From contig RIAY01000014.1 of assembly GCA_003833075.1 (NCBI GenBank), forward strand, positions 1 through 64,000: a DNA stretch of 64,000 nucleotides, written 5' to 3'. Source of the stretch: Muribaculaceae bacterium Isolate-036 (Harlan). GTDB lineage: Bacteria > Bacteroidota > Bacteroidia > Bacteroidales > Muribaculaceae. The position numbers were made by a program, and so were the translations under genes. Positions within the stretch are counted from its first letter, which is position 1, and every line of letters begins with the position of its first letter. The notes under the pieces are model-generated. The model was given only the letters and a program-made list of their open reading frames with translations, ran no database searches and was not told the DNA's origin. Shown piece by piece: positions 1 through 64,000 of the stretch.

Positions 1-399
1 GTTGAAGTCGGGGCTGTCCGGCTCCACCACAACCGTCTCTACCTCGCACTCGGGATGGGTCTTTCTCCTGGCTCCATTGTTGGTGCGTTTCTTCTGTGGC
101 CTCTGTTCCGGAGTTTCTGATACGGCAGGAGCCGGCATCGGTTTTGTCTGGCGCTCTGACGGCGAGCCCTGCAGACGCTGCACGGCCTGACGCGCAGCTT
201 TTTCTTTGCTCAGTTCCGCACCTCTGCCCTTTATGACATCTTCCAGCGAGGCTATCTGCCTGCGCAGCTCATCCACTGTCGCCACCAGCTTTTCGTTGGC
301 TAAAGTAAGCGAGCTGACAGAAGCCAACGCCTCGTCAAGCCGTCCCTGAAGAAACTCGTTCTGGCGTTGCAAAAACTCTGTCAACTCGTTCTTTTTCAT
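1..399 (-). CDS. tnpC: IS66 transposase (TnpC), N-terminal part
   Basis: The first 133 residues of the large IS66 transposase, running off the left edge. The start is the ATG at 397-399. The N-terminus is a leucine-rich coiled coil (residues about 5-60) followed by a Lys/Arg/Pro-rich linker, as in IS66 transposases, where this part precedes a zinc-binding segment and the DDE catalytic core. The catalytic core is not in the window, so activity cannot be judged. It lies 77 bp downstream of tnpB on the same strand. Confidence 0.75.
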   Translation of the reverse strand, partial: MKKNELTEFLQRQNEFLQGRLDEALASVSSLTLANEKLVATVDELRRQIASLEDVIKGRGAELSKEKAARQAVQRLQGSPSERQTKPMPAPAVSETPEQRPQKKRTNNGARRKTHPECEVETVVVEPDSPDFN

Positions 400-476
400 G
401 GCATAAAGTTACGAAAAATATCCGACATACGCAACTTTTACACCGCTTATTTACTTGATTGCTAAAATATTACATC

Positions 477-836
477 TTATTTTGCAGCCATTCTGAAGCG
501 ATTCTCGACCGTCACCTTCACAGGCGTGAGCCCCCTCATCAGCATATAGAAATCGTCCCACTGAAGCCTGCGAACGCCGTCATCGCCCTTTTTGAGCACC
601 TCCCGGAAACGGCCTCGCGACAGTCTTTTTGTGTACATCAAAAATCCGTCGCCATCCCATTTCAACGCCTTCATGGTCCTGCGGTCTTTGGAGAAAAACA
701 CATACACATCGCCCGATGCCGGAGAGTGACCCTTCCACGACCACACCATCTGGGTCAGACCGCGGATGCCGTAACGCATCGACACCGGTCTCTGGCATAC
801 CCAGAGCCGCATATCCGCCTCAAGACTCCACATCAC
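477..836 (-). CDS. tnpB: IS66 accessory protein TnpB (Orf2)
   Basis: A 119-residue protein of the IS66 Orf2 family, which is required for IS66 transposition; its biochemical role is not settled. Visible family features are the GDVYVFF strand, the KALKWDGDGF segment and the TKRLSRGRF segment. The first codon here is GTG at 836, with an ATG three bases inside at 833; either could be used. It overlaps the end of tnpA by 17 nt, which suggests translational coupling. Confidence 0.85.
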   Translation of the reverse strand: MMWSLEADMRLWVCQRPVSMRYGIRGLTQMVWSWKGHSPASGDVYVFFSKDRRTMKALKWDGDGFLMYTKRLSRGRFREVLKKGDDGVRRLQWDDFYMLMRGLTPVKVTVENRFRMAAK

Positions 837-1236
837 TCCTGCGTGTCATGACATCCACCAGAAGCGCCAGCCCCTCCGCGCTTATCTCTCCCAGACTCAC
901 GCCTCGGCCCCAACCGAGTTCGATGTGCACGTCACGCACGATATTGGTGGCACCGACATCCCTGCTCTCATCCGCAACCTGAATACCGGGAACTTTAACC
1001 TCCCGGAATAACGGCTCGCCACCTTCCCGCGACGAATCCGGTCTCTCCGGCAGACTGCGTTGATAATCGCTTATGCTGATTTTACGGCGCCGAAGCCACT
1101 CATAAAGCCGCTGGACGTTGACGCCGGTGCCGGCACAGAAACGGTTCAATGCGATATAGCCGTCTGTCTCGCATTGATTCTTGTAACGCGTCCATGTCTC
1201 TGAATAGACATCGGACAAAGACTTGTTATAACCCAT
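820..1236 (-). CDS. tnpA: IS66 accessory protein TnpA (Orf1)
   Basis: The first gene of the IS66 operon, about 138 residues. The N-terminal half contains a helix-turn-helix-like segment (residues about 20-55, with VQRLYEWLRRRK), as expected for the DNA-binding TnpA of IS66 elements. I chose the ATG at 1234-1236; the longer reading starts with TTG at 1254, inside the -7 promoter box at 1252-1259, so it is unlikely. The C-terminal part is more variable and ends inside tnpB. Confidence 0.75.
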   Translation of the reverse strand: MGYNKSLSDVYSETWTRYKNQCETDGYIALNRFCAGTGVNVQRLYEWLRRRKISISDYQRSLPERPDSSREGGEPLFREVKVPGIQVADESRDVGATNIVRDVHIELGWGRGVSLGEISAEGLALLVDVMTRRSDVES

Positions 1237-2069
1237 GATTCTTTTTGTCGGCAAAGATACAACTCTCTTTCGGAGTTCGTCAATATGCTATCGCGGATGG
1301 TTGTACTTGCCTGACGTGCGGTGCGTGCGCCATACTCGGTTTGGTCTGCCTCTGAGAGGCTTGTTGTCAGCCTGCCATCGGGCAAGAGCCACTGTGTGAC
1401 AGCCTTGCCGTCTATATACTTAACTCCGTAAGGCACGGGCGACTGACCGCTACGCACTGGCTGTTGCTGTGCTTCGTCCTCGGCGGCTCCCTCCGCTCCA
1501 TCGGAAGCCGGGGCAGACGTGGGCGGTGTCAATCCCATTACCTTTGTGGGAGTGCCTGCAAGCTGCGCTTGGAATTTGGCGGCTTTGAGTTTCTTCCTGC
1601 CTTCGGGCGTGAGCGGCTCGGTCATGCGCTGAACCTGCTCTATGCGGGCCTTTGACTTCTGCTTGAAATCATTGAGCATGGTGTGCATCTGATACGACAT
1701 TCGTATTTTTTCCTGCTCGGAGGGTTGCCATGCAGGCTGTTCGGGTTGAGACTGGGCCGATGCCTGCTCTTGCTCTTCCGCAGTTGCCGAAGCAGGTACG
1801 GAAGTCGGGGCGGCGGTCGCGGCAGGTTGAGCCTGCTGTTGTGGTGTCGGAGCGGTGGGAGCAGGCGCAGGTGTAGGTGCGCCAAATCCGATATTGCTCT
1901 CAAAGTCGGCGAACGGTTCCATGTTGTAGCCGTCAGCAACAAGAGCGTCATAAGCGGCTTTGCGCTTCTTGGGGTCTTTGAGGTTCTCGCGGAACTGCGC
2001 CTCCGGCTCCATCGCATAGCCGTTCTTGACAAATGCGTTATATAGGTTGGTTACTTTATCTTCTGCCAT
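1146..2069 (-). pseudogene. Phage-like virion protein gene disrupted by IS66
   Basis: The reading frame starts at ATG 2069 and reads about 255 genuine residues before running into IS66 near 1290-1310, so the last 40-50 codons up to 1146 are IS sequence. The N-terminus has two copies of a short motif (KNGYAMEPEAQFRENL and ADGYNMEPFADFESNI, separated by KRKAAYDAL) that I associate with large structural or ejection proteins of Bacteroidales phages. A Pro/Ala/Gln-rich linker (residues about 65-115) and a basic helix follow. The 3' half should lie left of IS66, outside the window. Function beyond phage structural is inference. Confidence 0.55.
1252..1259 (-). promoter_or_regulatory. -7 box of the tnpA promoter
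   Basis: TATCTTTG on the minus strand matches the Bacteroidota -7 consensus TAnnTTTG. TTGACG at 1278-1283 (minus strand) is a possible -33 element 18 bp upstream. The position fits transcription of tnpA starting just before the ATG at 1236. Confidence 0.5.
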
Positions 2070-2081
2070 AGTGGATTATGA

Positions 2082-3119
2082 TTATGCGGTTGGAGATTGT
2101 CTACCAGTGGGGCTGGGTTTGCCTGCATGACCGCCTTTCGTGGTCTTGGTCGATGTACGCTTTTGAGGCTTGGATTCGGGCGTGCGCCTTGTTTCGGTTG
2201 TCGTTGTTTCCGTTTCGTCCTCTTCTTTCCATGTGCCGTGCTGTTTGGCATAGGCTTCTGCGGCTTCTTTTGTGCGAAACTTATGCTCGTTGCCATGCTC
2301 ATCCCATGCAGAGAACTCATTTTGATTGGAGCGTCCATGTGCGGCCGCAGAGGCGCGAGAGTTGGCGGCCGAAGCGTCCAAACTGCCTTTTCTCGCTTTT
2401 TCGGTGGCGATTTTAGCCTGCTGGAGTTCGGGAGCTGCCTCGGCTTCTGCTTTCGCTGTGATAGCATCCTGCTCGGCTCGGTTGGCCTTGCCTGCCTGTT
2501 CACGCTGTTTGTCAGGTTGCAGAACAGCCGCCCAACCGTGCGCCTCAGCTTCACGCTGAGCCTTTTCGCGTGCCAGTTTCTGACGCTCCTGCTGTGCTTC
2601 CAGTTCGCGCAAGGTCTTGGCACGCTCATTTTCAAGGTCTCCGAGTTTGAGCGAGAATTGCAGATACTTGTCGGCATTCTTCTCACGCTCCGCTTTCAGA
2701 CGTTCAAGGCGAGCGTCAACGGCATTAGTCATGCTCCCTTTCTCATGGTTGTACATATCGGGAGCATACTGCGATGTAAAATACAGGTTGCTCAACGCCG
2801 ATATGCCGTCACTGACGGCTGCGATAATACGCTTGGACTTCTCCCTGCGCTCACGCTTCTTTCGCTCTTCCTCGGTTTCGGGGCGGTTGCCCTCTGCGTC
2901 CATCCAGTCTTGAATGGTCTTGATTTGTCGGTCAGTACCTGCGGTAGCGTCCACGCGCTGTTGCTGTTCGGGAGAAACAGTAGGCGTTTCGTGTTCGGTG
3001 TCGGTTGATACCGCAGGCTGTTCACTCTGCGGCTGAGAGCCGGACGTACTGACAGCACCCACGGTGGCTGGGGTGGCAGCTTGGCTCTGCTCATGTTGTT
3101 CTTCAGTATATCCTGCCAT
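2082..3119 (-). CDS. Coiled-coil, low-complexity phage-type structural protein
   Basis: A 345-residue hydrophilic protein. Residues 1-60 are Gln/Ser/Thr-rich. Residues about 80-110 include a more hydrophobic stretch (RIIAAVSDGISALSNLYF). Residues about 125-240 form a long charged coiled coil rich in Glu, Arg, Lys and Ala. The C-terminal 60 residues are Thr/Lys/Pro-rich and basic. There is no signal peptide and no enzyme motif. It sits 12 nt upstream of the IS66-broken gene and 13 nt downstream of the next gene, so the three form one operon. An internal virion or ejection protein is the best guess; I do not recognise a named family. Confidence 0.55.
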   Translation of the reverse strand: MAGYTEEQHEQSQAATPATVGAVSTSGSQPQSEQPAVSTDTEHETPTVSPEQQQRVDATAGTDRQIKTIQDWMDAEGNRPETEEERKKRERREKSKRIIAAVSDGISALSNLYFTSQYAPDMYNHEKGSMTNAVDARLERLKAEREKNADKYLQFSLKLGDLENERAKTLRELEAQQERQKLAREKAQREAEAHGWAAVLQPDKQREQAGKANRAEQDAITAKAEAEAAPELQQAKIATEKARKGSLDASAANSRASAAAHGRSNQNEFSAWDEHGNEHKFRTKEAAEAYAKQHGTWKEEDETETTTTETRRTPESKPQKRTSTKTTKGGHAGKPSPTGRQSPTA

Positions 3120-3132
3120 ATGTCACAAAGGA

Positions 3133-3624
3133 TTAGAAAGCACCTGCTATTCCTGCGCCTGCTTGTGCCACACCCTGCACGGCTGACGAGATAGCTTCTG
3201 ATTTTTTTATTTCAAGATTATTCAGAGCGTCATCTATCTGCGCGTCACGTTGCTGATAAGTCTGCTCGATCTGGTCTTTGCGAGCCTCGGCATTGACAGC
3301 AATCTGCGATGTCGCGTCGGCGAGTGCCTGATTGTTGGCGGCTTTGGCGGCTGCCACACTCTCTTCCGTTCCACCCATCACAGCCTGCGCTCCGGCGGCT
3401 TGTCGGTTGCGGTTACGAATTGATTCCTCGGTTTTGGTTAGGATACGCTGTGCGTCCGCACGTTGGGTCGCGTCCTCATTATATCGGCGGTCATACCAGT
3501 CTTGGTTCGCCTGCTTCTGCTGTTGCAGATTCTTCTTGACCTTTTTCATTGCTTTGCTTGCCGAGATACCGCCGAAAATGCTCCCGACAGCCGACAAACC
3601 TGCGCCTACTAAACTTCCTATCAT
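3133..3624 (-). CDS. Small Gly/Ala-rich phage-type internal virion protein
   Basis: A 163-residue protein and the first gene of the three-gene structural operon. The N-terminus (residues 1-22) is a Gly-rich amphipathic segment, IGSLVGAGLSAVGSIFGG, followed by a long Gln/Ala/Asp-rich helix (25-140) and a second Gly/Ala-rich hydrophobic tail. Hydrophobic Gly-zipper ends around a coiled coil are typical of phage pilot or ejection proteins that insert into membranes. No cysteines and no catalytic motif are present. The start is ATG at 3624. Confidence 0.5.
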   Translation of the reverse strand: MIGSLVGAGLSAVGSIFGGISASKAMKKVKKNLQQQKQANQDWYDRRYNEDATQRADAQRILTKTEESIRNRNRQAAGAQAVMGGTEESVAAAKAANNQALADATSQIAVNAEARKDQIEQTYQQRDAQIDDALNNLEIKKSEAISSAVQGVAQAGAGIAGAF

Positions 3625-3671
3625 GATAGCGATGTTTCAAAAGTTATAATTCGTGCGCTAATTTACGGCCG

Positions 3672-3679
3672 TATCTTTG
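3672..3679 (+). promoter_or_regulatory. -7 box upstream of the terminase-like gene
   Basis: TATCTTTG matches TAnnTTTG. It fixes the start of the downstream gene at ATG 3704: an upstream TTG at 3677 is inside the box and cannot be the start of a transcript-encoded protein. Confidence 0.6.
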
Positions 3680-3703
3680 CAGGCAACTTTTAAGTTTTGT
3701 ATC

Positions 3704-4135
3704 ATGGCAAAAGGTAAGAAAACAGGTGGGCGACAAAAAGGTACGCCCAACAAGGAAAACCCGCTCAAAGGGTATCTCCGCGCTCATAGCCTCGCATACT
3801 TTGAGCCGCGTGTACAGACCGACCCCGTAACTGGAGGATTGCGTGAGATTCAGCGTCAACGCCTCACGCAGGACGCCGAGGGAAATGTTTACAAGGTCAT
3901 CGACCTTATTCCACTTACCGACTCCAAAGGCAACCCTGTCACGATGTCAGACTTCGAGGCAGACATGATTGCTCTCAATCCCAACGAGCGCGTCAACGCA
4001 GAGCTGCGCCTGCTTGAGTTCCATACACCGAAGATGAAAGCCGTTGAGGTTGATATGGACGTTCGCGGTTCAGTCACAACCATAGAGGACCGGTTACGCG
4101 AACTCTGCGGAGAAACAGACGAGGACGACGACTGA
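3704..4135 (+). CDS. Phage terminase small-subunit-like protein
   Basis: A 143-residue protein, divergent from the structural operon. It begins with the basic GGRQKGTPNK motif seen at the N-terminus of many Bacteroidota phage small terminases and related DNA-packaging proteins. A helical middle follows, with NPNERVNAELRLLEFHTPK around residue 95-113, and the tail is strongly acidic (ETDEDDD). In the family this protein recognises phage DNA and hands it to the large terminase ATPase. No large terminase follows it here, so packaging function in this element is inferred only from similarity. A rho-independent-type hairpin lies 80 bp downstream. Confidence 0.6.
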   Translation: MAKGKKTGGRQKGTPNKENPLKGYLRAHSLAYFEPRVQTDPVTGGLREIQRQRLTQDAEGNVYKVIDLIPLTDSKGNPVTMSDFEADMIALNPNERVNAELRLLEFHTPKMKAVEVDMDVRGSVTTIEDRLRELCGETDEDDD

Positions 4136-4217
4136 CGCGCCCCTGCGGTCCGGTCTATTTTATCTACTTTTAGACACAACATAGTTTTTCATTTCTCAAT
4201 TTTTGTAGTTTTTTTAG

Positions 4218-4247
4218 GCGACCAGTTCGAGAGGATTGGTCGCTTTT
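4218..4247 (+). terminator. Hairpin terminator after the terminase-like gene
   Basis: A 7-bp perfect stem (4218-4224 with 4237-4243) and a 12-nt loop, followed directly by TTTT. The position 80 bp after the stop codon and the T-run fit an intrinsic terminator. Confidence 0.55.
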
Positions 4248-4289
4248 CCAATTCACCAATTACGAAACCCCAAGCAAACCGCTTCACGC
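4244..4289. repeat. 46-bp direct repeat, copy 1
   Basis: Identical over 46 bp to 4356-4401. It contains the motif AAACCCCAAGCAAACC at 4265-4280. A third, variant motif (AAACCCCAAGTAAACC) lies between the two copies at 4320-4335, so the motif occurs three times at spacings of 55 and 57 bp, like iterons. Confidence 0.85.
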
Positions 4290-4355
4290 ATTTTCAGCGC
4301 AATAAATATACCTCGTTAAAAACCCCAAGTAAACCCCAAAATATCCCCATAGGGG

Positions 4356-4401
4356 TTTTCCAATTCACCAATTACGAAACCCCAAGCAAACCGCTTCACG
4401 C
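4356..4401. repeat. 46-bp direct repeat, copy 2
   Basis: An exact second copy of 4244-4289, with the AAACCCCAAGCAAACC motif at 4377-4392. It is preceded by a small CCCC-ATA-GGGG hairpin (4345-4355) followed by TTTT, and is followed by the inverted-repeat array. Confidence 0.85.
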
Positions 4402-4409
4402 GTGCGCGC

Positions 4410-4566
4410 GATGGATATTCCTTTATGGATATCCTATATGGATTAGGACGTAAGGACTAATCCATAGTCCTTACTATGGATGTAGACGGATATATTAAGT
4501 CGAATATATCCTATGGATGTAGAAGAAAAACTTAAATCAAAGTTTTTCTATGGAGTAGGAGACGGA
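4410..4566. repeat. Array of perfect inverted repeats on a 37-bp period
   Basis: The core CTATGGATGTAGA occurs at 4474-4486 and 4511-4523, with a diverged third copy CTATGGAGTAGG at 4548; the start-to-start distances are 37 and 37 bp. Each core is followed by a different perfect inverted repeat: 4488-4496 with 4503-4511 (9 bp arms) and 4524-4533 with 4540-4549 (10 bp arms). Upstream are three overlapping, mutually exclusive stems: 4439-4446 with 4457-4464, 4451-4459 with 4465-4473, and 4461-4467 with 4474-4480. No open reading frame covers this stretch. Function is unknown; an origin, a structured RNA or a protein-binding array are all possible. Confidence 0.75.
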
Positions 4567-4705
4567 ATATAGTTCGCTTCGCTCCGACAACGCCGACATT
4601 TAAAAATTTTTTTTGAAGATTTTTTTCTTTTGGCTGACGCGCCGTAATCCTGCGGAGCAAGAAAGAGAAAAAGAAAAAAGTTCCGCGCAAAAAGAAAAAG
4701 AGAAA

Positions 4706-4735
4706 GCCCGGCTCTGCTGTGAAACAAAGCCGGGC
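4706..4735. terminator. GC-rich hairpin upstream of the small-protein pair
   Basis: An 8-bp perfect stem (4706-4713 with 4728-4735) and a 14-nt loop, within an extremely purine-rich stretch (4655-4745). No T-run follows on the plus strand. It may be a terminator or a structured leader element; the latter would need a promoter upstream of it. Confidence 0.35.
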
Positions 4736-4776
4736 GAGAAACAAAAGTTAAAAGGCAAGGGGGCCGGGGTGCGTGC

Positions 4777-4784
4777 TATCTTTG
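4777..4784 (+). promoter_or_regulatory. -7 box of the small-protein operon
   Basis: TATCTTTG, a full match to TAnnTTTG, lies 28 bp upstream of the ATG at 4812. No convincing -33 element was seen. Confidence 0.6.
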
Positions 4785-4811
4785 CATGTGAAATTTTAAA
4801 ATCATATCGCA

Positions 4812-5042
4812 ATGCTCCGAAACTATCAAACCATTCTCGGTCTGCTTCAGAACAGCAAACGGGAAATCGAAATCCAGTCGGTTGACTTGGATTACAATGG
4901 CCTTACCAATCTTGCAAACGAGATGCGAAGACTTGACAGAGTGGCCACCCTCGTTGTTGGTGGCAATTTGACCGCAGATATGGTGAACTCGCTCGTCTTG
5001 ACAAGCGGAGACCGCTTCAACATCAAATTCGCACAGCCATGA
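4812..5042 (+). CDS. Small beta-alpha repeat protein A, unknown function
   Basis: A 76-residue acidic protein. It can be read as two beta-strand/helix units: IEIQSVDLDYNGLTNLANEM, then TLVVGGNLTADMVNSLV, followed by a final strand FNIKFA. The pattern aligns with that of the next protein, so the two look like paralogues. There is no signal peptide, membrane segment or known motif. It overlaps the next gene by 4 nt (ATGA) and has its own promoter box. Location between phage-type genes and the integrase suggests an accessory or regulatory role in the element; this is inference. Confidence 0.65.
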   Translation: MLRNYQTILGLLQNSKREIEIQSVDLDYNGLTNLANEMRRLDRVATLVVGGNLTADMVNSLVLTSGDRFNIKFAQP

Positions 5043-5263
5043 AAAAATCAGAAATAATCTCGTTGACCGAATACGGCTGCGGCCTGACAATAGATGCCAA
5101 CAAGTTCGCATACTCGGAAGTACGCACAATGGCCCGTCAAACAAGAAACTCCGGCGGTAGTCTGACTATCAGAAACGCCGACATCTTTTCTTTCAGTGAA
5201 ATCAAGATGATTTGCGAAGAAGGACGAGGGCATATCACGTTCGCAGACCTCAGATGCGATTAA
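5039..5263 (+). CDS. Small beta-alpha repeat protein B, unknown function
   Basis: A 74-residue protein with a visible internal duplication: GLTIDANKFAYSEVRTM and SLTIRNADIFSFSEIKM match as xLTIxxAxxFxxSExxxM, each followed by a short turn, and the chain ends with a strand HITFAD. The same layout is present in the upstream 76-residue protein. I recall similar repeats in unannotated proteins of Bacteroidales mobile elements but cannot name a family. It is translationally coupled to its neighbour, and its stop codon overlaps the convergent integrase gene by 4 bp. Confidence 0.65.
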   Translation: MKKSEIISLTEYGCGLTIDANKFAYSEVRTMARQTRNSGGSLTIRNADIFSFSEIKMICEEGRGHITFADLRCD

Positions 5264-6753
5264 AACCCTTTCCCTTTCGTGCGCTCATAGACCGCCTCGC
5301 GGTCTGCGTCCACGTCCTTTATGCGAAACTGCACGGCACACCCGGTCGGGATTGTGTCGGGCAACTGCCCGGCAAGCCGGGCGATGACCTCATCAACGGT
5401 TCCGAAACCGATGTCGCTGACCTCGGCAAGAACCTCTCCGCGAAAGTAGGCACGGGCATAGACCATGCGCTTGGGCGAAAGCCGGAACAACTTGTCAGCA
5501 GGCTCATCAACCCCTCGCGCCATTCCCTGCTTGCTCTTCGCCGTGGAGAAAAAGATAAAATCAATCACTTTGGCATTCAACTCCCAGGCCGGAGTGAAAT
5601 CAATCTTGATGTAGCCTCGCGTTATCGTATGCCCATGCGAATGATTCATACCAAACGCCACCTCCGCAATGCTCGCTCCGCAGTCGTTCTGAGCCACAGT
5701 ACCCCAAGTGTGACGGAACGTGTATGCGCTGTACCAACGCTCTTTCGGTATCCCCATGCTCTTGCAGAGCTGCTTTATGCCGTTGTTCACATTCGCGTTG
5801 AACGAGTCCGAGGACGTGAACCGCTTGTGAAAGTTCAGCAAGTAGGGGTCGTCAGCCTCGGCCAGATATTTCTCAACTAACGGCTGAATAATCGGCTCGA
5901 CACGAATCTCGAAATATGCGTCATCGGCGCGGAACTTCTTCGTCTTGGCTCTCTTGTAGCAGATACAGCCGTTTCGGTAATCCTCCTTGCGCAGCTCGTA
6001 GATATCGACCGTGTTCATGCCTGCGAGACACAGCACCATCTTTGCCACATCGCGCCCCAGTTCGGGCAACGGATCGACCATGCGTGTATCCGGGAGAGGT
6101 GCGGTAAAGAACAGCCTGCAATCCTCCGGGCTTATCGCTTTCTTGACCGTGCGGTCACTCTGTGGAATCTTTACCTTTCCCCACGGATTGACCTTTATGC
6201 GCAGATTGCCGTTGTCATAGTCATTGTACTCCTCAACCGCAGCCTTGAACACCTGCCTCATACACACCGGGTACATCTCCTTTGCCCTGTGCGTATGCTC
6301 CAGCGACTGAATCCACCTCGTTATCTGCGTTGAGGTAAGCTGCGCGAACATGATTTTGTTCGTGCCGTAGAACCGCTCCATGTGTCCGAGAGCCTGCCGA
6401 TAGTTCTGCGCCGTGCGCAACTGGTACCGGTCCACCATGCGGTCGATATGGTGGCGCGCGTAGTCGCTGAAGCAGATGTCAGCGTCTCCTTGTGTCACAT
6501 ACTCGATAATCTGACGCACTGTCCACTTTGCGCAATCCTTGCGGTTGAGTTTGTCAGTATAGAGCAATATCATTCTCGCACAATACTCGTTCACGAAAGG
6601 GTCATTGATATTGCCGTGCTTGTCCACCATCTGCTTGGTGACAATCTTGTCGGTCTTGATATATCCCGGCTTGGTGTTCTGCGTCACCCGGATATAGACC
6701 TGATAGAATCCGTCCTTGCGCGGAGTTCTAACAACTGCTTTGAATGTTGCCAT
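5260..6753 (-). CDS. Tyrosine recombinase (integrase) with C-terminal extension
   Basis: A 497-residue site-specific recombinase, probably the integrase of the phage-derived element. Residues 1-90 are the arm-binding region, about 95-190 the SAM-like core-binding domain and about 205-395 the catalytic domain. Box II is visible as Arg347-His348 (TFRHTWGT), then His375 and the nucleophile Tyr381 in GHTITRGYI. The box I arginine is replaced: the sequence reads AGMNTVDIYEL with Asn247, a form I associate with a subset of Bacteroidota integrases. Residues 400-497 extend beyond the usual end of about 400-410 and have no recognised fold. The gene ends convergent with the small-protein operon. Confidence 0.9.
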   Translation of the reverse strand: MATFKAVVRTPRKDGFYQVYIRVTQNTKPGYIKTDKIVTKQMVDKHGNINDPFVNEYCARMILLYTDKLNRKDCAKWTVRQIIEYVTQGDADICFSDYARHHIDRMVDRYQLRTAQNYRQALGHMERFYGTNKIMFAQLTSTQITRWIQSLEHTHRAKEMYPVCMRQVFKAAVEEYNDYDNGNLRIKVNPWGKVKIPQSDRTVKKAISPEDCRLFFTAPLPDTRMVDPLPELGRDVAKMVLCLAGMNTVDIYELRKEDYRNGCICYKRAKTKKFRADDAYFEIRVEPIIQPLVEKYLAEADDPYLLNFHKRFTSSDSFNANVNNGIKQLCKSMGIPKERWYSAYTFRHTWGTVAQNDCGASIAEVAFGMNHSHGHTITRGYIKIDFTPAWELNAKVIDFIFFSTAKSKQGMARGVDEPADKLFRLSPKRMVYARAYFRGEVLAEVSDIGFGTVDEVIARLAGQLPDTIPTGCAVQFRIKDVDADREAVYERTKGKGF

Positions 6754-6758
6754 TTACG

Positions 6759-6821
6759 TTTGTAATTATGTTTGTAAATTCTTGTAAGTGCCTTGCTCGA
6801 ATGATATAGCTGATTTTGTAA
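6759..6821. repeat. Four TTGTAA repeats upstream of the integrase
   Basis: TTTGTAA at 6759-6765, 6771-6777 and 6815-6821 and TTGTAA at 6782-6787, all in the same orientation, directly before the integrase start. Such clusters next to int genes are often recombinase or excisionase arm sites; no protein-DNA evidence is available here. Confidence 0.4.
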
Positions 6822-6832
6822 GTTTTGCCGAC

Positions 6833-6861
6833 ACATTCTGCATGATTATCGTGCAGAATGT
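6833..6861. other. Inverted repeat in the presumed attachment region
   Basis: Arms 6833-6845 and 6849-6861 pair perfectly apart from one T-G wobble, with a 3-nt centre. It lies between the integrase and ppdK, where the element-chromosome junction is expected. It could be a core site or a transcription terminator; the other element end is outside the window, so the att core cannot be defined. Confidence 0.4.
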
Positions 6862-6880
6862 ACGAATCGCCCAAGCGCAA

Positions 6881-6923
6881 CTTAGGCGGTAAGCTCCTTT
6901 TTATCGGAGCGTTACCGCCTAAG
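6881..6923 (-). terminator. Strong hairpin downstream of ppdK
   Basis: A 17-bp stem with one bulged base (6881-6897 with 6906-6923) starts 24 bp beyond the ppdK stop. No T-run follows in the ppdK direction, which is common for Bacteroidota terminators. A terminator for ppdK is the simplest reading. Confidence 0.6.
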
Positions 6924-6946
6924 TATCGGATTACGTTAAGTTACGC

Positions 6947-9664
6947 TTATTCTTCGATGGCTGCCTGCGCCGCTGCTACGCGGGCGATGGGCACACGGAA
7001 GGGTGAGCAGCTGACGTAGTTCATGCCGAGATTTGCGCAGAATTTCACTGAGCTGGGCTCGCCACCATGCTCGCCACAGATGCCGACCTTCAGATCCGGA
7101 CGGGTAGCACGACCTTTCTTAACACCCATCTCTACGAGCTGACCAACTCCTGTCTGGTCAAGTACCTCAAACGGATCTACCTTGATGATGCCGTGCTCTT
7201 TGTAGAATTTCAAGAACTTGGGAGCGTCATCACGAGAGAAACCGAATGTCATCTGGGTGAGGTCATTGGTACCGAATGAGAAGAATTCAGCCACCTCTGC
7301 AATTTCGTTTGCGGTAAGCGCCGCACGAGGAACCTCAATCATTGTTCCAACCTTGTAGATTACTGAGTCTCCTTTCTCTTCGAATACTTTTGCAGCAGTT
7401 GTGTTAATAACATCTGCCTGATTCTGGAGCTCTTTGAGAGAACCTACCAACGGAACCATAATCTCAGGAAGAACCTTGATACCGCGTGCCTTACATGCAA
7501 GTGCAGCCTCGATGATAGCGCGTGTCTGCATTTCGGTTATCTCAGGATATGTGATTCCAAGACGGCAACCACGGTGTCCGAGCATCGGGTTAAACTCTTC
7601 AAGTGAATCTACCTTTGCCTTAACCTCTTCGAGTGTGAGACCCATCTCTGCTGCAAGCTCTTTCTGTGTAGCAGTCTGATGAGGTACAAACTCATGCAAC
7701 GGCGGGTCAAGAAGACGTACAGTCACACCATAACCGTCCATAGCCTCGAAAATTCCCTCGAAGTCACCACGCTGCATGGGAAGAAGTTTGGCAAGAGCCG
7801 TACGACGACCCTCTTCGTCAGATGCAAGAATCATCTCACGAACTGATTTGATTCTGTCGCCTTCAAAGAACATATGCTCTGTACGGCAAAGACCTATACC
7901 CTGTGCACCAAAGCGACGTGCCTGTTTTGCATCGCGGGGAGAATCCGCATTTGTGCGTACAAGAGTCTTGGCGAATTTGTCAGAGAGGTTCATGATTGCG
8001 CCGAAGTCGCCATCAAGTTCAGGCTCGGTTGTCGGAACCTGTCCGTCATAGACATCACCTGTAGAACCGTTGAGTGAGATCCAGTCTCCCTCCTTATAAA
8101 CCTTGCCGTTCATTTCTACAGTCTTTGCCTTGTAGTCAACAACAATCTCACCGGCGCCAGACACACAGCATTTACCCATACCGCGAGCAACAACTGCAGC
8201 ATGAGATGTCATACCTCCACGCATTGTAAGGATTCCCTGTGCCACAGCCATACCGCGAAGGTCTTCAGGTGAAGTCTCGATACGCACGAGAACGACTTTC
8301 TTTTTCTTTTCTGACCATTCTTCAGCATCATCAGCCTGGAACACAACCTGACCGGTTGCGGCGCCTGGAGACGCTGGCAGACCTTTTGCCATGACTTTGG
8401 CACGCTTGAGAGCGTCTTTGTCAAACACAGGGTGAAGAAGTTCATCGAGTTTCTGGGGTTCTATGCGGAGAAGTGCTGTTTGCTCATCGATTTCGCCGGC
8501 ACGGAGAAGATCCATGGCGATTTTCACCATTGCAGCACCAGTGCGTTTGCCGTTACGGGTCTGGAGCATCCAGAGTTTACCATCCTGAATTGTGAACTCC
8601 ATATCCTGCATGTCTTTGTAGTAGTCTTCAAGACGTTTTGCAATAGCTATAAGCTCGGCAGCGCATACAGGCATAGACTCCTCAAGAGAAGGATATTTCT
8701 CGCGACGCTCATCTTCAGAAATACCCTGAAGTTTAGCCCATCTGCGTGAACCTTCCACTGTAATCTGCTGCGGAGTGCGGACACCAGCAACGACATCCTC
8801 ACCCTGAGCGTTAATAAGGTATTCGCCGTTGAAGATATTCTCACCTGTAGCTGCGTCGCGGCTGAACGCAACACCGGTAGCAGAGTTGTTACCCATGTTG
8901 CCGTATACCATCGCCTGCACGTTGACAGCAGTACCCCACTCTTCGGGGATCTGGTTCATACGGCGGTATATAATGGCACGTTCGTTCATCCAGCTGTCGA
9001 AAACAGCGCAGATACCTCCCCACAGCTGCTCCCATGCAGACTCTGGAAAATCTTTGCCTGTATATTCTTTTACGGCTGCTTTAAACCGTTTTACAAGTTC
9101 CTTGAGATCCTCTACATCAAGTTCATTGTCAAATTTCACACCCTTCTCCTCCTTAACCTTATCCATGATAGCCTCGAAAGGATCGATATCGGTTTTGCTC
9201 TTCGGCTTCATTCCAAGCACAACATCACCGTACATCTGTACGAAACGGCGGTAGCTGTCCCATGCGAAACGAGGATTGCCGCTCTTTTCTGCCATAGTGG
9301 CAACAGTCGCATCATTCATACCGAGGTTGAGCACTGTATCCATCATACCGGGCATAGAAGCGCGGGCTCCGGAACGTACTGAAACAAGAAGAGGATTAGA
9401 AGAATCATCGAATTTATTGCCGGTAAGTTCCTCGACATGAGCTATTGCTTTCTCAACTTCAGCCTTGATGTCTTCCACTACTTTGTCACGGCCATATTGT
9501 GTGTATTCTGTGCATACTTCTGTGGTAATCGTGAATCCGGGAGGCACTGGCATCCCCAACAGGTTCATCTCTGCAAGGTTTGCACCCTTGCCGCCAAGGA
9601 GATTTCTCATTGACGCATTACCTTCGGCTTTTCCGTCACCGAACGTATATACTTTTTTTGCCAT
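6947..9664 (-). CDS. ppdK: Pyruvate, phosphate dikinase
   Basis: A 905-residue cytoplasmic enzyme interconverting pyruvate, ATP and phosphate with phosphoenolpyruvate, AMP and diphosphate. The N-terminal nucleotide-binding domain begins with [19 protein letters not shown]. The phosphohistidine domain shows [16 protein letters not shown], with the swivelling His. The C-terminal TIM-barrel carries the PEP-binding region and GICGEHGG with its catalytic Cys. Length matches the family (about 870-910). It is single-gene, with its own promoter box far upstream and a hairpin at the 3' end. In Bacteroidales it serves gluconeogenic or glycolytic PEP/pyruvate flux. Confidence 0.97.
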
Positions 9665-9859
9665 AGAGGTTATAAAATTAATTATGACTTAAATTAAATA
9701 TAATATTTTTATCTTTATATCATATTGTGCTTTCAATCGGTATTTTGAGCCTTTTACATTAGCATCCAATATATTAAACTATTGCAAAAGATAAAATATC
9801 TCAATTATAAACATGCAAAGAAAAGCACGTTTTCGAGACTGCTTCCTATTTAGCAACTG

Positions 9860-9867
9860 CAAATATA
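9860..9867 (-). promoter_or_regulatory. Candidate -7 box for ppdK
   Basis: TATATTTG on the minus strand. It would give a leader of about 190 nt, AT-rich and without an obvious riboswitch. It lies only 23 bp from the divergent rlmD promoter box, so the two genes may share a control region. Confidence 0.4.
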
Positions 9868-9889
9868 CAAATTTGTTGTTAATTTTTAG

Positions 9890-9897
9890 TATTTTTG
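9890..9897 (+). promoter_or_regulatory. -7 box of rlmD
   Basis: TATTTTTG matches TAnnTTTG, 30 bp upstream of the rlmD start codon; TTTG at 9872-9875 may be the -33 element. Confidence 0.5.
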
Positions 9898-9926
9898 CAT
9901 TGAAAAAGTAATATTTAAGATAATAA

Positions 9927-11378
9927 ATGGGACGAAAACGCAAGGAACAGCCAATTCTGAGAAATATAGAAATAAGCGGAGTTGCAGCCGAGGGTAAGGC
10001 CCTCGCCAAAGTGGCGTGGAAAGAAGATGATGAAAACAAAATAGTTGTCTTCATTCCATTCGGTGCACCCGGTGACATAGCGGACATAAAGATTGACCGC
10101 AAAAAACACAGTTATGCGGAGGGACACATAGAAAACATGATCACCCCCTCTCCTATCCGTGTCAGTCCGAAATGCGCTCATTTCACAATATGCGGCGGAT
10201 GCAAATGGCAGCATCTTCCATATGAAGAACAATTGAAATTCAAGCAGCAGCAGGTTACCGATGCTCTCCAGCGTATTGCAAAAATCGAATTGCCGGAGAT
10301 TTCTCCGATTCTTGGTTCTGAAAATGTATGGCACTACAGAAACAAGATGGAATACACCTTTTCCAATAAAAAATGGAGAACCTGGGAAGATGTGCGTTCC
10401 GGCAAAGAGTTTAACGATTCGGGCAATGCCCTTGGCTTTCATATTCCCGGAGCGTTCGACAAAGTATATCATATTGATGAATGCTTCCTGCAGGATGATC
10501 TTGGAAACAGAATCCGGAATTTCATTTTTCAGGAAGCCGAAAGCCGCGGGCTCTCCTTTTATAACATTCGGGAGAACCGGGGGATGCTAAGAACCCTGAT
10601 GATACGCATTGCATCAACAGGACAAGTAATGGTTTGTCTGGTTTTTGGCGAAGACAGACCGGAAGAGAGTGTCGCACTGCTTGAAACCATTGCCGACAGA
10701 TTTCCCGAAATCACCTCATTACTCTATGTTGTGAACCTTAAACTCAATGATACTATTTCCGATCAGGAGATTCATTCATTCAGAGGTCCTGAATATATAG
10801 AGGAAGAGATGGAGGGATTAAAATTCAGGGTCAACGCAAAATCTTTTTACCAGACCAATTCAGCACAGGCATACGAACTTTATAAAGTCGCCCGCAAATT
10901 CGCCGGACTTGACAGCAATAATAACGAAGAGACGAAGCCGCTCGTTTATGATCTCTATACAGGCACAGGTACAATAGCAAATTTTGTCGCTCGTGCGGCT
11001 CGTCAGGTAATCGGAATTGAATATGTTGAAGAGGCAATTGAAGATGCCAGACTGAATGCAAGTGTCAACGGACTTGACAACACTCTTTTCTATGCCGGTG
11101 ACATGAAAGAAATACTAACCGACGGTTTTATCTGTTCTCATGGAAAACCAGATGTCATGATTATCGATCCTCCTCGTGCAGGCATGCACGAGGATGTAAT
11201 CAAAGTCATACTTAAGGCACGTCCTTCGGTAATCGTATATGTAAGTTGTAATCCTGCCACACAGGCGCGTGACCTTTCACTTCTCGACTGCGCATATCGT
11301 GTGACGGATGTCCAGCCTGTCGATATGTTCCCCCATACACATCATGTCGAGAATGTTGTCAGACTGCAATTAAAATAA
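9927..11378 (+). CDS. rlmD: 23S rRNA (uracil-5-)-methyltransferase RlmD
   Basis: A 483-residue SAM-dependent RNA m5U methyltransferase. An N-terminal TRAM domain (residues about 10-70) is followed by the iron-sulfur cysteine cluster Cys83, Cys89 and Cys92 (CAHFTICGGCKWQ). The Rossmann domain has YTGTGTIANF for SAM binding, IDPPRAG, and the catalytic Cys in VYVSCNPATQARD near the C-terminus. The family modifies U1939 of 23S rRNA or other uracils; RlmD versus a tRNA-acting relative cannot be settled from sequence alone. It is monocistronic, and a bidirectional hairpin separates it from convergent hutH. Confidence 0.88.
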   Translation: MGRKRKEQPILRNIEISGVAAEGKALAKVAWKEDDENKIVVFIPFGAPGDIADIKIDRKKHSYAEGHIENMITPSPIRVSPKCAHFTICGGCKWQHLPYEEQLKFKQQQVTDALQRIAKIELPEISPILGSENVWHYRNKMEYTFSNKKWRTWEDVRSGKEFNDSGNALGFHIPGAFDKVYHIDECFLQDDLGNRIRNFIFQEAESRGLSFYNIRENRGMLRTLMIRIASTGQVMVCLVFGEDRPEESVALLETIADRFPEITSLLYVVNLKLNDTISDQEIHSFRGPEYIEEEMEGLKFRVNAKSFYQTNSAQAYELYKVARKFAGLDSNNNEETKPLVYDLYTGTGTIANFVARAARQVIGIEYVEEAIEDARLNASVNGLDNTLFYAGDMKEILTDGFICSHGKPDVMIIDPPRAGMHEDVIKVILKARPSVIVYVSCNPATQARDLSLLDCAYRVTDVQPVDMFPHTHHVENVVRLQLK

Positions 11379-11407
11379 CAGTATACACCATAATAACAAT
11401 AACCGAC

Positions 11408-11441
11408 ACGGCACCGGAGTTCCATTTCGCTCCGGTGCCGT
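11408..11441. terminator. Bidirectional terminator between rlmD and hutH
   Basis: A 12-bp perfect GC-rich stem (11408-11419 with 11430-11441) and a 10-nt loop between two convergent genes, followed by TATTAT on the plus strand. Confidence 0.75.
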
Positions 11442-11477
11442 ATTATCTGGAATCATTTTATAATTGTCACAGATGTA

Positions 11478-12995
11478 TCACTCTTCCACGACCTCAATTT
11501 CAATTTGGAAATTTTCAAGAAACTGCATTGTCCTGGAAATATAATCTGCCATCACCACATCTTCGTCAACAAAAGGCACGACATCTCTGTAAGCCGCCAT
11601 TACACTCTCTATATAAGGCGAGGATTTGAGCGGACGACGGAAATCTATGCCCTGAGCGGCGTTCATAAGTTCTACAGCTGCTATATATTTGAGGTTATCT
11701 ACGATTTTATGCAATTTTGTCGCGGCATTAGCACCCATCGACACAAGATCTTCCTGTCCGTTTGAACTGACTATTGAATCACATGACGCAGGCCATGCGA
11801 ACATTTTGTTCTGACTTACCATTGAAGCAGCTGCATATTGGGGAATCATGAATCCTGAATTCAAACCGGGATGAGCCACAAGGAAAGGCGGCAGTCCACG
11901 CTCTCCAAGAATCAGCTGTGCTACACGGCGCTCGGATATGTTGCCAAGTTCATGAAGAGCGACACCCATATAGTCGAACGCAAGAGCCAACGGCTCTCCA
12001 TGGAAGTTGCCGCCCGAAACCACTAAATCAAGGTCAGGGAAAACTGTGGGATTGTCAGTAACAGAGTTGATTTCCGTATGAAGTATGTCTGTAACATGAT
12101 TCATGGCATCCTTCACGGCACCGTGGACCTGAGGAATGCAGCGGAATGAATAAGGATCCTGCACATGCTCTTTATGGCGAGCTATTATCTCACTGTCTTT
12201 CAACAGCCAGCGGTATATCTTGCCTGTCTCTATCTGTCCGCGATGCGGACGCACCTGCTGAATGCAATCGAAGAAAGGTTCTATTCTGCCGTCAAACGCC
12301 TCAAGAGACATGGCACCGAAAAGATCAAAACAATTTACCAGATGCCATCCGTCAATGAGAGCCTTGATGCCGTTGGCACTCATGAACTGAGTGCCGTTAA
12401 GAAGGGCAAGACCCTCTTTAGACATAAGTCGTATCGGCTTCCAGCCAAATATGTTAAGAGCTTCCGCACTGCGTATTCTTTTCCCCTTATACCACACCTC
12501 TCCCTCGCCTATGAGCGGAAGGAAAAGGTTGGCAAGAGGTGCGAGATCTCCCGATGCGCCAAGAGAGCCTCTGTCAAATACAACCGGAAGGACATTGTTG
12601 TTATACATATCAAGAATACGCTCTACTGTTATTGTCTGCACTCCGCTGAAACCCATCGACAACGCATGTGCTTTCAGTAGAAGCATCAGTTTCACTATGA
12701 CATCGTCTACAGGAGTCCCGACACTGCAAGAATGGCTTTTTACAAGGTTTTCCTGTAATGTCGACAGCTCATCGCGAGATATGTGTTTGTCACATAGTGA
12801 ACCGAAGCCGGTTGTGACACCATAAATAGGAGCAGTGTTCACATCCGTCTTTCTGTCAAGATATTCCCTGCATCTTTCTATTCTCTGACGCCCCTCCTCA
12901 GAAAGCAAAAGCCGAGTATTGTCATTGATGATGCGTTCAATAAGGTCATACGTCAGTTCAGATGAACCCACTGCGTATGTTTCCAGTCTATCCAT
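11478..12995 (-). CDS. hutH: Histidine ammonia-lyase
   Basis: A 505-residue enzyme catalysing the first step of histidine degradation, L-histidine to trans-urocanate plus ammonia. The electrophilic MIO prosthetic group forms from Ala147-Ser148-Gly149 in GSLGASGDLAPLAN. The family Tyr near the N-terminus (YGVTTGFGSL, residues 58-67) is present, and length is normal (about 500). It is the last gene of the hut operon, 50 bp after hutI. The codon order hutU, ftcD, hutI, hutH differs from the biochemical order. Confidence 0.97.
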   Translation of the reverse strand: MDRLETYAVGSSELTYDLIERIINDNTRLLLSEEGRQRIERCREYLDRKTDVNTAPIYGVTTGFGSLCDKHISRDELSTLQENLVKSHSCSVGTPVDDVIVKLMLLLKAHALSMGFSGVQTITVERILDMYNNNVLPVVFDRGSLGASGDLAPLANLFLPLIGEGEVWYKGKRIRSAEALNIFGWKPIRLMSKEGLALLNGTQFMSANGIKALIDGWHLVNCFDLFGAMSLEAFDGRIEPFFDCIQQVRPHRGQIETGKIYRWLLKDSEIIARHKEHVQDPYSFRCIPQVHGAVKDAMNHVTDILHTEINSVTDNPTVFPDLDLVVSGGNFHGEPLALAFDYMGVALHELGNISERRVAQLILGERGLPPFLVAHPGLNSGFMIPQYAAASMVSQNKMFAWPASCDSIVSSNGQEDLVSMGANAATKLHKIVDNLKYIAAVELMNAAQGIDFRRPLKSSPYIESVMAAYRDVVPFVDEDVVMADYISRTMQFLENFQIEIEVVEE

Positions 12996-13045
12996 GGTAT
13001 ATAGAATATTTTTAAGTGGTTGATAAATTTAATTGTTAAAAACTC

Positions 13046-14290
13046 TCAGTTGTGAGCCACAATCCGCCCACGGCTGATAACGGTATTCACACAGTTCATT
13101 CCCACATAGTACGGAAGCATGCGGTAGTTTTCGAATTCAAGTATGACAACATCTCCGCTTTTCCCCACCTCGATAGACCCGGTCTCGGATGCGAGATCAA
13201 GCGCAGCCGCACCGTTTAGAGTCAAAGCGGTTATAGTCTCCTCTACCGACATTTTCATATAAATGCATGCCAAGGCTATTGTCAAGGGGATAGAACCGCT
13301 GAAACAAGAACCTGGATTAAGGTCTGTAGCAAGAGCCACAGCCGCACCAGAGTCGATAAACTTACGAGCCGGAGCGAATGGTTCCCGCAATGCGAACGCT
13401 GTCAAAGGGAGAAGAGTCGCAACTGTCCCTGATTCTGCCATTCTGGCGACTCCTTGATCGCTTACGTGCAACAGATGGTCGGCAGACACCGCACCCATTT
13501 CCGAGGCAAGCTCCGCGCCACCGAGCGTAACTATTTCGTCTGCATGAAGTTTAAGTTTGAATCCGGCTTCACGTGCCGCTTGCAGAAAACGTCTTGAATC
13601 TTCAATTTCAAAAACATTCTTTTCGGTAAAAATATCGCAGAACACAGCCTTACCTTTGACAGCCGGAATCATTTCCCGTATCATGAAATCAACATATTCT
13701 GCAGTGCGCCCTTTGTATTCCTGCGGCACGGCATGCGCGCCAAGAAAAGTAGCGACAACTCTCAGTTTACGGTCAGCATCTTTAGAAAGCGAATCAATCA
13801 CATCAAGCATTTTTACCTCGGTTGCGACATCAAGACCATATCCGCTTTTTGCTTCTACGGTTGTCACTCCCATGGAAACCATTCTGTCGATAAACCACTC
13901 CGCCTTCTTTTTAAGTTCGGAATAAGATTCAACACGAGTGGCATTCACTGTGGATTGTATTCCTCCTCCCCTTTCCATTATGCTCATGTAGGAATCCCCT
14001 TTGAGCCGCCATTCAAACTCGTCAGGTCTGTATCCCCCGAAAACAAGATGTGTATGGGAATCGACAAACCCGGGAAGAACCACTCTTCCACATGCATCTA
14101 TTGATTCGTGACATTCAGAGACAAGTTCAGCCTTAAGATTACGATCCGCACCGCAATACGTTATCCTCCCGTCTGATATGACAATCGCCCCGTCTGGAAT
14201 GACAGTAAGCATATCCATCTCTTTGCCACGCCTTGCAGAGTTTCCTACAGGGGTTACTATATTGGCATGTCTGATTACAATATTGCTCAT
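13046..14290 (-). CDS. hutI: Imidazolonepropionase
   Basis: A 414-residue metal-dependent amidohydrolase that opens 4-imidazolone-5-propionate to N-formimino-L-glutamate. The metal-binding motif HTH is in GFVDSHTHLVFGG, further ligands appear in KLHADEI and ADHLLHVSD, and the late Asp is in ALATDLNPGSCF. The start ATG overlaps the stop of ftcD by 4 nt, so the two are translationally coupled. It acts between urocanase and formiminotransferase, both encoded in the same operon. Confidence 0.97.
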   Translation of the reverse strand: MSNIVIRHANIVTPVGNSARRGKEMDMLTVIPDGAIVISDGRITYCGADRNLKAELVSECHESIDACGRVVLPGFVDSHTHLVFGGYRPDEFEWRLKGDSYMSIMERGGGIQSTVNATRVESYSELKKKAEWFIDRMVSMGVTTVEAKSGYGLDVATEVKMLDVIDSLSKDADRKLRVVATFLGAHAVPQEYKGRTAEYVDFMIREMIPAVKGKAVFCDIFTEKNVFEIEDSRRFLQAAREAGFKLKLHADEIVTLGGAELASEMGAVSADHLLHVSDQGVARMAESGTVATLLPLTAFALREPFAPARKFIDSGAAVALATDLNPGSCFSGSIPLTIALACIYMKMSVEETITALTLNGAAALDLASETGSIEVGKSGDVVILEFENYRMLPYYVGMNCVNTVISRGRIVAHN

Positions 14291-15990
14291 TGTGTTGCTA
14301 TTACATTGTTGACAACTGACAATATACCGGACTCCCTGCTGTCAGCATTTTCTGCAATCTCATGTGCTTCGGAAAGCATTGCCTCCGCCACATCCCTGTT
14401 TTTAAGCCCAGCAGCATTTATCTTCACATTCAGATATGCGCCCTGGACTGCCGCTCGCGCGGCAAGCGCACCGACACCGGCATCGCTGACAGACGCAGGA
14501 TTACCATTTTTAGCCATCGCTTCAAGAATGTCGAATGTCTCAAACGCAGTTTTCATCGTGCGCAAAGGAACTTGCGTGGCATAGAGTGTTGCCTTTTCAA
14601 GCGCTTCCTTGCGAGCCTCTTTCTCCTCATCTGTCTTTTTGGGCATAGCGAAGACATCCATGATACGGTTGAAAGCTTCCGTATCTTCATCTACAAGACG
14701 AATAAGCGCATCTTGAAGAAACCTTCCCTTTTCTGCAACATCCGAGAACTCCTCCCAACGCTCGTCCCATCCCGCCTTATGGGCAGACAGATTAGCTACC
14801 ATTGTCCCGAGTGCCGCACCCAGCGCACCCATGTATGCCGAAATCGATCCTCCACCGGGTGCCGGTGATTCAGATGCTGTCTCGTCTGCAAAACCACGAC
14901 AGGTCATATCAACAAGTTTCCTGCTGTTTTTGTCAGCATCAAGCATATATTCTATGACTTTCTCAGCCGGGTCAAACGGCTTCAGTTCATCAAGTCCCAT
15001 TGACTTCACAGCAATCTTGATAATCTCCTCTTCAGGTATGCCGAGAGACCTCTGTTGCCGGCGCAGATAGTGCTTGCCCGCATCCAGCAATGCTCGCTTG
15101 GGCACAAGCCCGACAATCTCTGTGCCGGTAACTCTTATTCCGCGTGCCGCCGCAGCACGGCAGACTTCGTCAAAGGCAACATGAAGCGGTGTAACTCCCA
15201 TGTCTGTTATATTCATCGACACCTGTGCGATTCCATATTCATCTATGAACCAACCTATCGCTTTTGTGGATTTGAGAGTGCCGGGCAACATTATCACATT
15301 TCCGTTCTCATCCTTGACAGGTTTACCGTTGGGTTTACCCCCTTCTCTTTTCGGTCTTCCCTTTTCACGGACATCGAAAGCAATGGCGTTTGCACGTCGC
15401 GTCGAAGTAGTGTTTAGATTGAAATTCACGGCAATCAGGAAATCACGGGCACCAACGGCTGTACAGCCTGTGCGGGCAACACCTTCGTCAAAAGCGCGGT
15501 CGCCGAAATCCGGTCCCTTGCCTTCTTTTCCCATACGCTCAGCCAGACCTTCATACTCCCCTTCCCTGCATATCGCAAGGTTCTTACGTTCCGGCACGAA
15601 TGCCGCAGCCTCATAGCAATAGCATGGTATATTCAATTCTGCCGCCGCTCTTTCCGCCAGTTCTCTCGCAAGAGACGCACACTCTTCAAGCGTTATGCCG
15701 CTTACCGGAATAAGGGGGCACACATCAGTTGCACCCATACGTGGATGCGCACCGTGGTGATGTCGCATGTCTATCAGCTCGGCAGCCTTCCGCATGCCTC
15801 TCAAAGCCGCTTCCATGACAGCGTCAGGTTCTCCAACAAATGTGACAACCGTCCTGTTCGTAGCCTCTCCGGGATCAACATCAAGGAGTTTGACCTCTCC
15901 CCCTTTCTCTATCTCTGCGGTAATGGCATCAATTATATTCTTGTCGCGCCCCTCTGAGAAATTGGGGACACATTCTATGATTTTTTTCAT
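14287..15990 (-). CDS. ftcD: Bifunctional glutamate formimidoyltransferase / formimidoyl-THF cyclodeaminase
   Basis: A 567-residue fusion. Residues 1 to about 300 are the formiminotransferase, with the basic catalytic region MRHHHGAHPRMGATD; residues about 355-567 are the cyclodeaminase, starting at ASESPAPGGGSISAYMGALG. It transfers the formimino group of formiminoglutamate to tetrahydrofolate and then releases ammonia to give 5,10-methenyl-THF, leaving glutamate. No hutG or hutF gene is present, so this operon uses the folate-linked branch. It lies 74 bp downstream of hutU. Confidence 0.96.
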   Translation of the reverse strand: MKKIIECVPNFSEGRDKNIIDAITAEIEKGGEVKLLDVDPGEATNRTVVTFVGEPDAVMEAALRGMRKAAELIDMRHHHGAHPRMGATDVCPLIPVSGITLEECASLARELAERAAAELNIPCYCYEAAAFVPERKNLAICREGEYEGLAERMGKEGKGPDFGDRAFDEGVARTGCTAVGARDFLIAVNFNLNTTSTRRANAIAFDVREKGRPKREGGKPNGKPVKDENGNVIMLPGTLKSTKAIGWFIDEYGIAQVSMNITDMGVTPLHVAFDEVCRAAAARGIRVTGTEIVGLVPKRALLDAGKHYLRRQQRSLGIPEEEIIKIAVKSMGLDELKPFDPAEKVIEYMLDADKNSRKLVDMTCRGFADETASESPAPGGGSISAYMGALGAALGTMVANLSAHKAGWDERWEEFSDVAEKGRFLQDALIRLVDEDTEAFNRIMDVFAMPKKTDEEKEARKEALEKATLYATQVPLRTMKTAFETFDILEAMAKNGNPASVSDAGVGALAARAAVQGAYLNVKINAAGLKNRDVAEAMLSEAHEIAENADSRESGILSVVNNVIATQ

Positions 15991-16064
15991 AAATAAATCT
16001 TACTTATGTGAATTATTACATACCCGACCATTGAAACATGATTGGACAATAATCTCAATTACAA

Positions 16065-18059
16065 TCAACTGAGCACTGAATCAAGAAGCGACTCATCAGC
16101 AATAAATGGTTCTGTTATCATAAAGCCGTTTTCACACTGAGTGTCATTCCACTCTCTGACTGTAGACATGGCATTCTCATTGCGTGCCCAGCTACGGCGT
16201 GCGACGCCACCCATGACATCCCATAACATGGCTTTGCGCAGAATATCGTCAACTCTTTCAGAGCCGTCGCATACCATTCCGAACCCGCCATTGATTGCTT
16301 TACCGATTCCTACGCCGCCGCCGTTATGAAGAGCCACCAGACTCATCCCGCGTGCGCAATTGCCGGCAAAACACTGCACTGCCATATCCGCCATGACATT
16401 TGAGCCATCCTTTATATTGGAAGTCTCGCGGAAAGGAGAGTCCGTACCACTTACGTCATGATGGTCCCTGCCAAGCATAATCGGACCGACTTCTCCATTG
16501 CGAACCATTTCGTTGAACTTCAGAGCTATTTTAAGCCTGCCCATTGCGTCCTGATACAGAATACGTGCCTGAGTGCCTACAACCATCGCGTTTTTTTCGG
16601 CATCGCGTATCCAATTGTAATTGTCGCGATCCTGACCCCTGCGATCCGGATTGATACATTCCATGGCAGCACGGTCTGTCTTGACAAGATCCTCATGTCT
16701 TCCGCTCAGGCACACCCATCGGAAAGGACCGTAACCATAATCGAAAAGCATGGGTCCCATTATGTCCTCTACATATGAAGGCCAGACAAACCCGTCTTTT
16801 TCATCAACTCCATTTCTGGAAATCTCCTTTACTCCGGCATCGTAGATGGCTTTCATAAATGAATTCCCATAATCAAAGAAGTATGTTCCACGCTCTACAA
16901 GTATTTTTATAGCTTCATAATGACGGCGCAGCGTGTCGTCGATCAATTCATGGAACCGCGCCGGATCATCGTGCAGGAGTCTTGTGCGCTCCTCAAAAGT
17001 GATTCCTGCAGGACAATATCCTCCTTCATATACTGCATGGCAGGATGTCTGGTCACTTAGTAATTCAATTTTCTTGTCATGACTGACAGCATATTCAAGA
17101 AGGTCAACGACATTTCCGTGATATGCGACAGATACAGGCATTCTCTTTTTCATGGCATCCTCCGCCAGACTGAAAGCTTCAGCTATATCATCTGTTATCT
17201 CCGCCACCCATCCTTGGTTTTTACGTGTCATTATGCGCGAGAGATCCACTTCCGCTATAATTGCAGCCGCGCCTGCGATTTCCGCAGCCTTTGGCTGAGC
17301 TCCACTCATGCCTCCGAGTCCCGAAGACACGAACAGGTGCCCTCTCAGATCGCCATCCTGCGGCACACCGAGTTTCATGCGGCCGGCATTGAGAAGAGTG
17401 TTGAAAGTGCCGTGCACGATACCCTGAGGTCCTATATACATCCAGCCGCCAGCCGTCATCTGTCCGTAATTCGCCACACCCATCTGCATCGCCTCATGCC
17501 AGTCATGGGGATTGTCGAACAAACCGACCATCATGGCATTTGTTATTATAACGCGCGGAGCGTCCTTCCGGGAAGGGAAGAGTCCGAGAGGATGACCAGA
17601 CTCAATGACAAGGGTCTGCTCATCTGTAAGTTCCTCAAGATACTTCTTTATAAGACGGTATTGCAGCCAATTCTGGCAAACCTGTCCCGTCTCACCGTAA
17701 GTCACGAGTTCATAAGGATAAAGAGCAATATCAAAACAAAGATTGTTGTCGATCATAACCTGAAACGCCTTACCTTCGACACATTTGCCTTTATACTCGT
17801 CAATGGGTTTGGCGGCAAGATTTCCTTCAGGACGAAACCGATATGCATATATCCGTCCACGAGTGCGCAGTTCTTCAAGAAATTCAGGAGCGGCTTTCTC
17901 ATGCAACTCCGGCGGAAGATAACGCAATGCATTCTTCAATGCAGTTCTGGTTTTCTCCGGTGTCAATGTGTATCCCCTGTCGGGAGCACGACGGATACCT
18001 TCTTCAAACGATGGCATATCAGGCCATTCGGCATCCAGAAGTATTCTGTTGTTATCCAT
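16065..18059 (-). CDS. hutU: Urocanate hydratase
   Basis: An NAD+-dependent urocanase of the long type, about 664 residues, converting urocanate to imidazolonepropionate. The signature GLGGMSGAQPKAAEIAGA is in the NAD-binding part, and GRDHHDVSGTDSPFRETSNI and LHNGGGVGIGKAINGGFGM are in the C-terminal half. I place the start at ATG 18057-18059; the frame is open to 18140, but that extension is unlike the family and passes through a -7 promoter box at 18086-18093. It is the first gene of the hut operon. Confidence 0.94.
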   Translation of the reverse strand: MDNNRILLDAEWPDMPSFEEGIRRAPDRGYTLTPEKTRTALKNALRYLPPELHEKAAPEFLEELRTRGRIYAYRFRPEGNLAAKPIDEYKGKCVEGKAFQVMIDNNLCFDIALYPYELVTYGETGQVCQNWLQYRLIKKYLEELTDEQTLVIESGHPLGLFPSRKDAPRVIITNAMMVGLFDNPHDWHEAMQMGVANYGQMTAGGWMYIGPQGIVHGTFNTLLNAGRMKLGVPQDGDLRGHLFVSSGLGGMSGAQPKAAEIAGAAAIIAEVDLSRIMTRKNQGWVAEITDDIAEAFSLAEDAMKKRMPVSVAYHGNVVDLLEYAVSHDKKIELLSDQTSCHAVYEGGYCPAGITFEERTRLLHDDPARFHELIDDTLRRHYEAIKILVERGTYFFDYGNSFMKAIYDAGVKEISRNGVDEKDGFVWPSYVEDIMGPMLFDYGYGPFRWVCLSGRHEDLVKTDRAAMECINPDRRGQDRDNYNWIRDAEKNAMVVGTQARILYQDAMGRLKIALKFNEMVRNGEVGPIMLGRDHHDVSGTDSPFRETSNIKDGSNVMADMAVQCFAGNCARGMSLVALHNGGGVGIGKAINGGFGMVCDGSERVDDILRKAMLWDVMGGVARRSWARNENAMSTVREWNDTQCENGFMITEPFIADESLLDSVLS

Positions 18060-18085
18060 GGAACATTTTTTATTCATATTTTTTA

Positions 18086-18093
18086 CAAAATTA
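18086..18093 (-). promoter_or_regulatory. -7 box of the hut operon
   Basis: TAATTTTG on the minus strand, 27 bp upstream of the chosen hutU start. A second match lies at 18154-18161. The 420-bp hutU-dnaE gap contains these and the dnaE promoter; I saw no riboswitch or clear operator in it. Confidence 0.5.
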
Positions 18094-18446
18094 AGAACTA
18101 TTCCAGACCTTGCAAATTTTTTCTTAATATTATAAAACATAAATCACCATATACAAAATTATCAATCGCACCCATTCCGGCATTGTCGCACAGAACTTGT
18201 CTTGACTTATTTACGAAAATCAAAATAATTATATTGCTGATTATTTTCCCAACCTCAGCGGATCTTTCCGGTTGTGTCCCCCCTCCCATAACCGCCAGAC
18301 GTAAGGTTGCCGGCTCTTCGAATAGCGAAAACACCTCGGAAATATCTCGCTGATATCAAGAAAAAATAAGGCAAGACGAGTTCACATTTTCAATAACAGG
18401 ACAACACTTTTCCAAATATGGAATTGGAAAAATAGTCGTCAAGTGT

Positions 18447-18454
18447 TATCTTTG
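18447..18454 (+). promoter_or_regulatory. -7 box of dnaE
   Basis: TATCTTTG, a full TAnnTTTG match, 25 bp upstream of the dnaE ATG at 18480. Confidence 0.6.
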
Positions 18455-18479
18455 CATTCGCTTTTGAATAATATACGAC

Positions 18480-21400
18480 ATGAGCAATATCCCATTCACG
18501 CACCTTCACGTGCACTCGCAATATAGCCTTCTTGACGGAAAGGCTACAATACCGGAACTTGTAGACAAAGCCATTGCCGACGGGCAACGGGGCATCGCGC
18601 TGACCGATCATGGCAACATGTTCGGAATCAAGGAATTTTTCAATTATGTCGAGAAAAAGAATTCCGGTAAACCAGACGAAGAGAAATTCAAGCCAATCAT
18701 CGGCTGCGAGATGTATGTGGCGCGCGAAAAACTGACCGATAAAAAAGACAAGACGGATAACGGCTATCACCTGATCGTGCTTGCCAAGAACAGCACCGGA
18801 TACCATAATCTGGTGAAACTTGTCAGCAAGGCATGGACTGAAGGTTATTACTACAAACCGAGAACTGACCGGACAGAACTTGCACTGCACCGGGAGGGAC
18901 TGATTGTGTGTTCGGCATGTCTTGGAGGGGAAGTGCCTCAGTTTATCATGCACGGAGACCTTGACAAGGCCGAGGAACGGATTGTCTGGTACAAGGAAAC
19001 TTTCGGTGATGACTATTATATAGAACTTCAACGACACGAGACATTCAAAGAAAACGCGAACCGTGAAGTGTTTGTAGAGCAGACCAAAGTCAACGAACAC
19101 TTGATAAAATTCGCGCGTAAGCATAATATAAAGATGGTTGCGACAAACGATGTGCACTTCGCTTTCGAGGACGATGCGGAGGCTCACGACCGTCTGATAT
19201 GCGTATCCATGCAGAAATCCTTTTATGAGCCACGTCTTCATTACACGAAACAGGAATGGCTCAAATCAACCGAAGAGATGCGTGAGATATTCAAGGATAT
19301 TCCGGAAGTTATCGACAATACAAAGGAAATACTTGACAAGATTGAATTCTATACGTTAAATCACGCCCCAATCATGCCATTTTTCGATATTCCCAAGGAA
19401 TTTGGAACGGAAGAGGAGTATAGAGAGAGGATCACGGAAAAAGAGCTGTTTGATGAATTCACTCAGGATGAAAACGGTAATGTGGTTCTTTCCGAAGATG
19501 AAGCAAAGAAAAAAATAGAGCGTCTCGGAGGATATGACAAACTTTACCGTATCAAGTTTGAAGCCGACTATCTGGAAAAACTGACCATGGAGGGCGCGCT
19601 TGAAAGATATGGGAATCCTTTGCCAGATGATGTAAAAGAACGGCTGAAGTTTGAATTATACATAATGAAGACAATGGGATTTCCCGGATACTTTCTCATC
19701 GTGCAGGATTTTATCAATACAGGAAGAAAGAAACTTGGAGTGAGCATCGGTCCCGGTCGTGGATCCGCCGCTGGAAGTGCTGCAGCCTATTGTCTTGGAA
19801 TCACCCAGATAGACCCGATCAAATATGACCTTCTCTTTGAACGTTTTCTCAATCCGGACCGAATCTCGCTCCCTGATATAGACGTCGATTTTGATGATGA
19901 CGGACGATATGAGGTCCTTAAATACGTGACGGAGAAATATGGAGAGGAAAAAGTTGCCCATATTATCACTTATCAGACTATGGCAACGAAAATGGCAATA
20001 AAGGATGTGGCAAAAGTGCTTGAGGTTCCGCTTCCGGAAGCAAACCGTCTTGCCAAACTCGTGCCCGACCGCTTGCCTGAGGTCAACGGAAAGGCACCGA
20101 AGATCAATTTCAAAAACTGTTTGCTCTACAATAAAGAGTTTGCCGCAGAGAAAGAGAATCCCAACGAGGGTATACGCGAGACCATGAAATATGCCGAACA
20201 GCTTGAAGGGAATATCCGTGGAACGGGCATTCACGCGTGTGGCGTGATCATATGTCGAGACGACATAACCGACTGGGTTCCGGTATCGATGGCAACAGAT
20301 GCCGATGGCTCGAAAGTAATATCAACTCAATATGAGGGAAGTGTGATTGAGGAAACCGGATTGATCAAGATGGACTTCCTCGGACTCAAAACGCTTTCTA
20401 TTATCAAAGAAGCTATTGCAAACATCAAGCATACGAGAGGGATTGATGTCGATATCGATCATATCCCACTTGATGACAAGGAGACATTCGACTTGTATTG
20501 CAAAGGTAACACAACTTCTACATTCCAGTTTGAGTCTGAAGGTATGCAGAAGTCTCTGCGTGAGCTCCAGCCTTCTAAATTTGAAGACCTGATAGCCATG
20601 AATGCGCTTTATCGTCCAGGACCTATGGACTATATCCCATCGTTCATCAGACGTAAACACGGAGACGAACCGATCACGTATGACATACCGATAATGTCAC
20701 AGTATCTTGAGGAGACATACGGTATCACCGTATATCAGGAGCAGGTGATGCTACTCTCGCGTCTGCTGTCAAGCTTCACACGAGGCGAATCCGACATGCT
20801 GAGAAAGGCGATGGGTAAAAAGCAGATCGACAAGATGATGAAGCTCAAGAAAAAATTCATGGAGCAGGGTATGAAAAACGGACATCCCGAGCAAGCACTT
20901 GAAAAAATCTGGGCGGACTGGGAAAAATTTGCATCATATGCCTTCAACAAAAGCCACGCAACATGTTACAGCTGGGTGGCATATCAGACAGCATACCTCA
21001 AAGCCCACTACCCTGCCGAATACATGGCAGGTGTCTTGAGCCGGAACCTGACAGCAGCCGATAAACTTCGCAAATTTATGGACGAATGCAAACGAATGGG
21101 AATAACCGTCAAGGGACCTGACATCAACGAGTCAATAGAAAGATTCGGTGTCAACCAGAAAGGTGAAATCCGTTTTGGTCTTGCAGCCGTGAAAGGAGTT
21201 GGTCTTAACGCTGTAAACGCCATCATATCGGAGCGAGACAAAAACGGTGCGTTCAAGGATATTTATGATTTTGTGGAGAGAGTCAATCTTTCCGCATGCA
21301 ACCGTGGTGCGATAGAGAACCTTGCCATGTCAGGAGCATTCGACTGCTTCAATGTCCAACGCGAAATGTTCGTGCACCCGATGTTTGACTCGACATATAC

Positions 21401-22166
21401 CGATTTGCTTGTCAAATATGGTCAGAACATACAGAACGACAAAAACTCTCTTCAGATGAGTCTGTTTGGCGAGCTCGAACCTATCGAGACAAATAAACCG
21501 CCATATCCCAATCCGGAGCCGTGGGATCGTCTGGCGATACTTGAAAAAGAAAAAGAGATGGTGATGATGTATCTGTCCGCTCACCCTCTTGACCCTTATT
21601 ACATGGAACTGACTTACGGCTGCAACACACCTTGTGAACAATTCAAGGACAAGCAAAACGCTCCATGCAAGATCACGATGGGAGGACTTGTGACGAAAGT
21701 AACACTGAAGACATCGCGTAAGGGAAATGAATTCACCATTGTGGAACTGGAAGATTTCACGGGAAAAACGGAAATCGCCCTCTTTGGCATGAATCACAAT
21801 CAGCACAAAGACAAATTCAGAATCGGAGAACCGACATTCGTTAAAATCAATATTGTTCCCGGGCGGTTTAATCCCGAACGAACGGACATGCAGATAGAAG
21901 AAGTCTCCTCTCTTGAATCCAAAAGAGGTAATATCGCTAACGGAGTTCTTGTTTACATGAACTTCAAATACGATAACAGAGAATTCTTTACAGCGTTGGA
22001 GCAGATCCCGGACAACAACCGTAAAGGGGACTTGTATTTTGACATATTCGACCCCGAGTCAAGACAATCCATAAGAGTGCATTCGCGCAAAAAAATGCCG
22101 ATAACCCGCGAGCTTATAGATACGCTGCGTGATTACGGCATGCGTTTCAAGATATCTACACTATGA
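18480..22166 (+). CDS. dnaE: DNA polymerase III subunit alpha
   Basis: The 1228-residue replicative polymerase of DnaE type. An N-terminal PHP domain starts at HLHVHSQYSLLDG. The palm has GPGRGSAAGSAAAYCLG and the catalytic aspartates of PDIDVDF (Asp466, 468, 470), with the third acidic position in KMDFLGLKTL. A helix-hairpin-helix region is around 850-900, and a C-terminal OB fold starts near CKITMGGLVTKV. Length is normal for Bacteroidota DnaE. It is followed 63 bp later by trxA on the same strand. Confidence 0.98.
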   Translation: MSNIPFTHLHVHSQYSLLDGKATIPELVDKAIADGQRGIALTDHGNMFGIKEFFNYVEKKNSGKPDEEKFKPIIGCEMYVAREKLTDKKDKTDNGYHLIVLAKNSTGYHNLVKLVSKAWTEGYYYKPRTDRTELALHREGLIVCSACLGGEVPQFIMHGDLDKAEERIVWYKETFGDDYYIELQRHETFKENANREVFVEQTKVNEHLIKFARKHNIKMVATNDVHFAFEDDAEAHDRLICVSMQKSFYEPRLHYTKQEWLKSTEEMREIFKDIPEVIDNTKEILDKIEFYTLNHAPIMPFFDIPKEFGTEEEYRERITEKELFDEFTQDENGNVVLSEDEAKKKIERLGGYDKLYRIKFEADYLEKLTMEGALERYGNPLPDDVKERLKFELYIMKTMGFPGYFLIVQDFINTGRKKLGVSIGPGRGSAAGSAAAYCLGITQIDPIKYDLLFERFLNPDRISLPDIDVDFDDDGRYEVLKYVTEKYGEEKVAHIITYQTMATKMAIKDVAKVLEVPLPEANRLAKLVPDRLPEVNGKAPKINFKNCLLYNKEFAAEKENPNEGIRETMKYAEQLEGNIRGTGIHACGVIICRDDITDWVPVSMATDADGSKVISTQYEGSVIEETGLIKMDFLGLKTLSIIKEAIANIKHTRGIDVDIDHIPLDDKETFDLYCKGNTTSTFQFESEGMQKSLRELQPSKFEDLIAMNALYRPGPMDYIPSFIRRKHGDEPITYDIPIMSQYLEETYGITVYQEQVMLLSRLLSSFTRGESDMLRKAMGKKQIDKMMKLKKKFMEQGMKNGHPEQALEKIWADWEKFASYAFNKSHATCYSWVAYQTAYLKAHYPAEYMAGVLSRNLTAADKLRKFMDECKRMGITVKGPDINESIERFGVNQKGEIRFGLAAVKGVGLNAVNAIISERDKNGAFKDIYDFVERVNLSACNRGAIENLAMSGAFDCFNVQREMFVHPMFDSTYTDLLVKYGQNIQNDKNSLQMSLFGELEPIETNKPPYPNPEPWDRLAILEKEKEMVMMYLSAHPLDPYYMELTYGCNTPCEQFKDKQNAPCKITMGGLVTKVTLKTSRKGNEFTIVELEDFTGKTEIALFGMNHNQHKDKFRIGEPTFVKINIVPGRFNPERTDMQIEEVSSLESKRGNIANGVLVYMNFKYDNREFFTALEQIPDNNRKGDLYFDIFDPESRQSIRVHSRKKMPITRELIDTLRDYGMRFKISTL

Positions 22167-22229
22167 TTTAATCACCAACAATATAATCACCAACAATATA
22201 ATCATCAACCATAAACAAATAACTAAATC

Positions 22230-22544
22230 ATGGCAATTCAATTCACAGATCAGACAGCCAAGGAGGCTATTGAATCAGGAAAAACAGTGGTAATAGACTT
22301 CTGGGCTACATGGTGCGGACCATGCATGAAGCTTGGTCCTGTTGTCGAAGAACTCGCGGAAAAATATGGAGACAAGGCGATAATCGGCAAACTCAATATT
22401 GACGAAAACGATGAAATTGTCGCTGAGAACCGAATACGCAGCATTCCTACAGTTCTTTTCTTCAAAGGTGGCGAGGCTGTAGATCGCAGTGTCGGTCTGG
22501 TAAAACTTGAGGACCTCGAAAGCAAACTTCTTCCTCTGCTTTAA
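22230..22544 (+). CDS. trxA: Thioredoxin
   Basis: A 104-residue cytoplasmic disulfide reductant with the active site Trp28-Cys29-Gly-Pro-Cys32 and the cis-Pro loop SIPTV. There is no signal peptide. The thioredoxin reductase that would recharge it is encoded near the right edge of the window. The stop codon TAA (22542-22544) is itself the target duplication of a MITE that inserted right after it. The original stop is therefore kept, but the native 3' untranslated sequence and terminator have been pushed away by 183 bp. Confidence 0.97.
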   Translation: MAIQFTDQTAKEAIESGKTVVIDFWATWCGPCMKLGPVVEELAEKYGDKAIIGKLNIDENDEIVAENRIRSIPTVLFFKGGEAVDRSVGLVKLEDLESKLLPLL

Positions 22545-22727
22545 GAAACTGTTTAAATTTAATTCGAAATTTTTTATATAGTGAATCTTGTGGCTTCCTT
22601 GAGGTCTTTTATGGTTGTTTTCACCGAGTCTCATCGGTCACATAGCCCGCTATGCTCCCTCTTCGACTCGTAAAAACACCTCATAAAATCCTCTCAATGA
22701 ACCTCACAATTAAATTTAAACAGTTTC
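22545..22727. mobile_element. 183-bp MITE, copy 1 (IS5-type ends)
   Basis: Non-coding element with about 20-bp terminal inverted repeats (left end GAAACTGTTTAAATTTAATT, right end its complement) and a 3-bp TNA target duplication, TAA at 22542-22544 and 22728-22730. It is base-for-base identical to 23411-23593. TNA duplications and these ends fit elements moved by an IS5-group transposase. Confidence 0.85.
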
Positions 22728-22762
22728 TAAGAAACTTAAACAGCTTCCAAACTGTTTGAGAT

Positions 22763-22822
22763 AAAAAATATTCATGGCATACGGGAATTAAAGACTGCTC
22801 CCGTATGCCATGAATATTTTTT
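22763..22822. terminator. Bidirectional terminator between trxA and the NlpC/P60 gene
   Basis: Perfect 24-bp arms (22763-22786 and 22799-22822) around a 12-nt loop, with A-runs at the 5' side and T-runs at the 3' side, so it works on both strands between convergent genes. It is probably the original terminator of trxA, now displaced by the MITE. Confidence 0.85.
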
Positions 22823-22846
22823 ACATTCACACCAAAGATGATTCTC

Positions 22847-23377
22847 CTAATCCGGCACTCTGCCAAACATTATGAAAGTCCGGATATAGTATGGCGTATC
22901 TATTCTTGAAACTATCACACCCTTCTTTGTTGACGCATGAACAAAACACACATCGTCTATCATTATTCCCACATGAGATATCTTCTCCGGATCATGTCCT
23001 GTAGCGAAAAACACAAGATCTCCGGGCTGCACCTCCCCTTTTTCCAAAGGTAAGCAAAACTCTGCCTGCTTTGCAGAGTTTCGAGGCAACTTTTTCCCGG
23101 TTACATCCTCATAGACCCTAAGCACCATTCCGGAACAGTCTGTGCCTTTCTTCTTGTCACACTTTGCATATGCATATGGTGTGTCTACCCATGACAATGC
23201 CTCCTTTACTATTTGTTTCTGCGATTCCGTAGCATTAATATTCTTAATACTTAAGGACTCTTCGCCATGCACACGATTGCTTTGACTGCCGGCTTTATGC
23301 GAAGAATGACAAGATGTGGAAAATATCCCTATTGTGACTGTCGCGAAGCACACTAATAAGACTGTTCTTATATTCAT
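22847..23377 (-). CDS. NlpC/P60 family lipoprotein, cell-wall endopeptidase
   Basis: A 176-residue protein with a signal peptide and lipobox ending at Cys23 (IFSTSC), so probably a lipoprotein. The NlpC/P60 domain spans about 50-175, with the catalytic triad Cys81 (TDCSGMV), His135 (SHVGIMI) and His147 (FVHAST). Family members cut the gamma-D-Glu-diaminoacyl bond in peptidoglycan peptides, acting in the periplasm or at the cell surface. It stands alone between two identical MITEs in direct orientation, so recombination between them could delete it. Confidence 0.93.
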   Translation of the reverse strand: MNIRTVLLVCFATVTIGIFSTSCHSSHKAGSQSNRVHGEESLSIKNINATESQKQIVKEALSWVDTPYAYAKCDKKKGTDCSGMVLRVYEDVTGKKLPRNSAKQAEFCLPLEKGEVQPGDLVFFATGHDPEKISHVGIMIDDVCFVHASTKKGVIVSRIDTPYYIRTFIMFGRVPD

Positions 23378-23410
23378 TTAGAAAATCTCAGGTTTTTAAA
23401 CAAGCTCTTA

Positions 23411-23593
23411 GAAACTGTTTAAATTTAATTCGAAATTTTTTATATAGTGAATCTTGTGGCTTCCTTGAGGTCTTTTATGGTTGTTTTCACCGAGTCTCAT
23501 CGGTCACATAGCCCGCTATGCTCCCTCTTCGACTCGTAAAAACACCTCATAAAATCCTCTCAATGAACCTCACAATTAAATTTAAACAGTTTC
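23411..23593. mobile_element. 183-bp MITE, copy 2
   Basis: Identical to 22545-22727 and in the same orientation. Its TNA duplication is TTA (23408-23410 and 23594-23596). The left flank 23395-23411 resembles the element's own outer end (14 of 17 positions of TTTAAACAGTTTCTTAG), so it seems to have landed beside an older remnant. The rest of the 347-bp gap before the next gene holds nothing else I can name. Confidence 0.85.
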
Positions 23594-23724
23594 TTAAACT
23601 GTAAGCAGCTATTGGAATCAATCATACATCATATGCCGTTTATTCCAGACAACAAATTTAATAAGAATTTATGAAAAAACAGCAATCAAGTCAAAGAAGG
23701 ACTGAAATGGATGAATGAGCATAA

Positions 23725-24249
23725 ATGAATATAAATAGTAAGTATGCATCATATCAGCGATTTAAACGTGAGTTGAATGTTAATAAATTCATGGTAAATG
23801 AGGTGATGAGAGAACAATACGACGAACCATATTTCCTGTATCACGAAGAGTTTAAGACTATATTGAAAACGGACGTGCCGGAATCATTGTCTTCCACCAA
23901 AGATGCCTTTCTTCTTCAATGTGCGATAGGCTGTCGCATCAGCGATTTCAGAAAACTCATGATGGACAACATCGCAATAACGGAAGATGGGATACCTTAT
24001 GTCAGGTATCTTCCGAAGAAAACCATGAGGACTCAACTCGACCGCAAGGAGAAGACCACCCCTCTGATGCTGTTTGCTGTGGATATCATCAGGCGTAGAG
24101 GATTTGATTTCGATTTTGTCCGACACAATCCGGGCACCAATATGCATAAAAAGAAAATCAAGAAGCTGCTTGAATATTGCAAAATAAACCGTATTGTCAG
24201 CCGGTTTAACGAGGCATCGGGCAAAATGGAACGAGTTTCGTTGTGTTAG
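23725..24249 (+). pseudogene. Truncated tyrosine recombinase fragment
   Basis: A 174-residue piece of a Bacteroidota integrase. The end of the core-binding domain and the first part of the catalytic domain are present, including box I in FLLQCAIGCRISDFRKL, with the canonical Arg. It ends at TAG 24247-24249 before the His-X-X-Arg and Tyr boxes, and the downstream sequence does not continue the domain in that frame. The N-terminal arm-binding domain is also missing. It cannot recombine and is probably the relic of a former mobile element. Confidence 0.75.
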
Positions 24250-24349
24250 ATAGGCAATATACGGGCAGAAAGTTTGCCAAAAGAATTGGAAGCCTCAGAA
24301 CTGATGTTTTTTATCAGGCTATTAAGCTGATTATGTGAGAAATTTGTTG

Positions 24350-24357
24350 TACCTTTG
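24350..24357 (+). promoter_or_regulatory. -7 box of the toxin-antitoxin operon
   Basis: TACCTTTG, 29 bp upstream of the antitoxin ATG. TTTG at 24342-24345 is too close to be the -33 element. Confidence 0.5.
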
Positions 24358-24386
24358 TAATTGAATAACAAGAAAGAGATAATATT

Positions 24387-24551
24387 ATGGCTCGACCGAT
24401 TCAGGATACCCCGGTTCTCAGTGGCGAGGATGCACGTCGCTTTGTAGAACTGATGAACACCCCACGTCCGGAAACGCCGGAGCGTAAGGCGCAGATAAAG
24501 GCGGCTTATGATACCGTTATGAAAATGTTGGCTCGCAATCAGAAGAAATGA
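24387..24551 (+). CDS. Small antitoxin-like protein of a GNAT toxin pair
   Basis: A 54-residue protein starting MARPIQDTPVLSGEDARRF and ending with a Lys-rich helix (MKMLARNQKK). Its stop TGA overlaps the ATG of the GNAT gene (ATGA, 24548-24551), the usual arrangement for antitoxin followed by toxin. The middle segment ELMNTPRPETPERKAQIKAAY looks like a helix that could wrap the partner. The DNA-binding fold of this class is not obvious, so antitoxin function rests on context. Confidence 0.65.
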   Translation: MARPIQDTPVLSGEDARRFVELMNTPRPETPERKAQIKAAYDTVMKMLARNQKK

Positions 24552-25099
24552 CTTTTGAGGACTTTTATCAGGATTACGGTATCCGCAAACTTGACTTAGG
24601 AGAACGTGTCAAAGCATTCTCATGTGATGATGAAGATTTGGATGACTTCATCATCAATGATGCGCCCTTGTATCGGGAGGCATTGTTGGCAGTTACCTAT
24701 ATCATTGAGAGAAATTCCGACAAAGAGGTTGTAGGTTATTTCAGTTTGGCGAATGATCGAATTGCTATCAAGGATTTTCCATCCAATAATGAATTCAACA
24801 AATTTCGTAGGCATAGGTTTGTTAACGAGAAAAGGCTAACCAACTATCCATCGGTGAAATTATGCCGTTTTGCATTGAGCAACGCTGTTAAAGGCAAGCA
24901 TATAGGGTCGATATTATTGGACTTCATGAAGCGGTATTTTGTTTCCGACAATAAGACAGGTTGCCGATTTCTCACTGTGGATGCCTATTGTACAGCAGAA
25001 CCCTTCTATCAGAAAAACGGATTTTTATACTTGAATAGTGCCGATGAGGGAAAGCCGACACGATTGATGTTCTACGATCTTATCAATTTGGAAGATTAA
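24548..25099 (+). CDS. GNAT-family acetyltransferase, probable toxin
   Basis: A 183-residue single-domain GNAT protein. Visible are the opening FSCDDEDLDDFI, the strand VVGYFSLAND, the acetyl-CoA loop region VKGKHIGSILLDFM and the closing AEPFYQKNGFLYL. This pattern matches the TacT-type toxins, which acetylate the amino acid on charged tRNAs and stop translation. It is translationally coupled to a 54-residue partner. Other GNAT substrates remain possible; toxin activity is inferred from the gene pair. Confidence 0.75.
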   Translation: MTFEDFYQDYGIRKLDLGERVKAFSCDDEDLDDFIINDAPLYREALLAVTYIIERNSDKEVVGYFSLANDRIAIKDFPSNNEFNKFRRHRFVNEKRLTNYPSVKLCRFALSNAVKGKHIGSILLDFMKRYFVSDNKTGCRFLTVDAYCTAEPFYQKNGFLYLNSADEGKPTRLMFYDLINLED

Positions 25100-25119
25100 C
25101 CATTACATTGTGCATTTTA

Positions 25120-25803
25120 TCAGTTGCGGATTACAAGCATATAGCCGAAGCCTCGCTGATTGATGATGGATATAGAGGGGTCATAGCGTAATGCCCGGCG
25201 TAGTTTGTGGATGTATCCGTGTAGAGAGTTGCGGTTGCTCGGTTCATCGCGCTGCCACACGGCAATCATCAGTTCTGAGGCATTGACAGTCCTGCCGATA
25301 TTGATTGCCAGACGTTCAAGAATCTTGGCTTCAAAGTGAGACAGCTCTGTCTCTTTGTCGCCAAATGACAATGTCTGGGTCGTTACGTTAAACGTGTATA
25401 ATCCAATTGCAAACTGCATGTCCTCTGTGCGGTTGTCACCATATCTTCGCAGCAGGGCTTTTATCCGCACTATCAGTTCGCGGAGTTCAAAGGGCTTTTT
25501 AAGATAGTCGTTGGCTCCGATTTCAAAACCTTGCTCTACGTCATCTATTGTGCTTTTTGCGGTTAGGAAAAGCAATGGTACTGTCGGCGACAATTTCCTT
25601 ATCTCCTTCGCCATTGTGAACCCATCCATTTTGGGCATCATGACATCAGCCACTACTATATCGGCAGCTTTGGTCTTGAATTTCTCAAGCCCGTCTACGC
25701 CATCAACAGCTGTGATAACTTCATATCCTTGCCCGTGCAGAGTGTCAGCAACAATCAGCGTCAAGTCTTCCTCATCTTCTACAAACAATATTTTATTGCT
25801 CAT
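25120..25803 (-). CDS. OmpR-family response regulator
   Basis: A 227-residue regulator. The receiver domain (1-120) has the phosphoacceptor Asp53 in VVADVMMPKMDG, acidic pocket residues near 10-12 and a Lys in LKKPFELREL. A winged-helix DNA-binding domain follows (130-227, ending INQRGFGYMLV). I took the ATG at 25801-25803; an open 26-codon extension upstream lies inside the kinase gene and is not family-like. It overlaps the sensor gene by 11 nt. It resembles RprY of Bacteroides. The repeat pair at 27261-27300 is a candidate operator. Confidence 0.92.
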   Translation of the reverse strand: MSNKILFVEDEEDLTLIVADTLHGQGYEVITAVDGVDGLEKFKTKAADIVVADVMMPKMDGFTMAKEIRKLSPTVPLLFLTAKSTIDDVEQGFEIGANDYLKKPFELRELIVRIKALLRRYGDNRTEDMQFAIGLYTFNVTTQTLSFGDKETELSHFEAKILERLAINIGRTVNASELMIAVWQRDEPSNRNSLHGYIHKLRRALRYDPSISIINQRGFGYMLVIRN

Positions 25804-27211
25804 TTTTGTTGAATTTAATAGTGAACACTGAGCTTTTTCCTTCCGTACTCTTGACCTCAATGGACCAGCCCATTTTGTCAATGATGCCCTTTACATAATA
25901 TAGTCCTATGCCATACCCGCGGACATCCTGACGGTTGCCGTGCGGCACACGGTAAAACTTATTGAACAGATAGGGAATGGATTTTGACGGAATACCGATG
26001 CCGTTATCTCTGACGGAAAGTTCATTGTTGTCGCCGGATATACTTATCTCAACACTCTCGTCGGAGTATTTGATTGCATTGTCAATCAGGTTGTTCAGTA
26101 CATTTGCCAAATGCGTCGTATCAGCTTCTACGACTATATTGTCAGCCACGTTCACATTGATGGTTATATCCTTATCGCCTCTCATACGCTGGGCGGCGGC
26201 AATTTCTTCTACAAATTCGCGTAACTGTATATCTTCAGGTCTGAGTTTCATAGTTTTTCGACGTTCCATACTCATTGCAAGGATATTCTCTACAAGTTCG
26301 CCAAGTCGTTTCAGCTGCTTGTTTGCAATCGTCAGATACTTTGTCTTTTTGTCGGGGTCATTGGATGTGTCGTAATTGAGCAGAGCATCGTTGGCTGAAT
26401 ATGCTATGGCAATAGGCGTTTTCAACTCATGGGTCATATTGCTGACAAAATCATCTTTCATCTCCTCGATGGTGCGCAACCTCGACACTGTACGGAACAG
26501 GTACCAAAAAGCAAGAGAAAAGGCAATCATAAGAAGGAATACCGTAATAATGATTCCAAACATCTGCGAAAGTATATGGCGGGTCAGTGGAGTCATATAT
26601 GCCTTGTAATATATACCCTCGTCAGAATTGATATTGAAGCTGAATGAATCTAATCCTAATTCTCCGTTTAATTTTGGATTGCCGCATATCACGGAATCGT
26701 TGCTGTTGACAACTTCCACACATAAAAATTCCGGATAGATGAACCTGTTGGAAAGTTGATTATATAAGACGCTATCCATAACCGCCATATCGTAAGGGAT
26801 ATATTTATCCATTATAGCGTGAAATTGTCGGCTCATAGCATCAACCATCTGATTGGAATAGGACGAGTTTTCAGATAACATCGCACGCTCTTCAATAACA
26901 GTTCCGTCAGCTTCAGTCCGGACTGATATGAGTTGACCGTTTTCATCTTTATATGTTGATGCTTCTGCTTTTCTGGGGGCATTATACTCTTCAATGTCTT
27001 CCTGCATTTGTACATTTGATGCCAATGCCTGCGCCCTCCCTGCCCGATACATTAGGTCGTCAATATCTGCATCGGCCAAAGCAGTCATCACATCGCGTTC
27101 GACATTACTTCTTATAGAATTATACAGACTTACGAGATAATAGACATTGCAAGTAAAAATCGCGGCAATGACAACGATAAATGTGGTTGATATGGTCTTA
27201 AAGCGTTTCAT
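25793..27211 (-). CDS. Sensor histidine kinase
   Basis: A 472-residue membrane kinase of RprX type. Transmembrane helices lie at about 8-29 and 216-239, with a periplasmic sensor domain between them. The dimerisation helix has His261 in SNMTHELKTPIA, and the ATPase domain has NLIDNAIKYSDE (N box), RDNGIGIP (G1) and GYGIGLYYVKGI (G2). It is the first gene of a two-gene operon with the response regulator and is divergent from an outer-membrane receptor gene. The signal it senses is unknown. Confidence 0.93.
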   Translation of the reverse strand: MKRFKTISTTFIVVIAAIFTCNVYYLVSLYNSIRSNVERDVMTALADADIDDLMYRAGRAQALASNVQMQEDIEEYNAPRKAEASTYKDENGQLISVRTEADGTVIEERAMLSENSSYSNQMVDAMSRQFHAIMDKYIPYDMAVMDSVLYNQLSNRFIYPEFLCVEVVNSNDSVICGNPKLNGELGLDSFSFNINSDEGIYYKAYMTPLTRHILSQMFGIIITVFLLMIAFSLAFWYLFRTVSRLRTIEEMKDDFVSNMTHELKTPIAIAYSANDALLNYDTSNDPDKKTKYLTIANKQLKRLGELVENILAMSMERRKTMKLRPEDIQLREFVEEIAAAQRMRGDKDITINVNVADNIVVEADTTHLANVLNNLIDNAIKYSDESVEISISGDNNELSVRDNGIGIPSKSIPYLFNKFYRVPHGNRQDVRGYGIGLYYVKGIIDKMGWSIEVKSTEGKSSVFTIKFNKNEQ

Positions 27212-27260
27212 AACGCAAATTTACTAATAATCCGTCATACAATCGGCTCGACCTAATCCT

Positions 27261-27300
27261 ATTTAAGACTAAATAAGGGAGCATTTAAGACTAAATAAGG
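27261..27300. promoter_or_regulatory. Two 18-bp direct repeats on a 22-bp period, candidate operator
   Basis: ATTTAAGACTAAATAAGG occurs at 27261-27278 and 27283-27300. Each copy has an internal dyad (ATTTA-AGAC-TAAAT). The 22-bp period is about two helical turns, as for OmpR-type regulators binding in tandem on one face. It sits between the divergent sensor kinase and the receptor gene, 33 bp upstream of the receptor's -7 box. Confidence 0.65.
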
Positions 27301-27332
27301 TTGAGAATTATCTGCCAAAGACCATTTGCCTG

Positions 27333-27340
27333 TAATTTTG
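27333..27340 (+). promoter_or_regulatory. -7 box of the outer-membrane receptor gene
   Basis: TAATTTTG matches TAnnTTTG, 23 bp before the ATG at 27364. No good -33 element is visible, which fits activator-dependent transcription from the repeat pair upstream. Confidence 0.55.
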
Positions 27341-27363
27341 CATCAACCAAAAACTAAACAGCT

Positions 27364-29400
27364 ATGAGGAAAGGCATATTATTCGCTTCATTCATTACGT
27401 TCATATCGGCTGTGGCTCAGACGGAGACAACTGATACAATTTCTACCAGACAGCTTGATGAAGTTATTGTAAAGGGAGAGAAACCGCAAGTAAGGGGCGA
27501 GGACGGCATCATGGTCGTTGACCTCCTCGAAATAGTCAAGGACAAACCGGTTAACAATATTCTTGAAGCCCTTGGCTATATGCCTGGCGTGACGAACAAT
27601 AACGGTATGATTTGGCTCACCGGAGCCTCAAATGTAACCATTATTCTCAATGGTGAGCTGACTAATATGCCGCTCCAGAACCTTTATCAACTTCTCTACA
27701 CCACTCCGGTTGACCGACTGAAGAACGTGGAGATTATGTATTCCGCTCCAGCCAAGTATCATGTCAACGGTGCGGTAATCAACGTGGTTCTGAAAACTCC
27801 TACGCCTCTCGACGGCTTGCAAGGACAGGTCAGAGCCGGATACAATCAGGCTCACTATGGTTCGTATGGCGGTGTACTTGCAGCCACTTACGCTATAAAG
27901 GACTGGACTTTTGACCTCAACTATGGACTAACGCGCAGTAAATCGTGGAGCCACGAGGAAACATGGTCGAATCATCTTTATAGCGGCAAACGAACTATGA
28001 TTGAGGATGATATGCGCCGTATCGGTCAGAACTGGAGCAATACAATATTTGCTTCTGCTTCATGGAAAACGCTCAAACTCACTTATAACGGTCAGATAAT
28101 TTCCGATTCCAAGAGCTGGGGACTCTCATCGGGGACGTTGGGTAACTACACAAATGCCTACAATATGCTGTCGCCTGTCGGTTATCATAATATAGCCCTG
28201 CGTTACACAGCTCCTTTCGGTACGACTGTCGGCGGTGACTATACCCGCTATTCCGAGAACCGTTCTCAGTCATTGTTTAAGGACACAGACTATATTCTTG
28301 GCTCTGAAAATCGTCAGGCGATAGACCGCTGGCATGTGTATGTAGACCAAGAGCATCAGCTCGGTAAGTGGCAGCTTAACTATGGTGCGGAATATCAGCA
28401 TTCAAAAGACCACAGTTCGCAACATTATGCATTGTCCGACAATCCTGATTTCGATGATATTCTCAACGAAGATGTGGCAAGTCTTTATGTAGGCACACAA
28501 CGATCATTTGACTGGGGGCTGTCATTCAATCTATCTGCAAAAGGAGAATATTATCACAATAAATATCAGCACAACTGGAATTTTATTCCTCAGTTCGGGG
28601 CGACTTACTACAAAACACCCAAAAGCATATTTCAACTGAACTTCAACACCCAACGCATATATCCCTCATATTGGGAACTACATGGCGGCACGAGCCATAT
28701 AAACAACTACTCGACAGTAGTAGGTAATCCTGCCTTACAACCATATATCCAATATGATGCGCAGTTTAACTATATTCTGAGACATAAATATGTGGCAACG
28801 CTCTATTTTCAGTATGGCGATAAAACCACTGTGCAATTGCCATATCAATCGCCCGATGCTCAGAATCTGATATATCAGACCATCAACATGAACTATGAGC
28901 GTGTGGTTGGGCTAAATCTCTATGCACCTTTCGGCGTCAGCTATATATGGAATGCCACAGCCACAGCCAACGTAATGAACAGAAGGGCTAAGGCAGACCA
29001 CTTCCATGACATCAGCTTTGACAATAGCAAATGGATTTTTTACGGCTCGCTTAACAACTCCTTCAAGTTCAGTCAGAACAGTCCTATTTCTGTGTCAGTG
29101 GATTTTAGCTACATCTCGCCTTCATTGCAGGGAATAGCCGACATGTCAGGAATATGGAGGATTGATGCAGGTGTCAAATGGCAGTTTGGAAAGAAACGCT
29201 GCTGTGAACTGGATCTGAAAGCAGACGATATATTCAACAAATGGTCGCCTACGATGACTATAAACCACGGCAGTCAGGACTATCGGATGAAAGTGCGTGA
29301 TATGTCCCACAATCTCAAACTGACATTCATCTGGCGGTTCAACGGCTTCAAACCCAAAGAAACAAACATTGACACATCGCGTTTTGGCACAGGAAAATAG
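27364..29400 (+). CDS. TonB-dependent receptor / outer-membrane beta-barrel protein
   Basis: A 678-residue outer-membrane protein with a signal peptide (cleavage after about residue 19, AVAQ). A plug-like domain follows: STRQLDEVIVKGEKPQ resembles a TonB box region, and INVVLKTPTPLDG ends the plug. About 500 residues of aromatic-rich beta strands complete the barrel. There is no SusC-type N-terminal extension and no SusD partner, so this is not a glycan importer of the Sus type. The neighbouring two-component system and the repeats before the promoter suggest it is the regulated target. Substrate unknown. Confidence 0.85.
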   Translation: MRKGILFASFITFISAVAQTETTDTISTRQLDEVIVKGEKPQVRGEDGIMVVDLLEIVKDKPVNNILEALGYMPGVTNNNGMIWLTGASNVTIILNGELTNMPLQNLYQLLYTTPVDRLKNVEIMYSAPAKYHVNGAVINVVLKTPTPLDGLQGQVRAGYNQAHYGSYGGVLAATYAIKDWTFDLNYGLTRSKSWSHEETWSNHLYSGKRTMIEDDMRRIGQNWSNTIFASASWKTLKLTYNGQIISDSKSWGLSSGTLGNYTNAYNMLSPVGYHNIALRYTAPFGTTVGGDYTRYSENRSQSLFKDTDYILGSENRQAIDRWHVYVDQEHQLGKWQLNYGAEYQHSKDHSSQHYALSDNPDFDDILNEDVASLYVGTQRSFDWGLSFNLSAKGEYYHNKYQHNWNFIPQFGATYYKTPKSIFQLNFNTQRIYPSYWELHGGTSHINNYSTVVGNPALQPYIQYDAQFNYILRHKYVATLYFQYGDKTTVQLPYQSPDAQNLIYQTINMNYERVVGLNLYAPFGVSYIWNATATANVMNRRAKADHFHDISFDNSKWIFYGSLNNSFKFSQNSPISVSVDFSYISPSLQGIADMSGIWRIDAGVKWQFGKKRCCELDLKADDIFNKWSPTMTINHGSQDYRMKVRDMSHNLKLTFIWRFNGFKPKETNIDTSRFGTGK

Positions 29401-29518
29401 ACAAAGACTGGCAACCCCGAAGATTAATGCCGAGATTGCCTGTCTTACTAATGAATGGATTACTTCTCCGTTGGGTTGAAATAGAGGAAAGTTTCTTCTA
29501 TGTGCCTGGATTTTTCGA

Positions 29519-29740
29519 GCTGACGGTTACGGTTCTTTATTGTGTCCCTTGACTCCTAATGGAGTCAAGGGACTCCTGCCAAAACCACTCAGATGGGTGG
29601 TCGAGAGGACTTTCGCATGGCTTGATTCATGCCGCAGACTCGCCAGAAATTATGAAACAACCAATGAATCAGCTGAAGAAATGATTGATTTCGCCGCTAT
29701 AAAATTTTTAATCACTAAAATTTAGACAATCTCTTAGAAA
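29519..29740 (+). pseudogene. IS5-family transposase remnant (C-terminal end)
   Basis: The frame 29540-29725 encodes the last about 50 residues of an IS5-type DDE transposase (PLRWVVERTFAWLDSCRRLARNYE, with the conserved WxVERTFxW stretch and catalytic Glu). The rest of the gene is gone. The end 29721-29737 matches the MITE outer end at 14 of 17 positions. A hairpin with 12-bp arms (29545-29556 with 29561-29572) lies at the left side and could be the terminator of the receptor gene. Nothing else is recognisable between 29401 and 29848. Confidence 0.7.
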
Positions 29741-29875
29741 CCGGGATTGTATTAACTGCATATCAATCAATTGCATTTTATTTTACAATTTTTTTAATTT
29801 TTTTGTGATATTCGATGCAAGATTTTTAATACTTCGTGATTTATTATAATGAACACTAACATTAAAATACAAATT

Positions 29876-30604
29876 ATGAAGTTTAAATTTATGTATCTTA
29901 TAGGGCTTGCTGTTGCAGCCATGCCTCTATTACAGTCTTGTTCGTCTGATGATGATCCGTTGCAGAACAGCTACACGGCTGTGGTAACGGTGGTGCCAAT
30001 GTCTGACAATGGTTTTGAACTCAATCTTACAAATACGGAGAAACTGATCCCCTCAAACCTAAAGACCTCCCCTTTCAAAAACAAAGAGGTACGCGCACTC
30101 GTGAATTTCAGATATGATGACGAAACCGAAAAATCCACCTCTCGCAATGTGACCATCAACTGGATGGACAGCATCCGCACAAAAATGCCTGTAGTAAGCG
30201 CCGGAGAAAACAACGACGAGAAGTTTGGTAATGACCCTATCGAAATAGTTAAGGATTGGGTAACCATTGCCGAAGACGGCTATCTGACCTTAAGGATAAG
30301 GACAAAATGGGGGACTCCTTCTGCTAAACATGAAGTAAACCTTGTCAGCAACGTTAATCCTGAGAATCCTTATGAGTTTGAACTTCGTCACAACGCTAAC
30401 GGAGACACATACGGTGAATTAGGCGATGCATTGATCGCATTCAATCTTAACGGATTGCCGAAACCGGAAGAATCTCCAATCAAGATAAAAATAAACTGGA
30501 CATCATTCAGCGGCTCAAAGAGCACTGAATTTGACCTTACATTGCGTGAAGACAAATCAGATGCAAATTACACAGGAATTAATTATTCAAACAGGGTTCA
30601 ATAG
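29876..30604 (+). CDS. NigD-like lipoprotein
   Basis: A 242-residue protein with a signal peptide and lipobox MPLLQSC, then an Asp-rich start (SSDDDP). The layout matches the NigD-like family of Bacteroidales: an N-terminal OB-like domain (KEVRALVNFRYDD) and a C-terminal beta-sandwich (DGYLTLRIRTKWG, HEVNLVSNVNPENPYEFELRHNA, KIKINWTSFSG). NigD was named for a bacteriocin-linked gene in Prevotella, and the general function is unknown. I prefer the ATG at 29876; the frame also has an ATG at 29849. Confidence 0.8.
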   Translation: MKFKFMYLIGLAVAAMPLLQSCSSDDDPLQNSYTAVVTVVPMSDNGFELNLTNTEKLIPSNLKTSPFKNKEVRALVNFRYDDETEKSTSRNVTINWMDSIRTKMPVVSAGENNDEKFGNDPIEIVKDWVTIAEDGYLTLRIRTKWGTPSAKHEVNLVSNVNPENPYEFELRHNANGDTYGELGDALIAFNLNGLPKPEESPIKIKINWTSFSGSKSTEFDLTLREDKSDANYTGINYSNRVQ

Positions 30605-30652
30605 TTTTCATCTCTTAGAAAAACTCTTACTAAACCTCATCGACCGCTAACT

Positions 30653-30684
30653 ATAGAGTATGCCTGAGTTCAGGCATACTCTAT
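30653..30684 (+). terminator. Hairpin terminator between the NigD-like gene and the sigma factor gene
   Basis: A 15-bp perfect stem with a 2-nt loop (30653-30667 with 30670-30684), 48 bp after the NigD-like stop and 12 bp before the sigma factor start. Confidence 0.65.
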
Positions 30685-30696
30685 TATCACAAACAC

Positions 30697-31269
30697 ATGA
30701 GAACATGTAGCGAGGACATACGCGAAGATAAATTAGCAGAGATGGCACGGCAGGATAATCCTGTCGCCATGAAAACCCTATATAATCGCTATGTAAGGTA
30801 TCTTACAGCAATATGTTCACGCTATATCGATAATGAAGATGACGTAAGGGACGTGCTTCAGGATGCATTCTTGAAAATATTCTCATCCATTGATAAATTC
30901 ACATATCTCGGAGAGGGTTCTCTAAAAAGCTGGCTTGCAAAAGTTACGGTAAATGAAACCCTAAGGTTTATTAAACGTAACGGACGATTAGATTTTGTAT
31001 CACTCGAAAAGGAAAACATTGATATTGAAGACGATGAACCGGAATTAGACAACATTCCGATATCCGAGATACACAACATGATCCGTGAACTCAAACCCGG
31101 CTACCGCACAATCTTCAACCTATATGTTTTCGAAGAAAAAAGTCACAAAGAAATCGCATCAATCCTGAACATAAAAGAGAGCACATCTGCATCACAATTA
31201 CACCGAGCCAAAGCAATATTGGCAGATAAAATCCGAAAGTATCAAACATTAACCCCATATGCACGATGA
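30697..31269 (+). CDS. ECF-family RNA polymerase sigma factor
   Basis: A 190-residue sigma-70 factor with region 2 (about 20-90, DVRDVLQDAFLKIF) and region 4 (about 125-185, YRTIFNLYVFEEKSHKEIASIL). It redirects RNA polymerase to its own regulon. The stop overlaps the start of the next gene by 4 nt (ATGA). In Bacteroidales such a sigma is often followed by a membrane protein that may control it. The promoter it recognises is not visible. Confidence 0.92.
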   Translation: MRTCSEDIREDKLAEMARQDNPVAMKTLYNRYVRYLTAICSRYIDNEDDVRDVLQDAFLKIFSSIDKFTYLGEGSLKSWLAKVTVNETLRFIKRNGRLDFVSLEKENIDIEDDEPELDNIPISEIHNMIRELKPGYRTIFNLYVFEEKSHKEIASILNIKESTSASQLHRAKAILADKIRKYQTLTPYAR

Positions 31270-32513
31270 AAGACAATTGGCTTAAAGATTTACAAGGAAA
31301 GCTTGCCGATTATGAACGGGAAGCCCCTGACATGCTGTGGGAGAACATTGAAAAACAACTTCAATCACCCCGCCATAAACGTAACGCACACGTATGGACA
31401 TGGAGAAAATATGTGGCAGCTGCCATTCTTTTACTTCTCATATGTTCCTCATATTTTTTAATAAGTCAAACGGATATTGACATGTCGGTAGACAACCACC
31501 TTGCCAACATTGGCACATCCAACATTGACATTAAAGAGCTTTCCAAACCTGTTGCCACACATGAGGGAAGCAAAGGAGTTGTTATGGAACAACATAATCA
31601 ACCACGTTATAAGAACCACGCCATAACGGATAGAACTATTGCGGGAGTTAGCCACATTGCAGAAAATGCTGACACCATTTCGAAAGTTAGCGACCAAACC
31701 GACTCCCCTATCACCCCAACTGAAATAGAATCAACGGAAAAGAAAGATATTCCTCAGAAAAGGACAACATATAAAAGCGATATGAACGTATATAATCATA
31801 TCGCCCAAAGCAATATGCATAATAATGAAAAGAGTCGTTTCTCAATGGGAATATACACATCCGGCTCACCGGATCATTCATCAGCCATGACGTCTCAAAC
31901 AGCAATGGCAAGCAGTCTTGGTGCAGACAATGCCAATTGGGAAGACGACCCGAAACTCGGTATAATGCTCTTTAATAAAGGAAAAGCTACCAAACACAAT
32001 GTCAAGCATCACCTTCCTGTAAGGACGGGGATATCATTTGCCTACGAGCTAAACGATCGCCTGAGCATCGAAAGCGGACTCACATACACCAACCTTACTT
32101 CCGACTTTAAGGAAGGCACCGACAATAATTATATAAACAACAGGCAAAGTTTGCATTACATAGGGATTCCGGTTAGCGTAAGATACAATATCTTTTCCTG
32201 GAAACTGATTGACATATATGGTGCCGCAGGAGTCCATGCCGAACAATGCGTCAAAGGGCAACAAAAAACCGACTACATCATCGAACAAAAAACCGATGTG
32301 TCGGAAACTTATAGCATTGACGAAAAACCATTCCAGTTTTCCGTCAATGCCTCAGCCGGCGTTCAGTTAAACGCAACATCATTAATAGGAATATACGCAG
32401 AACCTGGCGTAAGTTACCATTTCAAAGACAATTCAACATTGCAGACAATATATAGCGACAAACCTTTTAATTTCAACTTGAACATAGGCATACGCTTCAC
32501 ATTCGGTAAATAA
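31266..32513 (+). CDS. Membrane protein with anti-sigma-like N-terminus and outer-membrane beta-barrel C-terminus
   Basis: A 415-residue protein coupled to the ECF sigma gene. Residues 1-47 are a charged cytoplasmic-type helix region (LQGKLADYEREAPDMLWENI), 48-67 one transmembrane helix (VAAAILLLLICSSYFLI), about 70-230 a low-complexity linker and about 235-415 a porin-like beta-barrel fold of the outer-membrane-beta-barrel type, ending RFTFGK with a terminal aromatic strand. The combination places an inner-membrane helix before an outer-membrane domain. It is probably the regulator of the sigma factor; mechanism unknown. Confidence 0.75.
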   Translation: MKDNWLKDLQGKLADYEREAPDMLWENIEKQLQSPRHKRNAHVWTWRKYVAAAILLLLICSSYFLISQTDIDMSVDNHLANIGTSNIDIKELSKPVATHEGSKGVVMEQHNQPRYKNHAITDRTIAGVSHIAENADTISKVSDQTDSPITPTEIESTEKKDIPQKRTTYKSDMNVYNHIAQSNMHNNEKSRFSMGIYTSGSPDHSSAMTSQTAMASSLGADNANWEDDPKLGIMLFNKGKATKHNVKHHLPVRTGISFAYELNDRLSIESGLTYTNLTSDFKEGTDNNYINNRQSLHYIGIPVSVRYNIFSWKLIDIYGAAGVHAEQCVKGQQKTDYIIEQKTDVSETYSIDEKPFQFSVNASAGVQLNATSLIGIYAEPGVSYHFKDNSTLQTIYSDKPFNFNLNIGIRFTFGK

Positions 32514-32620
32514 TTTTATCCTCAGCACTTCGTGTTTAGACGCTATTAAAAAATAAATCCGTTTTTTTCGCTTAATGTAAATATAATATAGTATATTCGA
32601 ACCCGGAAACATCGAAGTTG

Positions 32621-32637
32621 TTTAAACAGCTTCTTAA
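32621..32637. repeat. Solo MITE/IS end remnant
   Basis: TTTAAACAGCTTCTTAA matches the right end of the MITEs at 16 of 17 positions. No matching opposite end is nearby. It lies just before the TetR-family gene and may be the scar of an excised or decayed element. Confidence 0.4.
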
Positions 32638-32651
32638 ATCAAGAAACCATC

Positions 32652-33263
32652 ATGATAACAAACCGGGAAGAAGTCCTCGCGAACGCCTTGCGGGTTTTCG
32701 CAAAAATGAATTACGAGAAAGCGAGTCTAACTGAAATTGCCAAAGCTTGCGGACTATCCAAAGCCGGACTGATATATTACTATCCCTTTAAATTAGATTT
32801 ATTCATAGCAGTAATAGACAAATATGTATTCAGCATGCACTCAACAGCCAATAAATTCAGATTTACATACACATCCCTATCTGAATTTATTGACAAATAT
32901 GTTGAAGGAATAAAACGGACCATGCATATACTCGTATCGGTTTTAAAAGACGACGACAGGCAACCCGGATGCAGTCCTAATTTCTATTATTATAATCTGC
33001 TAATGCAGGTGCGCCAATATTATCCGGATGTCGAAAAAAAGATAGAATCACTATTTAATCAGGATTATACCGTCTGGGAATCAGCGATCCAATTGGCAAA
33101 AGACAGTGGTGAGATACGTCATGACCTAAACACTAAAGATTCAGCATTCCTATTCAGGCAAGCATTCTTCGGCCTTGCATATGAGCAATCCTTTTTATCA
33201 GGTCTTGACACAAAAATGTTAGCTCAAAAATTCAGATTCATATATTACTTATTAAAAAGTTGA
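32652..33263 (+). CDS. TetR/AcrR-family transcriptional regulator
   Basis: A 203-residue regulator. The N-terminal helix-turn-helix (residues 1-50, EKASLTEIAKACGLSKAGLIYYYPFKLDLF) matches the TetR pattern. The C-terminal all-helical domain is the ligand-binding and dimer part, whose ligand cannot be told. No efflux gene adjoins it: the next gene encodes an unknown lipoprotein with its own promoter. The promoter region upstream overlaps a transposon-end remnant. Confidence 0.88.
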   Translation: MITNREEVLANALRVFAKMNYEKASLTEIAKACGLSKAGLIYYYPFKLDLFIAVIDKYVFSMHSTANKFRFTYTSLSEFIDKYVEGIKRTMHILVSVLKDDDRQPGCSPNFYYYNLLMQVRQYYPDVEKKIESLFNQDYTVWESAIQLAKDSGEIRHDLNTKDSAFLFRQAFFGLAYEQSFLSGLDTKMLAQKFRFIYYLLKS

Positions 33264-33365
33264 TTTTTAATACCTTATCCTTATTTGCATTATAATTTTA
33301 TGGCTTACAATATCTATTATCCAGAATAAAACCAGCCACTCGGTTTGTTTTATTGTTTTTTTCGT

Positions 33366-33373
33366 TAATTTTG
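33366..33373 (+). promoter_or_regulatory. -7 box of the 33442 lipoprotein gene
   Basis: TAATTTTG matches TAnnTTTG, giving a leader of about 60 nt. Confidence 0.5.
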
Positions 33374-33441
33374 CAGCAAACAAGTTAACAGGTGCTTAAT
33401 TACACAATAGTTTTAATTCTCACTAACATTCTTTAAACAAC

Positions 33442-34056
33442 ATGAAAAAGACGTTGATCAAAACTCTCTTGGCAGCTCCATTACTCGTATTGTCAGCAAC
33501 TTCGTGCAATATGATGAATCCGGGGCCCTTACCTGAAGACATAGTAGGAGACACTCCCGGCGAACTCCAATCAAAGATCGGAGATCTTCTTGACCAAGCA
33601 GGCACAGACTCCACCAGAGTTGAATTTGCAGAGATCACATCCACATTCCTTTACAAACCCGGTGACAACACAGCGCACGTTAGCATCCAGATCATTTCTC
33701 CTGATGATAAAAACCAGATGGAGCAGTATGACTGGAATGACATGAAAGACCGGAGAAATATGTATGAAAAATATGACCTTACGGTATCCACCATGGTCAG
33801 CAGCGATGTTGTTGATTCATATGAAGGTTATAAAGACATGCTTTTCACTTATAATGACATCAAGACATATCTTAACAACCTGCCCGGATATTGCAAGGAA
33901 GCACTCGAGGCATCCGGCTACAAGGACAAAGGTTATATAGACAACTTCACGATTTCGCACGACAGGGCTATCATCAGTGTCAAGCATAAAGACGGAGGCT
34001 TTTCCAAGACTTATGAAATATCGCAAGACGGCAAAGGAATAGTGATACCGGAATAA
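33442..34056 (+). CDS. Unknown lipoprotein
   Basis: A 204-residue protein with a signal peptide and lipobox LSATSC (Cys22). The mature part is acidic, with mixed helices and strands and no motif I recognise. Features that can be seen are a Pro/Gly-rich start (NPGPLPEDIVGDTPGEL), a central Tyr/Asp-rich region (YDWNDMKDRRNMYEKYD) and a C-terminal beta hairpin (AIISVKHKDGGFSKTYEI). It is monocistronic, with its own promoter and a very strong terminator. Confidence 0.8.
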   Translation: MKKTLIKTLLAAPLLVLSATSCNMMNPGPLPEDIVGDTPGELQSKIGDLLDQAGTDSTRVEFAEITSTFLYKPGDNTAHVSIQIISPDDKNQMEQYDWNDMKDRRNMYEKYDLTVSTMVSSDVVDSYEGYKDMLFTYNDIKTYLNNLPGYCKEALEASGYKDKGYIDNFTISHDRAIISVKHKDGGFSKTYEISQDGKGIVIPE

Positions 34057-34086
34057 ACAGACTACTCAACTATCGAAACATTAACT

Positions 34087-34144
34087 TATAAATCAAGGAG
34101 ACGTGTCAGAACCGATCGGTTCTGACACGTCTCCTTGATTTATA
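34087..34144. terminator. 58-bp perfect palindrome, bidirectional terminator
   Basis: 29 bases on each side of 34115/34116 are exact complements, with no loop beyond the centre. It separates the plus-strand lipoprotein gene and the minus-strand GH36 gene, 31 bp and 36 bp from their stops, so it can serve both. Confidence 0.8.
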
Positions 34145-34179
34145 TATCCATTTCGGATACTTAAGTATAAACTTGCTTA

Positions 34180-36324
34180 TTATATCTTCTTAATAGAGAA
34201 GACACGGCTGTTAAGTCGGTTGAGCGTGAAGAGCGGAATACCTACCTGCATGAGGTATTCGCCGGAATATTCACCAATCTTGCTGTCATTGCCGTCTGTG
34301 CGGTCAATCTCAGTCACGGAATAACGTGCCGACGGGTTAAGTCCGTTCAATTTAACAGTCGACTCTGATTTAGCGATCTGCTGCTTGTAACGCGGATAAA
34401 TATCGAATGTGAAAAGCACCGCGTCTCCATCCTTCTTGCCAACATACATTGTTGCGGCATGCTCTCCTTCATAGGGCGACACAAGTCGGTACTGGTCACC
34501 TTCGAGGATCACCGGTTTAAGCGAATTATAATTCTTGATCGCACGTTTGCAATATGCAACCTCGTCTTTCGACATATCGTCAAGCTTAAGGTCAAAACCG
34601 AGTTTACCCATCATAGCCACGTTCGTGCGGAATTTAACGGGAGTTGAGCGATTCCATGTTGTAACGTGCGCACAAAGTGTCTTGGCAGGGAAAATCTGAG
34701 AGAAACCCCATTGTATGTAGAGACGTTCTATCGGATCAGTATTGTCACTGGGCCAGAACTCAGTGAAATACTTCAACCCTTCATAATCGGAGCGTCCGCC
34801 ACCGCCAGAGCACATCATCATAAGCAGATCGGGATATTTAGCCTGTATCCTGTCCAATACATTGTAAAGTCCCTTTACATAATCAACATACAGATGATCC
34901 TGATCCATTTTCTCATAATTGGAATAGATATTCGTGATCGGAGAATTGCAGTCCCATTTAAAGAATGCTATGTCCGGATACTTGGTCTTAAGACCATCAA
35001 CGATATCAAACACATAATCCTGCACTTTAGGGTTACTTAAATCGAGAACCAACTGATTCCTGAAATAATATTCGTCACGATTAGGGAGCGTTATAACCCA
35101 GTCTTTATGCTTCTCATAAAGTTCACTTTTGGGATTTACCATCTCAGGCTCTATCCACAAACCGAATTTCACACCATTCTTTTTAGCCGCGTCAGTAAGT
35201 GCACCAATGCCGTTCGGAAGCTTATTCTTGGTCTCATCCCAGTCTCCGAGTCCCTGAGTGTCACTATGTCGCGGATACTTGTTACCGAACCAGCCGTCAT
35301 CAAGAAGGAACATATCCACACCAAGTTCCTTTGCCTCTCCAACAAGGTTCACGAGCTTATTTTCGTCAAAATCAAAATATGTAGCCTCCCAGTTATTCAG
35401 CAATGTCATCCTGGTGTCATTACCCTTATAGAGTTGGTGATCCCTCGCCCAATCATGGAAATTGCGACTCGCCTTGCCCTGTCCTTCATCGGAAAGAGTG
35501 AAAATAAATTCCGGAGTTGAGAACGTCTCCCCTTTCTTAAGGATACGGCTCGAAGCATATGGATTGATACCGGATATTACACGGAGTTCACCCTTATGGT
35601 CAACCTCAAACGTAAAACGGAAATTACCTGTCCACCCCAAGGTTCCGACAAGCAAGTCTCCGGAATTTTCCTTAGCGGGAGAATCTATACCGAGTTGGAA
35701 GAAAGGTGAACAAAACATATTTGCACGCGCACCGAGTTTGGTGTCAAGCTGTTTGCGTCCATACTCAAGCTTTGTCTCAGACATATTCGCTTCAGAAGCC
35801 CAGTCTCCGTTAAACTGCGTGAGGTAATAATCGCCATTATCGAAATGAAGCATTGAAGACGCAAATTTCTCAAGCTTTATAGGTTTCTTTTCTCCATTGG
35901 TGATTGTAGTGTATGTCTTTATGATATCATGTTCCGGATATACGATGAAATATACATCCACATTGTCGGAATATTCCTTGTCGGAAAGGGAAATGACTGT
36001 CTGTTTAGCACCATCCGCAAGAGTCGCAGTCTTATGCCCGGTGTAAGTTAGCAATGTCGATGGATTCCCATCGGCATGCACTATATGAAGAGCCGGTTCA
36101 TAGTAATCTTCCATCCCGCTTGTGATGTATATCTCCTGACCGTTAGGCATAGAAGCATAATCGGATGCATTTTTCAGTTTCTTTCCGAAATATTTCTGAT
36201 ACACACGCCCGTTGTCGGCTACATTATAAACCAAAGCGTTGTTATCCGTGCTGATTACGATATCTTCAGCATTGGCAGTAACCGCCACAAAAGGTAATAA
36301 AAATGCTAATTGTTTGAGTTTCAT
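34180..36324 (-). CDS. GH36 alpha-galactosidase
   Basis: A 714-residue glycosidase with a signal peptide (residues 1-19). An N-terminal beta-sandwich leads to a TIM barrel with LLDDGWFG (341-347), the nucleophile Asp458 in FFKWDCNS and the acid/base Asp527 in WPSDNTDP, all GH36 marks. It removes terminal alpha-galactose, for instance from blood group B-type chains, galactomannan or raffinose-type sugars. It is the last gene of the PUL, 18 bp after the esterase gene, and probably periplasmic. Confidence 0.92.
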   Translation of the reverse strand: MKLKQLAFLLPFVAVTANAEDIVISTDNNALVYNVADNGRVYQKYFGKKLKNASDYASMPNGQEIYITSGMEDYYEPALHIVHADGNPSTLLTYTGHKTATLADGAKQTVISLSDKEYSDNVDVYFIVYPEHDIIKTYTTITNGEKKPIKLEKFASSMLHFDNGDYYLTQFNGDWASEANMSETKLEYGRKQLDTKLGARANMFCSPFFQLGIDSPAKENSGDLLVGTLGWTGNFRFTFEVDHKGELRVISGINPYASSRILKKGETFSTPEFIFTLSDEGQGKASRNFHDWARDHQLYKGNDTRMTLLNNWEATYFDFDENKLVNLVGEAKELGVDMFLLDDGWFGNKYPRHSDTQGLGDWDETKNKLPNGIGALTDAAKKNGVKFGLWIEPEMVNPKSELYEKHKDWVITLPNRDEYYFRNQLVLDLSNPKVQDYVFDIVDGLKTKYPDIAFFKWDCNSPITNIYSNYEKMDQDHLYVDYVKGLYNVLDRIQAKYPDLLMMMCSGGGGRSDYEGLKYFTEFWPSDNTDPIERLYIQWGFSQIFPAKTLCAHVTTWNRSTPVKFRTNVAMMGKLGFDLKLDDMSKDEVAYCKRAIKNYNSLKPVILEGDQYRLVSPYEGEHAATMYVGKKDGDAVLFTFDIYPRYKQQIAKSESTVKLNGLNPSARYSVTEIDRTDGNDSKIGEYSGEYLMQVGIPLFTLNRLNSRVFSIKKI

Positions 36325-36342
36325 GAGTTATTTAGTGTATTG

Positions 36343-38055
36343 TTATTTATCAGTTGCGAAAGGTGCCACGGGAATACCATGACGGCTGTAAAGGTTGCCA
36401 TTGGGAAAATCAGCCCAATCATAGCGTACGCAAACCGGTTTCTTCACCAAAGGTGAATACAATTCAAGGGTGCGACTGTCTGCCATTCGGGCAACAGCCT
36501 GATCGAAATCACCATCGGCATCACCGATAATGAAACCGAGAATGGCAACGGAAGTCGCAGTCAGGTCATCATCGAATTTAAGAACAATCTTGTTGCCCAT
36601 CTTCTGCATGGAGATGCATTGCGGAGCCTTATAGTTTGTATCAAATCCATAATCGCGACCTAACGCAGTCAATGCAAGCCTATGTGCCACGGTCTGTTTG
36701 TCACGGGGATGTATATCCCCCGGATTACCGAGGTCGATAGCACTCACCATCGCCGTGTTGGGAAGCTGCAACGCCTTGCTTTGGGCATTGCGTAAAGCTG
36801 CCCATTCCGAATCCGGCTGCACGGAGTGCGGTGCAAGCCATCCGGCAAGTTGAACGAAATAGAACGGAAACTCCGAATCCCAAGTGTCTCTCCAATTATT
36901 AATCAACGATTTGAACAAAGTTTCATACTGTTCTGCCCTACCTACATTTGCACACCCTTGATACCATAGAACCCCCTTTATAGGCAAGTTACGCAATGGA
37001 TGAATCATAGCGTTATACAGCACCGTAGGATAACTTGAGCCTTCTATAGAAGCCGGTTTCTTAGGCAGACTTGAAAAATCCACTCCATTGAGATAAGTCA
37101 CGTCTTCATCATCTATGGCACCAAGCTTGAGAGTCATAGGCTTGCCTGCATCTTCTGCCGGGACATCAATCTCCTTCTGGACCCACACTATCCCGTCGAA
37201 ACCATTGCCAAATCCGATCCTCTCAAAATAATCGGCAGGAAGAACATTGCCTGTCAGTTTATCTCCGGGACGGATCTCTTCTCCCCCCTTCTGGGCAAGT
37301 TTCATCCATACCCCCATCTCCTTCTCATAATTCTCCCTGAGACGCGAAGTATCAAACCCGCAACTCTCCATCGCGGAGAGTTCTCCCTCAAAACCGGGAA
37401 CTCCTTTGAGAAAGCCATACGATGTCCACGCCTCGGCAGGAGTGCCACCCCATGTGGCATCAATAACCCCTACGGGCACCTTCAGGCTATCACGGAGTTC
37501 CTTGGCATAAAGATAAGCGATAGCGGAAAAATCCATAGTGTTTGGCGCCGCTTCTACCCATCCCCCCATATTAGTCTCGATATCATCCTGAGGGGAAAAC
37601 GCAACTCTTTTTTTAACCTGTAACAATCTTATGTCGGGATTACGCGCCGTGGAAACAACATGGTCGGCATCCATCACGGATGTCCACCCATCCACCGGAA
37701 ATTCCATATTTGACTGACCGGAACACAACCAAAGCTCTCCGGAAAGCACATTCCCGACTTTTACCTTACTATCTTTATCTGCAATTATAATCGAATACGG
37801 TCCTCCCGCATCGGGAGTATCAAGTGAAATATCAAATTTCCCTTCGCTGTCAGCCTTGACCTCACGTGAACGGCTATCCCAACCGGCAATAACATTCACT
37901 TTAGAACCGGAAGAAGCATGACCTGTGATTTTCATCACGCTATTGCGCTGCACGACCATATTGTCAGTAATATAATTCGGCAGCACCACCTTTGCCTGAG
38001 CAACAACAAAAGCTGTGGAAATAAGTAATAATAAAATAAGTTTATCCATGGTCAC
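36343..38055 (-). CDS. Sialate O-acetylesterase-type SGNH esterase
   Basis: A 570-residue protein with a signal peptide ending near AQA (residue 21). The catalytic Ser motif is GQSNMEFPVDG, with WGGTPAEAW and WYQGCANVG further on, as in the sialate O-acetylesterase/DUF303 family; the Asp/His motif is in PGDIHPRDKQTVAHR. It removes O-acetyl groups from sugars (sialic acids or plant glycans). A start six bases inside, at 38049, is also possible. It has its own promoter box and is followed by the GH36 gene. Confidence 0.9.
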   Translation of the reverse strand: MTMDKLILLLLISTAFVVAQAKVVLPNYITDNMVVQRNSVMKITGHASSGSKVNVIAGWDSRSREVKADSEGKFDISLDTPDAGGPYSIIIADKDSKVKVGNVLSGELWLCSGQSNMEFPVDGWTSVMDADHVVSTARNPDIRLLQVKKRVAFSPQDDIETNMGGWVEAAPNTMDFSAIAYLYAKELRDSLKVPVGVIDATWGGTPAEAWTSYGFLKGVPGFEGELSAMESCGFDTSRLRENYEKEMGVWMKLAQKGGEEIRPGDKLTGNVLPADYFERIGFGNGFDGIVWVQKEIDVPAEDAGKPMTLKLGAIDDEDVTYLNGVDFSSLPKKPASIEGSSYPTVLYNAMIHPLRNLPIKGVLWYQGCANVGRAEQYETLFKSLINNWRDTWDSEFPFYFVQLAGWLAPHSVQPDSEWAALRNAQSKALQLPNTAMVSAIDLGNPGDIHPRDKQTVAHRLALTALGRDYGFDTNYKAPQCISMQKMGNKIVLKFDDDLTATSVAILGFIIGDADGDFDQAVARMADSRTLELYSPLVKKPVCVRYDWADFPNGNLYSRHGIPVAPFATDK

Positions 38056-38068
38056 TGTTATTTTATTG

Positions 38069-38076
38069 CAAATTTA
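38069..38076 (-). promoter_or_regulatory. -7 box of the esterase/GH36 operon
   Basis: TAAATTTG on the minus strand, 13 bp before the esterase start. It suggests the last two PUL genes can be transcribed separately from the sensor gene. The rest of the 393-bp gap 38056-38448 is AT-rich with no other feature apart from the hairpin at 38412. Confidence 0.5.
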
Positions 38077-38411
38077 CATATTATGAGACAATAAAAAACT
38101 GAAAAATCGCTTCAAATATTACAACAAACACACATTTTAACTCTATTTATAGTGCATTTATCCCTCAAAATCTATCATTTGAATTATTTCTTACACTTTT
38201 TGGAGAATTACTGACAAAAGCTCCAAATACATTAAAGAATTTTGTAACATCAAAAATTGATATATTGCGTAGACGGCAAAGGTTTTTAAGATAAGGCGTG
38301 CATGCGACCTCCTTGACAATTCCAACTTGAAACTGAACCAGATATGTTTCAAAGTAGGAATCCCCGATCCTTATTATTTCTCACGGCTCTTTTCAAAGCT
38401 TATGGGAATGA

Positions 38412-38432
38412 GCCCCCGCAATTTCCGGGGGC
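38412..38432 (-). terminator. Hairpin downstream of the hybrid sensor gene
   Basis: A 7-bp GC stem (38412-38418 with 38426-38432) and a 7-nt loop, 17 bp beyond the sensor stop codon. Confidence 0.5.
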
Positions 38433-38448
38433 GAACCCGCACCTAACC

Positions 38449-41400
38449 TTAGACATTGTTTTGAGCCAGATCCCTCCTCTTTTCCTGGCATTGCTTCTCG
38501 AATGCTTTCGGAGTGATGTCAAACTGCTTGAAGAAAAGCTTGCTGAAATATGAAGGTGAAGAGATGCCGATCATTTCGCATATCTCCCCGATGCGGTAAC
38601 GTCCGTCCTGGATCAGTTCAGCAGCCTTCTTAAGCTTGACCAAACGTATCAGCTCACTTGGCGACATATTGAAAATTGCCTTGATTTTCCTCAGTAAGTT
38701 CGAACGACTCATGGCAAGTATGTCACAAAGGCTTTCCACATTAAAATCCTCTTCCTGAAGATGCTCCGTGATAGCATCCATACATTTCTTGACAAACTCC
38801 TCATCTGCCTTGTTTGTCTGGATGCTGTCTACATTGAAAAATGGTTTCTTTGAGAAAGATTCCCTCTCCCTGCGTCGGTTTTCAAGCAACGACTTTACTG
38901 TCTGTGTAAGATATTTTATAGAAAACGGTTTGTCGATATATGCCTCTGCACCCATCTGAAGTCCGCGGACCTTGCTGTCAAGGTCATTTTTCGCGGTTAT
39001 GAACACAATCGGTATTGACGAGAGATCCGGATCTTCTTTCACTCTCCTGCAAAGCTCCATTCCGTCCATCTCCGGCATCATTATGTCCGTAACCACGAGA
39101 TCCACCCTTGACTTTTTAAGTTTATCCAAGGCAACGACCCCATTGCTCGCAGTGTCAATAATGAAATTTTTCGATAACTGGTCTCTGAGAAGGTGACGTA
39201 TAGACTCGTTGTCTTCCACAACCAATACATGGTAGCCGCTGCTGCGAAGCTTGGTCTGATTGGATTCCTCATCAAGCACATAATTGTCTTTATCCGCATC
39301 TGCCACTGAAATATCTTCTTTCTCGGCATTACCCACAGGGAAAGTGAAAGTAAACGTATTCAGCAAGCTGTCATCATTATCCAACACAAGGTTGCCACCA
39401 AGCACGGCGGCAAGCTGACGGGCGAGTGGCAAACCGATACCGACACCGTTTTTTTTCTCAGCATTACCTTCACTCTGATAAAACGGCTCAAAAATCAAAT
39501 TTCTCTCCTTTTCCGTTATCTTCGTCCCATCGCTTGAGACGCTAACGGCAACAATCCCTTCAGATTCTTTTAATACAACCCTTATATTTTTCGAGGCATA
39601 TTTCAGAGCATTATTGAAAAGGTTGCTGAGTATCTTGGTTACCGCCTCTTTATCTGAAAAAACCATTAACTTTTCATTTGAGACATCAACTTCAAGATCC
39701 TTACCATTGAGATCCATAGCCGGACCGAAACGCTCCGCCGTCTCACTCACCAAGGCAGACATGTCAAAAAACTCTTTTTTGGTAATAAGCATATGCGAAT
39801 CAAGTTTCCCGAAATCAAGGAGTTCGCGGCTGAGGTGAAGCAGTCGCCGGGTATTCTGCCTCATTACTTTAAGATAGTCAGAAGTCTTGGGGTCATCAAT
39901 ACCGTTTTCCTAAATTGCCTCCAGAGGGATGTCTATCAAAGAAAGTGGTGTGCGTATTTCATGGGCAATAGTCGTGAAAAACTCAACCTTGTCGCGATAT
40001 AATTCACGCTCCTTTTCTGCAGCATATGCCTGCTCCCTTTGATTTATCTTCTTTTTATTGCGCAATTGCAGCCAGATCACAAGCAACACGACTGCCATTA
40101 AAGCTATTATCAAATAAGCCAGTATCGCCCATGTCGACCTCCACCATGGTGGAAGAATCCGGATCCGCAATTCACTCACAGGAACATCCTCCCCGTCACC
40201 GTATCTTACTTCCAGACGATAATCACCCGAGGCAAGATTAGCAAAAGTTATTTTATTACCGTCAATCCGAGTCCATTCCTGCCCGACAGGAAGCAATCGG
40301 TAATAAAAGAAACGTTGCCCCGAGACTCCATATTCCGGCGACGACACGGTGACCCTGAAGCTCGCACATGTGCTTGGCAGAGTTATGCTCTTGCCGAGAG
40401 TCACCCCTTCAAGCCCTTCGGCATCACTGCCCTCAGCTAAGTCAAGGAGTGAAACGTTTGTGAAATATACCGGATGATGCTGCTTGCCCGGGACGTCAAG
40501 TAATGGATTGAACGCTATGATTCCGTTATTACCACCGAAATAAAAGATCCCCGATTTATCGGCGGCGGCAGAATTATAACTGAACTCATTAAACGGCAAG
40601 CCGTCATTGATCGAAAAGACCTTTATGAAGCTGTTATCAGGATTGAATTTAACCAACCCTTTGTTGGTCCCGAACCAAAGGAAACCATTGGAATCCTCAA
40701 GCACATTATAGACCACATCATCGGGAAGACCCTCTTCAATTCCGAAAGTGATAAAATCATCTTTGGCTTCGTTATATTTGCTCAGACCACCCCGGTCGGT
40801 AGATACCCATACATTCCCTTTGCTATCCTGCATTATGGACGATATTGAATTAGAGCGCAGACCGGTAGGTTTTATCTCCCCGTCATCATAACTATAGTTC
40901 CTGAATTTACCGGAAGAGGGTGTATATTTCCATAATCCATTGCCCATTGTTCCGATCCAGATGTTACGGTGTGAATCTTCAAACAATGCGAATATCCAGT
41001 TAGAGCCGGTATCTTCTACTTTTAAAAAGCCTGTCTCCCCCTTTTTCCTTTTTGCCAAGGCTCCTCCGAGACCTAACCATTCATTGCCGGATGAATCAAG
41101 AAGATAGCAATATCCGCTTCTGTCATTACCTGCTATAGAATCTATCGGCAATATCTCGGTCTTCCCTATTCCTCCTCTAACCTTTAATACACTGGAATGG
41201 GTGAAACCTAAATAAACGTCATTACCGATTACATCCACAAAATGCATGACACCACTGCTCTTGGCAGGTGAAACAACAGGATGTGATACAGAACCGGTGT
41301 TCAGGTCAAGAAGATTCAGCCCGTTATTTTCAGTGCCTATCCATAGTTTCCCGTCATCGCTCACATCCAACCCCCTTATTCGCATACTCGACAATCCATA

Positions 41401-42483
41401 TTCCCTGCCGAACACATCAAACCGGAACGGATTGTTAGAAAGGAAGTCAACTCCTCCGAACATTGTTCCAATCCATGCATGACCTTCATAATCACGATAT
41501 ATCACAGAGAGTGAATTGTCACTCAGTGAGAAAGGATCAAGCGCATTCTCCCTCAGTTCTTTCTCACTTCCGGACAACAAGTCAAGTATACGAAGTCCGT
41601 TATGAGTGCCGATCCACAAGTCATCATCAAAAAGTGCTATGTCACGCAAATATACCTTACCTGTTTTCGAAAAATCAATAAGTTGGGGATATCCGTTTTT
41701 ATGAGGATTATATGAATATATATAGCCGTCTAAAGTGGCAAAAAACAGATCTCCATCTTGATCGGATATCATCTTCGTAAGGCTGCTCGGTGCCGGAAGC
41801 AAACCATCATTGGAAAATACTTTTCGAAACCGGTCATCTCGCGAATTATGCACATAGATATCCAAATAATTACTCACTGCATAAATCTCACCTGTAGGAG
41901 ACACGGCAATGTCGGTATAAACATGTTGCTTATTGTCAGAAGTCTTCGGATTTGAGAAGAAATCTACCTTATCCCCCTTAAAGCGAAAAATGCCCTGAGT
42001 CGGAATGAGCACCCACACATTTCCGGCAGCATCACCCAATATCCTCAAAACATAATTATTAGGAGATTCCGTATTGGAATTTCCTATTTTCTTAGCTTCT
42101 ATATTCGATTCGGACGGAGATGCCTCTCCATCCATAAACTTGAATCTGACATCATCAGGATCAAACCGGAAGACACCCCGGTCTGTTCCGATCCATATCT
42201 TCCCTGTCTTGTCCTCATACAATGCCCCAATGTTGTCATTGCCATGTTTCCTGACATAATCAAAACACTTCAACCGTTCGATATCCATTCCGTCATATAG
42301 ATTCAACCCGTTCTTGGTGCCGAACCACATAAATCCCCGGGAATCCCGGAGAATGCACTTGACATTGCTTGCAGAAAGCCCGTCAGCAGAATTAATATGT
42401 TTAAACGAGTACTTCTTATCAACAGAATATGCCGGCAACATAACAGCCAGCAATACCAATAGGGTTAAAACGAATCGGTTCAT
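38449..42483 (-). pseudogene. Hybrid two-component system regulator of the PUL, interrupted by an in-frame TAG
   Basis: One 1345-codon frame with a single internal stop, TAG at 39910-39912 (codon 858). Order: signal peptide (1-20), beta-propeller sensor repeats (about 25-660, e.g. WFGTKNGLNLYDG), Y_Y_Y domain (about 665-740), transmembrane helix (about 757-778), histidine phosphoacceptor helix with His841 (AHEIRTPLSL), stop, second half of the dimerisation helix, ATPase domain, receiver (VTDIMMPEMDG) and AraC-type DNA-binding domain. The two parts are in the same frame, so this is a nonsense change, not a frameshift. A single base change from GAG, AAG or CAG would explain it. The second part could start at ATG 39864 but would lack the sensor and membrane anchor. 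Confidence 0.9.
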
Positions 42484-42546
42484 GAGTTTAGCATGGAGTT
42501 AGCATATTAACAGGAATTAAGACCTCATTATATAAAAACAAAAAGT

Positions 42547-44973
42547 TTACGCCACCTTAGTGACATAAACATTCCCGTCAACAGTCTTAACCCTTACAAT
42601 TAAGATATTATATATTGTATCCAATATGATATTGAAGGAGCCTGTGGCTCCTTCAATATCAGTTGAATTCAACTGAGTTCCGTCGATTGAATAAACATCT
42701 ATCCGGTCAATCGCCGAAACAGCATTGACACTAACACAGTTTCCGGTTTTGGAAACATTCACTTTACCGGCATCATCCGCTACCGATTCTGTCACTCCGC
42801 TTCCAAAACCTGATTTCTCGAAACGATAAATCCTTACATCCTTCTTAGGAACATTGACCTTAAGCGAAGCCGGAGAAGCGGTCTCTCCGATCCATAGTTC
42901 AGTAACATTGACAAAATCCGAGGCATTAACACCCAGACGGGCAAAATCGGGAGTCTTCTCAATAGCCGAATTACCGGATGTCCCATAATTGAACACAACA
43001 TAATAGAATGCGTCTCCTGCATCAAGAACAAACTCGTTGTCAACAGAAATATCATCTTTCGACCAAAGAGAACCCTTCTCATGGAAAGTTCCTTCAACCG
43101 GACGGAACGTCTTGCCGACATTACCGAGTTTGATAAGATCCTTATTCTTGGCAAACTCAACCACTCGCGCACGTTCGGCATCATTACCCACAACCTTATA
43201 GTCCGTTCCGTTAAAGTTCTTGACATCACCTTCGTAAGCATATGTGCCACCCAAAAGGGTCATACCGGTCATCAGACCGCAGGAATAACGTATACGGGCT
43301 TCATTAATGTCATTGGAGCCTTTCCCATTGAAAGGAACCTTGGAAAGACACATATGGTCGGGATCATTGAATGCATAGCAACGGTCAAGCCACCATGAGC
43401 CGTTGATACAGTTAAGTGTATACATGGACTGAGGAAGATCTCCCCATGCATCACAACCGATACGGCGCACATGCGCTTTTGCGGGGAATACCGGAGCGAT
43501 AGAGAAGTCAATCATCATGTCTCCCGCCGCCTCCACAATATAGTCCATTCCATAATTGTAAGCCTGCATACCGGTAGTTATGTTCGGATCATAGAAACTG
43601 TCGGCTTCCTGCGAACCATTGTTCATGAAGTCTATCTTTACAAACTCGAATCCGAGATTATTGAATTTATTGAGTGTCTTCTCAACCCATTCCCTCACTT
43701 TGGGGTGTGTAGGATCAAGAGAGAGGGCATTGATCATTCGGTAACGCCCGTTCACCTTAAGAGCCATCTCACCGAGTTTGCCACCCTCCCAAGTGTTGTT
43801 ATTGACAGCATCCTGCTCGCTGCCCCAATATGAGAATGGTGTGGTATATATACCGGGCACCATATTGAGAGACTTACATTTATTTACATAATTTACAAGT
43901 TGCTGGTCATTAAGGGCGTTCCATCCTGAGTCAAGCACCATCAGCGTGCGTCCCTTCTCATTATAGAATCCTACGGGAAGAAGTTCCTTTTCATAGAAAT
44001 CAAGAACACTCATTGCCGATGTGTAATTGAGACCGAATTCCATACCGCCCCATGACTGCCATCCGAAAAGCGCGTTGTCTTTTGTCCATTCAAGCTTGGG
44101 ACATACAACAGTATTCGCCTCTCCATAAGTTTCCAGTCCGTTACGCCAGTCGTCGAAATATCCCACCATGAAACGGGGTGAAGAAACCTTGTCGCCTTTT
44201 ACAATTCCATGACGTGTAGACGAAGCCTTGTCTTTGATAACATCCCATGTGCGTGAACTAATATAACCGGCTATTGCCGATACTTTACGCGTTTTGTTTG
44301 AAGATGTCGGAGTAACACTTACCGCCGACTTCCATACGGAGTGGTCAACCGAGCCGATTATGATTCCCTGACGGGTATTGACATTATATAATGCAGTAGC
44401 CTCACATGAGGTTATAGGTTGCCCTAAACTCCAATTGTGAGAGTTGAATGTAGCCCAGTTGTCGTTGGCGAAAGGCATGTCATAGATCCTGTTGCTTGAA
44501 GTGGGGAGAGGGAGCGTAGTTGATGTCTGGGACACAATAGGGCATATCTGATGCGCCGCGGCATTATCACCACTCAATGTTGCTTCCACCAAGAAATAGT
44601 CGAGATCCGGATAAACATAGATCTTCTGTTCAATCTGAGGCGTTGCCCCGGTATATGTGTAAGTATACACGATGCCGTTGCCGTATCCGTCGTTCACTGC
44701 CGCCTTATTCATAGACACCGAAGGATAATTGCGTGAATCCACCGGTGTGTCATCCGCAAGTATCGCCGTTGTGTAGGCACCGGATAAGACCAGCTTTCCT
44801 TTATGCTCAAACCGAGCGGTTTTATGTGACTCGTCAAACGTCACTTTAACATTTCCGTCAACAATATCGAGATTGCCGGCATACGCTGAACCTCCACATG
44901 AGGCAATCACTGCCGCCAAGGCAATGGCACCGCCCGTCCTGGCATTTAATATATGAGTCCTGATTGTTTTCAT
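42547..44973 (-). CDS. Clan GH-D glycoside hydrolase, alpha-galactosidase-like, with C-terminal sorting-type tail
   Basis: An 808-residue secreted enzyme. After a signal region a beta-sandwich (about 35-270) leads to a TIM barrel with FGWQSWGGMEFG, LVMVLDSGW-type strand TLMVLDSGWNAL and the probable nucleophile Asp in FEFVKIDFMNN, the GH27/GH36 pattern; the exact family is uncertain. The last about 75 residues (RIDVYSIDGTQLN to the end, VYVTKVA) look like a type IX secretion sorting domain. The start is ATG 44973: the longer frame begins with TTG inside the -7 box at 44986-44993. Confidence 0.8.
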   Translation of the reverse strand: MKTIRTHILNARTGGAIALAAVIASCGGSAYAGNLDIVDGNVKVTFDESHKTARFEHKGKLVLSGAYTTAILADDTPVDSRNYPSVSMNKAAVNDGYGNGIVYTYTYTGATPQIEQKIYVYPDLDYFLVEATLSGDNAAAHQICPIVSQTSTTLPLPTSSNRIYDMPFANDNWATFNSHNWSLGQPITSCEATALYNVNTRQGIIIGSVDHSVWKSAVSVTPTSSNKTRKVSAIAGYISSRTWDVIKDKASSTRHGIVKGDKVSSPRFMVGYFDDWRNGLETYGEANTVVCPKLEWTKDNALFGWQSWGGMEFGLNYTSAMSVLDFYEKELLPVGFYNEKGRTLMVLDSGWNALNDQQLVNYVNKCKSLNMVPGIYTTPFSYWGSEQDAVNNNTWEGGKLGEMALKVNGRYRMINALSLDPTHPKVREWVEKTLNKFNNLGFEFVKIDFMNNGSQEADSFYDPNITTGMQAYNYGMDYIVEAAGDMMIDFSIAPVFPAKAHVRRIGCDAWGDLPQSMYTLNCINGSWWLDRCYAFNDPDHMCLSKVPFNGKGSNDINEARIRYSCGLMTGMTLLGGTYAYEGDVKNFNGTDYKVVGNDAERARVVEFAKNKDLIKLGNVGKTFRPVEGTFHEKGSLWSKDDISVDNEFVLDAGDAFYYVVFNYGTSGNSAIEKTPDFARLGVNASDFVNVTELWIGETASPASLKVNVPKKDVRIYRFEKSGFGSGVTESVADDAGKVNVSKTGNCVSVNAVSAIDRIDVYSIDGTQLNSTDIEGATGSFNIILDTIYNILIVRVKTVDGNVYVTKVA

Positions 44974-44985
44974 TGTCGTATATTG

Positions 44986-44993
44986 CAAATTTA
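44986..44993 (-). promoter_or_regulatory. -7 box of the 42547-44973 glycosidase gene
   Basis: TAAATTTG on the minus strand, 12 bp before the chosen ATG; it decides the start of the gene. Confidence 0.5.
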
Positions 44994-45067
44994 TAACAAC
45001 TTCTTATTTTCGCAAAATAAAGATACCTAAAACCTTTTTACCCTAACATTTCTTCCGCAATCGTTTG

Positions 45068-46861
45068 TTATTTAACTACAATCTTGGTTACATAGGAGGA
45101 TGTCTTTACAACATATATTCCCGACTCCAGGTCAAGGCTGACGCTTTCACCGGATTTAAGGCCGGATTTCATTACTGAAACTCCGGACACTGAGAAAATC
45201 TCCACTTCCATATCATCAGATACGGTAAGTATGTTTCCATCAATAACAAAAGATGCATTCGCCTGCTCCATATCCTCAACACCGGCAGTAGACGCCATTG
45301 CAAATTGGCTTGTCGCTTTGCCTCCGTCAATGCTCTGAACACCCCATTCAGAAATCTTGTCCAAAGGAACATTGAGACAATACGAAGTGCCGGTAAGCGA
45401 TGCGTCAACGTTAGCCTGCTTGAGCTTGCCGGAAACGGCATCAACAGGAACAAGTGTGATTATTTGACCATCCGTAAGCTTGGCATAAAAATTATAACGC
45501 AGGGCTTCTGCGGGAGTCTCCTTATCGCTGCCTGCCTCCCATGTGAAAATAGTGGCGTCACCCTCTGATTTTGCACTCAATGCCACAGGAGCCGACGGCA
45601 CAGTGTTTACACCACGAGACTGCATGGAGTTATAAATCTGAAAATGGGGACCATTGTCATTGTAACCCATCACGAGCATGTCGGGCACAAGGTTATTGTT
45701 AAAATCGCCCAATTCAACAGTTGATCCGCCACGATGACCACCGATAGACGTGGAGTCAAGTGTAAAAGTGCCGTCTCCATTGTTATATGAAATGATTGTA
45801 ATCGCCTTATCAGATTCTCCGGAATAGACAAAATCCACAAAGCCATCGCCATTAAGGTCACACCAATCTATACCCGACTTGCATATGCCTTGAAGTCCGG
45901 CTTCGATTTTGACAAAGTCCGTGCCGTTCACGTTTTTAAACAGGAACGCGCTCTTTGCCCAATCATTGACACATGATTCACCGGTAACGAGGAGATCAAG
46001 ATAGCCGTCGTTGTTGATGTCAAGAAATTTTATGGCACCTTTCTCCACCCCTGCCTTGCTTTTGGCAAAACTATCGGAAGCCACTTCCGTAAATGTCAAG
46101 TCGCCATTATTCTTATAGACCTTGATACAATCGTTACCGAAATCGTCATTCCAACCGGAAACCGCAATGTCCATCAATCCGTCACGGTTAAAATCGCCAA
46201 CGGCAAGCGTACCGCCACGATGAGCTTTCAACCCGGTAGTTTCTTTTTTGGTAAACTTACCGCTACCCTTCTCATTAATGAAAATTGTAGGCGTACCCTG
46301 ATCATTCCTTGGATCTCCGCAAAATGTCAGAATGTCGGGATATCCGTCGCCATTGAAATCCGCAACAGCCATAAGTCCCGAATACCATTTCTCGGAATCA
46401 TCACCGTCTATGCTTATTTCTCCATCCAATGCAAAACCGTCAACAAGACCCTTGTTTGCATCAAAAGTGCCATCACCGTTATTTATCAAGAGCTTTGCAT
46501 TCCAAGAACTTGCAAGAATAAGGTCTACATTCCCGTCGCAATTGTAATCAATGGGTACGACAACACGCTCCCAGGAACACCCGTCAGGATCAGAGAGCAT
46601 ATTGTTTTTTGTAAATGAATATCCGTCACCCGATACGCAGAAAATATCAGTCTGCCAGCTATTATTAAGGTCACGCCCTTTACCTACAATTTCAAAATTT
46701 CCGTCATTATTGACATCTACAAGGATTGCGTTGCCATGACAATAGCCATTGGATATAATATCCTTAAGATTGGAAAGTTCCACAAAAGTAGGAGTTGCAC
46801 TTTGAGCGCCAAGCACTGTGGCAGCAGTCAGGATTCCCGAAAAAAGTATATGTTTATTCAT
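45068..46861 (-). CDS. FG-GAP/VCBS repeat protein, probable surface glycan-binding or adhesion protein
   Basis: A 597-residue secreted protein with a signal peptide (ends near LGAQSA). It contains at least seven calcium-binding-type repeats, such as DVNNDGNFEIVG, DFNGDGYPDIL, DFNRDGLMDIAVSG, DINNDGYLDLLVTG and DLNGDGFVDFVYSG, consistent with a beta-propeller. A fibronectin-like segment (PSAPVALSAKSEGDATIFTW) and a type IX-like sorting tail (VEIFSVSGVSVM to YVVKTSSYVTKIVVK) follow. It takes the place, next to SusD, where Bacteroidales PULs usually encode a surface glycan-binding protein. Confidence 0.8.
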   Translation of the reverse strand: MNKHILFSGILTAATVLGAQSATPTFVELSNLKDIISNGYCHGNAILVDVNNDGNFEIVGKGRDLNNSWQTDIFCVSGDGYSFTKNNMLSDPDGCSWERVVVPIDYNCDGNVDLILASSWNAKLLINNGDGTFDANKGLVDGFALDGEISIDGDDSEKWYSGLMAVADFNGDGYPDILTFCGDPRNDQGTPTIFINEKGSGKFTKKETTGLKAHRGGTLAVGDFNRDGLMDIAVSGWNDDFGNDCIKVYKNNGDLTFTEVASDSFAKSKAGVEKGAIKFLDINNDGYLDLLVTGESCVNDWAKSAFLFKNVNGTDFVKIEAGLQGICKSGIDWCDLNGDGFVDFVYSGESDKAITIISYNNGDGTFTLDSTSIGGHRGGSTVELGDFNNNLVPDMLVMGYNDNGPHFQIYNSMQSRGVNTVPSAPVALSAKSEGDATIFTWEAGSDKETPAEALRYNFYAKLTDGQIITLVPVDAVSGKLKQANVDASLTGTSYCLNVPLDKISEWGVQSIDGGKATSQFAMASTAGVEDMEQANASFVIDGNILTVSDDMEVEIFSVSGVSVMKSGLKSGESVSLDLESGIYVVKTSSYVTKIVVK

Positions 46862-46973
46862 TATATTGTTAATTTTAAATCAAATAAGATATAAAGTTGA
46901 CTCAGCTCACCCGGAATGAGCCGAGCCAACTTAAAGAATATATAGTCAAACTCTAAACCTAAAGCCTAAATAC

Positions 46974-48557
46974 TCATCTATACCCTTCATTCTGGTCTGT
47001 GCCGAGGATATCGTCATTCTGGTCGATCTCGAACTGAGGGATAGGCCAATATTTATTAAATTCCTGTATTGTGCCGTAACGGTTAGCCCATTTGTTGCGA
47101 GCTTTGACATATTCAAGGAACTTACCTGTGCGGACAAGGTCAAAACGTCTCCAACGCTCACCGAACAACTCTCGGACACGCTCCGTCATGAGAGCCTCAA
47201 AGAACTGGTCTTTCGACATTCCTTTGTTCCACTGCTTGTCGGCAGGAATATTATTCTCCCATGCGCGTTTACGCACTTCATTCACATAATCTACAGCTTC
47301 GGATGTATGTCCGGTCTCATTGAGACATTCAGCGTAAAGGAGAAGAACGTTGGCATAACGCAGCCAAGGTATGTTCTTACCGGAGTTCCACATATTGTTA
47401 ACGCCCATTCCTGAATGAATATCAGTGCGGAAGTCTTCATATTTCTTTATGTGGGGGAGAAGCTCGTCATGGTCATCGCCAAGACCCTCCCATGCCAGGG
47501 ATGAGAGATCGGGCACTTGACCGAACCATTCGAAATCATATCTGAGCGATTCATCGCGACGGATATCGCCATCCTCCCAAATACCGCCATCCTCTACATC
47601 GCTATATGCCCATGCAGAAGGAACAGCGTGATCATAACCGGCGAAGAAACATCCGTCCTGACCCATATTGGCAGCTGCACGCGAACCTATCTGGAACTGG
47701 ATGCAGTTATTATCAGGCCATGTAGTATTGAACTGCCATTCGAAAATAGCTTCCGCCGAATTTTTCACATTATAATCAAAGAGGTCATAATATTCCACCA
47801 AGCGGAACTTCTGGCTGTCGATAATCGCCTTGAAACATTTTGCAGCCTCTTCAAAATCGCGGAGACCGGTCTCTTCAGGCGCAGCCATATATGCATATCC
47901 AAGAAGCATGTTAGCAGCATAGACCGTGGCTCTCTGAGGATCATTGGATTCAGGACAATATCTCACCGCCTCCTTGAGATCGTCAATAATAAATCCCCAT
48001 ACCACATTAAGCGGCTGACGCGCATATGTGAGTTCCTCCTGACGCTCCATGTCTATAATAGGAATCCTTCCGAATATCTGGGTCAGTTCCATGCACAGAC
48101 CGGCACGTATGAAGTTTGCCTCTCCATATATTTTACCGGACAGCTCATCTTCATCTTTCTTTGATTTCAAGGCATTGATAAGCTTGGCCGACTCTCCGAC
48201 TTTAAGGTAGCGGCAGTCCCAGGTATCCTTTATGTAGGAGAGTTCCGAAGTGAGCATCGCATCGTAACGGTCAAGAGAACCACGGCGACCGCCATCTTCC
48301 TTCAATGCCTGCAATGCGCCTGACTGGATTTCATCCGTTCCCACCATCACTTCCCAGAGGTATCTGTCTTTGAAGCACTCACGCCATTGGCGATAGCAGG
48401 AAAGCAAGTTCGACTCGGCATATTCCGGATCAGAGAAAATCTGCTCTTCAGAGATTGATCCGGTGGGTTTTTCGTCAAGGAAATCGCTACAGGAGGTGAA
48501 CATCATTGCCGAGATTCCTGCAACACCCATATATTTGATTATATTTGAGAATTTCAT
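46974..48557 (-). CDS. SusD/RagB-family nutrient-binding lipoprotein
   Basis: A 527-residue surface lipoprotein with lipobox MMFTSC (Cys23) followed by SDFLDEKPTGSIS, the usual SusD start. Helical TPR-like repeats form the body (NLLSCYRQWRECF, GEANFIRAGLCMELTQIFG, YANVLLLYAECLNETGH) and the C-terminal motif is RWRRFDLVRTGKF. It delivers glycan to the paired SusC transporter. Its start is 11 bp after the SusC stop, so the two form one transcription unit. Confidence 0.95.
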   Translation of the reverse strand: MKFSNIIKYMGVAGISAMMFTSCSDFLDEKPTGSISEEQIFSDPEYAESNLLSCYRQWRECFKDRYLWEVMVGTDEIQSGALQALKEDGGRRGSLDRYDAMLTSELSYIKDTWDCRYLKVGESAKLINALKSKKDEDELSGKIYGEANFIRAGLCMELTQIFGRIPIIDMERQEELTYARQPLNVVWGFIIDDLKEAVRYCPESNDPQRATVYAANMLLGYAYMAAPEETGLRDFEEAAKCFKAIIDSQKFRLVEYYDLFDYNVKNSAEAIFEWQFNTTWPDNNCIQFQIGSRAAANMGQDGCFFAGYDHAVPSAWAYSDVEDGGIWEDGDIRRDESLRYDFEWFGQVPDLSSLAWEGLGDDHDELLPHIKKYEDFRTDIHSGMGVNNMWNSGKNIPWLRYANVLLLYAECLNETGHTSEAVDYVNEVRKRAWENNIPADKQWNKGMSKDQFFEALMTERVRELFGERWRRFDLVRTGKFLEYVKARNKWANRYGTIQEFNKYWPIPQFEIDQNDDILGTDQNEGYR

Positions 48558-48568
48558 TGTCTGTTCGA

Positions 48569-51500
48569 TTATAGGGTGAATGAAAGTCCGATTGTGTAGC
48601 TACGCTCAGTGGGGAAGTAACCGCTGCCGTCGCCCCATTCGGGATCATAACCTTTATATTTAGTGATTGTAAACACGTTGCCTGCCGTGAAATATAGACG
48701 AAGATTATCGAAACGTATCTTACGCAGTATATTCTTGGGGAATGTGTATGAGAAAGAAAGGTTAGAAAGCTTCAGGAAGTCTGATTTCTGCACATATCTG
48801 TCTGTATCTCCCGCTCCATATGCAGAATAACCGTCGGCATTGAACATTCTGCGGGGGAAGTAGGCACCGGTATTTTCCGGGCTCCAGCTATCCAGAAGGT
48901 CTGGAGAAGCGTTGCTCATACCGACAGAACTGATCAAAGACTCATAATAACCGCTAATCACTCTGCCACCGATAGAATACGTGAAGATTGCATTAAGTGT
49001 CAAGCCTTTCCAAGTCAAGTCCGTAGAGAAACCGCCATAAGCTTTGGGATCCATGCTTCCAAGACATACACGGTCATAAGAATCGACTACGTCATCCGGT
49101 ATCCCGTCAGGACCTGAAACGTCAAGGGCATAAAGGTCTCCAAGACCGATTGTGCGGCCGTTAAATGTCTTGCCCTCCCATTCGGAGCGGTTCCATTCAT
49201 TGGCGATACCGCCGGCTTTAAGGCAGTAAAGGTTGTTGAGCGATTCACCGATGAACAGGTTACCGGTGCGGTTATTGTCACCATTATAGATATGATCAAC
49301 ATTTCCATAAAGTTTGGTGATCTTGTTGCGATCCATACCGAGGTTGAAGTTCACATTCCATGTCCAGTCCTGAGTGCGGATGGGAGTTGCACCGATAGAG
49401 AGTTCAAAACCTCGGTTGGTCATCTCGCCTACGTTCTCTGTAGTATATATATAACCGGATGAAGATGCGAGAGAGTGAGAATAAAGGAGATCAGAGTTCG
49501 TGATCCAGAATCCATCGGCAGAAATGTTCAGTCGGTTGTTGAAGAACGCAAGGTCGATGCCGAGGTTCCCCTGTTTCTGTTTTTCCCAAGTGATACCGGG
49601 TGTGCCACGGCGTCCGTCAGTGCCATATCCGGCAGTTCCGTCTGTTGATCCATAAGGAGAGTAAAGTGTAAGATAGAGGAAGTCTCCGATATTCTGGTTA
49701 CCCACCGATCCGTAACCTCCGCGAAGCTTCAAAGTGTTAAGCCAGTCTGTTTTGGGGAAGTAAGGCTCGTTGGCGATATTCCATGCGAGAGAGAACGACG
49801 GGAAGAACCCCCATTTGTTACCTTTCCCGAATTTTGAAGAACCGTCCCAGCGACCTGTGAAAGTCACGAAGTAACGATAGTCATAGTTATAATTGCCGCG
49901 CACTACATAAGAGATGAGCGAACTGTTGCTGAGATAATTCCCGACAGCTCGGTTCTCTATGTCTGCATTTGCTCCGAGCACATTGAAACCGAGATCGTCT
50001 GACGCAAACCTGCGACCTTCTCCCCAGAGTCCGTCGGCAACATAACGCGACATAGACATACCCGCGAATGCATTCAAGCGGTGAACATCTGCAAACGTCT
50101 TGTCATAGCTTACAGTGTTGTCCCACTGCCACTGTGTGGACGCATCACGCTGCTGCTTGGCATAGTTGTCGCCTCCCCTGTATCGGATAGCTTCCTGAAT
50201 ACCTGTGGGAACAAACTGTGCCCATTTCTGCTCAGCGCGGTTTATAGCGAATGTGGTTCGTATATTGAGTCCTTCAAGAGGATTGATGTTGATGAAGTTT
50301 GATGACATGAGATGATAGCGGGAACGCTCTGTCTTCACGCCGTTCAATGTGTTGAAAGGATTAAAATTATTATTGGTGTCGCCTGATTGTGCACGCCAGA
50401 AGAGAGTGAGGTTTTCCTGATCGAATCTTGTCTCGTCATTCATGAAAGGCTCATAGTCAAGAAGCGGGTTGCCGTTATAGTGAGCCTGGTTATATACTTG
50501 ACCATCCGTCATAACGTCGTTGGTGTAAGTGAAAGAGGTGTTAGTTCCTACACGTAACCAGCTTTTAATATCAACAGACACGTTTGCACGACCTGAATAG
50601 CGGCGCTGCTCTGTGCCTTTCATGATACCGTTCAGATCCGCAAGACCGAAAGACAGATATACGTTGGTCTTATCAGTAGCTTTAGAGAATGAAAGGGCAT
50701 GGTTCTGTTCGAAACCTGTGCGGGTCACCTGATCAAGCCAGTTATAGCTTTTGCCGAGTCTGTGAGTAAGGAACTCGCGACGCTCGAATGCAAGAGGACT
50801 GTCCTCGTTCCAGATATAATCCTTGATGTAGGCATCACGATCGGCATTAGGATTACCATACATATATCCATTGGCAAAAGCTTCAGTTCGGAGGTTCCAT
50901 ATACCGTTGGCATCCATAAGGTCGGGAGAGTGACCGGGTTCTGTGAATTTTACCCAACCGTCATAAGTAACCTTACCTTCGCCCACACGCGCTTTCTTGG
51001 TAGTGATGACAACCACACCGTTGGCACCGCGCGAACCATAAAGCGCCGTTGCCGAAGCATCCTTGAGAACCTGGATAGATTCAACATCATTTACGTTAAT
51101 AGAGTTGAAAGAGCCGTAATCATCACCCATAACCAGACCGTCAACCACATATATCGGGCTTGATCCGGCATTGATAGTGTTCGTGCCTCGAATCTTAATG
51201 GAGTTGGATTCAGATGGAGATGAAGCTTTACCTATGCTCACACCAGGCATACGACCCGCAAGAGCGTCATTGACAGTGGTAACAGGTTTTTCAGTGAGCA
51301 CATCTCCGTCGATCTGGCTGACAGCACCAGTAAGGTCACTTTTCTTCATGGAAACTCCCACAACCACCACTTCATCAAGACCGGTTGAAATCTCTGTGAG
51401 GGTGATTCTAAGTTTACCGGATTCGGGAACTTTTACTGCCTTGGATTCATAGCCGACATAGCTAACTTCCAAGACATCGCCGGTTTTCGCGGCAAGAGAG

Positions 51501-51676
51501 AACTTGCCATCGATGTCGGTGGACGTACCGGTGGACGTGCCTTTCACCATGACCGTTGCTCCGATCAGCGGTTCAGATTTTTCATCCACGACTTCTCCAG
51601 TAACTATGCTCTGAGCAAAAGCCTGTGGCGCACAGAACATCAGAAAGAAGAATAGAAATTTAAATAATTTTTCCAT
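48569..51676 (-). CDS. SusC/RagA-family TonB-dependent outer-membrane transporter
   Basis: A 1035-residue transporter with a signal peptide (ends AFAQS), a carboxypeptidase-D-like regulatory domain (about 22-100, VTGEVVDEKSEPLIGATVMVKG), the SusC signature GLDEVVVVGVSMKKSDLTGA, a plug domain (to about 230, ending SRGANGVVVITTKK) and a 22-strand barrel ending GLSFTL. It imports oligosaccharides with energy from TonB. It lies upstream of susD in the operon and downstream of the GH95 gene after a 249-bp gap holding its own promoter. Confidence 0.96.
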   Translation of the reverse strand: MEKLFKFLFFFLMFCAPQAFAQSIVTGEVVDEKSEPLIGATVMVKGTSTGTSTDIDGKFSLAAKTGDVLEVSYVGYESKAVKVPESGKLRITLTEISTGLDEVVVVGVSMKKSDLTGAVSQIDGDVLTEKPVTTVNDALAGRMPGVSIGKASSPSESNSIKIRGTNTINAGSSPIYVVDGLVMGDDYGSFNSINVNDVESIQVLKDASATALYGSRGANGVVVITTKKARVGEGKVTYDGWVKFTEPGHSPDLMDANGIWNLRTEAFANGYMYGNPNADRDAYIKDYIWNEDSPLAFERREFLTHRLGKSYNWLDQVTRTGFEQNHALSFSKATDKTNVYLSFGLADLNGIMKGTEQRRYSGRANVSVDIKSWLRVGTNTSFTYTNDVMTDGQVYNQAHYNGNPLLDYEPFMNDETRFDQENLTLFWRAQSGDTNNNFNPFNTLNGVKTERSRYHLMSSNFININPLEGLNIRTTFAINRAEQKWAQFVPTGIQEAIRYRGGDNYAKQQRDASTQWQWDNTVSYDKTFADVHRLNAFAGMSMSRYVADGLWGEGRRFASDDLGFNVLGANADIENRAVGNYLSNSSLISYVVRGNYNYDYRYFVTFTGRWDGSSKFGKGNKWGFFPSFSLAWNIANEPYFPKTDWLNTLKLRGGYGSVGNQNIGDFLYLTLYSPYGSTDGTAGYGTDGRRGTPGITWEKQKQGNLGIDLAFFNNRLNISADGFWITNSDLLYSHSLASSSGYIYTTENVGEMTNRGFELSIGATPIRTQDWTWNVNFNLGMDRNKITKLYGNVDHIYNGDNNRTGNLFIGESLNNLYCLKAGGIANEWNRSEWEGKTFNGRTIGLGDLYALDVSGPDGIPDDVVDSYDRVCLGSMDPKAYGGFSTDLTWKGLTLNAIFTYSIGGRVISGYYESLISSVGMSNASPDLLDSWSPENTGAYFPRRMFNADGYSAYGAGDTDRYVQKSDFLKLSNLSFSYTFPKNILRKIRFDNLRLYFTAGNVFTITKYKGYDPEWGDGSGYFPTERSYTIGLSFTL

Positions 51677-51812
51677 TTCAGCAGGATTGTTATTAATGTT
51701 GTTTGGTTAGATTTTAAAATTAATTTAATCGGCATTCAACGTAATGCCAACAAAGGTTAGTCTTTCATGGGAGGCGACAAATCAACGCCGCGTCTCCTAC
51801 TGAGTGATATTG

Positions 51813-51820
51813 CAAATTTA
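51813..51820 (-). promoter_or_regulatory. -7 box of the susC operon
   Basis: TAAATTTG on the minus strand gives a leader of about 130 nt for susC. This is the most likely target promoter of the hybrid sensor; no clear operator repeat was seen. Confidence 0.45.
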
Positions 51821-51925
51821 GCTCACAGTCAACTTCAAGGCGTGTAAAATTCAAACCTAAAAATGATAAATTTGCGCCATGTCGGTTGCGAACGGTCTTT
51901 TTTAAGCCTATATGGCTATTTGTTA

Positions 51926-54250
51926 TCAGAATTTTACAATATACGGAGTTCCTTTTTTGAGGTTCACAGGTTTTGCAAATCCCTTGATTAAAACTTTGCA
52001 ATCTTTAGTCGGATAAACTGTAGCCTCCACCATCTTCCCGTCTTTCCAGGACATGTCAAGCGACATTCCTCCCTCTGCGCATATCCCCTTTACGGAGCCG
52101 GTATGCCACGCTTGTGGAAGTGCAGGCAGGAACTCAATAAATCCTGCATGACTCTGAAGCAGCATCTCGCACATTCCGGCAACACTTGCCTCGGTGGCAT
52201 CGAAACTGAAAATATCCGATTCAGCCATTGCAACCCCGGCAGGAGAAACTGTCATCAGATTTTCACGAGTGAAACGGCTAAAAAGGTTCTGAAGCCAGTC
52301 ATGAGCCATCTCCCCATCCTTAAGGCGGGCATAGAGACAAAGCATATTCGCCGTTGACCATTCCGTATCTTCCCAATCGGGCGATGCTGTCTGCAGTTCA
52401 AGACTCCGGCGCGATGCCGCAGCCAATTCAGGAGTGGACTCAACAGAAATCTGATTGAGGGGAAATAGCGCCAACAGATGAGAGGAGTGCCTGTGAGAAG
52501 GATCGGAACGACGCCGGTCTCCGTCCCATTCACACACAGTCCCGTCACTCCCTATTGAAATCGGCGGTAGCCGGCGGATATCGTTCTCGAGCTGTTTCCG
52601 GAATTTCTTATCAACTCCCAAGATCTTTGAAGACTTGATGCACGCATTGTAGATATCATACACCACTTCCCTATCAATCGCAGGCATCATCGAAAGGCTC
52701 AGATGATTCCCCGATGGTGAAATATATCCGTTTTCAGGAGAAATACTCGGTCCGGTCACAAGATACCCCGTGCGAGGATCTTCCGTCATATAGTCCATGA
52801 AGAATTTTGCAGACTCTTTAAGCAATGGATACCCTATGGTACGGAGATAATCGTCATCACGGGTGTATAGGTAATGGCTCCACAAATGAGTGGCGAGCCA
52901 TGCCCCTCCTGTAACGTTCATTCCCCAGCTGACGCCCCATCCGGGAGCCGTATATCCCCATGCGTTGGCAACCGTATGAGCTACCCATCCGTCGCAACCA
53001 TACATCTTTTCAGCAGTCTTCGCCCCATGATGCGCCAACAATTCCAAATATCTGAAAAGAGGTTCGTTACATTCGGCAAGATTCGCTCTGTTCGCACTCC
53101 AATAATTCTGTTGGGTGTTTATGTCAAGGTGATAGTCGCATGTCCAAGGCATGTTGCATGCCATATTGTCGTTCCATATGCCTTGAAGGTTGGCACAAAG
53201 AGGCATGCCGTTAGGACGCGAACTTGCGATAAGCATATACCTTCCATATTGGAAAAACAACGCATCGAATGCCGGGTCAACGGCACCGGACTTTGCGAGA
53301 CTAAGACGGGTATCGACCGGAAGGGCGGCATTCTTCGATTCACCAAGATCAATCTCCATGCGGCCGAAAAGGTTCCTATAATCAGACAAATGTGCAACCT
53401 TGCATTTATCCCAACCCAAAGAAGCGGCATCGCTTATCGTGCGGGAGCAAAGCGATTTATAATCTTTATTGTTATAATCCGTGCGTATGTCAACAAGTAT
53501 TGTCGCCGCATCCGCCGACTCAACCCTCATCCTGTTTCCTTCGGCAACAATTTTTCCACCCTCGGGAATTATCTTGACCATACCTACAAAATTCACACCT
53601 CCGGGACCATGCAGAGGAAAATCCACTTTCCCTCCGAACCGGAGACAATCACCGGATGTATGTATATCCGCACTACGCAATAAATCAAGACCTATGGCAA
53701 ATGTAAGCATTCCTTTCTCCGAAGAGGTCAGTCTCACGGCAATCACCTGCGTGGGGAAAGAAGCGATGTATTCGCGGGTATACGTCACATCACCGGAATC
53801 GTAGGTGACAGAAGTCACTGCATCTGCAAGATCCAGACAACGGGAATAACCGCTTACAGCATTTTTTCCGGTGTTCATTTCAAGCACAAGATCCCCTACC
53901 GGCACATGCGTGCCGAAAGAGGTCATGCGTCCGTTAAGATATTTCCACCCTAAAGAATCACCTTTTTCCGGCTCATTATTAAAAAAGTGTCCCCGCATTT
54001 CTGCAAGTCTGTCTGCACCACAGAGATTGTTGGAAGTGGAATCGGGCTGTCCGGACCACATCGATATTTCATTAAGGGCAATACGGTCAGTCTTTACACC
54101 TCCATAAATCATACCCGAAAGGCGCCCATTCCCGATAGGGACAGCTTCCATCCATTTTTCCGCAGGACGGTCATAACGAAGTCTGGTCTCAGCCGCCCAT
54201 AAATTCTGAAGAGCGAAAACTCCAATAACGGCTATCAATATTTTTTTCAT
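51926..54250 (-). CDS. GH95 alpha-L-fucosidase (or alpha-L-galactosidase)
   Basis: A 774-residue secreted enzyme with a signal peptide (ends LWAAE). The N-terminal GH95 signature RYDRPAEKWMEAVPIGNGRL and GMIYGGVKTDRIALNEISMW is clear, and the (alpha/alpha)6 catalytic barrel covers about 310-660, with NMACNMPWTCDYHLDINTQQN and HRHSSHLLALFPL. The family removes alpha-1,2-linked fucose by inversion; some members act on L-galactose. It is first in the PUL order, with its own promoter box. Confidence 0.94.
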   Translation of the reverse strand: MKKILIAVIGVFALQNLWAAETRLRYDRPAEKWMEAVPIGNGRLSGMIYGGVKTDRIALNEISMWSGQPDSTSNNLCGADRLAEMRGHFFNNEPEKGDSLGWKYLNGRMTSFGTHVPVGDLVLEMNTGKNAVSGYSRCLDLADAVTSVTYDSGDVTYTREYIASFPTQVIAVRLTSSEKGMLTFAIGLDLLRSADIHTSGDCLRFGGKVDFPLHGPGGVNFVGMVKIIPEGGKIVAEGNRMRVESADAATILVDIRTDYNNKDYKSLCSRTISDAASLGWDKCKVAHLSDYRNLFGRMEIDLGESKNAALPVDTRLSLAKSGAVDPAFDALFFQYGRYMLIASSRPNGMPLCANLQGIWNDNMACNMPWTCDYHLDINTQQNYWSANRANLAECNEPLFRYLELLAHHGAKTAEKMYGCDGWVAHTVANAWGYTAPGWGVSWGMNVTGGAWLATHLWSHYLYTRDDDYLRTIGYPLLKESAKFFMDYMTEDPRTGYLVTGPSISPENGYISPSGNHLSLSMMPAIDREVVYDIYNACIKSSKILGVDKKFRKQLENDIRRLPPISIGSDGTVCEWDGDRRRSDPSHRHSSHLLALFPLNQISVESTPELAAASRRSLELQTASPDWEDTEWSTANMLCLYARLKDGEMAHDWLQNLFSRFTRENLMTVSPAGVAMAESDIFSFDATEASVAGMCEMLLQSHAGFIEFLPALPQAWHTGSVKGICAEGGMSLDMSWKDGKMVEATVYPTKDCKVLIKGFAKPVNLKKGTPYIVKF

Positions 54251-54301
54251 GATTCAAAGGTTAATTGCATTTGCAAATATCTCAGGCTATCTATACCGCT
54301 G

Positions 54302-54309
54302 CAAAAATA
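54302..54309 (-). promoter_or_regulatory. -7 box of the GH95 gene
   Basis: TATTTTTG on the minus strand, 51 bp upstream of the GH95 start. Confidence 0.45.
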
Positions 54310-54440
54310 CAATTACCGCATACCTTGACATAAATATCCAATCGTCAAAAAATGGTAAATTTGATTCAATCGGATTACTTGCATCCTCCTCTTTAGCGAT
54401 TGTTTTGAAAACATACGCAAATTCACCAAATTAATAAGAA

Positions 54441-54802
54441 ATGGCTACAATAAAAGTCAAATTCCTCCCCTCCGAAAGCGCTGAAAAGGAGGGCATGATC
54501 TATTATCACATTATCCATGAACGGAAAATCAGAAAGATACTGACAAGCTATTACGTTTTCCCGAACGAATGGAACAGGAAAGAAAGAATAGCAAAAGTAG
54601 ATAAAGCGAAACCCCGCAGATCTTACATATACGCCATTCGCGACAGGATCAGATGGGACCTTGACCGGTCCGCACGAATAACGCGCAAACTCGACAATGA
54701 AAAAAACGGAATATACCTGCATCGACATCGTAACCGAATTTGAGAGGCATGCCATGGAATACGAAATATTACAGTATGTGAAAAGTAAAAGAGCTGTCTG
54801 AC
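54441..54802 (+). pseudogene. Tyrosine recombinase N-terminal fragment, frameshifted
   Basis: The first 100 codons encode an integrase arm-binding domain (MATIKVKFLPSESAEKEGMI, VFPNEWNRKERIAK). After about codon 93, near an A-run at 54699-54706, the natural sequence continues in another frame (YTCIDIVTEFERHAMEYEIL) and ends at about 54801. The core-binding and catalytic domains are missing, so this is a dead relic next to the PUL. Confidence 0.7.
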
Positions 54803-54823
54803 TTACTTGTCAGACAGCTCTTT
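54788..54823. terminator. Terminator downstream of the M16 peptidase gene
   Basis: A 15-bp perfect stem and a 6-nt loop (54788-54802 with 54809-54823), flanked by A- and T-runs, 20 bp beyond the peptidase stop. Confidence 0.7.
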
Positions 54824-54843
54824 AGCATAATATCATATTATGT

Positions 54844-57657
54844 TTACTTGGATTCAATACCCTCCATTATGACTTCTATACGATTTTTGCCGTTATAGAG
54901 ATTTTTCATAAATTTATTAAGTTCCTGGAGAGTAAGATTCTCTATCGCAGCCTTGTGACCGGAGATATCATCGAAACCTTTCTCAAGCATTACAAGATTA
55001 TTCTCCCAATAACCGTTATTGCGGACATTCATCTCATATTGCTTCATTGTAGCTTCTTTTACTTTATTAAAATCCTCCTCTTTCGCACCGTCATTCAGAA
55101 GTTTAAGGAACTCGGCGTTCGCACGTTCCTCCATTTTGCCAAGCATTTCGGCATTTGTCTCATATGTATATATCACCATCCACTGACCTGTATAAGGATT
55201 CAGGACAGCACCGGCAGCCGGACTATATGTCCCACCCATTTCCTCACGCAATGTTTCGGTAAATACCATTCTCAGTATCTGTCCGATGGTGCTTAGTTTA
55301 ACGGAATTCTCTATTGAATATGGAACATTCGTTCCGGAGAAGATTGCATAAACCTGAGATTTGGGAGAATGCATCGGCTGCTTGAAATTGTCTATAACCT
55401 GACCTGATGCAATAGTTATTGGTGAAAGATCCTTGACAACTGACTTTCCTTTCTTGGCAGGCAGAGTCGCCACATACTGCTCAAGAAGCGGCTTAAGAGT
55501 CTCGATGTCCACATTTCCCACGAAGACGAAAGTATAATCCGCTGCGTTTGCTGTTGACAGCCTGATCATGTCAAGAATCTCATTATAATTCGCTGCATCC
55601 AATGTATTCACATCAACTTCCTGGAACATCGGATTGTTGCCATATTGCGCCGAGGCAAGATGTTTGGAAAATACGAAATTGGGGTTTGAATCCGCGTTCT
55701 TCAATATGGAACGAGCCTGATCAATTTGTGCGTTAAATGTTTCCGGATCCGGATTGACAGAAGTGAATCCGGCATAAATAAGTTCCATCAGCGTGGGCAG
55801 ATCCTTTACAGAACTGCTTCCATCAAATGAATTTACAGTATTGCCAACAGAATAAGAGAGCGAAGCCACCTTACCAGAAAGATATTTTCTTAGCTTGACA
55901 TTGTCAAAGTTCCCAATTTTACTTGCAGAGAATGCATCTTCCATAAGAAGAACATTTGCAGCCTGTGATTCAGGATATGAACGTTTGCCACCGTTTCTGA
56001 ACGCTGTGAAACGAATCTCGTCAGCCTTGAAATCTGTTGGTTTTACAATAACGCGTACACCATTGGAAAGAAGCAATTCAGTCGTACCGAACTTGCCTTC
56101 GCTCTGAGCTTTGATTTTTCCGGGTTTGGGAAGTTTCTCAATCAAAGGATCTGTTATCACCTCATCTACATAAGCCTCATATTCGGCATTGAGAGCATTT
56201 TCAAGTGTAGAGAGCATTTCTTTCTCTGAAGCGGGAGCAATACCCTCTTTTTTAGGCTGGTCAATAACGATTACCTGATTCTCCGGAGTAAGGATTGTCG
56301 CAGCGACCTGATTGATAGCCATTACAGGTATATTAGGAAGCAACTGCTTCACCAGCTCAAATTCCATTTCAATACCGGGTGCCGCTTCGTTATCGACAAA
56401 ATGACGAATAAGCTCGTTTGCATACGCACCGTTGGTAGTTTTGTTTCTTTCGTTATACAGTTTCTCATATCTTGCAGTCATGCTATCATATACACGCTGC
56501 AACTCGCTGTCAGTAAAACCAGTTTTGCAAGCTCTGGCTATTATCCCCATAGCTTCGGCAAAACCCTCTTTGATATCCGTCTTCCCGACAACTGTGATTG
56601 TGAACGCCGCTTTAGTCTTCGATACCCAGAAATCACCGAAATGCACACCAGCATAGGCATATTTACATTCGGGCTTCTGATTGTATTCTGTAAGCCTGTT
56701 GTTTATCAATGAAGAAAGAATTGATTCAAGCAACTGATCCTGAACATAACCGGCAAGCGTGTTACGCATCTCAAAAGGAGTTTTTTCGGTTTTGAAACTC
56801 AACGTAAGTCTTGTGAACTGACCTTCCGGATCTTCAAAAACTACAAATATAGGCTCTTTGTTATCGCTTACAGTCGGATAAGTCCTTTCAGCAGCATTCT
56901 CAGGCATAGGAATCGGAGAGAACAGGTCGATAACCTTCTTCTCCATTTCATCTGCATCAAAATCTCCAACAATGATAATGCCCTGCTGATCCGGACGGTA
57001 CCATTTCTTATAATATGCCCTCAACACCTCCGGAGGAAAGTTACGAACAACTTCCATTTTTCCTATAGGCATCTGCTGATACTGATATTCCTTATATACT
57101 TTAGGCAAGATGTATTCAAGCATACGGGAATTTGCATCGTTACGGGAACGCCATTCTTCCTCTATGACACCGCGCTCCGCGTTGATTTCGTCTTCTTCAA
57201 GAAGAATCTCTCCGCTCCAGTCATGAATTGCGAGCAGAACGCTGTCCATCAGAGCCTTGTCGGTAGTCGGCACATTATTTATATTATACACGGTCTCATC
57301 GAAAGCTGTGTATGCATTTATATCCGCGCCAAAACGGATTCCCTTGGACTGAAGATAATTGAGCATATTCTTTCCGGGGTAATGGCTTGTTCCGTTGAAT
57401 GCCATATGTTCAAGAAAGTGTGCAAGACCGAGTTGCTCCGATGTCTCGAGCGTAGAACCGACTTTCTGCGCTATATAAAAATTTGCACGCTCTTTGGGTT
57501 CTTCATTATGCATGATAAAATACTGCAAGCCGTTAGGCAATGTTCCATGCTTTACTGCCGGGTTAAGAGGCAGCGGCTGCATTTGCGGCTGTTGAGCAAA
57601 TGCTCCGAAAGCGCCGACGATCATTATCGCCACGCTCAACATTCTTTTTAGAATCAT
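54844..57657 (-). CDS. M16-family zinc metallopeptidase
   Basis: A 937-residue secreted peptidase with a signal peptide (ends AFAQQ). The zinc motif HXXEH is in GLAHFLEHMAFNGTSHYPG (about residues 78-96), with the third ligand Glu in EINAERGVIEEEW. A second, inactive M16 half follows, as in pitrilysin-type proteins (EEMGGTYSPAAGAV near the C-terminus). It probably degrades peptides in the periplasm. Transcribed alone, with a hairpin at its 3' end. Confidence 0.93.
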   Translation of the reverse strand: MILKRMLSVAIMIVGAFGAFAQQPQMQPLPLNPAVKHGTLPNGLQYFIMHNEEPKERANFYIAQKVGSTLETSEQLGLAHFLEHMAFNGTSHYPGKNMLNYLQSKGIRFGADINAYTAFDETVYNINNVPTTDKALMDSVLLAIHDWSGEILLEEDEINAERGVIEEEWRSRNDANSRMLEYILPKVYKEYQYQQMPIGKMEVVRNFPPEVLRAYYKKWYRPDQQGIIIVGDFDADEMEKKVIDLFSPIPMPENAAERTYPTVSDNKEPIFVVFEDPEGQFTRLTLSFKTEKTPFEMRNTLAGYVQDQLLESILSSLINNRLTEYNQKPECKYAYAGVHFGDFWVSKTKAAFTITVVGKTDIKEGFAEAMGIIARACKTGFTDSELQRVYDSMTARYEKLYNERNKTTNGAYANELIRHFVDNEAAPGIEMEFELVKQLLPNIPVMAINQVAATILTPENQVIVIDQPKKEGIAPASEKEMLSTLENALNAEYEAYVDEVITDPLIEKLPKPGKIKAQSEGKFGTTELLLSNGVRVIVKPTDFKADEIRFTAFRNGGKRSYPESQAANVLLMEDAFSASKIGNFDNVKLRKYLSGKVASLSYSVGNTVNSFDGSSSVKDLPTLMELIYAGFTSVNPDPETFNAQIDQARSILKNADSNPNFVFSKHLASAQYGNNPMFQEVDVNTLDAANYNEILDMIRLSTANAADYTFVFVGNVDIETLKPLLEQYVATLPAKKGKSVVKDLSPITIASGQVIDNFKQPMHSPKSQVYAIFSGTNVPYSIENSVKLSTIGQILRMVFTETLREEMGGTYSPAAGAVLNPYTGQWMVIYTYETNAEMLGKMEERANAEFLKLLNDGAKEEDFNKVKEATMKQYEMNVRNNGYWENNLVMLEKGFDDISGHKAAIENLTLQELNKFMKNLYNGKNRIEVIMEGIESK

Positions 57658-57827
57658 AATGACTGTATTAAATATGTTATGTTGTTTATAATTGCCGTTA
57701 TTTTGTGTAAAACATATTCACAAAGGTAATTCTTATATTTTAAATTTGCAAAAGAAAATTCATAAATTCAAAACATTTACTGACATTATGGTCATATCTT
57801 AAGAGCTCTTTCCTTAAAATCCGGAAT

Positions 57828-58355
57828 CTAAATGATGCCATTCATAAGTGCATATAATGACAATCCCGATATAGACCTTATGCCAAGCTTCGACGATATG
57901 TTCTTGCGGTGCGTAATTACTGTGCTCGGCGAGATACATAGACGGTCTGCGATTTCCTTGACAGTCAGTCCTGACACAAGTTCTTTAAGCACTTCTGTTT
58001 CTCTCGCTGTCAATTCTCCATTTTCGTCATTGCCGTTATTCTTGTTCAGAATTCGATCAAAAACAGTAAGGATTTCAGTGAGATCAGTATCCTTGCCGAT
58101 TGTTGCAAAACCTGAAGCAGAATGTCCGGTTTCTCGCGATATTGCTACAACCCGGTTGCGACGAGGAAGGAAAAAGTCAAGATTTCTCAACAATTCCTCG
58201 ACTGAAGCTATAAAACACTCGAACGAATCATCTGTACCGCGTATTTCGTCAAGACTGACAAAATTACGGGCATGTACCCCGGGATAACCTTCAAGGATAC
58301 TGCGTATCGCAAGTGACTCAAGCGATGAAACATCAATTAAAGCGATCTTTCGCAT
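57828..58355 (-). CDS. LuxR-type regulator with degenerate receiver domain
   Basis: A 175-residue regulator. Residues about 115-175 form a LuxR helix-turn-helix (LTARETEVLKELVSGLTVKEIADRL). Residues 1-105 look like a receiver fold but without the normal phosphoacceptor Asp and Lys: FECFIASVEELLRNLDFF stands where the Asp motif should be. No kinase is adjacent. It overlaps the upstream iron-sulfur-repair-like gene by 19 nt, so the two probably work together, for example in stress response (inference). Confidence 0.8.
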   Translation of the reverse strand: MRKIALIDVSSLESLAIRSILEGYPGVHARNFVSLDEIRGTDDSFECFIASVEELLRNLDFFLPRRNRVVAISRETGHSASGFATIGKDTDLTEILTVFDRILNKNNGNDENGELTARETEVLKELVSGLTVKEIADRLCISPSTVITHRKNISSKLGIRSISGLSLYALMNGII

Positions 58356-59056
58356 AACGGTTTCAATATTCTGTCGCGAATACGATTGTTCTGACGGATA
58401 TCCTTGTCAAGCACAGATATGGCACTTACAACCGCCACACACAGATTTCTGTCATAATCACCCTTGAGATGAATGACAAAGAAAGATATGAGATCCCTTA
58501 TCTTGTCTTCAATATTGCTCTTGTCATATGGCAGTTCGATTTTTCTACTGTCATGAATTCCGTATCCTTTATGAAACGAATCATCTGAAACATTATCGCA
58601 GAATTTCAAATAAGGAAACCAATAGTCAATATCATCTCTGATCATTGATAGGATGTCGGATCTGACTTCAAGGTAAAACTTATTGAGCAATTGCAGATTA
58701 TTATCGCCGCAACTTTCGGAACCGCAATCTGCCTTCCTTTGCATCAGAAGATTGAAATGCCTGTCTATATTAGGAATCTGAATTCTTTCATAATAATGGT
58801 CTGTTTTTTCAAGATAATTAACCACCATAGAAAGATGAGTTCGTTCGGCAATTCTCTCAGGGAAATAATCCGGATTAAGATAAGTGTTTATAACTGCCAA
58901 AAAGAAATCTGTGTCGATGCCGGCATCGACACAGATTTCCGAAATAGTGCAATCTCCCACACCGAGAAAAATCCCGAAACGGTTGATAACCGCCACAATC
59001 GACGGATCCTCGAATATCGGTTCACTCAGTCTGGAATCTTTTGTATATACCGCCAT
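58337..59056 (-). CDS. RIC/ScdA-type hemerythrin-domain protein, probable iron-sulfur repair or stress sensor
   Basis: A 239-residue protein. The N-terminal ScdA-like domain is residues about 17-60 (PSIVAVINRFGIFLGVGDCTISEICVDAGI), followed by a helical hemerythrin-like region with KTDHYYERIQIPNIDRHFNLL. The family normally carries di-iron His/Glu ligands and repairs iron-sulfur clusters after oxidative or nitrosative damage; only some candidate ligands are visible, so metal binding is uncertain. It overlaps the LuxR-type gene by 19 nt. A 36-bp perfect palindrome lies inside the ScdA-like part. Confidence 0.7.
   Translation of the reverse strand: MAVYTKDSRLSEPIFEDPSIVAVINRFGIFLGVGDCTISEICVDAGIDTDFFLAVINTYLNPDYFPERIAERTHLSMVVNYLEKTDHYYERIQIPNIDRHFNLLMQRKADCGSESCGDNNLQLLNKFYLEVRSDILSMIRDDIDYWFPYLKFCDNVSDDSFHKGYGIHDSRKIELPYDKSNIEDKIRDLISFFVIHLKGDYDRNLCVAVVSAISVLDKDIRQNNRIRDRILKPLCERSL
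58904..58939. other. 36-bp perfect palindrome inside a coding region
   Basis: All 18 base pairs on each side of 58921/58922 are complementary. It encodes the ICVDAGIDTDF part of the ScdA-like domain, which fits the family, so it is not an insertion. The opposite strand reads almost the same peptide. Confidence 0.8.
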
Positions 59057-59075
59057 TTTATTTATTTCAATATCT

Positions 59076-59633
59076 TTATTTCACAGCAGGATTGACAACC
59101 ACACAGGAAGACGGCGAGATAACTATGTCCATTTTCACGTCATGCGATTCAGCCTGTATCTCATTAACAATCTGAAACTCATAGCCGATTCCGATTTTTA
59201 TAGCTCTCATTGATCTGAGAAGTCTATCATAAAATCCCTTGCCGCGTCCGACACGGTTACCTCTGTTATCATAAGCTACACCAGGCACTATTATAAGATC
59301 TATGTCGTCCGGGTTCACGACATCGTTCCCGGTAGGCTCTTCAATATGGAACGCCCCGAGTTCAAGCCGTGTTTCGTCATAAGGGAGAATCTCAAGATTG
59401 ACCCCATTCACTCTTGGCAGATAAAAACGTTTCCGGTTGCTCCATTTAGTCAGAAAGGCTCGCGTGGAAAGCTCATCCGGAAGTGAATGATACATAAGTA
59501 TCCTCTCGGCTACCATAAATGCCGCTGTATTCTCAACACGCCTGAAAACGTCATCAGCCGCCGATTGTCGCTCCTTTTCAAGCAGCATGGATTTCAAATC
59601 CCTGATTTTCTTTCTGATTTCATTCTTTTCCAT
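59076..59633 (-). CDS. 5-formyltetrahydrofolate cyclo-ligase
   Basis: A 185-residue enzyme that converts 5-formyl-THF and ATP to 5,10-methenyl-THF, returning this folate form to one-carbon metabolism. Family marks are the N-terminal EIRKKIRDLKS helix, the substrate motif PGVAYDNRGNRVGRGKGFYDR and the C-terminal VKMDIVISP. It lies 7 bp after the S41 protease stop and 20 bp before the hemerythrin-type gene, inside a minus-strand run. Confidence 0.93.
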   Translation of the reverse strand: MEKNEIRKKIRDLKSMLLEKERQSAADDVFRRVENTAAFMVAERILMYHSLPDELSTRAFLTKWSNRKRFYLPRVNGVNLEILPYDETRLELGAFHIEEPTGNDVVNPDDIDLIIVPGVAYDNRGNRVGRGKGFYDRLLRSMRAIKIGIGYEFQIVNEIQAESHDVKMDIVISPSSCVVVNPAVK

Positions 59634-59640
59634 AGTATTG

Positions 59641-61257
59641 TTATTTGATATTTATCGGCGATTCCCCTTCTTCAAGAACCTTGACAGCGCGTAATACAGT
59701 AGGATCTGACTGATTGAGAATCTCCAGAAACGAATTGAATCCTATTAGATCTCTTGCTATCACGGCCTTTAGCTGATTGAGAAGCAGATTGCGCGATTTA
59801 TTGATGTAGTACCAACGAGCCGGCAGTCCGTTGTTCGCGGCGAATGCAACAAAATTATTCAGCAGCATGTTGTCGCGTGGCATGATTCTTTTAAGATCTT
59901 CCATAGAATTCTTCCCATTCAACATAGGACGATACGTTTCCGCAAACTCACCTGCATAACGCTGTATAAGACCGCGGTTAAGAGCCTCAAGATAATAGGA
60001 AGTGTATCCGGTCGTGTCTTCCGGCACAAATATGTCGGGCATTATTCCGCCCCCTCCGTAGACTGTGCGTCCGTTGGGAGTGGTAAATATCTTGCTTTTG
60101 TCCATTTTTATGGAATCCTGAGAATAGAACTCACCATGATTGTACCTGTCAAGAATATCCAGATCATATTTACCATCACGACCACGCTTGTATTCTTTCT
60201 GAATACAACGCCCGGAGGGTGTGTAATATCTTGCCACAGTAAGCCGGATTCCTGAACTGTCAGGCAGTACTATCGGATTCTGTACAAGCCCCTTGCCAAA
60301 CGATCTGCGACCAATGACCAGTCCCCTGTCATTATCCTGGATTGCTCCTGCAAATATTTCTGACGCAGAAGCTGAGAATTCGTTGGTAAGCACAGTCAAC
60401 TCGACATTCTGAAACTGTCCGTTCCCATCACTTATCGCCATTGTCTCGTTTTCAGGTCGTCGCCCCTGTGTATATACAATCATCTTTCCGGCAGGAAGGA
60501 ATTCATTCGCCATGTAGATTGCCTGATCCATGAACCCGCCGGAATTACCCCGGAAGTCAAGCACATATTTCTCAGCCCCTTTCTTTCTCAATTCCACGAG
60601 AGCATTGAAAAACTCGTTGTATGTTGTCCGCGCGAACTTACTTACGCGGATATACCCGATTTTATCCGAAAGCATATACTTTGAATCGACACTGTACTCG
60701 GGTATCTTATCACGCACCACGTCAAATGTCAGTATCTTGGAGACTCCCTTCCGTTTAACTTTAAGAGTCACTTTGGAGCCCTCCTTTCCTCTGAGGCGCT
60801 TGAACACTTCCTGATTGGAGACTTTGTCTCCACATAAAGCATTACCGTCAGCCTCAAGAATCATATCACCCGGCTGAAGCCCCACCAGTTCGGCAGGTCC
60901 TCCGGGAACAACCTCAATGACTTTTACCGTATCTGAAAGAATCTGAAAAGAGACGCCTACTCCCCCAAAGGCACCCTCAAGCTCTTCATTGGTCGCAGTC
61001 AGCTCTGACTTCGGAATATACGCAGAATGAGGGTCAAGAGAAGCGAGTAGATCAGGAATTGCTGTTTCCATCAAAGAATCTATATCAATCTGATCCACAT
61101 ACTGATTCCTGACAAGTCCGAGTATTGTCTGCATTTTTTCCTGTCCCGGGGAAAGCTTTCTTACAGCTTCATACTTGCCTATAAAAATACCTCCTATCAC
61201 TCCTGACGCAATGGCAAAAGGGAGTATGACAGCTGATATGTTTCTTTTTTTAGCCAT
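59641..61257 (-). CDS. S41 C-terminal processing peptidase
   Basis: A 538-residue periplasmic protease. One N-terminal transmembrane or signal segment (residues about 5-25), a PDZ domain (about 85-165, GGVGVSFQILSDTVKVIEVVPGGPA) and the S41 catalytic domain with Ser in NEFSASASEIFAGAI and Lys in RRSFGKGLVQ. I start at ATG 61257; the longer frame to 61293 would overlap the deaminase gene and lacks family support. Confidence 0.93.
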   Translation of the reverse strand: MAKKRNISAVILPFAIASGVIGGIFIGKYEAVRKLSPGQEKMQTILGLVRNQYVDQIDIDSLMETAIPDLLASLDPHSAYIPKSELTATNEELEGAFGGVGVSFQILSDTVKVIEVVPGGPAELVGLQPGDMILEADGNALCGDKVSNQEVFKRLRGKEGSKVTLKVKRKGVSKILTFDVVRDKIPEYSVDSKYMLSDKIGYIRVSKFARTTYNEFFNALVELRKKGAEKYVLDFRGNSGGFMDQAIYMANEFLPAGKMIVYTQGRRPENETMAISDGNGQFQNVELTVLTNEFSASASEIFAGAIQDNDRGLVIGRRSFGKGLVQNPIVLPDSSGIRLTVARYYTPSGRCIQKEYKRGRDGKYDLDILDRYNHGEFYSQDSIKMDKSKIFTTPNGRTVYGGGGIMPDIFVPEDTTGYTSYYLEALNRGLIQRYAGEFAETYRPMLNGKNSMEDLKRIMPRDNMLLNNFVAFAANNGLPARWYYINKSRNLLLNQLKAVIARDLIGFNSFLEILNQSDPTVLRAVKVLEEGESPINIK

Positions 61258-61270
61258 TTCAAATATATGA

Positions 61271-61708
61271 TTATTGGCATTCCTCGTCTTCAAGAGGTAA
61301 ATATACTACCTCTATGCCTGCCTTTTTCAATAAATCAAGACCATCGGTAATCCTGTAGATGTCAGAAAAAACAACTCTTTTGATACCAGCCTGGATAATC
61401 AGTTTCGAACATTCCATACACGGACTCGTCGACACATAAAGAGTGCTCCCCTCGCTTGAATTATTCGAACGCGCTACTTTTGTTATTGCATTTGCCTCGG
61501 CATGCAGCACATATGGGAATGTCACCCCTTCAGCACTTTCGCATACATTGGCGAATCCCGCCGGCGTGCCGTTATAACCGTCAGATATAATCATCTTGTC
61601 TTTAACAAGAATCGCCCCGACTTTTCTGCGCTGACAATATGAATTTTCACTCCATATGCCCGCCATTCGCAAATATCTGCGGTCAAGAGTTGTCTGTTTG
61701 TCTTTCAT
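61271..61708 (-). CDS. dCMP deaminase (zinc-dependent cytidine/deoxycytidylate deaminase)
   Basis: A 145-residue enzyme that deaminates dCMP to dUMP, the precursor of dTMP. The zinc site is His-Ala-Glu in YVLHAEANAI and Cys-X-X-Cys in SPCMECSK. The start is ATG 61706-61708; an open 25-codon extension runs into trxB sequence and is not family-like. It ends 13 bp before the S41 protease start and begins 7 bp after trxB. Confidence 0.92.
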   Translation of the reverse strand: MKDKQTTLDRRYLRMAGIWSENSYCQRRKVGAILVKDKMIISDGYNGTPAGFANVCESAEGVTFPYVLHAEANAITKVARSNNSSEGSTLYVSTSPCMECSKLIIQAGIKRVVFSDIYRITDGLDLLKKAGIEVVYLPLEDEECQ

Positions 61709-61715
61709 CTGTTGC

Positions 61716-62660
61716 TTATAAATCGTTTTCAAGAATATACCTTTCGGCATCAATCGCCGCCCTACATCCTGTACCTGCCGCACTTACAGCCTGACGATAT
61801 ATGGGATCCGCACAATCTCCCGCCGCGAATACTCCCGCTACGTTTGTGGAAGTATAAGGAGCGTTCACCTTGATATAGCCCTCTTCATCCATATCTATCT
61901 GACCCTTGAATATTCCGGTGTTAGGACGATGTCCGATTCCCAAAAAGAAACCGTCTATTTCTATATCAAACTCAGTTTGCTCCGGTGTGCCGAGATGACG
62001 GACAAGCCTTGCTCCTTCCACACCATCTTCTCCGAAAAGTCCGACAGTGTTGCAATTGAAGAGTATCTCTATGTTCTCACGTTCATTTACACGTTTCTTC
62101 ATTATGTCGGAAGCACGCAGATAATCCTTCCTTACAATCATGTAGACTTTTTTTGCAAGAGTAGACAGATATAAAGCCTCCTCGCAGGCAGTGTCTCCGC
62201 CTCCGACAACGGCAACAGTCTTTTTCCTATAGAAAAAGCCATCACAGGTGGCACAAGCACTCACTCCAAGTCCATTATATTTTTCTTCATCAGGAATTCC
62301 AAGATATTTCGCCGAAGCTCCTGTGGAAATAATAACAGTGTCTGCAACAACAACATCTCCACGATCATCGACACAGCGGAAAGGACGCTGGCTGAAATCA
62401 ACACTGTCGATCAAACGAGACACTACGCGTGCGCCGAAACGCTCCGCCTGATCTCTCAGATGCTGCATCATCTCCATGCCCTGCACTCCATTCGGATAAC
62501 CGGGGAAATTCTCTATTTCTGTAGTCTGAGTCAACTGACCTCCCGGCTGGTTTCCCTCATAAATCACAGGACTCAGATTTGCTCTTGATGCATATATACC
62601 GGCGGTATATCCTGCCGGACCGGAACCTATAATCAACACTTTTGTTCTTTCTTCTGTCAT
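61716..62660 (-). CDS. trxB: Thioredoxin reductase
   Basis: A 314-residue FAD/NADPH enzyme that reduces thioredoxin, probably including the TrxA encoded at 22.2 kb. Motifs are FAD-binding IIGSGPAGYTAGIYA, the redox pair Cys-Ala-Thr-Cys in SACATCDGFFY, NADPH-binding VGGGDTACEEALYL and the C-terminal GVFAAGDCADP. The ATG at 62658-62660 gives the family start; the frame is open 15 codons further upstream. Confidence 0.97.
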   Translation of the reverse strand: MTEERTKVLIIGSGPAGYTAGIYASRANLSPVIYEGNQPGGQLTQTTEIENFPGYPNGVQGMEMMQHLRDQAERFGARVVSRLIDSVDFSQRPFRCVDDRGDVVVADTVIISTGASAKYLGIPDEEKYNGLGVSACATCDGFFYRKKTVAVVGGGDTACEEALYLSTLAKKVYMIVRKDYLRASDIMKKRVNERENIEILFNCNTVGLFGEDGVEGARLVRHLGTPEQTEFDIEIDGFFLGIGHRPNTGIFKGQIDMDEEGYIKVNAPYTSTNVAGVFAAGDCADPIYRQAVSAAGTGCRAAIDAERYILENDL

Positions 62661-62744
62661 GGCTATATTCTGATTTATTATGTCTGAACTCAATGTCCAG
62701 CACATTTAACATTTATATGATTTATATATGATCTTATTGTCAAT

Positions 62745-63386
62745 CTATCTCAGGTCAATAATCTGGACCCGCGGATATTTTGCCTTGGGATATTCAAATT
62801 CCGAAGCACTGATGGATTTCGAATAATCAAGTGATTTAATCCTGACAGTAGCGGCTGTCCCCGCTCTTGGAATCACAACGAATTTCTCAGGTTTAAAAGA
62901 TTTTGAATTCAATGTAATTTCTACAGACCTTACCTGATTCTTCTTTGACTTGGGAATAAGCGTAACCACGTATTTCCCTGCCACCCTGTTTTTTGAGAAT
63001 GTTACCGAATAATTCGCGGAATACGTTCTGAGATATTCCAACGGGTTAGATTCTGATATTTCATTTGCTGTCGGTGTCACAACCGTAGTCTCCTTTGACG
63101 AAGTGTTATATGACCACATATGTTTCCCGTTATACCACGATGTGGATACGGGCGTGGCAAACACAAACTTATTACCGCTTGCTTTCAGGCTACCGGTAAA
63201 CGAACCGCCTGATGTTGTAACGCCAAACACACCGACAATCCCTTTTGCCGCTTTGGCATAAGAGGCAGCCTTATTCATAACCTCGGTCGCCGTAAGAGCG
63301 TAGAGACTGGTTGAAACTGCAAAAGCAAGAAAAACCAGCGTATATCTCAATATTTCAACTTTATTTTTAATCTGAACGTTCTGCAT
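62745..63386 (-). CDS. LolA-like outer-membrane lipoprotein carrier
   Basis: A 213-residue periplasmic protein with an N-terminal signal or anchor segment (about residues 12-29, LVFLAFAVSTSLYAL) and the LolA beta-fold (GSFTGSLKASGNKFVFA, SWYNGKHMWSYNTSSKETTVVTP, YSVTFSKNR, YVVTLIPK). LolA carries lipoproteins from the LolCDE complex to the outer membrane. Position between ftsK and trxB is typical of Bacteroidales. Confidence 0.85.
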   Translation of the reverse strand: MQNVQIKNKVEILRYTLVFLAFAVSTSLYALTATEVMNKAASYAKAAKGIVGVFGVTTSGGSFTGSLKASGNKFVFATPVSTSWYNGKHMWSYNTSSKETTVVTPTANEISESNPLEYLRTYSANYSVTFSKNRVAGKYVVTLIPKSKKNQVRSVEITLNSKSFKPEKFVVIPRAGTAATVRIKSLDYSKSISASEFEYPKAKYPRVQIIDLR

Positions 63387-63465
63387 ACTTTATTTATGAG
63401 GAGTTTTAAATATAACATGTCCCGGCGACTCCATGTTTAGTCTTTTAAACATATGGTAAAAGACT

Positions 63466-64000
63466 TCACACACTCGCAAGAATGCTTTCAAGACCTATCT
63501 GGTCTACAAGAACGGCTCTCGGCTTCCCTCCTTGAGAAGGTCCTACTATTCCGGCTGCTTCAAGCTGATCCATAATCTTGCCGGCTCTGTTATAGCCGAT
63601 CGAATAGACGCGTTGTAACGATGAGGTAGATGCTGTATTTGAATTGACGACACGCCTTGCAACTTCCTCAAACAATGGATCCCGATCTCCAACCGGACCA
63701 CCGACAGATGAATCATCGCCGTTTGCCATGGGCGGTTCCGGCAATTCATAAGGTCCCGGCGCATAGGGCTGTTGCTCTATATATTCACAGATTGACTCAA
63801 CTTCAGGAGTGTCAATAAACGCGCACTGCACGCGAACCATTTCAGAATTGTTGAAAATAAGCATATCGCCGCGTCCGATCAGATGCTGTGCTCCTGACGT
63901 GTCAAGGATAGTTTTTGAATCGACACCCGAAGAAACTTTAAATGATATTCTTGCCGGGAAGTTCGCCTTGATTATACCGGTAATGACGTTGGTAGAAGGC
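63466..64000 (-). CDS. ftsK: DNA translocase FtsK, C-terminal part
   Basis: The frame is open to the window edge; 178 codons of the C-terminus are present. The upstream end reads STNVITGIIKANFPARISFK, part of the motor ATPase domain, then IGRGDMLIFN. The last about 65 residues are the winged-helix gamma domain (LFEEVARRVVNSN, LQRVYSIGYNRAGKIMDQLE) that recognises KOPS sequences. FtsK moves DNA at the septum and activates XerCD dimer resolution. The first gene of the minus-strand run here. Confidence 0.94.
   Translation of the reverse strand, partial: PSTNVITGIIKANFPARISFKVSSGVDSKTILDTSGAQHLIGRGDMLIFNNSEMVRVQCAFIDTPEVESICEYIEQQPYAPGPYELPEPPMANGDDSSVGGPVGDRDPLFEEVARRVVNSNTASTSSLQRVYSIGYNRAGKIMDQLEAAGIVGPSQGGKPRAVLVDQIGLESILASV

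Follow-up and report, generated by a model that had tools for sequence, protein, structure and literature searches.

Hairpins that prime replication on single-stranded DNA, as in phage G4 and the ssi sites of plasmid RSF1010, are recognized mainly by their shape and loop. In bacterial oriC, the order of DnaA-box, GC stretch and DnaA-trio includes a GC-rich step. An in-gene position of the origin is typical of phage lambda, but it is not essential to origin function. The lambda origin lies in the middle of gene O and consists of iterons and an AT-rich tract (PMC7466680). In phage SPP1, G38P binds the phage origin and oriL starts unidirectional theta replication (PMC3485210). DnaA-trios belong to the unwinding system of bacterial oriC (PMC8287927). 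For phages of Bacteroidota, little seems to be published on the sites at which replication starts.

The window analyzed here is a stretch of 64,000 nucleotides from Muribaculaceae bacterium Isolate-036 (Harlan) (contig RIAY01000014.1). With a probability of roughly 80%, and based on sequence comparison, we interpret positions 4266-4702 as a replication origin that belongs to a temperate Bacteroidales phage of podovirus-like type, with a hairpin array as its putative AT-rich opening region. As in the lambda origin, direct-repeat iterons are located beside an AT-rich stretch, and in relatives of the window phage the genes for initiator and loader are adjacent (O and P in lambda, DUF6291-type and DnaC-like genes in the relatives). 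In contrast to lambda, the array is located far outside the initiator gene, and it is accompanied by a GC clamp, by hairpins that are not iterons and whose stems vary, and by an A-rich/CCGCG block. The succession of putative binding sites, a GC-rich stretch and short purine-rich AT repeats is analogous to bacterial oriC. This is a resemblance only, in which the repeats are not clean trios and a phage initiator is implied instead of DnaA; region 4136-4811 contains no exact DnaA box, one site with a single mismatch and several with two. The likeness to the hairpins of G4 and RSF1010 ssi, where shape and loop are the main recognized features, is one of description. The initial annotation knew of no described element of this kind, which holds only in part. 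The combination of iterons and an AT-rich stretch follows the plan of lambda and SPP1, whereas no description was found of the displacement, of the hairpin that recurs or of the A-rich/CCGCG block, and a search of open papers returned no description of the block or the hairpin motifs. A displaced phage origin of the iteron type is most likely the best explanation, with the general stem-loop and the A-rich block as the likeliest new parts.

The array is located in a noncoding gap (4136-4811) of a prophage, with a 152-aa gene on one side and two small genes followed by a tyrosine integrase on the other. The integrase, which had been named as one flank from the outset, was confirmed (5260-6753, minus strand; phrog_1, E 2.4e-17; Phage_int_SAM_5). 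The 'terminase-like' identity of the other flank remains unproven: the 152-aa KGTPNK protein gene (3677-4135, plus strand) has no PHROG or Pfam match and no terminase match. It adjoins the origin region in most relatives and has homologues in 14 viral contigs. The host junction is found on the outer (5') side of the integrase, between 6753 and ppdK at 6947, and relatives likewise have their junction on the ppdK side. Relatives encode a P22-like portal, an SU10-like capsid protein, the large subunit of terminase, a protein resembling T7 gp14 and a giant, DarB-like polyprotein (6329 aa); based on the portal protein, the isolated relatives are Bacteroides phages BKO1-TP3, BS-TP4 and BF1-TP2. In G297, this polyprotein (L071:7713 to L072:9202) unites helicase, pyrophosphatase-like and nuclease-like domains. 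The window prophage is interrupted by IS66 near the contig end, and its own DarB-like polyprotein (N-terminus at 1146-2069) is cut by IS66 near the N-terminus. When the rest of the prophage was sought in the assembly (G000), only other phage remnants were detected (C8 portal, C55 prophage).

On the plus strand, a Rho-independent terminator-like hairpin (GCGACCAGTTCGAGAGGATTGGTCGCTTTT, 4218-4248, a direct reading) marks the end of the upstream gene; its counterpart in relatives has a different stem. Iteron-like repeats AACCNNNNNNN follow in 11-bp steps (4266-4399, plus strand; copies at 4266/4277, 4321/4332 and 4378/4389), so that 11-bp iterons (AACCCCAAG..) neighbour the hairpins. Tandem repeats at helical spacing, which are putative binding sites, are thus present in the window and its relatives as 11-bp AACC repeats. 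Right after the last iteron stands a GC-rich block CTTCACGCGTGCGCGCG (4394-4410), kept in relatives as CTTCACGCGYGCGCG. The adjoining AT-rich hairpin array (4413-4562, plus strand) has a GC content of 33%, compared to 45% for the window, contains purine-rich TATGGATGTAGA-type spacers and is the predicted unwinding and stem-loop region. A conserved A/T tract (4597-4632) is located between the array and the A-rich block GAAAAAGAAAAAAGTTCCGCGCAAAAAGAAAAAGAG (4667-4702, plus strand), which is shared with replication-initiator genes of Bacteroidota phages. A GC-rich, terminator-like hairpin on the minus strand (4706-4735), followed on that strand by a T-rich run, probably bounds the region.

Within the array, the core CTATGGATGTAGA occurs in exact copies at 4474 and 4511 and in a diverged copy at 4548, each preceded by a perfect inverted repeat (4450-4474 with 10-bp arms, 4488-4511 with 9-bp arms and 4524-4549 with 10-bp arms), as originally annotated. 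The trio of overlapping, mutually exclusive upstream stems (4437-4466, 4450-4474 and 4460-4481) was equally confirmed. The exact 37-bp steps hold for the window but not as a conserved property, since homologues have only two hairpins at a distance of 36-46 bp; the exact pattern had no match in viral contigs, which indicates that the period is local to the window. Positions 4402-4600 contain five perfect stems with 9 bp or more. In 5000 dinucleotide shuffles, the mean number was 0.013 and the maximum 1, and these positions form the sole 199-bp tile of the window with at least three such stems. Folded as single-stranded DNA, the array has a z of -5.2. A covariance-model scan against Rfam at the gathering score gave 0 matches in the window, and blastn of the region against named phages gave none.

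Fourteen viral contigs contain the region or its neighbour gene, as does a series of genomes from the family. Most homologues share the same layout, namely terminator, 11-bp repeats, GC block, hairpins A and B, A/T tract, A-rich block, minus-strand terminator and integrase, and in most of them purine-rich TATGGA spacers separate the two hairpins. Hairpin A (4488-4511, plus strand) has a 9-bp stem and hairpin B (4524-4549, plus strand) a 10-bp stem with loop AAATCA. The loop of hairpin A is AAGTCG in all homologues except L013 (AAGTCT), and four outer pairs of the stem vary on both sides. Both stems covary in relatives. For hairpin A, 9 double-change cells were counted compared to 2.1 after shuffling, and 95.7% of the cells are paired, versus 25-63% when the alignment is slid. 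In a hand alignment anchored on the loops, hairpin A has 86 Watson-Crick cells, 0 G-U cells and 4 others, and hairpin B has 95, 1 and 4, respectively. Selection on structure, as initially suggested, is supported by this covariation together with the conserved, orientation-fixed loops. The near-absence of G-U pairs speaks for DNA over RNA, yet it is also compatible with template switching. The third hairpin (4450-4474, plus strand; loop ATCCA) is specific to the window. It lies within a 32-bp insertion relative to L013 (GGACGTA|GACGG) and L038. On direct reading, this insertion carries inverted copies of its neighbours and looks like the product of a template-switch event.

The near-complete relatives G298, G051, G301 and G303 each encode an initiator-type DUF6291+DUF7833 protein of ~200 aa. 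The next gene has a Walker A motif and in G051 matches DnaC-like loaders. Initiator and helicase loader are thus seen in the same phage in these relatives. In the window, an IS66 and the end of the contig truncate the prophage, and no DUF6291 gene was found in its assembly. The noncoding repeats follow steps of exactly 11 bp, with ten consecutive copies in L038, and their types recur within initiator genes: AACCCCAAGCA iterons at 11-bp steps are common to the window and the DUF6291 initiator gene of L137; AACCAAAATAA iterons are noncoding in L038 and L041 and in-gene in the DUF6291 gene of L090; and ATTTCTTCCGAAG iterons are noncoding in L020 and L022 and located inside the initiators of BKO1-TP3 (gp19) and BF1-TP2. 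In-gene iterons are absent from all eight close DUF6291 genes, whereas six of the seven distant ones contain AACC repeats at ~11-bp steps. Because the close genes lack iterons and the noncoding iterons match those within distant genes, the lineage of the window phage seems, in the simplest view, to have relocated its origin from inside the initiator gene to a place outside it. With a noncoding array beside the integrase, a location there, and not inside the initiator gene, is the best explanation for this lineage. GC skew of two near-complete relatives is monotone without a polarity switch at the site; it does not locate the origin and would also fit unidirectional replication.

As a DNA pattern, the A-rich block was retrieved from 27 viral contigs and 31 genome contigs, and all 31 of the latter belong to Bacteroidota. 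Outside the relatives of the window phage, it mostly lies inside ORFs of 235-373 aa, just downstream of iterons. Most of the tested ORFs match PHROGs annotated as replication initiation, O-like, DnaD-like or replisome-organizer, or carry DUF6291 or Lin1244_N. At the Pfam level, some tested members match Lin1244_N, DUF6291 or HTH_36/DnaD_N, and some have no Pfam match or only PHROG matches of unknown function. The block-bearing initiator of L102 is related to the product of SPP1 gene 38, a known origin-binding protein (E 4e-17, 36% identity), although both the hairpin and the A-rich block are missing from gene 38 itself. In L109-type genes, one extra A puts the block in another frame, giving EKEKKLREKKKK instead of EKEKSSAKKEKE. 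Judged by this frame change and by its noncoding position in the window, it is the DNA and not the peptide of the block that is conserved, and conservation as the peptide EKEKSSAKKEKE was rejected.

The extra A is found in L109, in which EKEKKLREKKKK was read, L118, L123, L132 and L134 (Flavobacterium), and F. fragile has three block-bearing loci. Viral contigs L087 and L090 carry the block and are readable only when TGA encodes glycine (code 25), which suggests phages of Absconditabacteria/Gracilibacteria-like hosts and hence a host range that may exceed Bacteroidota. In L016 and L020, hairpin and block have host genes (gmd; an EF-G-like gene) on one side and other integrases on the other; these loci are probably remnants of further prophages.

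Long perfect hairpins are found upstream of the A-rich block in approximately half of 33 distinct loci, and about half have no significant one. In a test blind to stems, the interval 30-260 bp upstream of the block contains ten copies of the motif CTAACG (1.32 per kb versus 0.07 elsewhere), all in the same orientation, without a single reverse CGTTAG. Stems of 7-10 bp enclose nine of these ten copies, versus 0 of 37 elsewhere. The 13 collected TAAC-type stems show covariation at all eight pairs, a descriptive count as the rows were mostly chosen as perfect hairpins. The window loops AAGTCG and AAATCA belong to another class than the common TAAC loop but occupy the same position, and BS-TP2 and BF1-TP2 have C[TGAC]G and C[TAGC]G hairpins inside their initiator genes without an A-rich block. 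Many initiator genes of relatives contained neither hairpin nor block when checked. As about half of the block loci have no significant hairpin, this element is frequent but not obligatory. We tentatively propose, as a possibility that falls short of even odds, that an orientation-fixed stem-loop with a variable perfect stem and a conserved loop (e.g. C[TAAC]G), together with GAAAAAGAAAAAAGTTSCGCG-AAAAAGAAAAAG, may constitute an undescribed replisome-loading or priming signal that would be read by a Bacteroidota host protein and shared by phages with unrelated initiators. The findings suggest a shared host factor that recognizes a DNA shape.

Of the several functions initially put forward for the array, a phage origin is favoured by the block, the iterons, the initiators and the covariation. 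The A-rich block recurs in replication-initiator genes of other Bacteroidota phages, where it is preceded by iterons of types that match the noncoding ones; in relatives, the gene for a DUF6291+DUF7833 protein precedes that for a DnaC-like loader; hairpin A covaries and the C[TAAC]G hairpin of unrelated origins keeps to the same place and orientation; and the L102 initiator provides the link to SPP1. Counting against an origin are that the initiator of the window prophage was not found, that the GC skew does not switch polarity at the site, that the hairpin is not universal and that the window loops differ from TAAC. At such an origin, the 11-bp iterons would be the binding sites of a phage initiator (a DUF6291 protein in relatives), which would then melt the AT-rich array next to them. 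The stem-loops could then fold in the melted strand by hairpin extrusion, and the phage DnaC-like loader and host replication proteins would assemble at the array, where the helicase would be loaded, or at the downstream A-rich/CCGCG block.

The hairpins might also be functionless, with template switching at an AT-rich, often-stalled site making and perfecting inverted repeats and covariation arising as a by-product. The inverted copies of neighbours within the 32-bp insertion, the perfect stems and the virtual lack of G-U intermediates fit this view, and template switching is known to create and maintain perfect stems (PMC8794818). However, it also inverts the spacer (PMC8604942), whereas the CTAACG loop near the block points one way only, and the same loop with unrelated stems occupies the same place in phages with different initiators. 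We regard hairpins without a function as rather unlikely. If the origin region were transcribed into a structured RNA with a regulatory or priming role, for instance, orientation-fixed hairpins with conserved loops could also occur, and the hairpin does fall within the initiator mRNA where the origin is in-gene. With one G-U among ~190 pair cells of hairpins A and B and no Rfam match, an RNA is nonetheless very unlikely, and since the hairpin is kept where the initiator gene is elsewhere, it is no element of that gene's mRNA.

The position between a small phage gene and the integrase would also suit a packaging (pac/cos) site or arm sites of the integrase. The upstream gene lacks a terminase match, the host junction, where an attachment site would be expected, is located across the integrase at ~2 kb, and L139 has the block and repeats with neither the upstream gene nor an integrase alongside. 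Combined with the occurrence of the same block inside replication genes of other phages, this makes either function highly improbable. A packaging site, a variable cassette array and a free-standing structured RNA, all raised initially, are each unsupported. A CRISPR-like or cassette array was rejected, the units being two conserved hairpins and one local insertion, and so was a decayed coding sequence: no long ORF crosses the array, and conservation falls on the iterons, the stems and the A-rich block.

The proposed origin anatomy is concrete enough to be tested in isolated Bacteroides phages, such as BF1-TP2 and BS-TP2 with their in-gene hairpins, and offers a possible way to locate origins in uncultured phages. 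Further observations concern the surrounding genomes. The 676 bp of window 4136-4811 (counterpart G097:C8:128443-129118) and the integrase recur with 100% identity in a genome of another genus, owing either to recent transfer or to bin cross-contamination. In BKO1-TP3 (PQ571269.1, 23818-25308) and BS-TP4 (PQ571277.1, 35987-37477), a reverse transcriptase gene adjoins a very large gene, possibly as a diversity-generating element. A second, unrelated prophage of the same strain (G000:C55:43025-44644) has a gene that resembles an initiator and contains in-gene repeats (TDRQADSQ), and it also encodes a DnaC-like loader.
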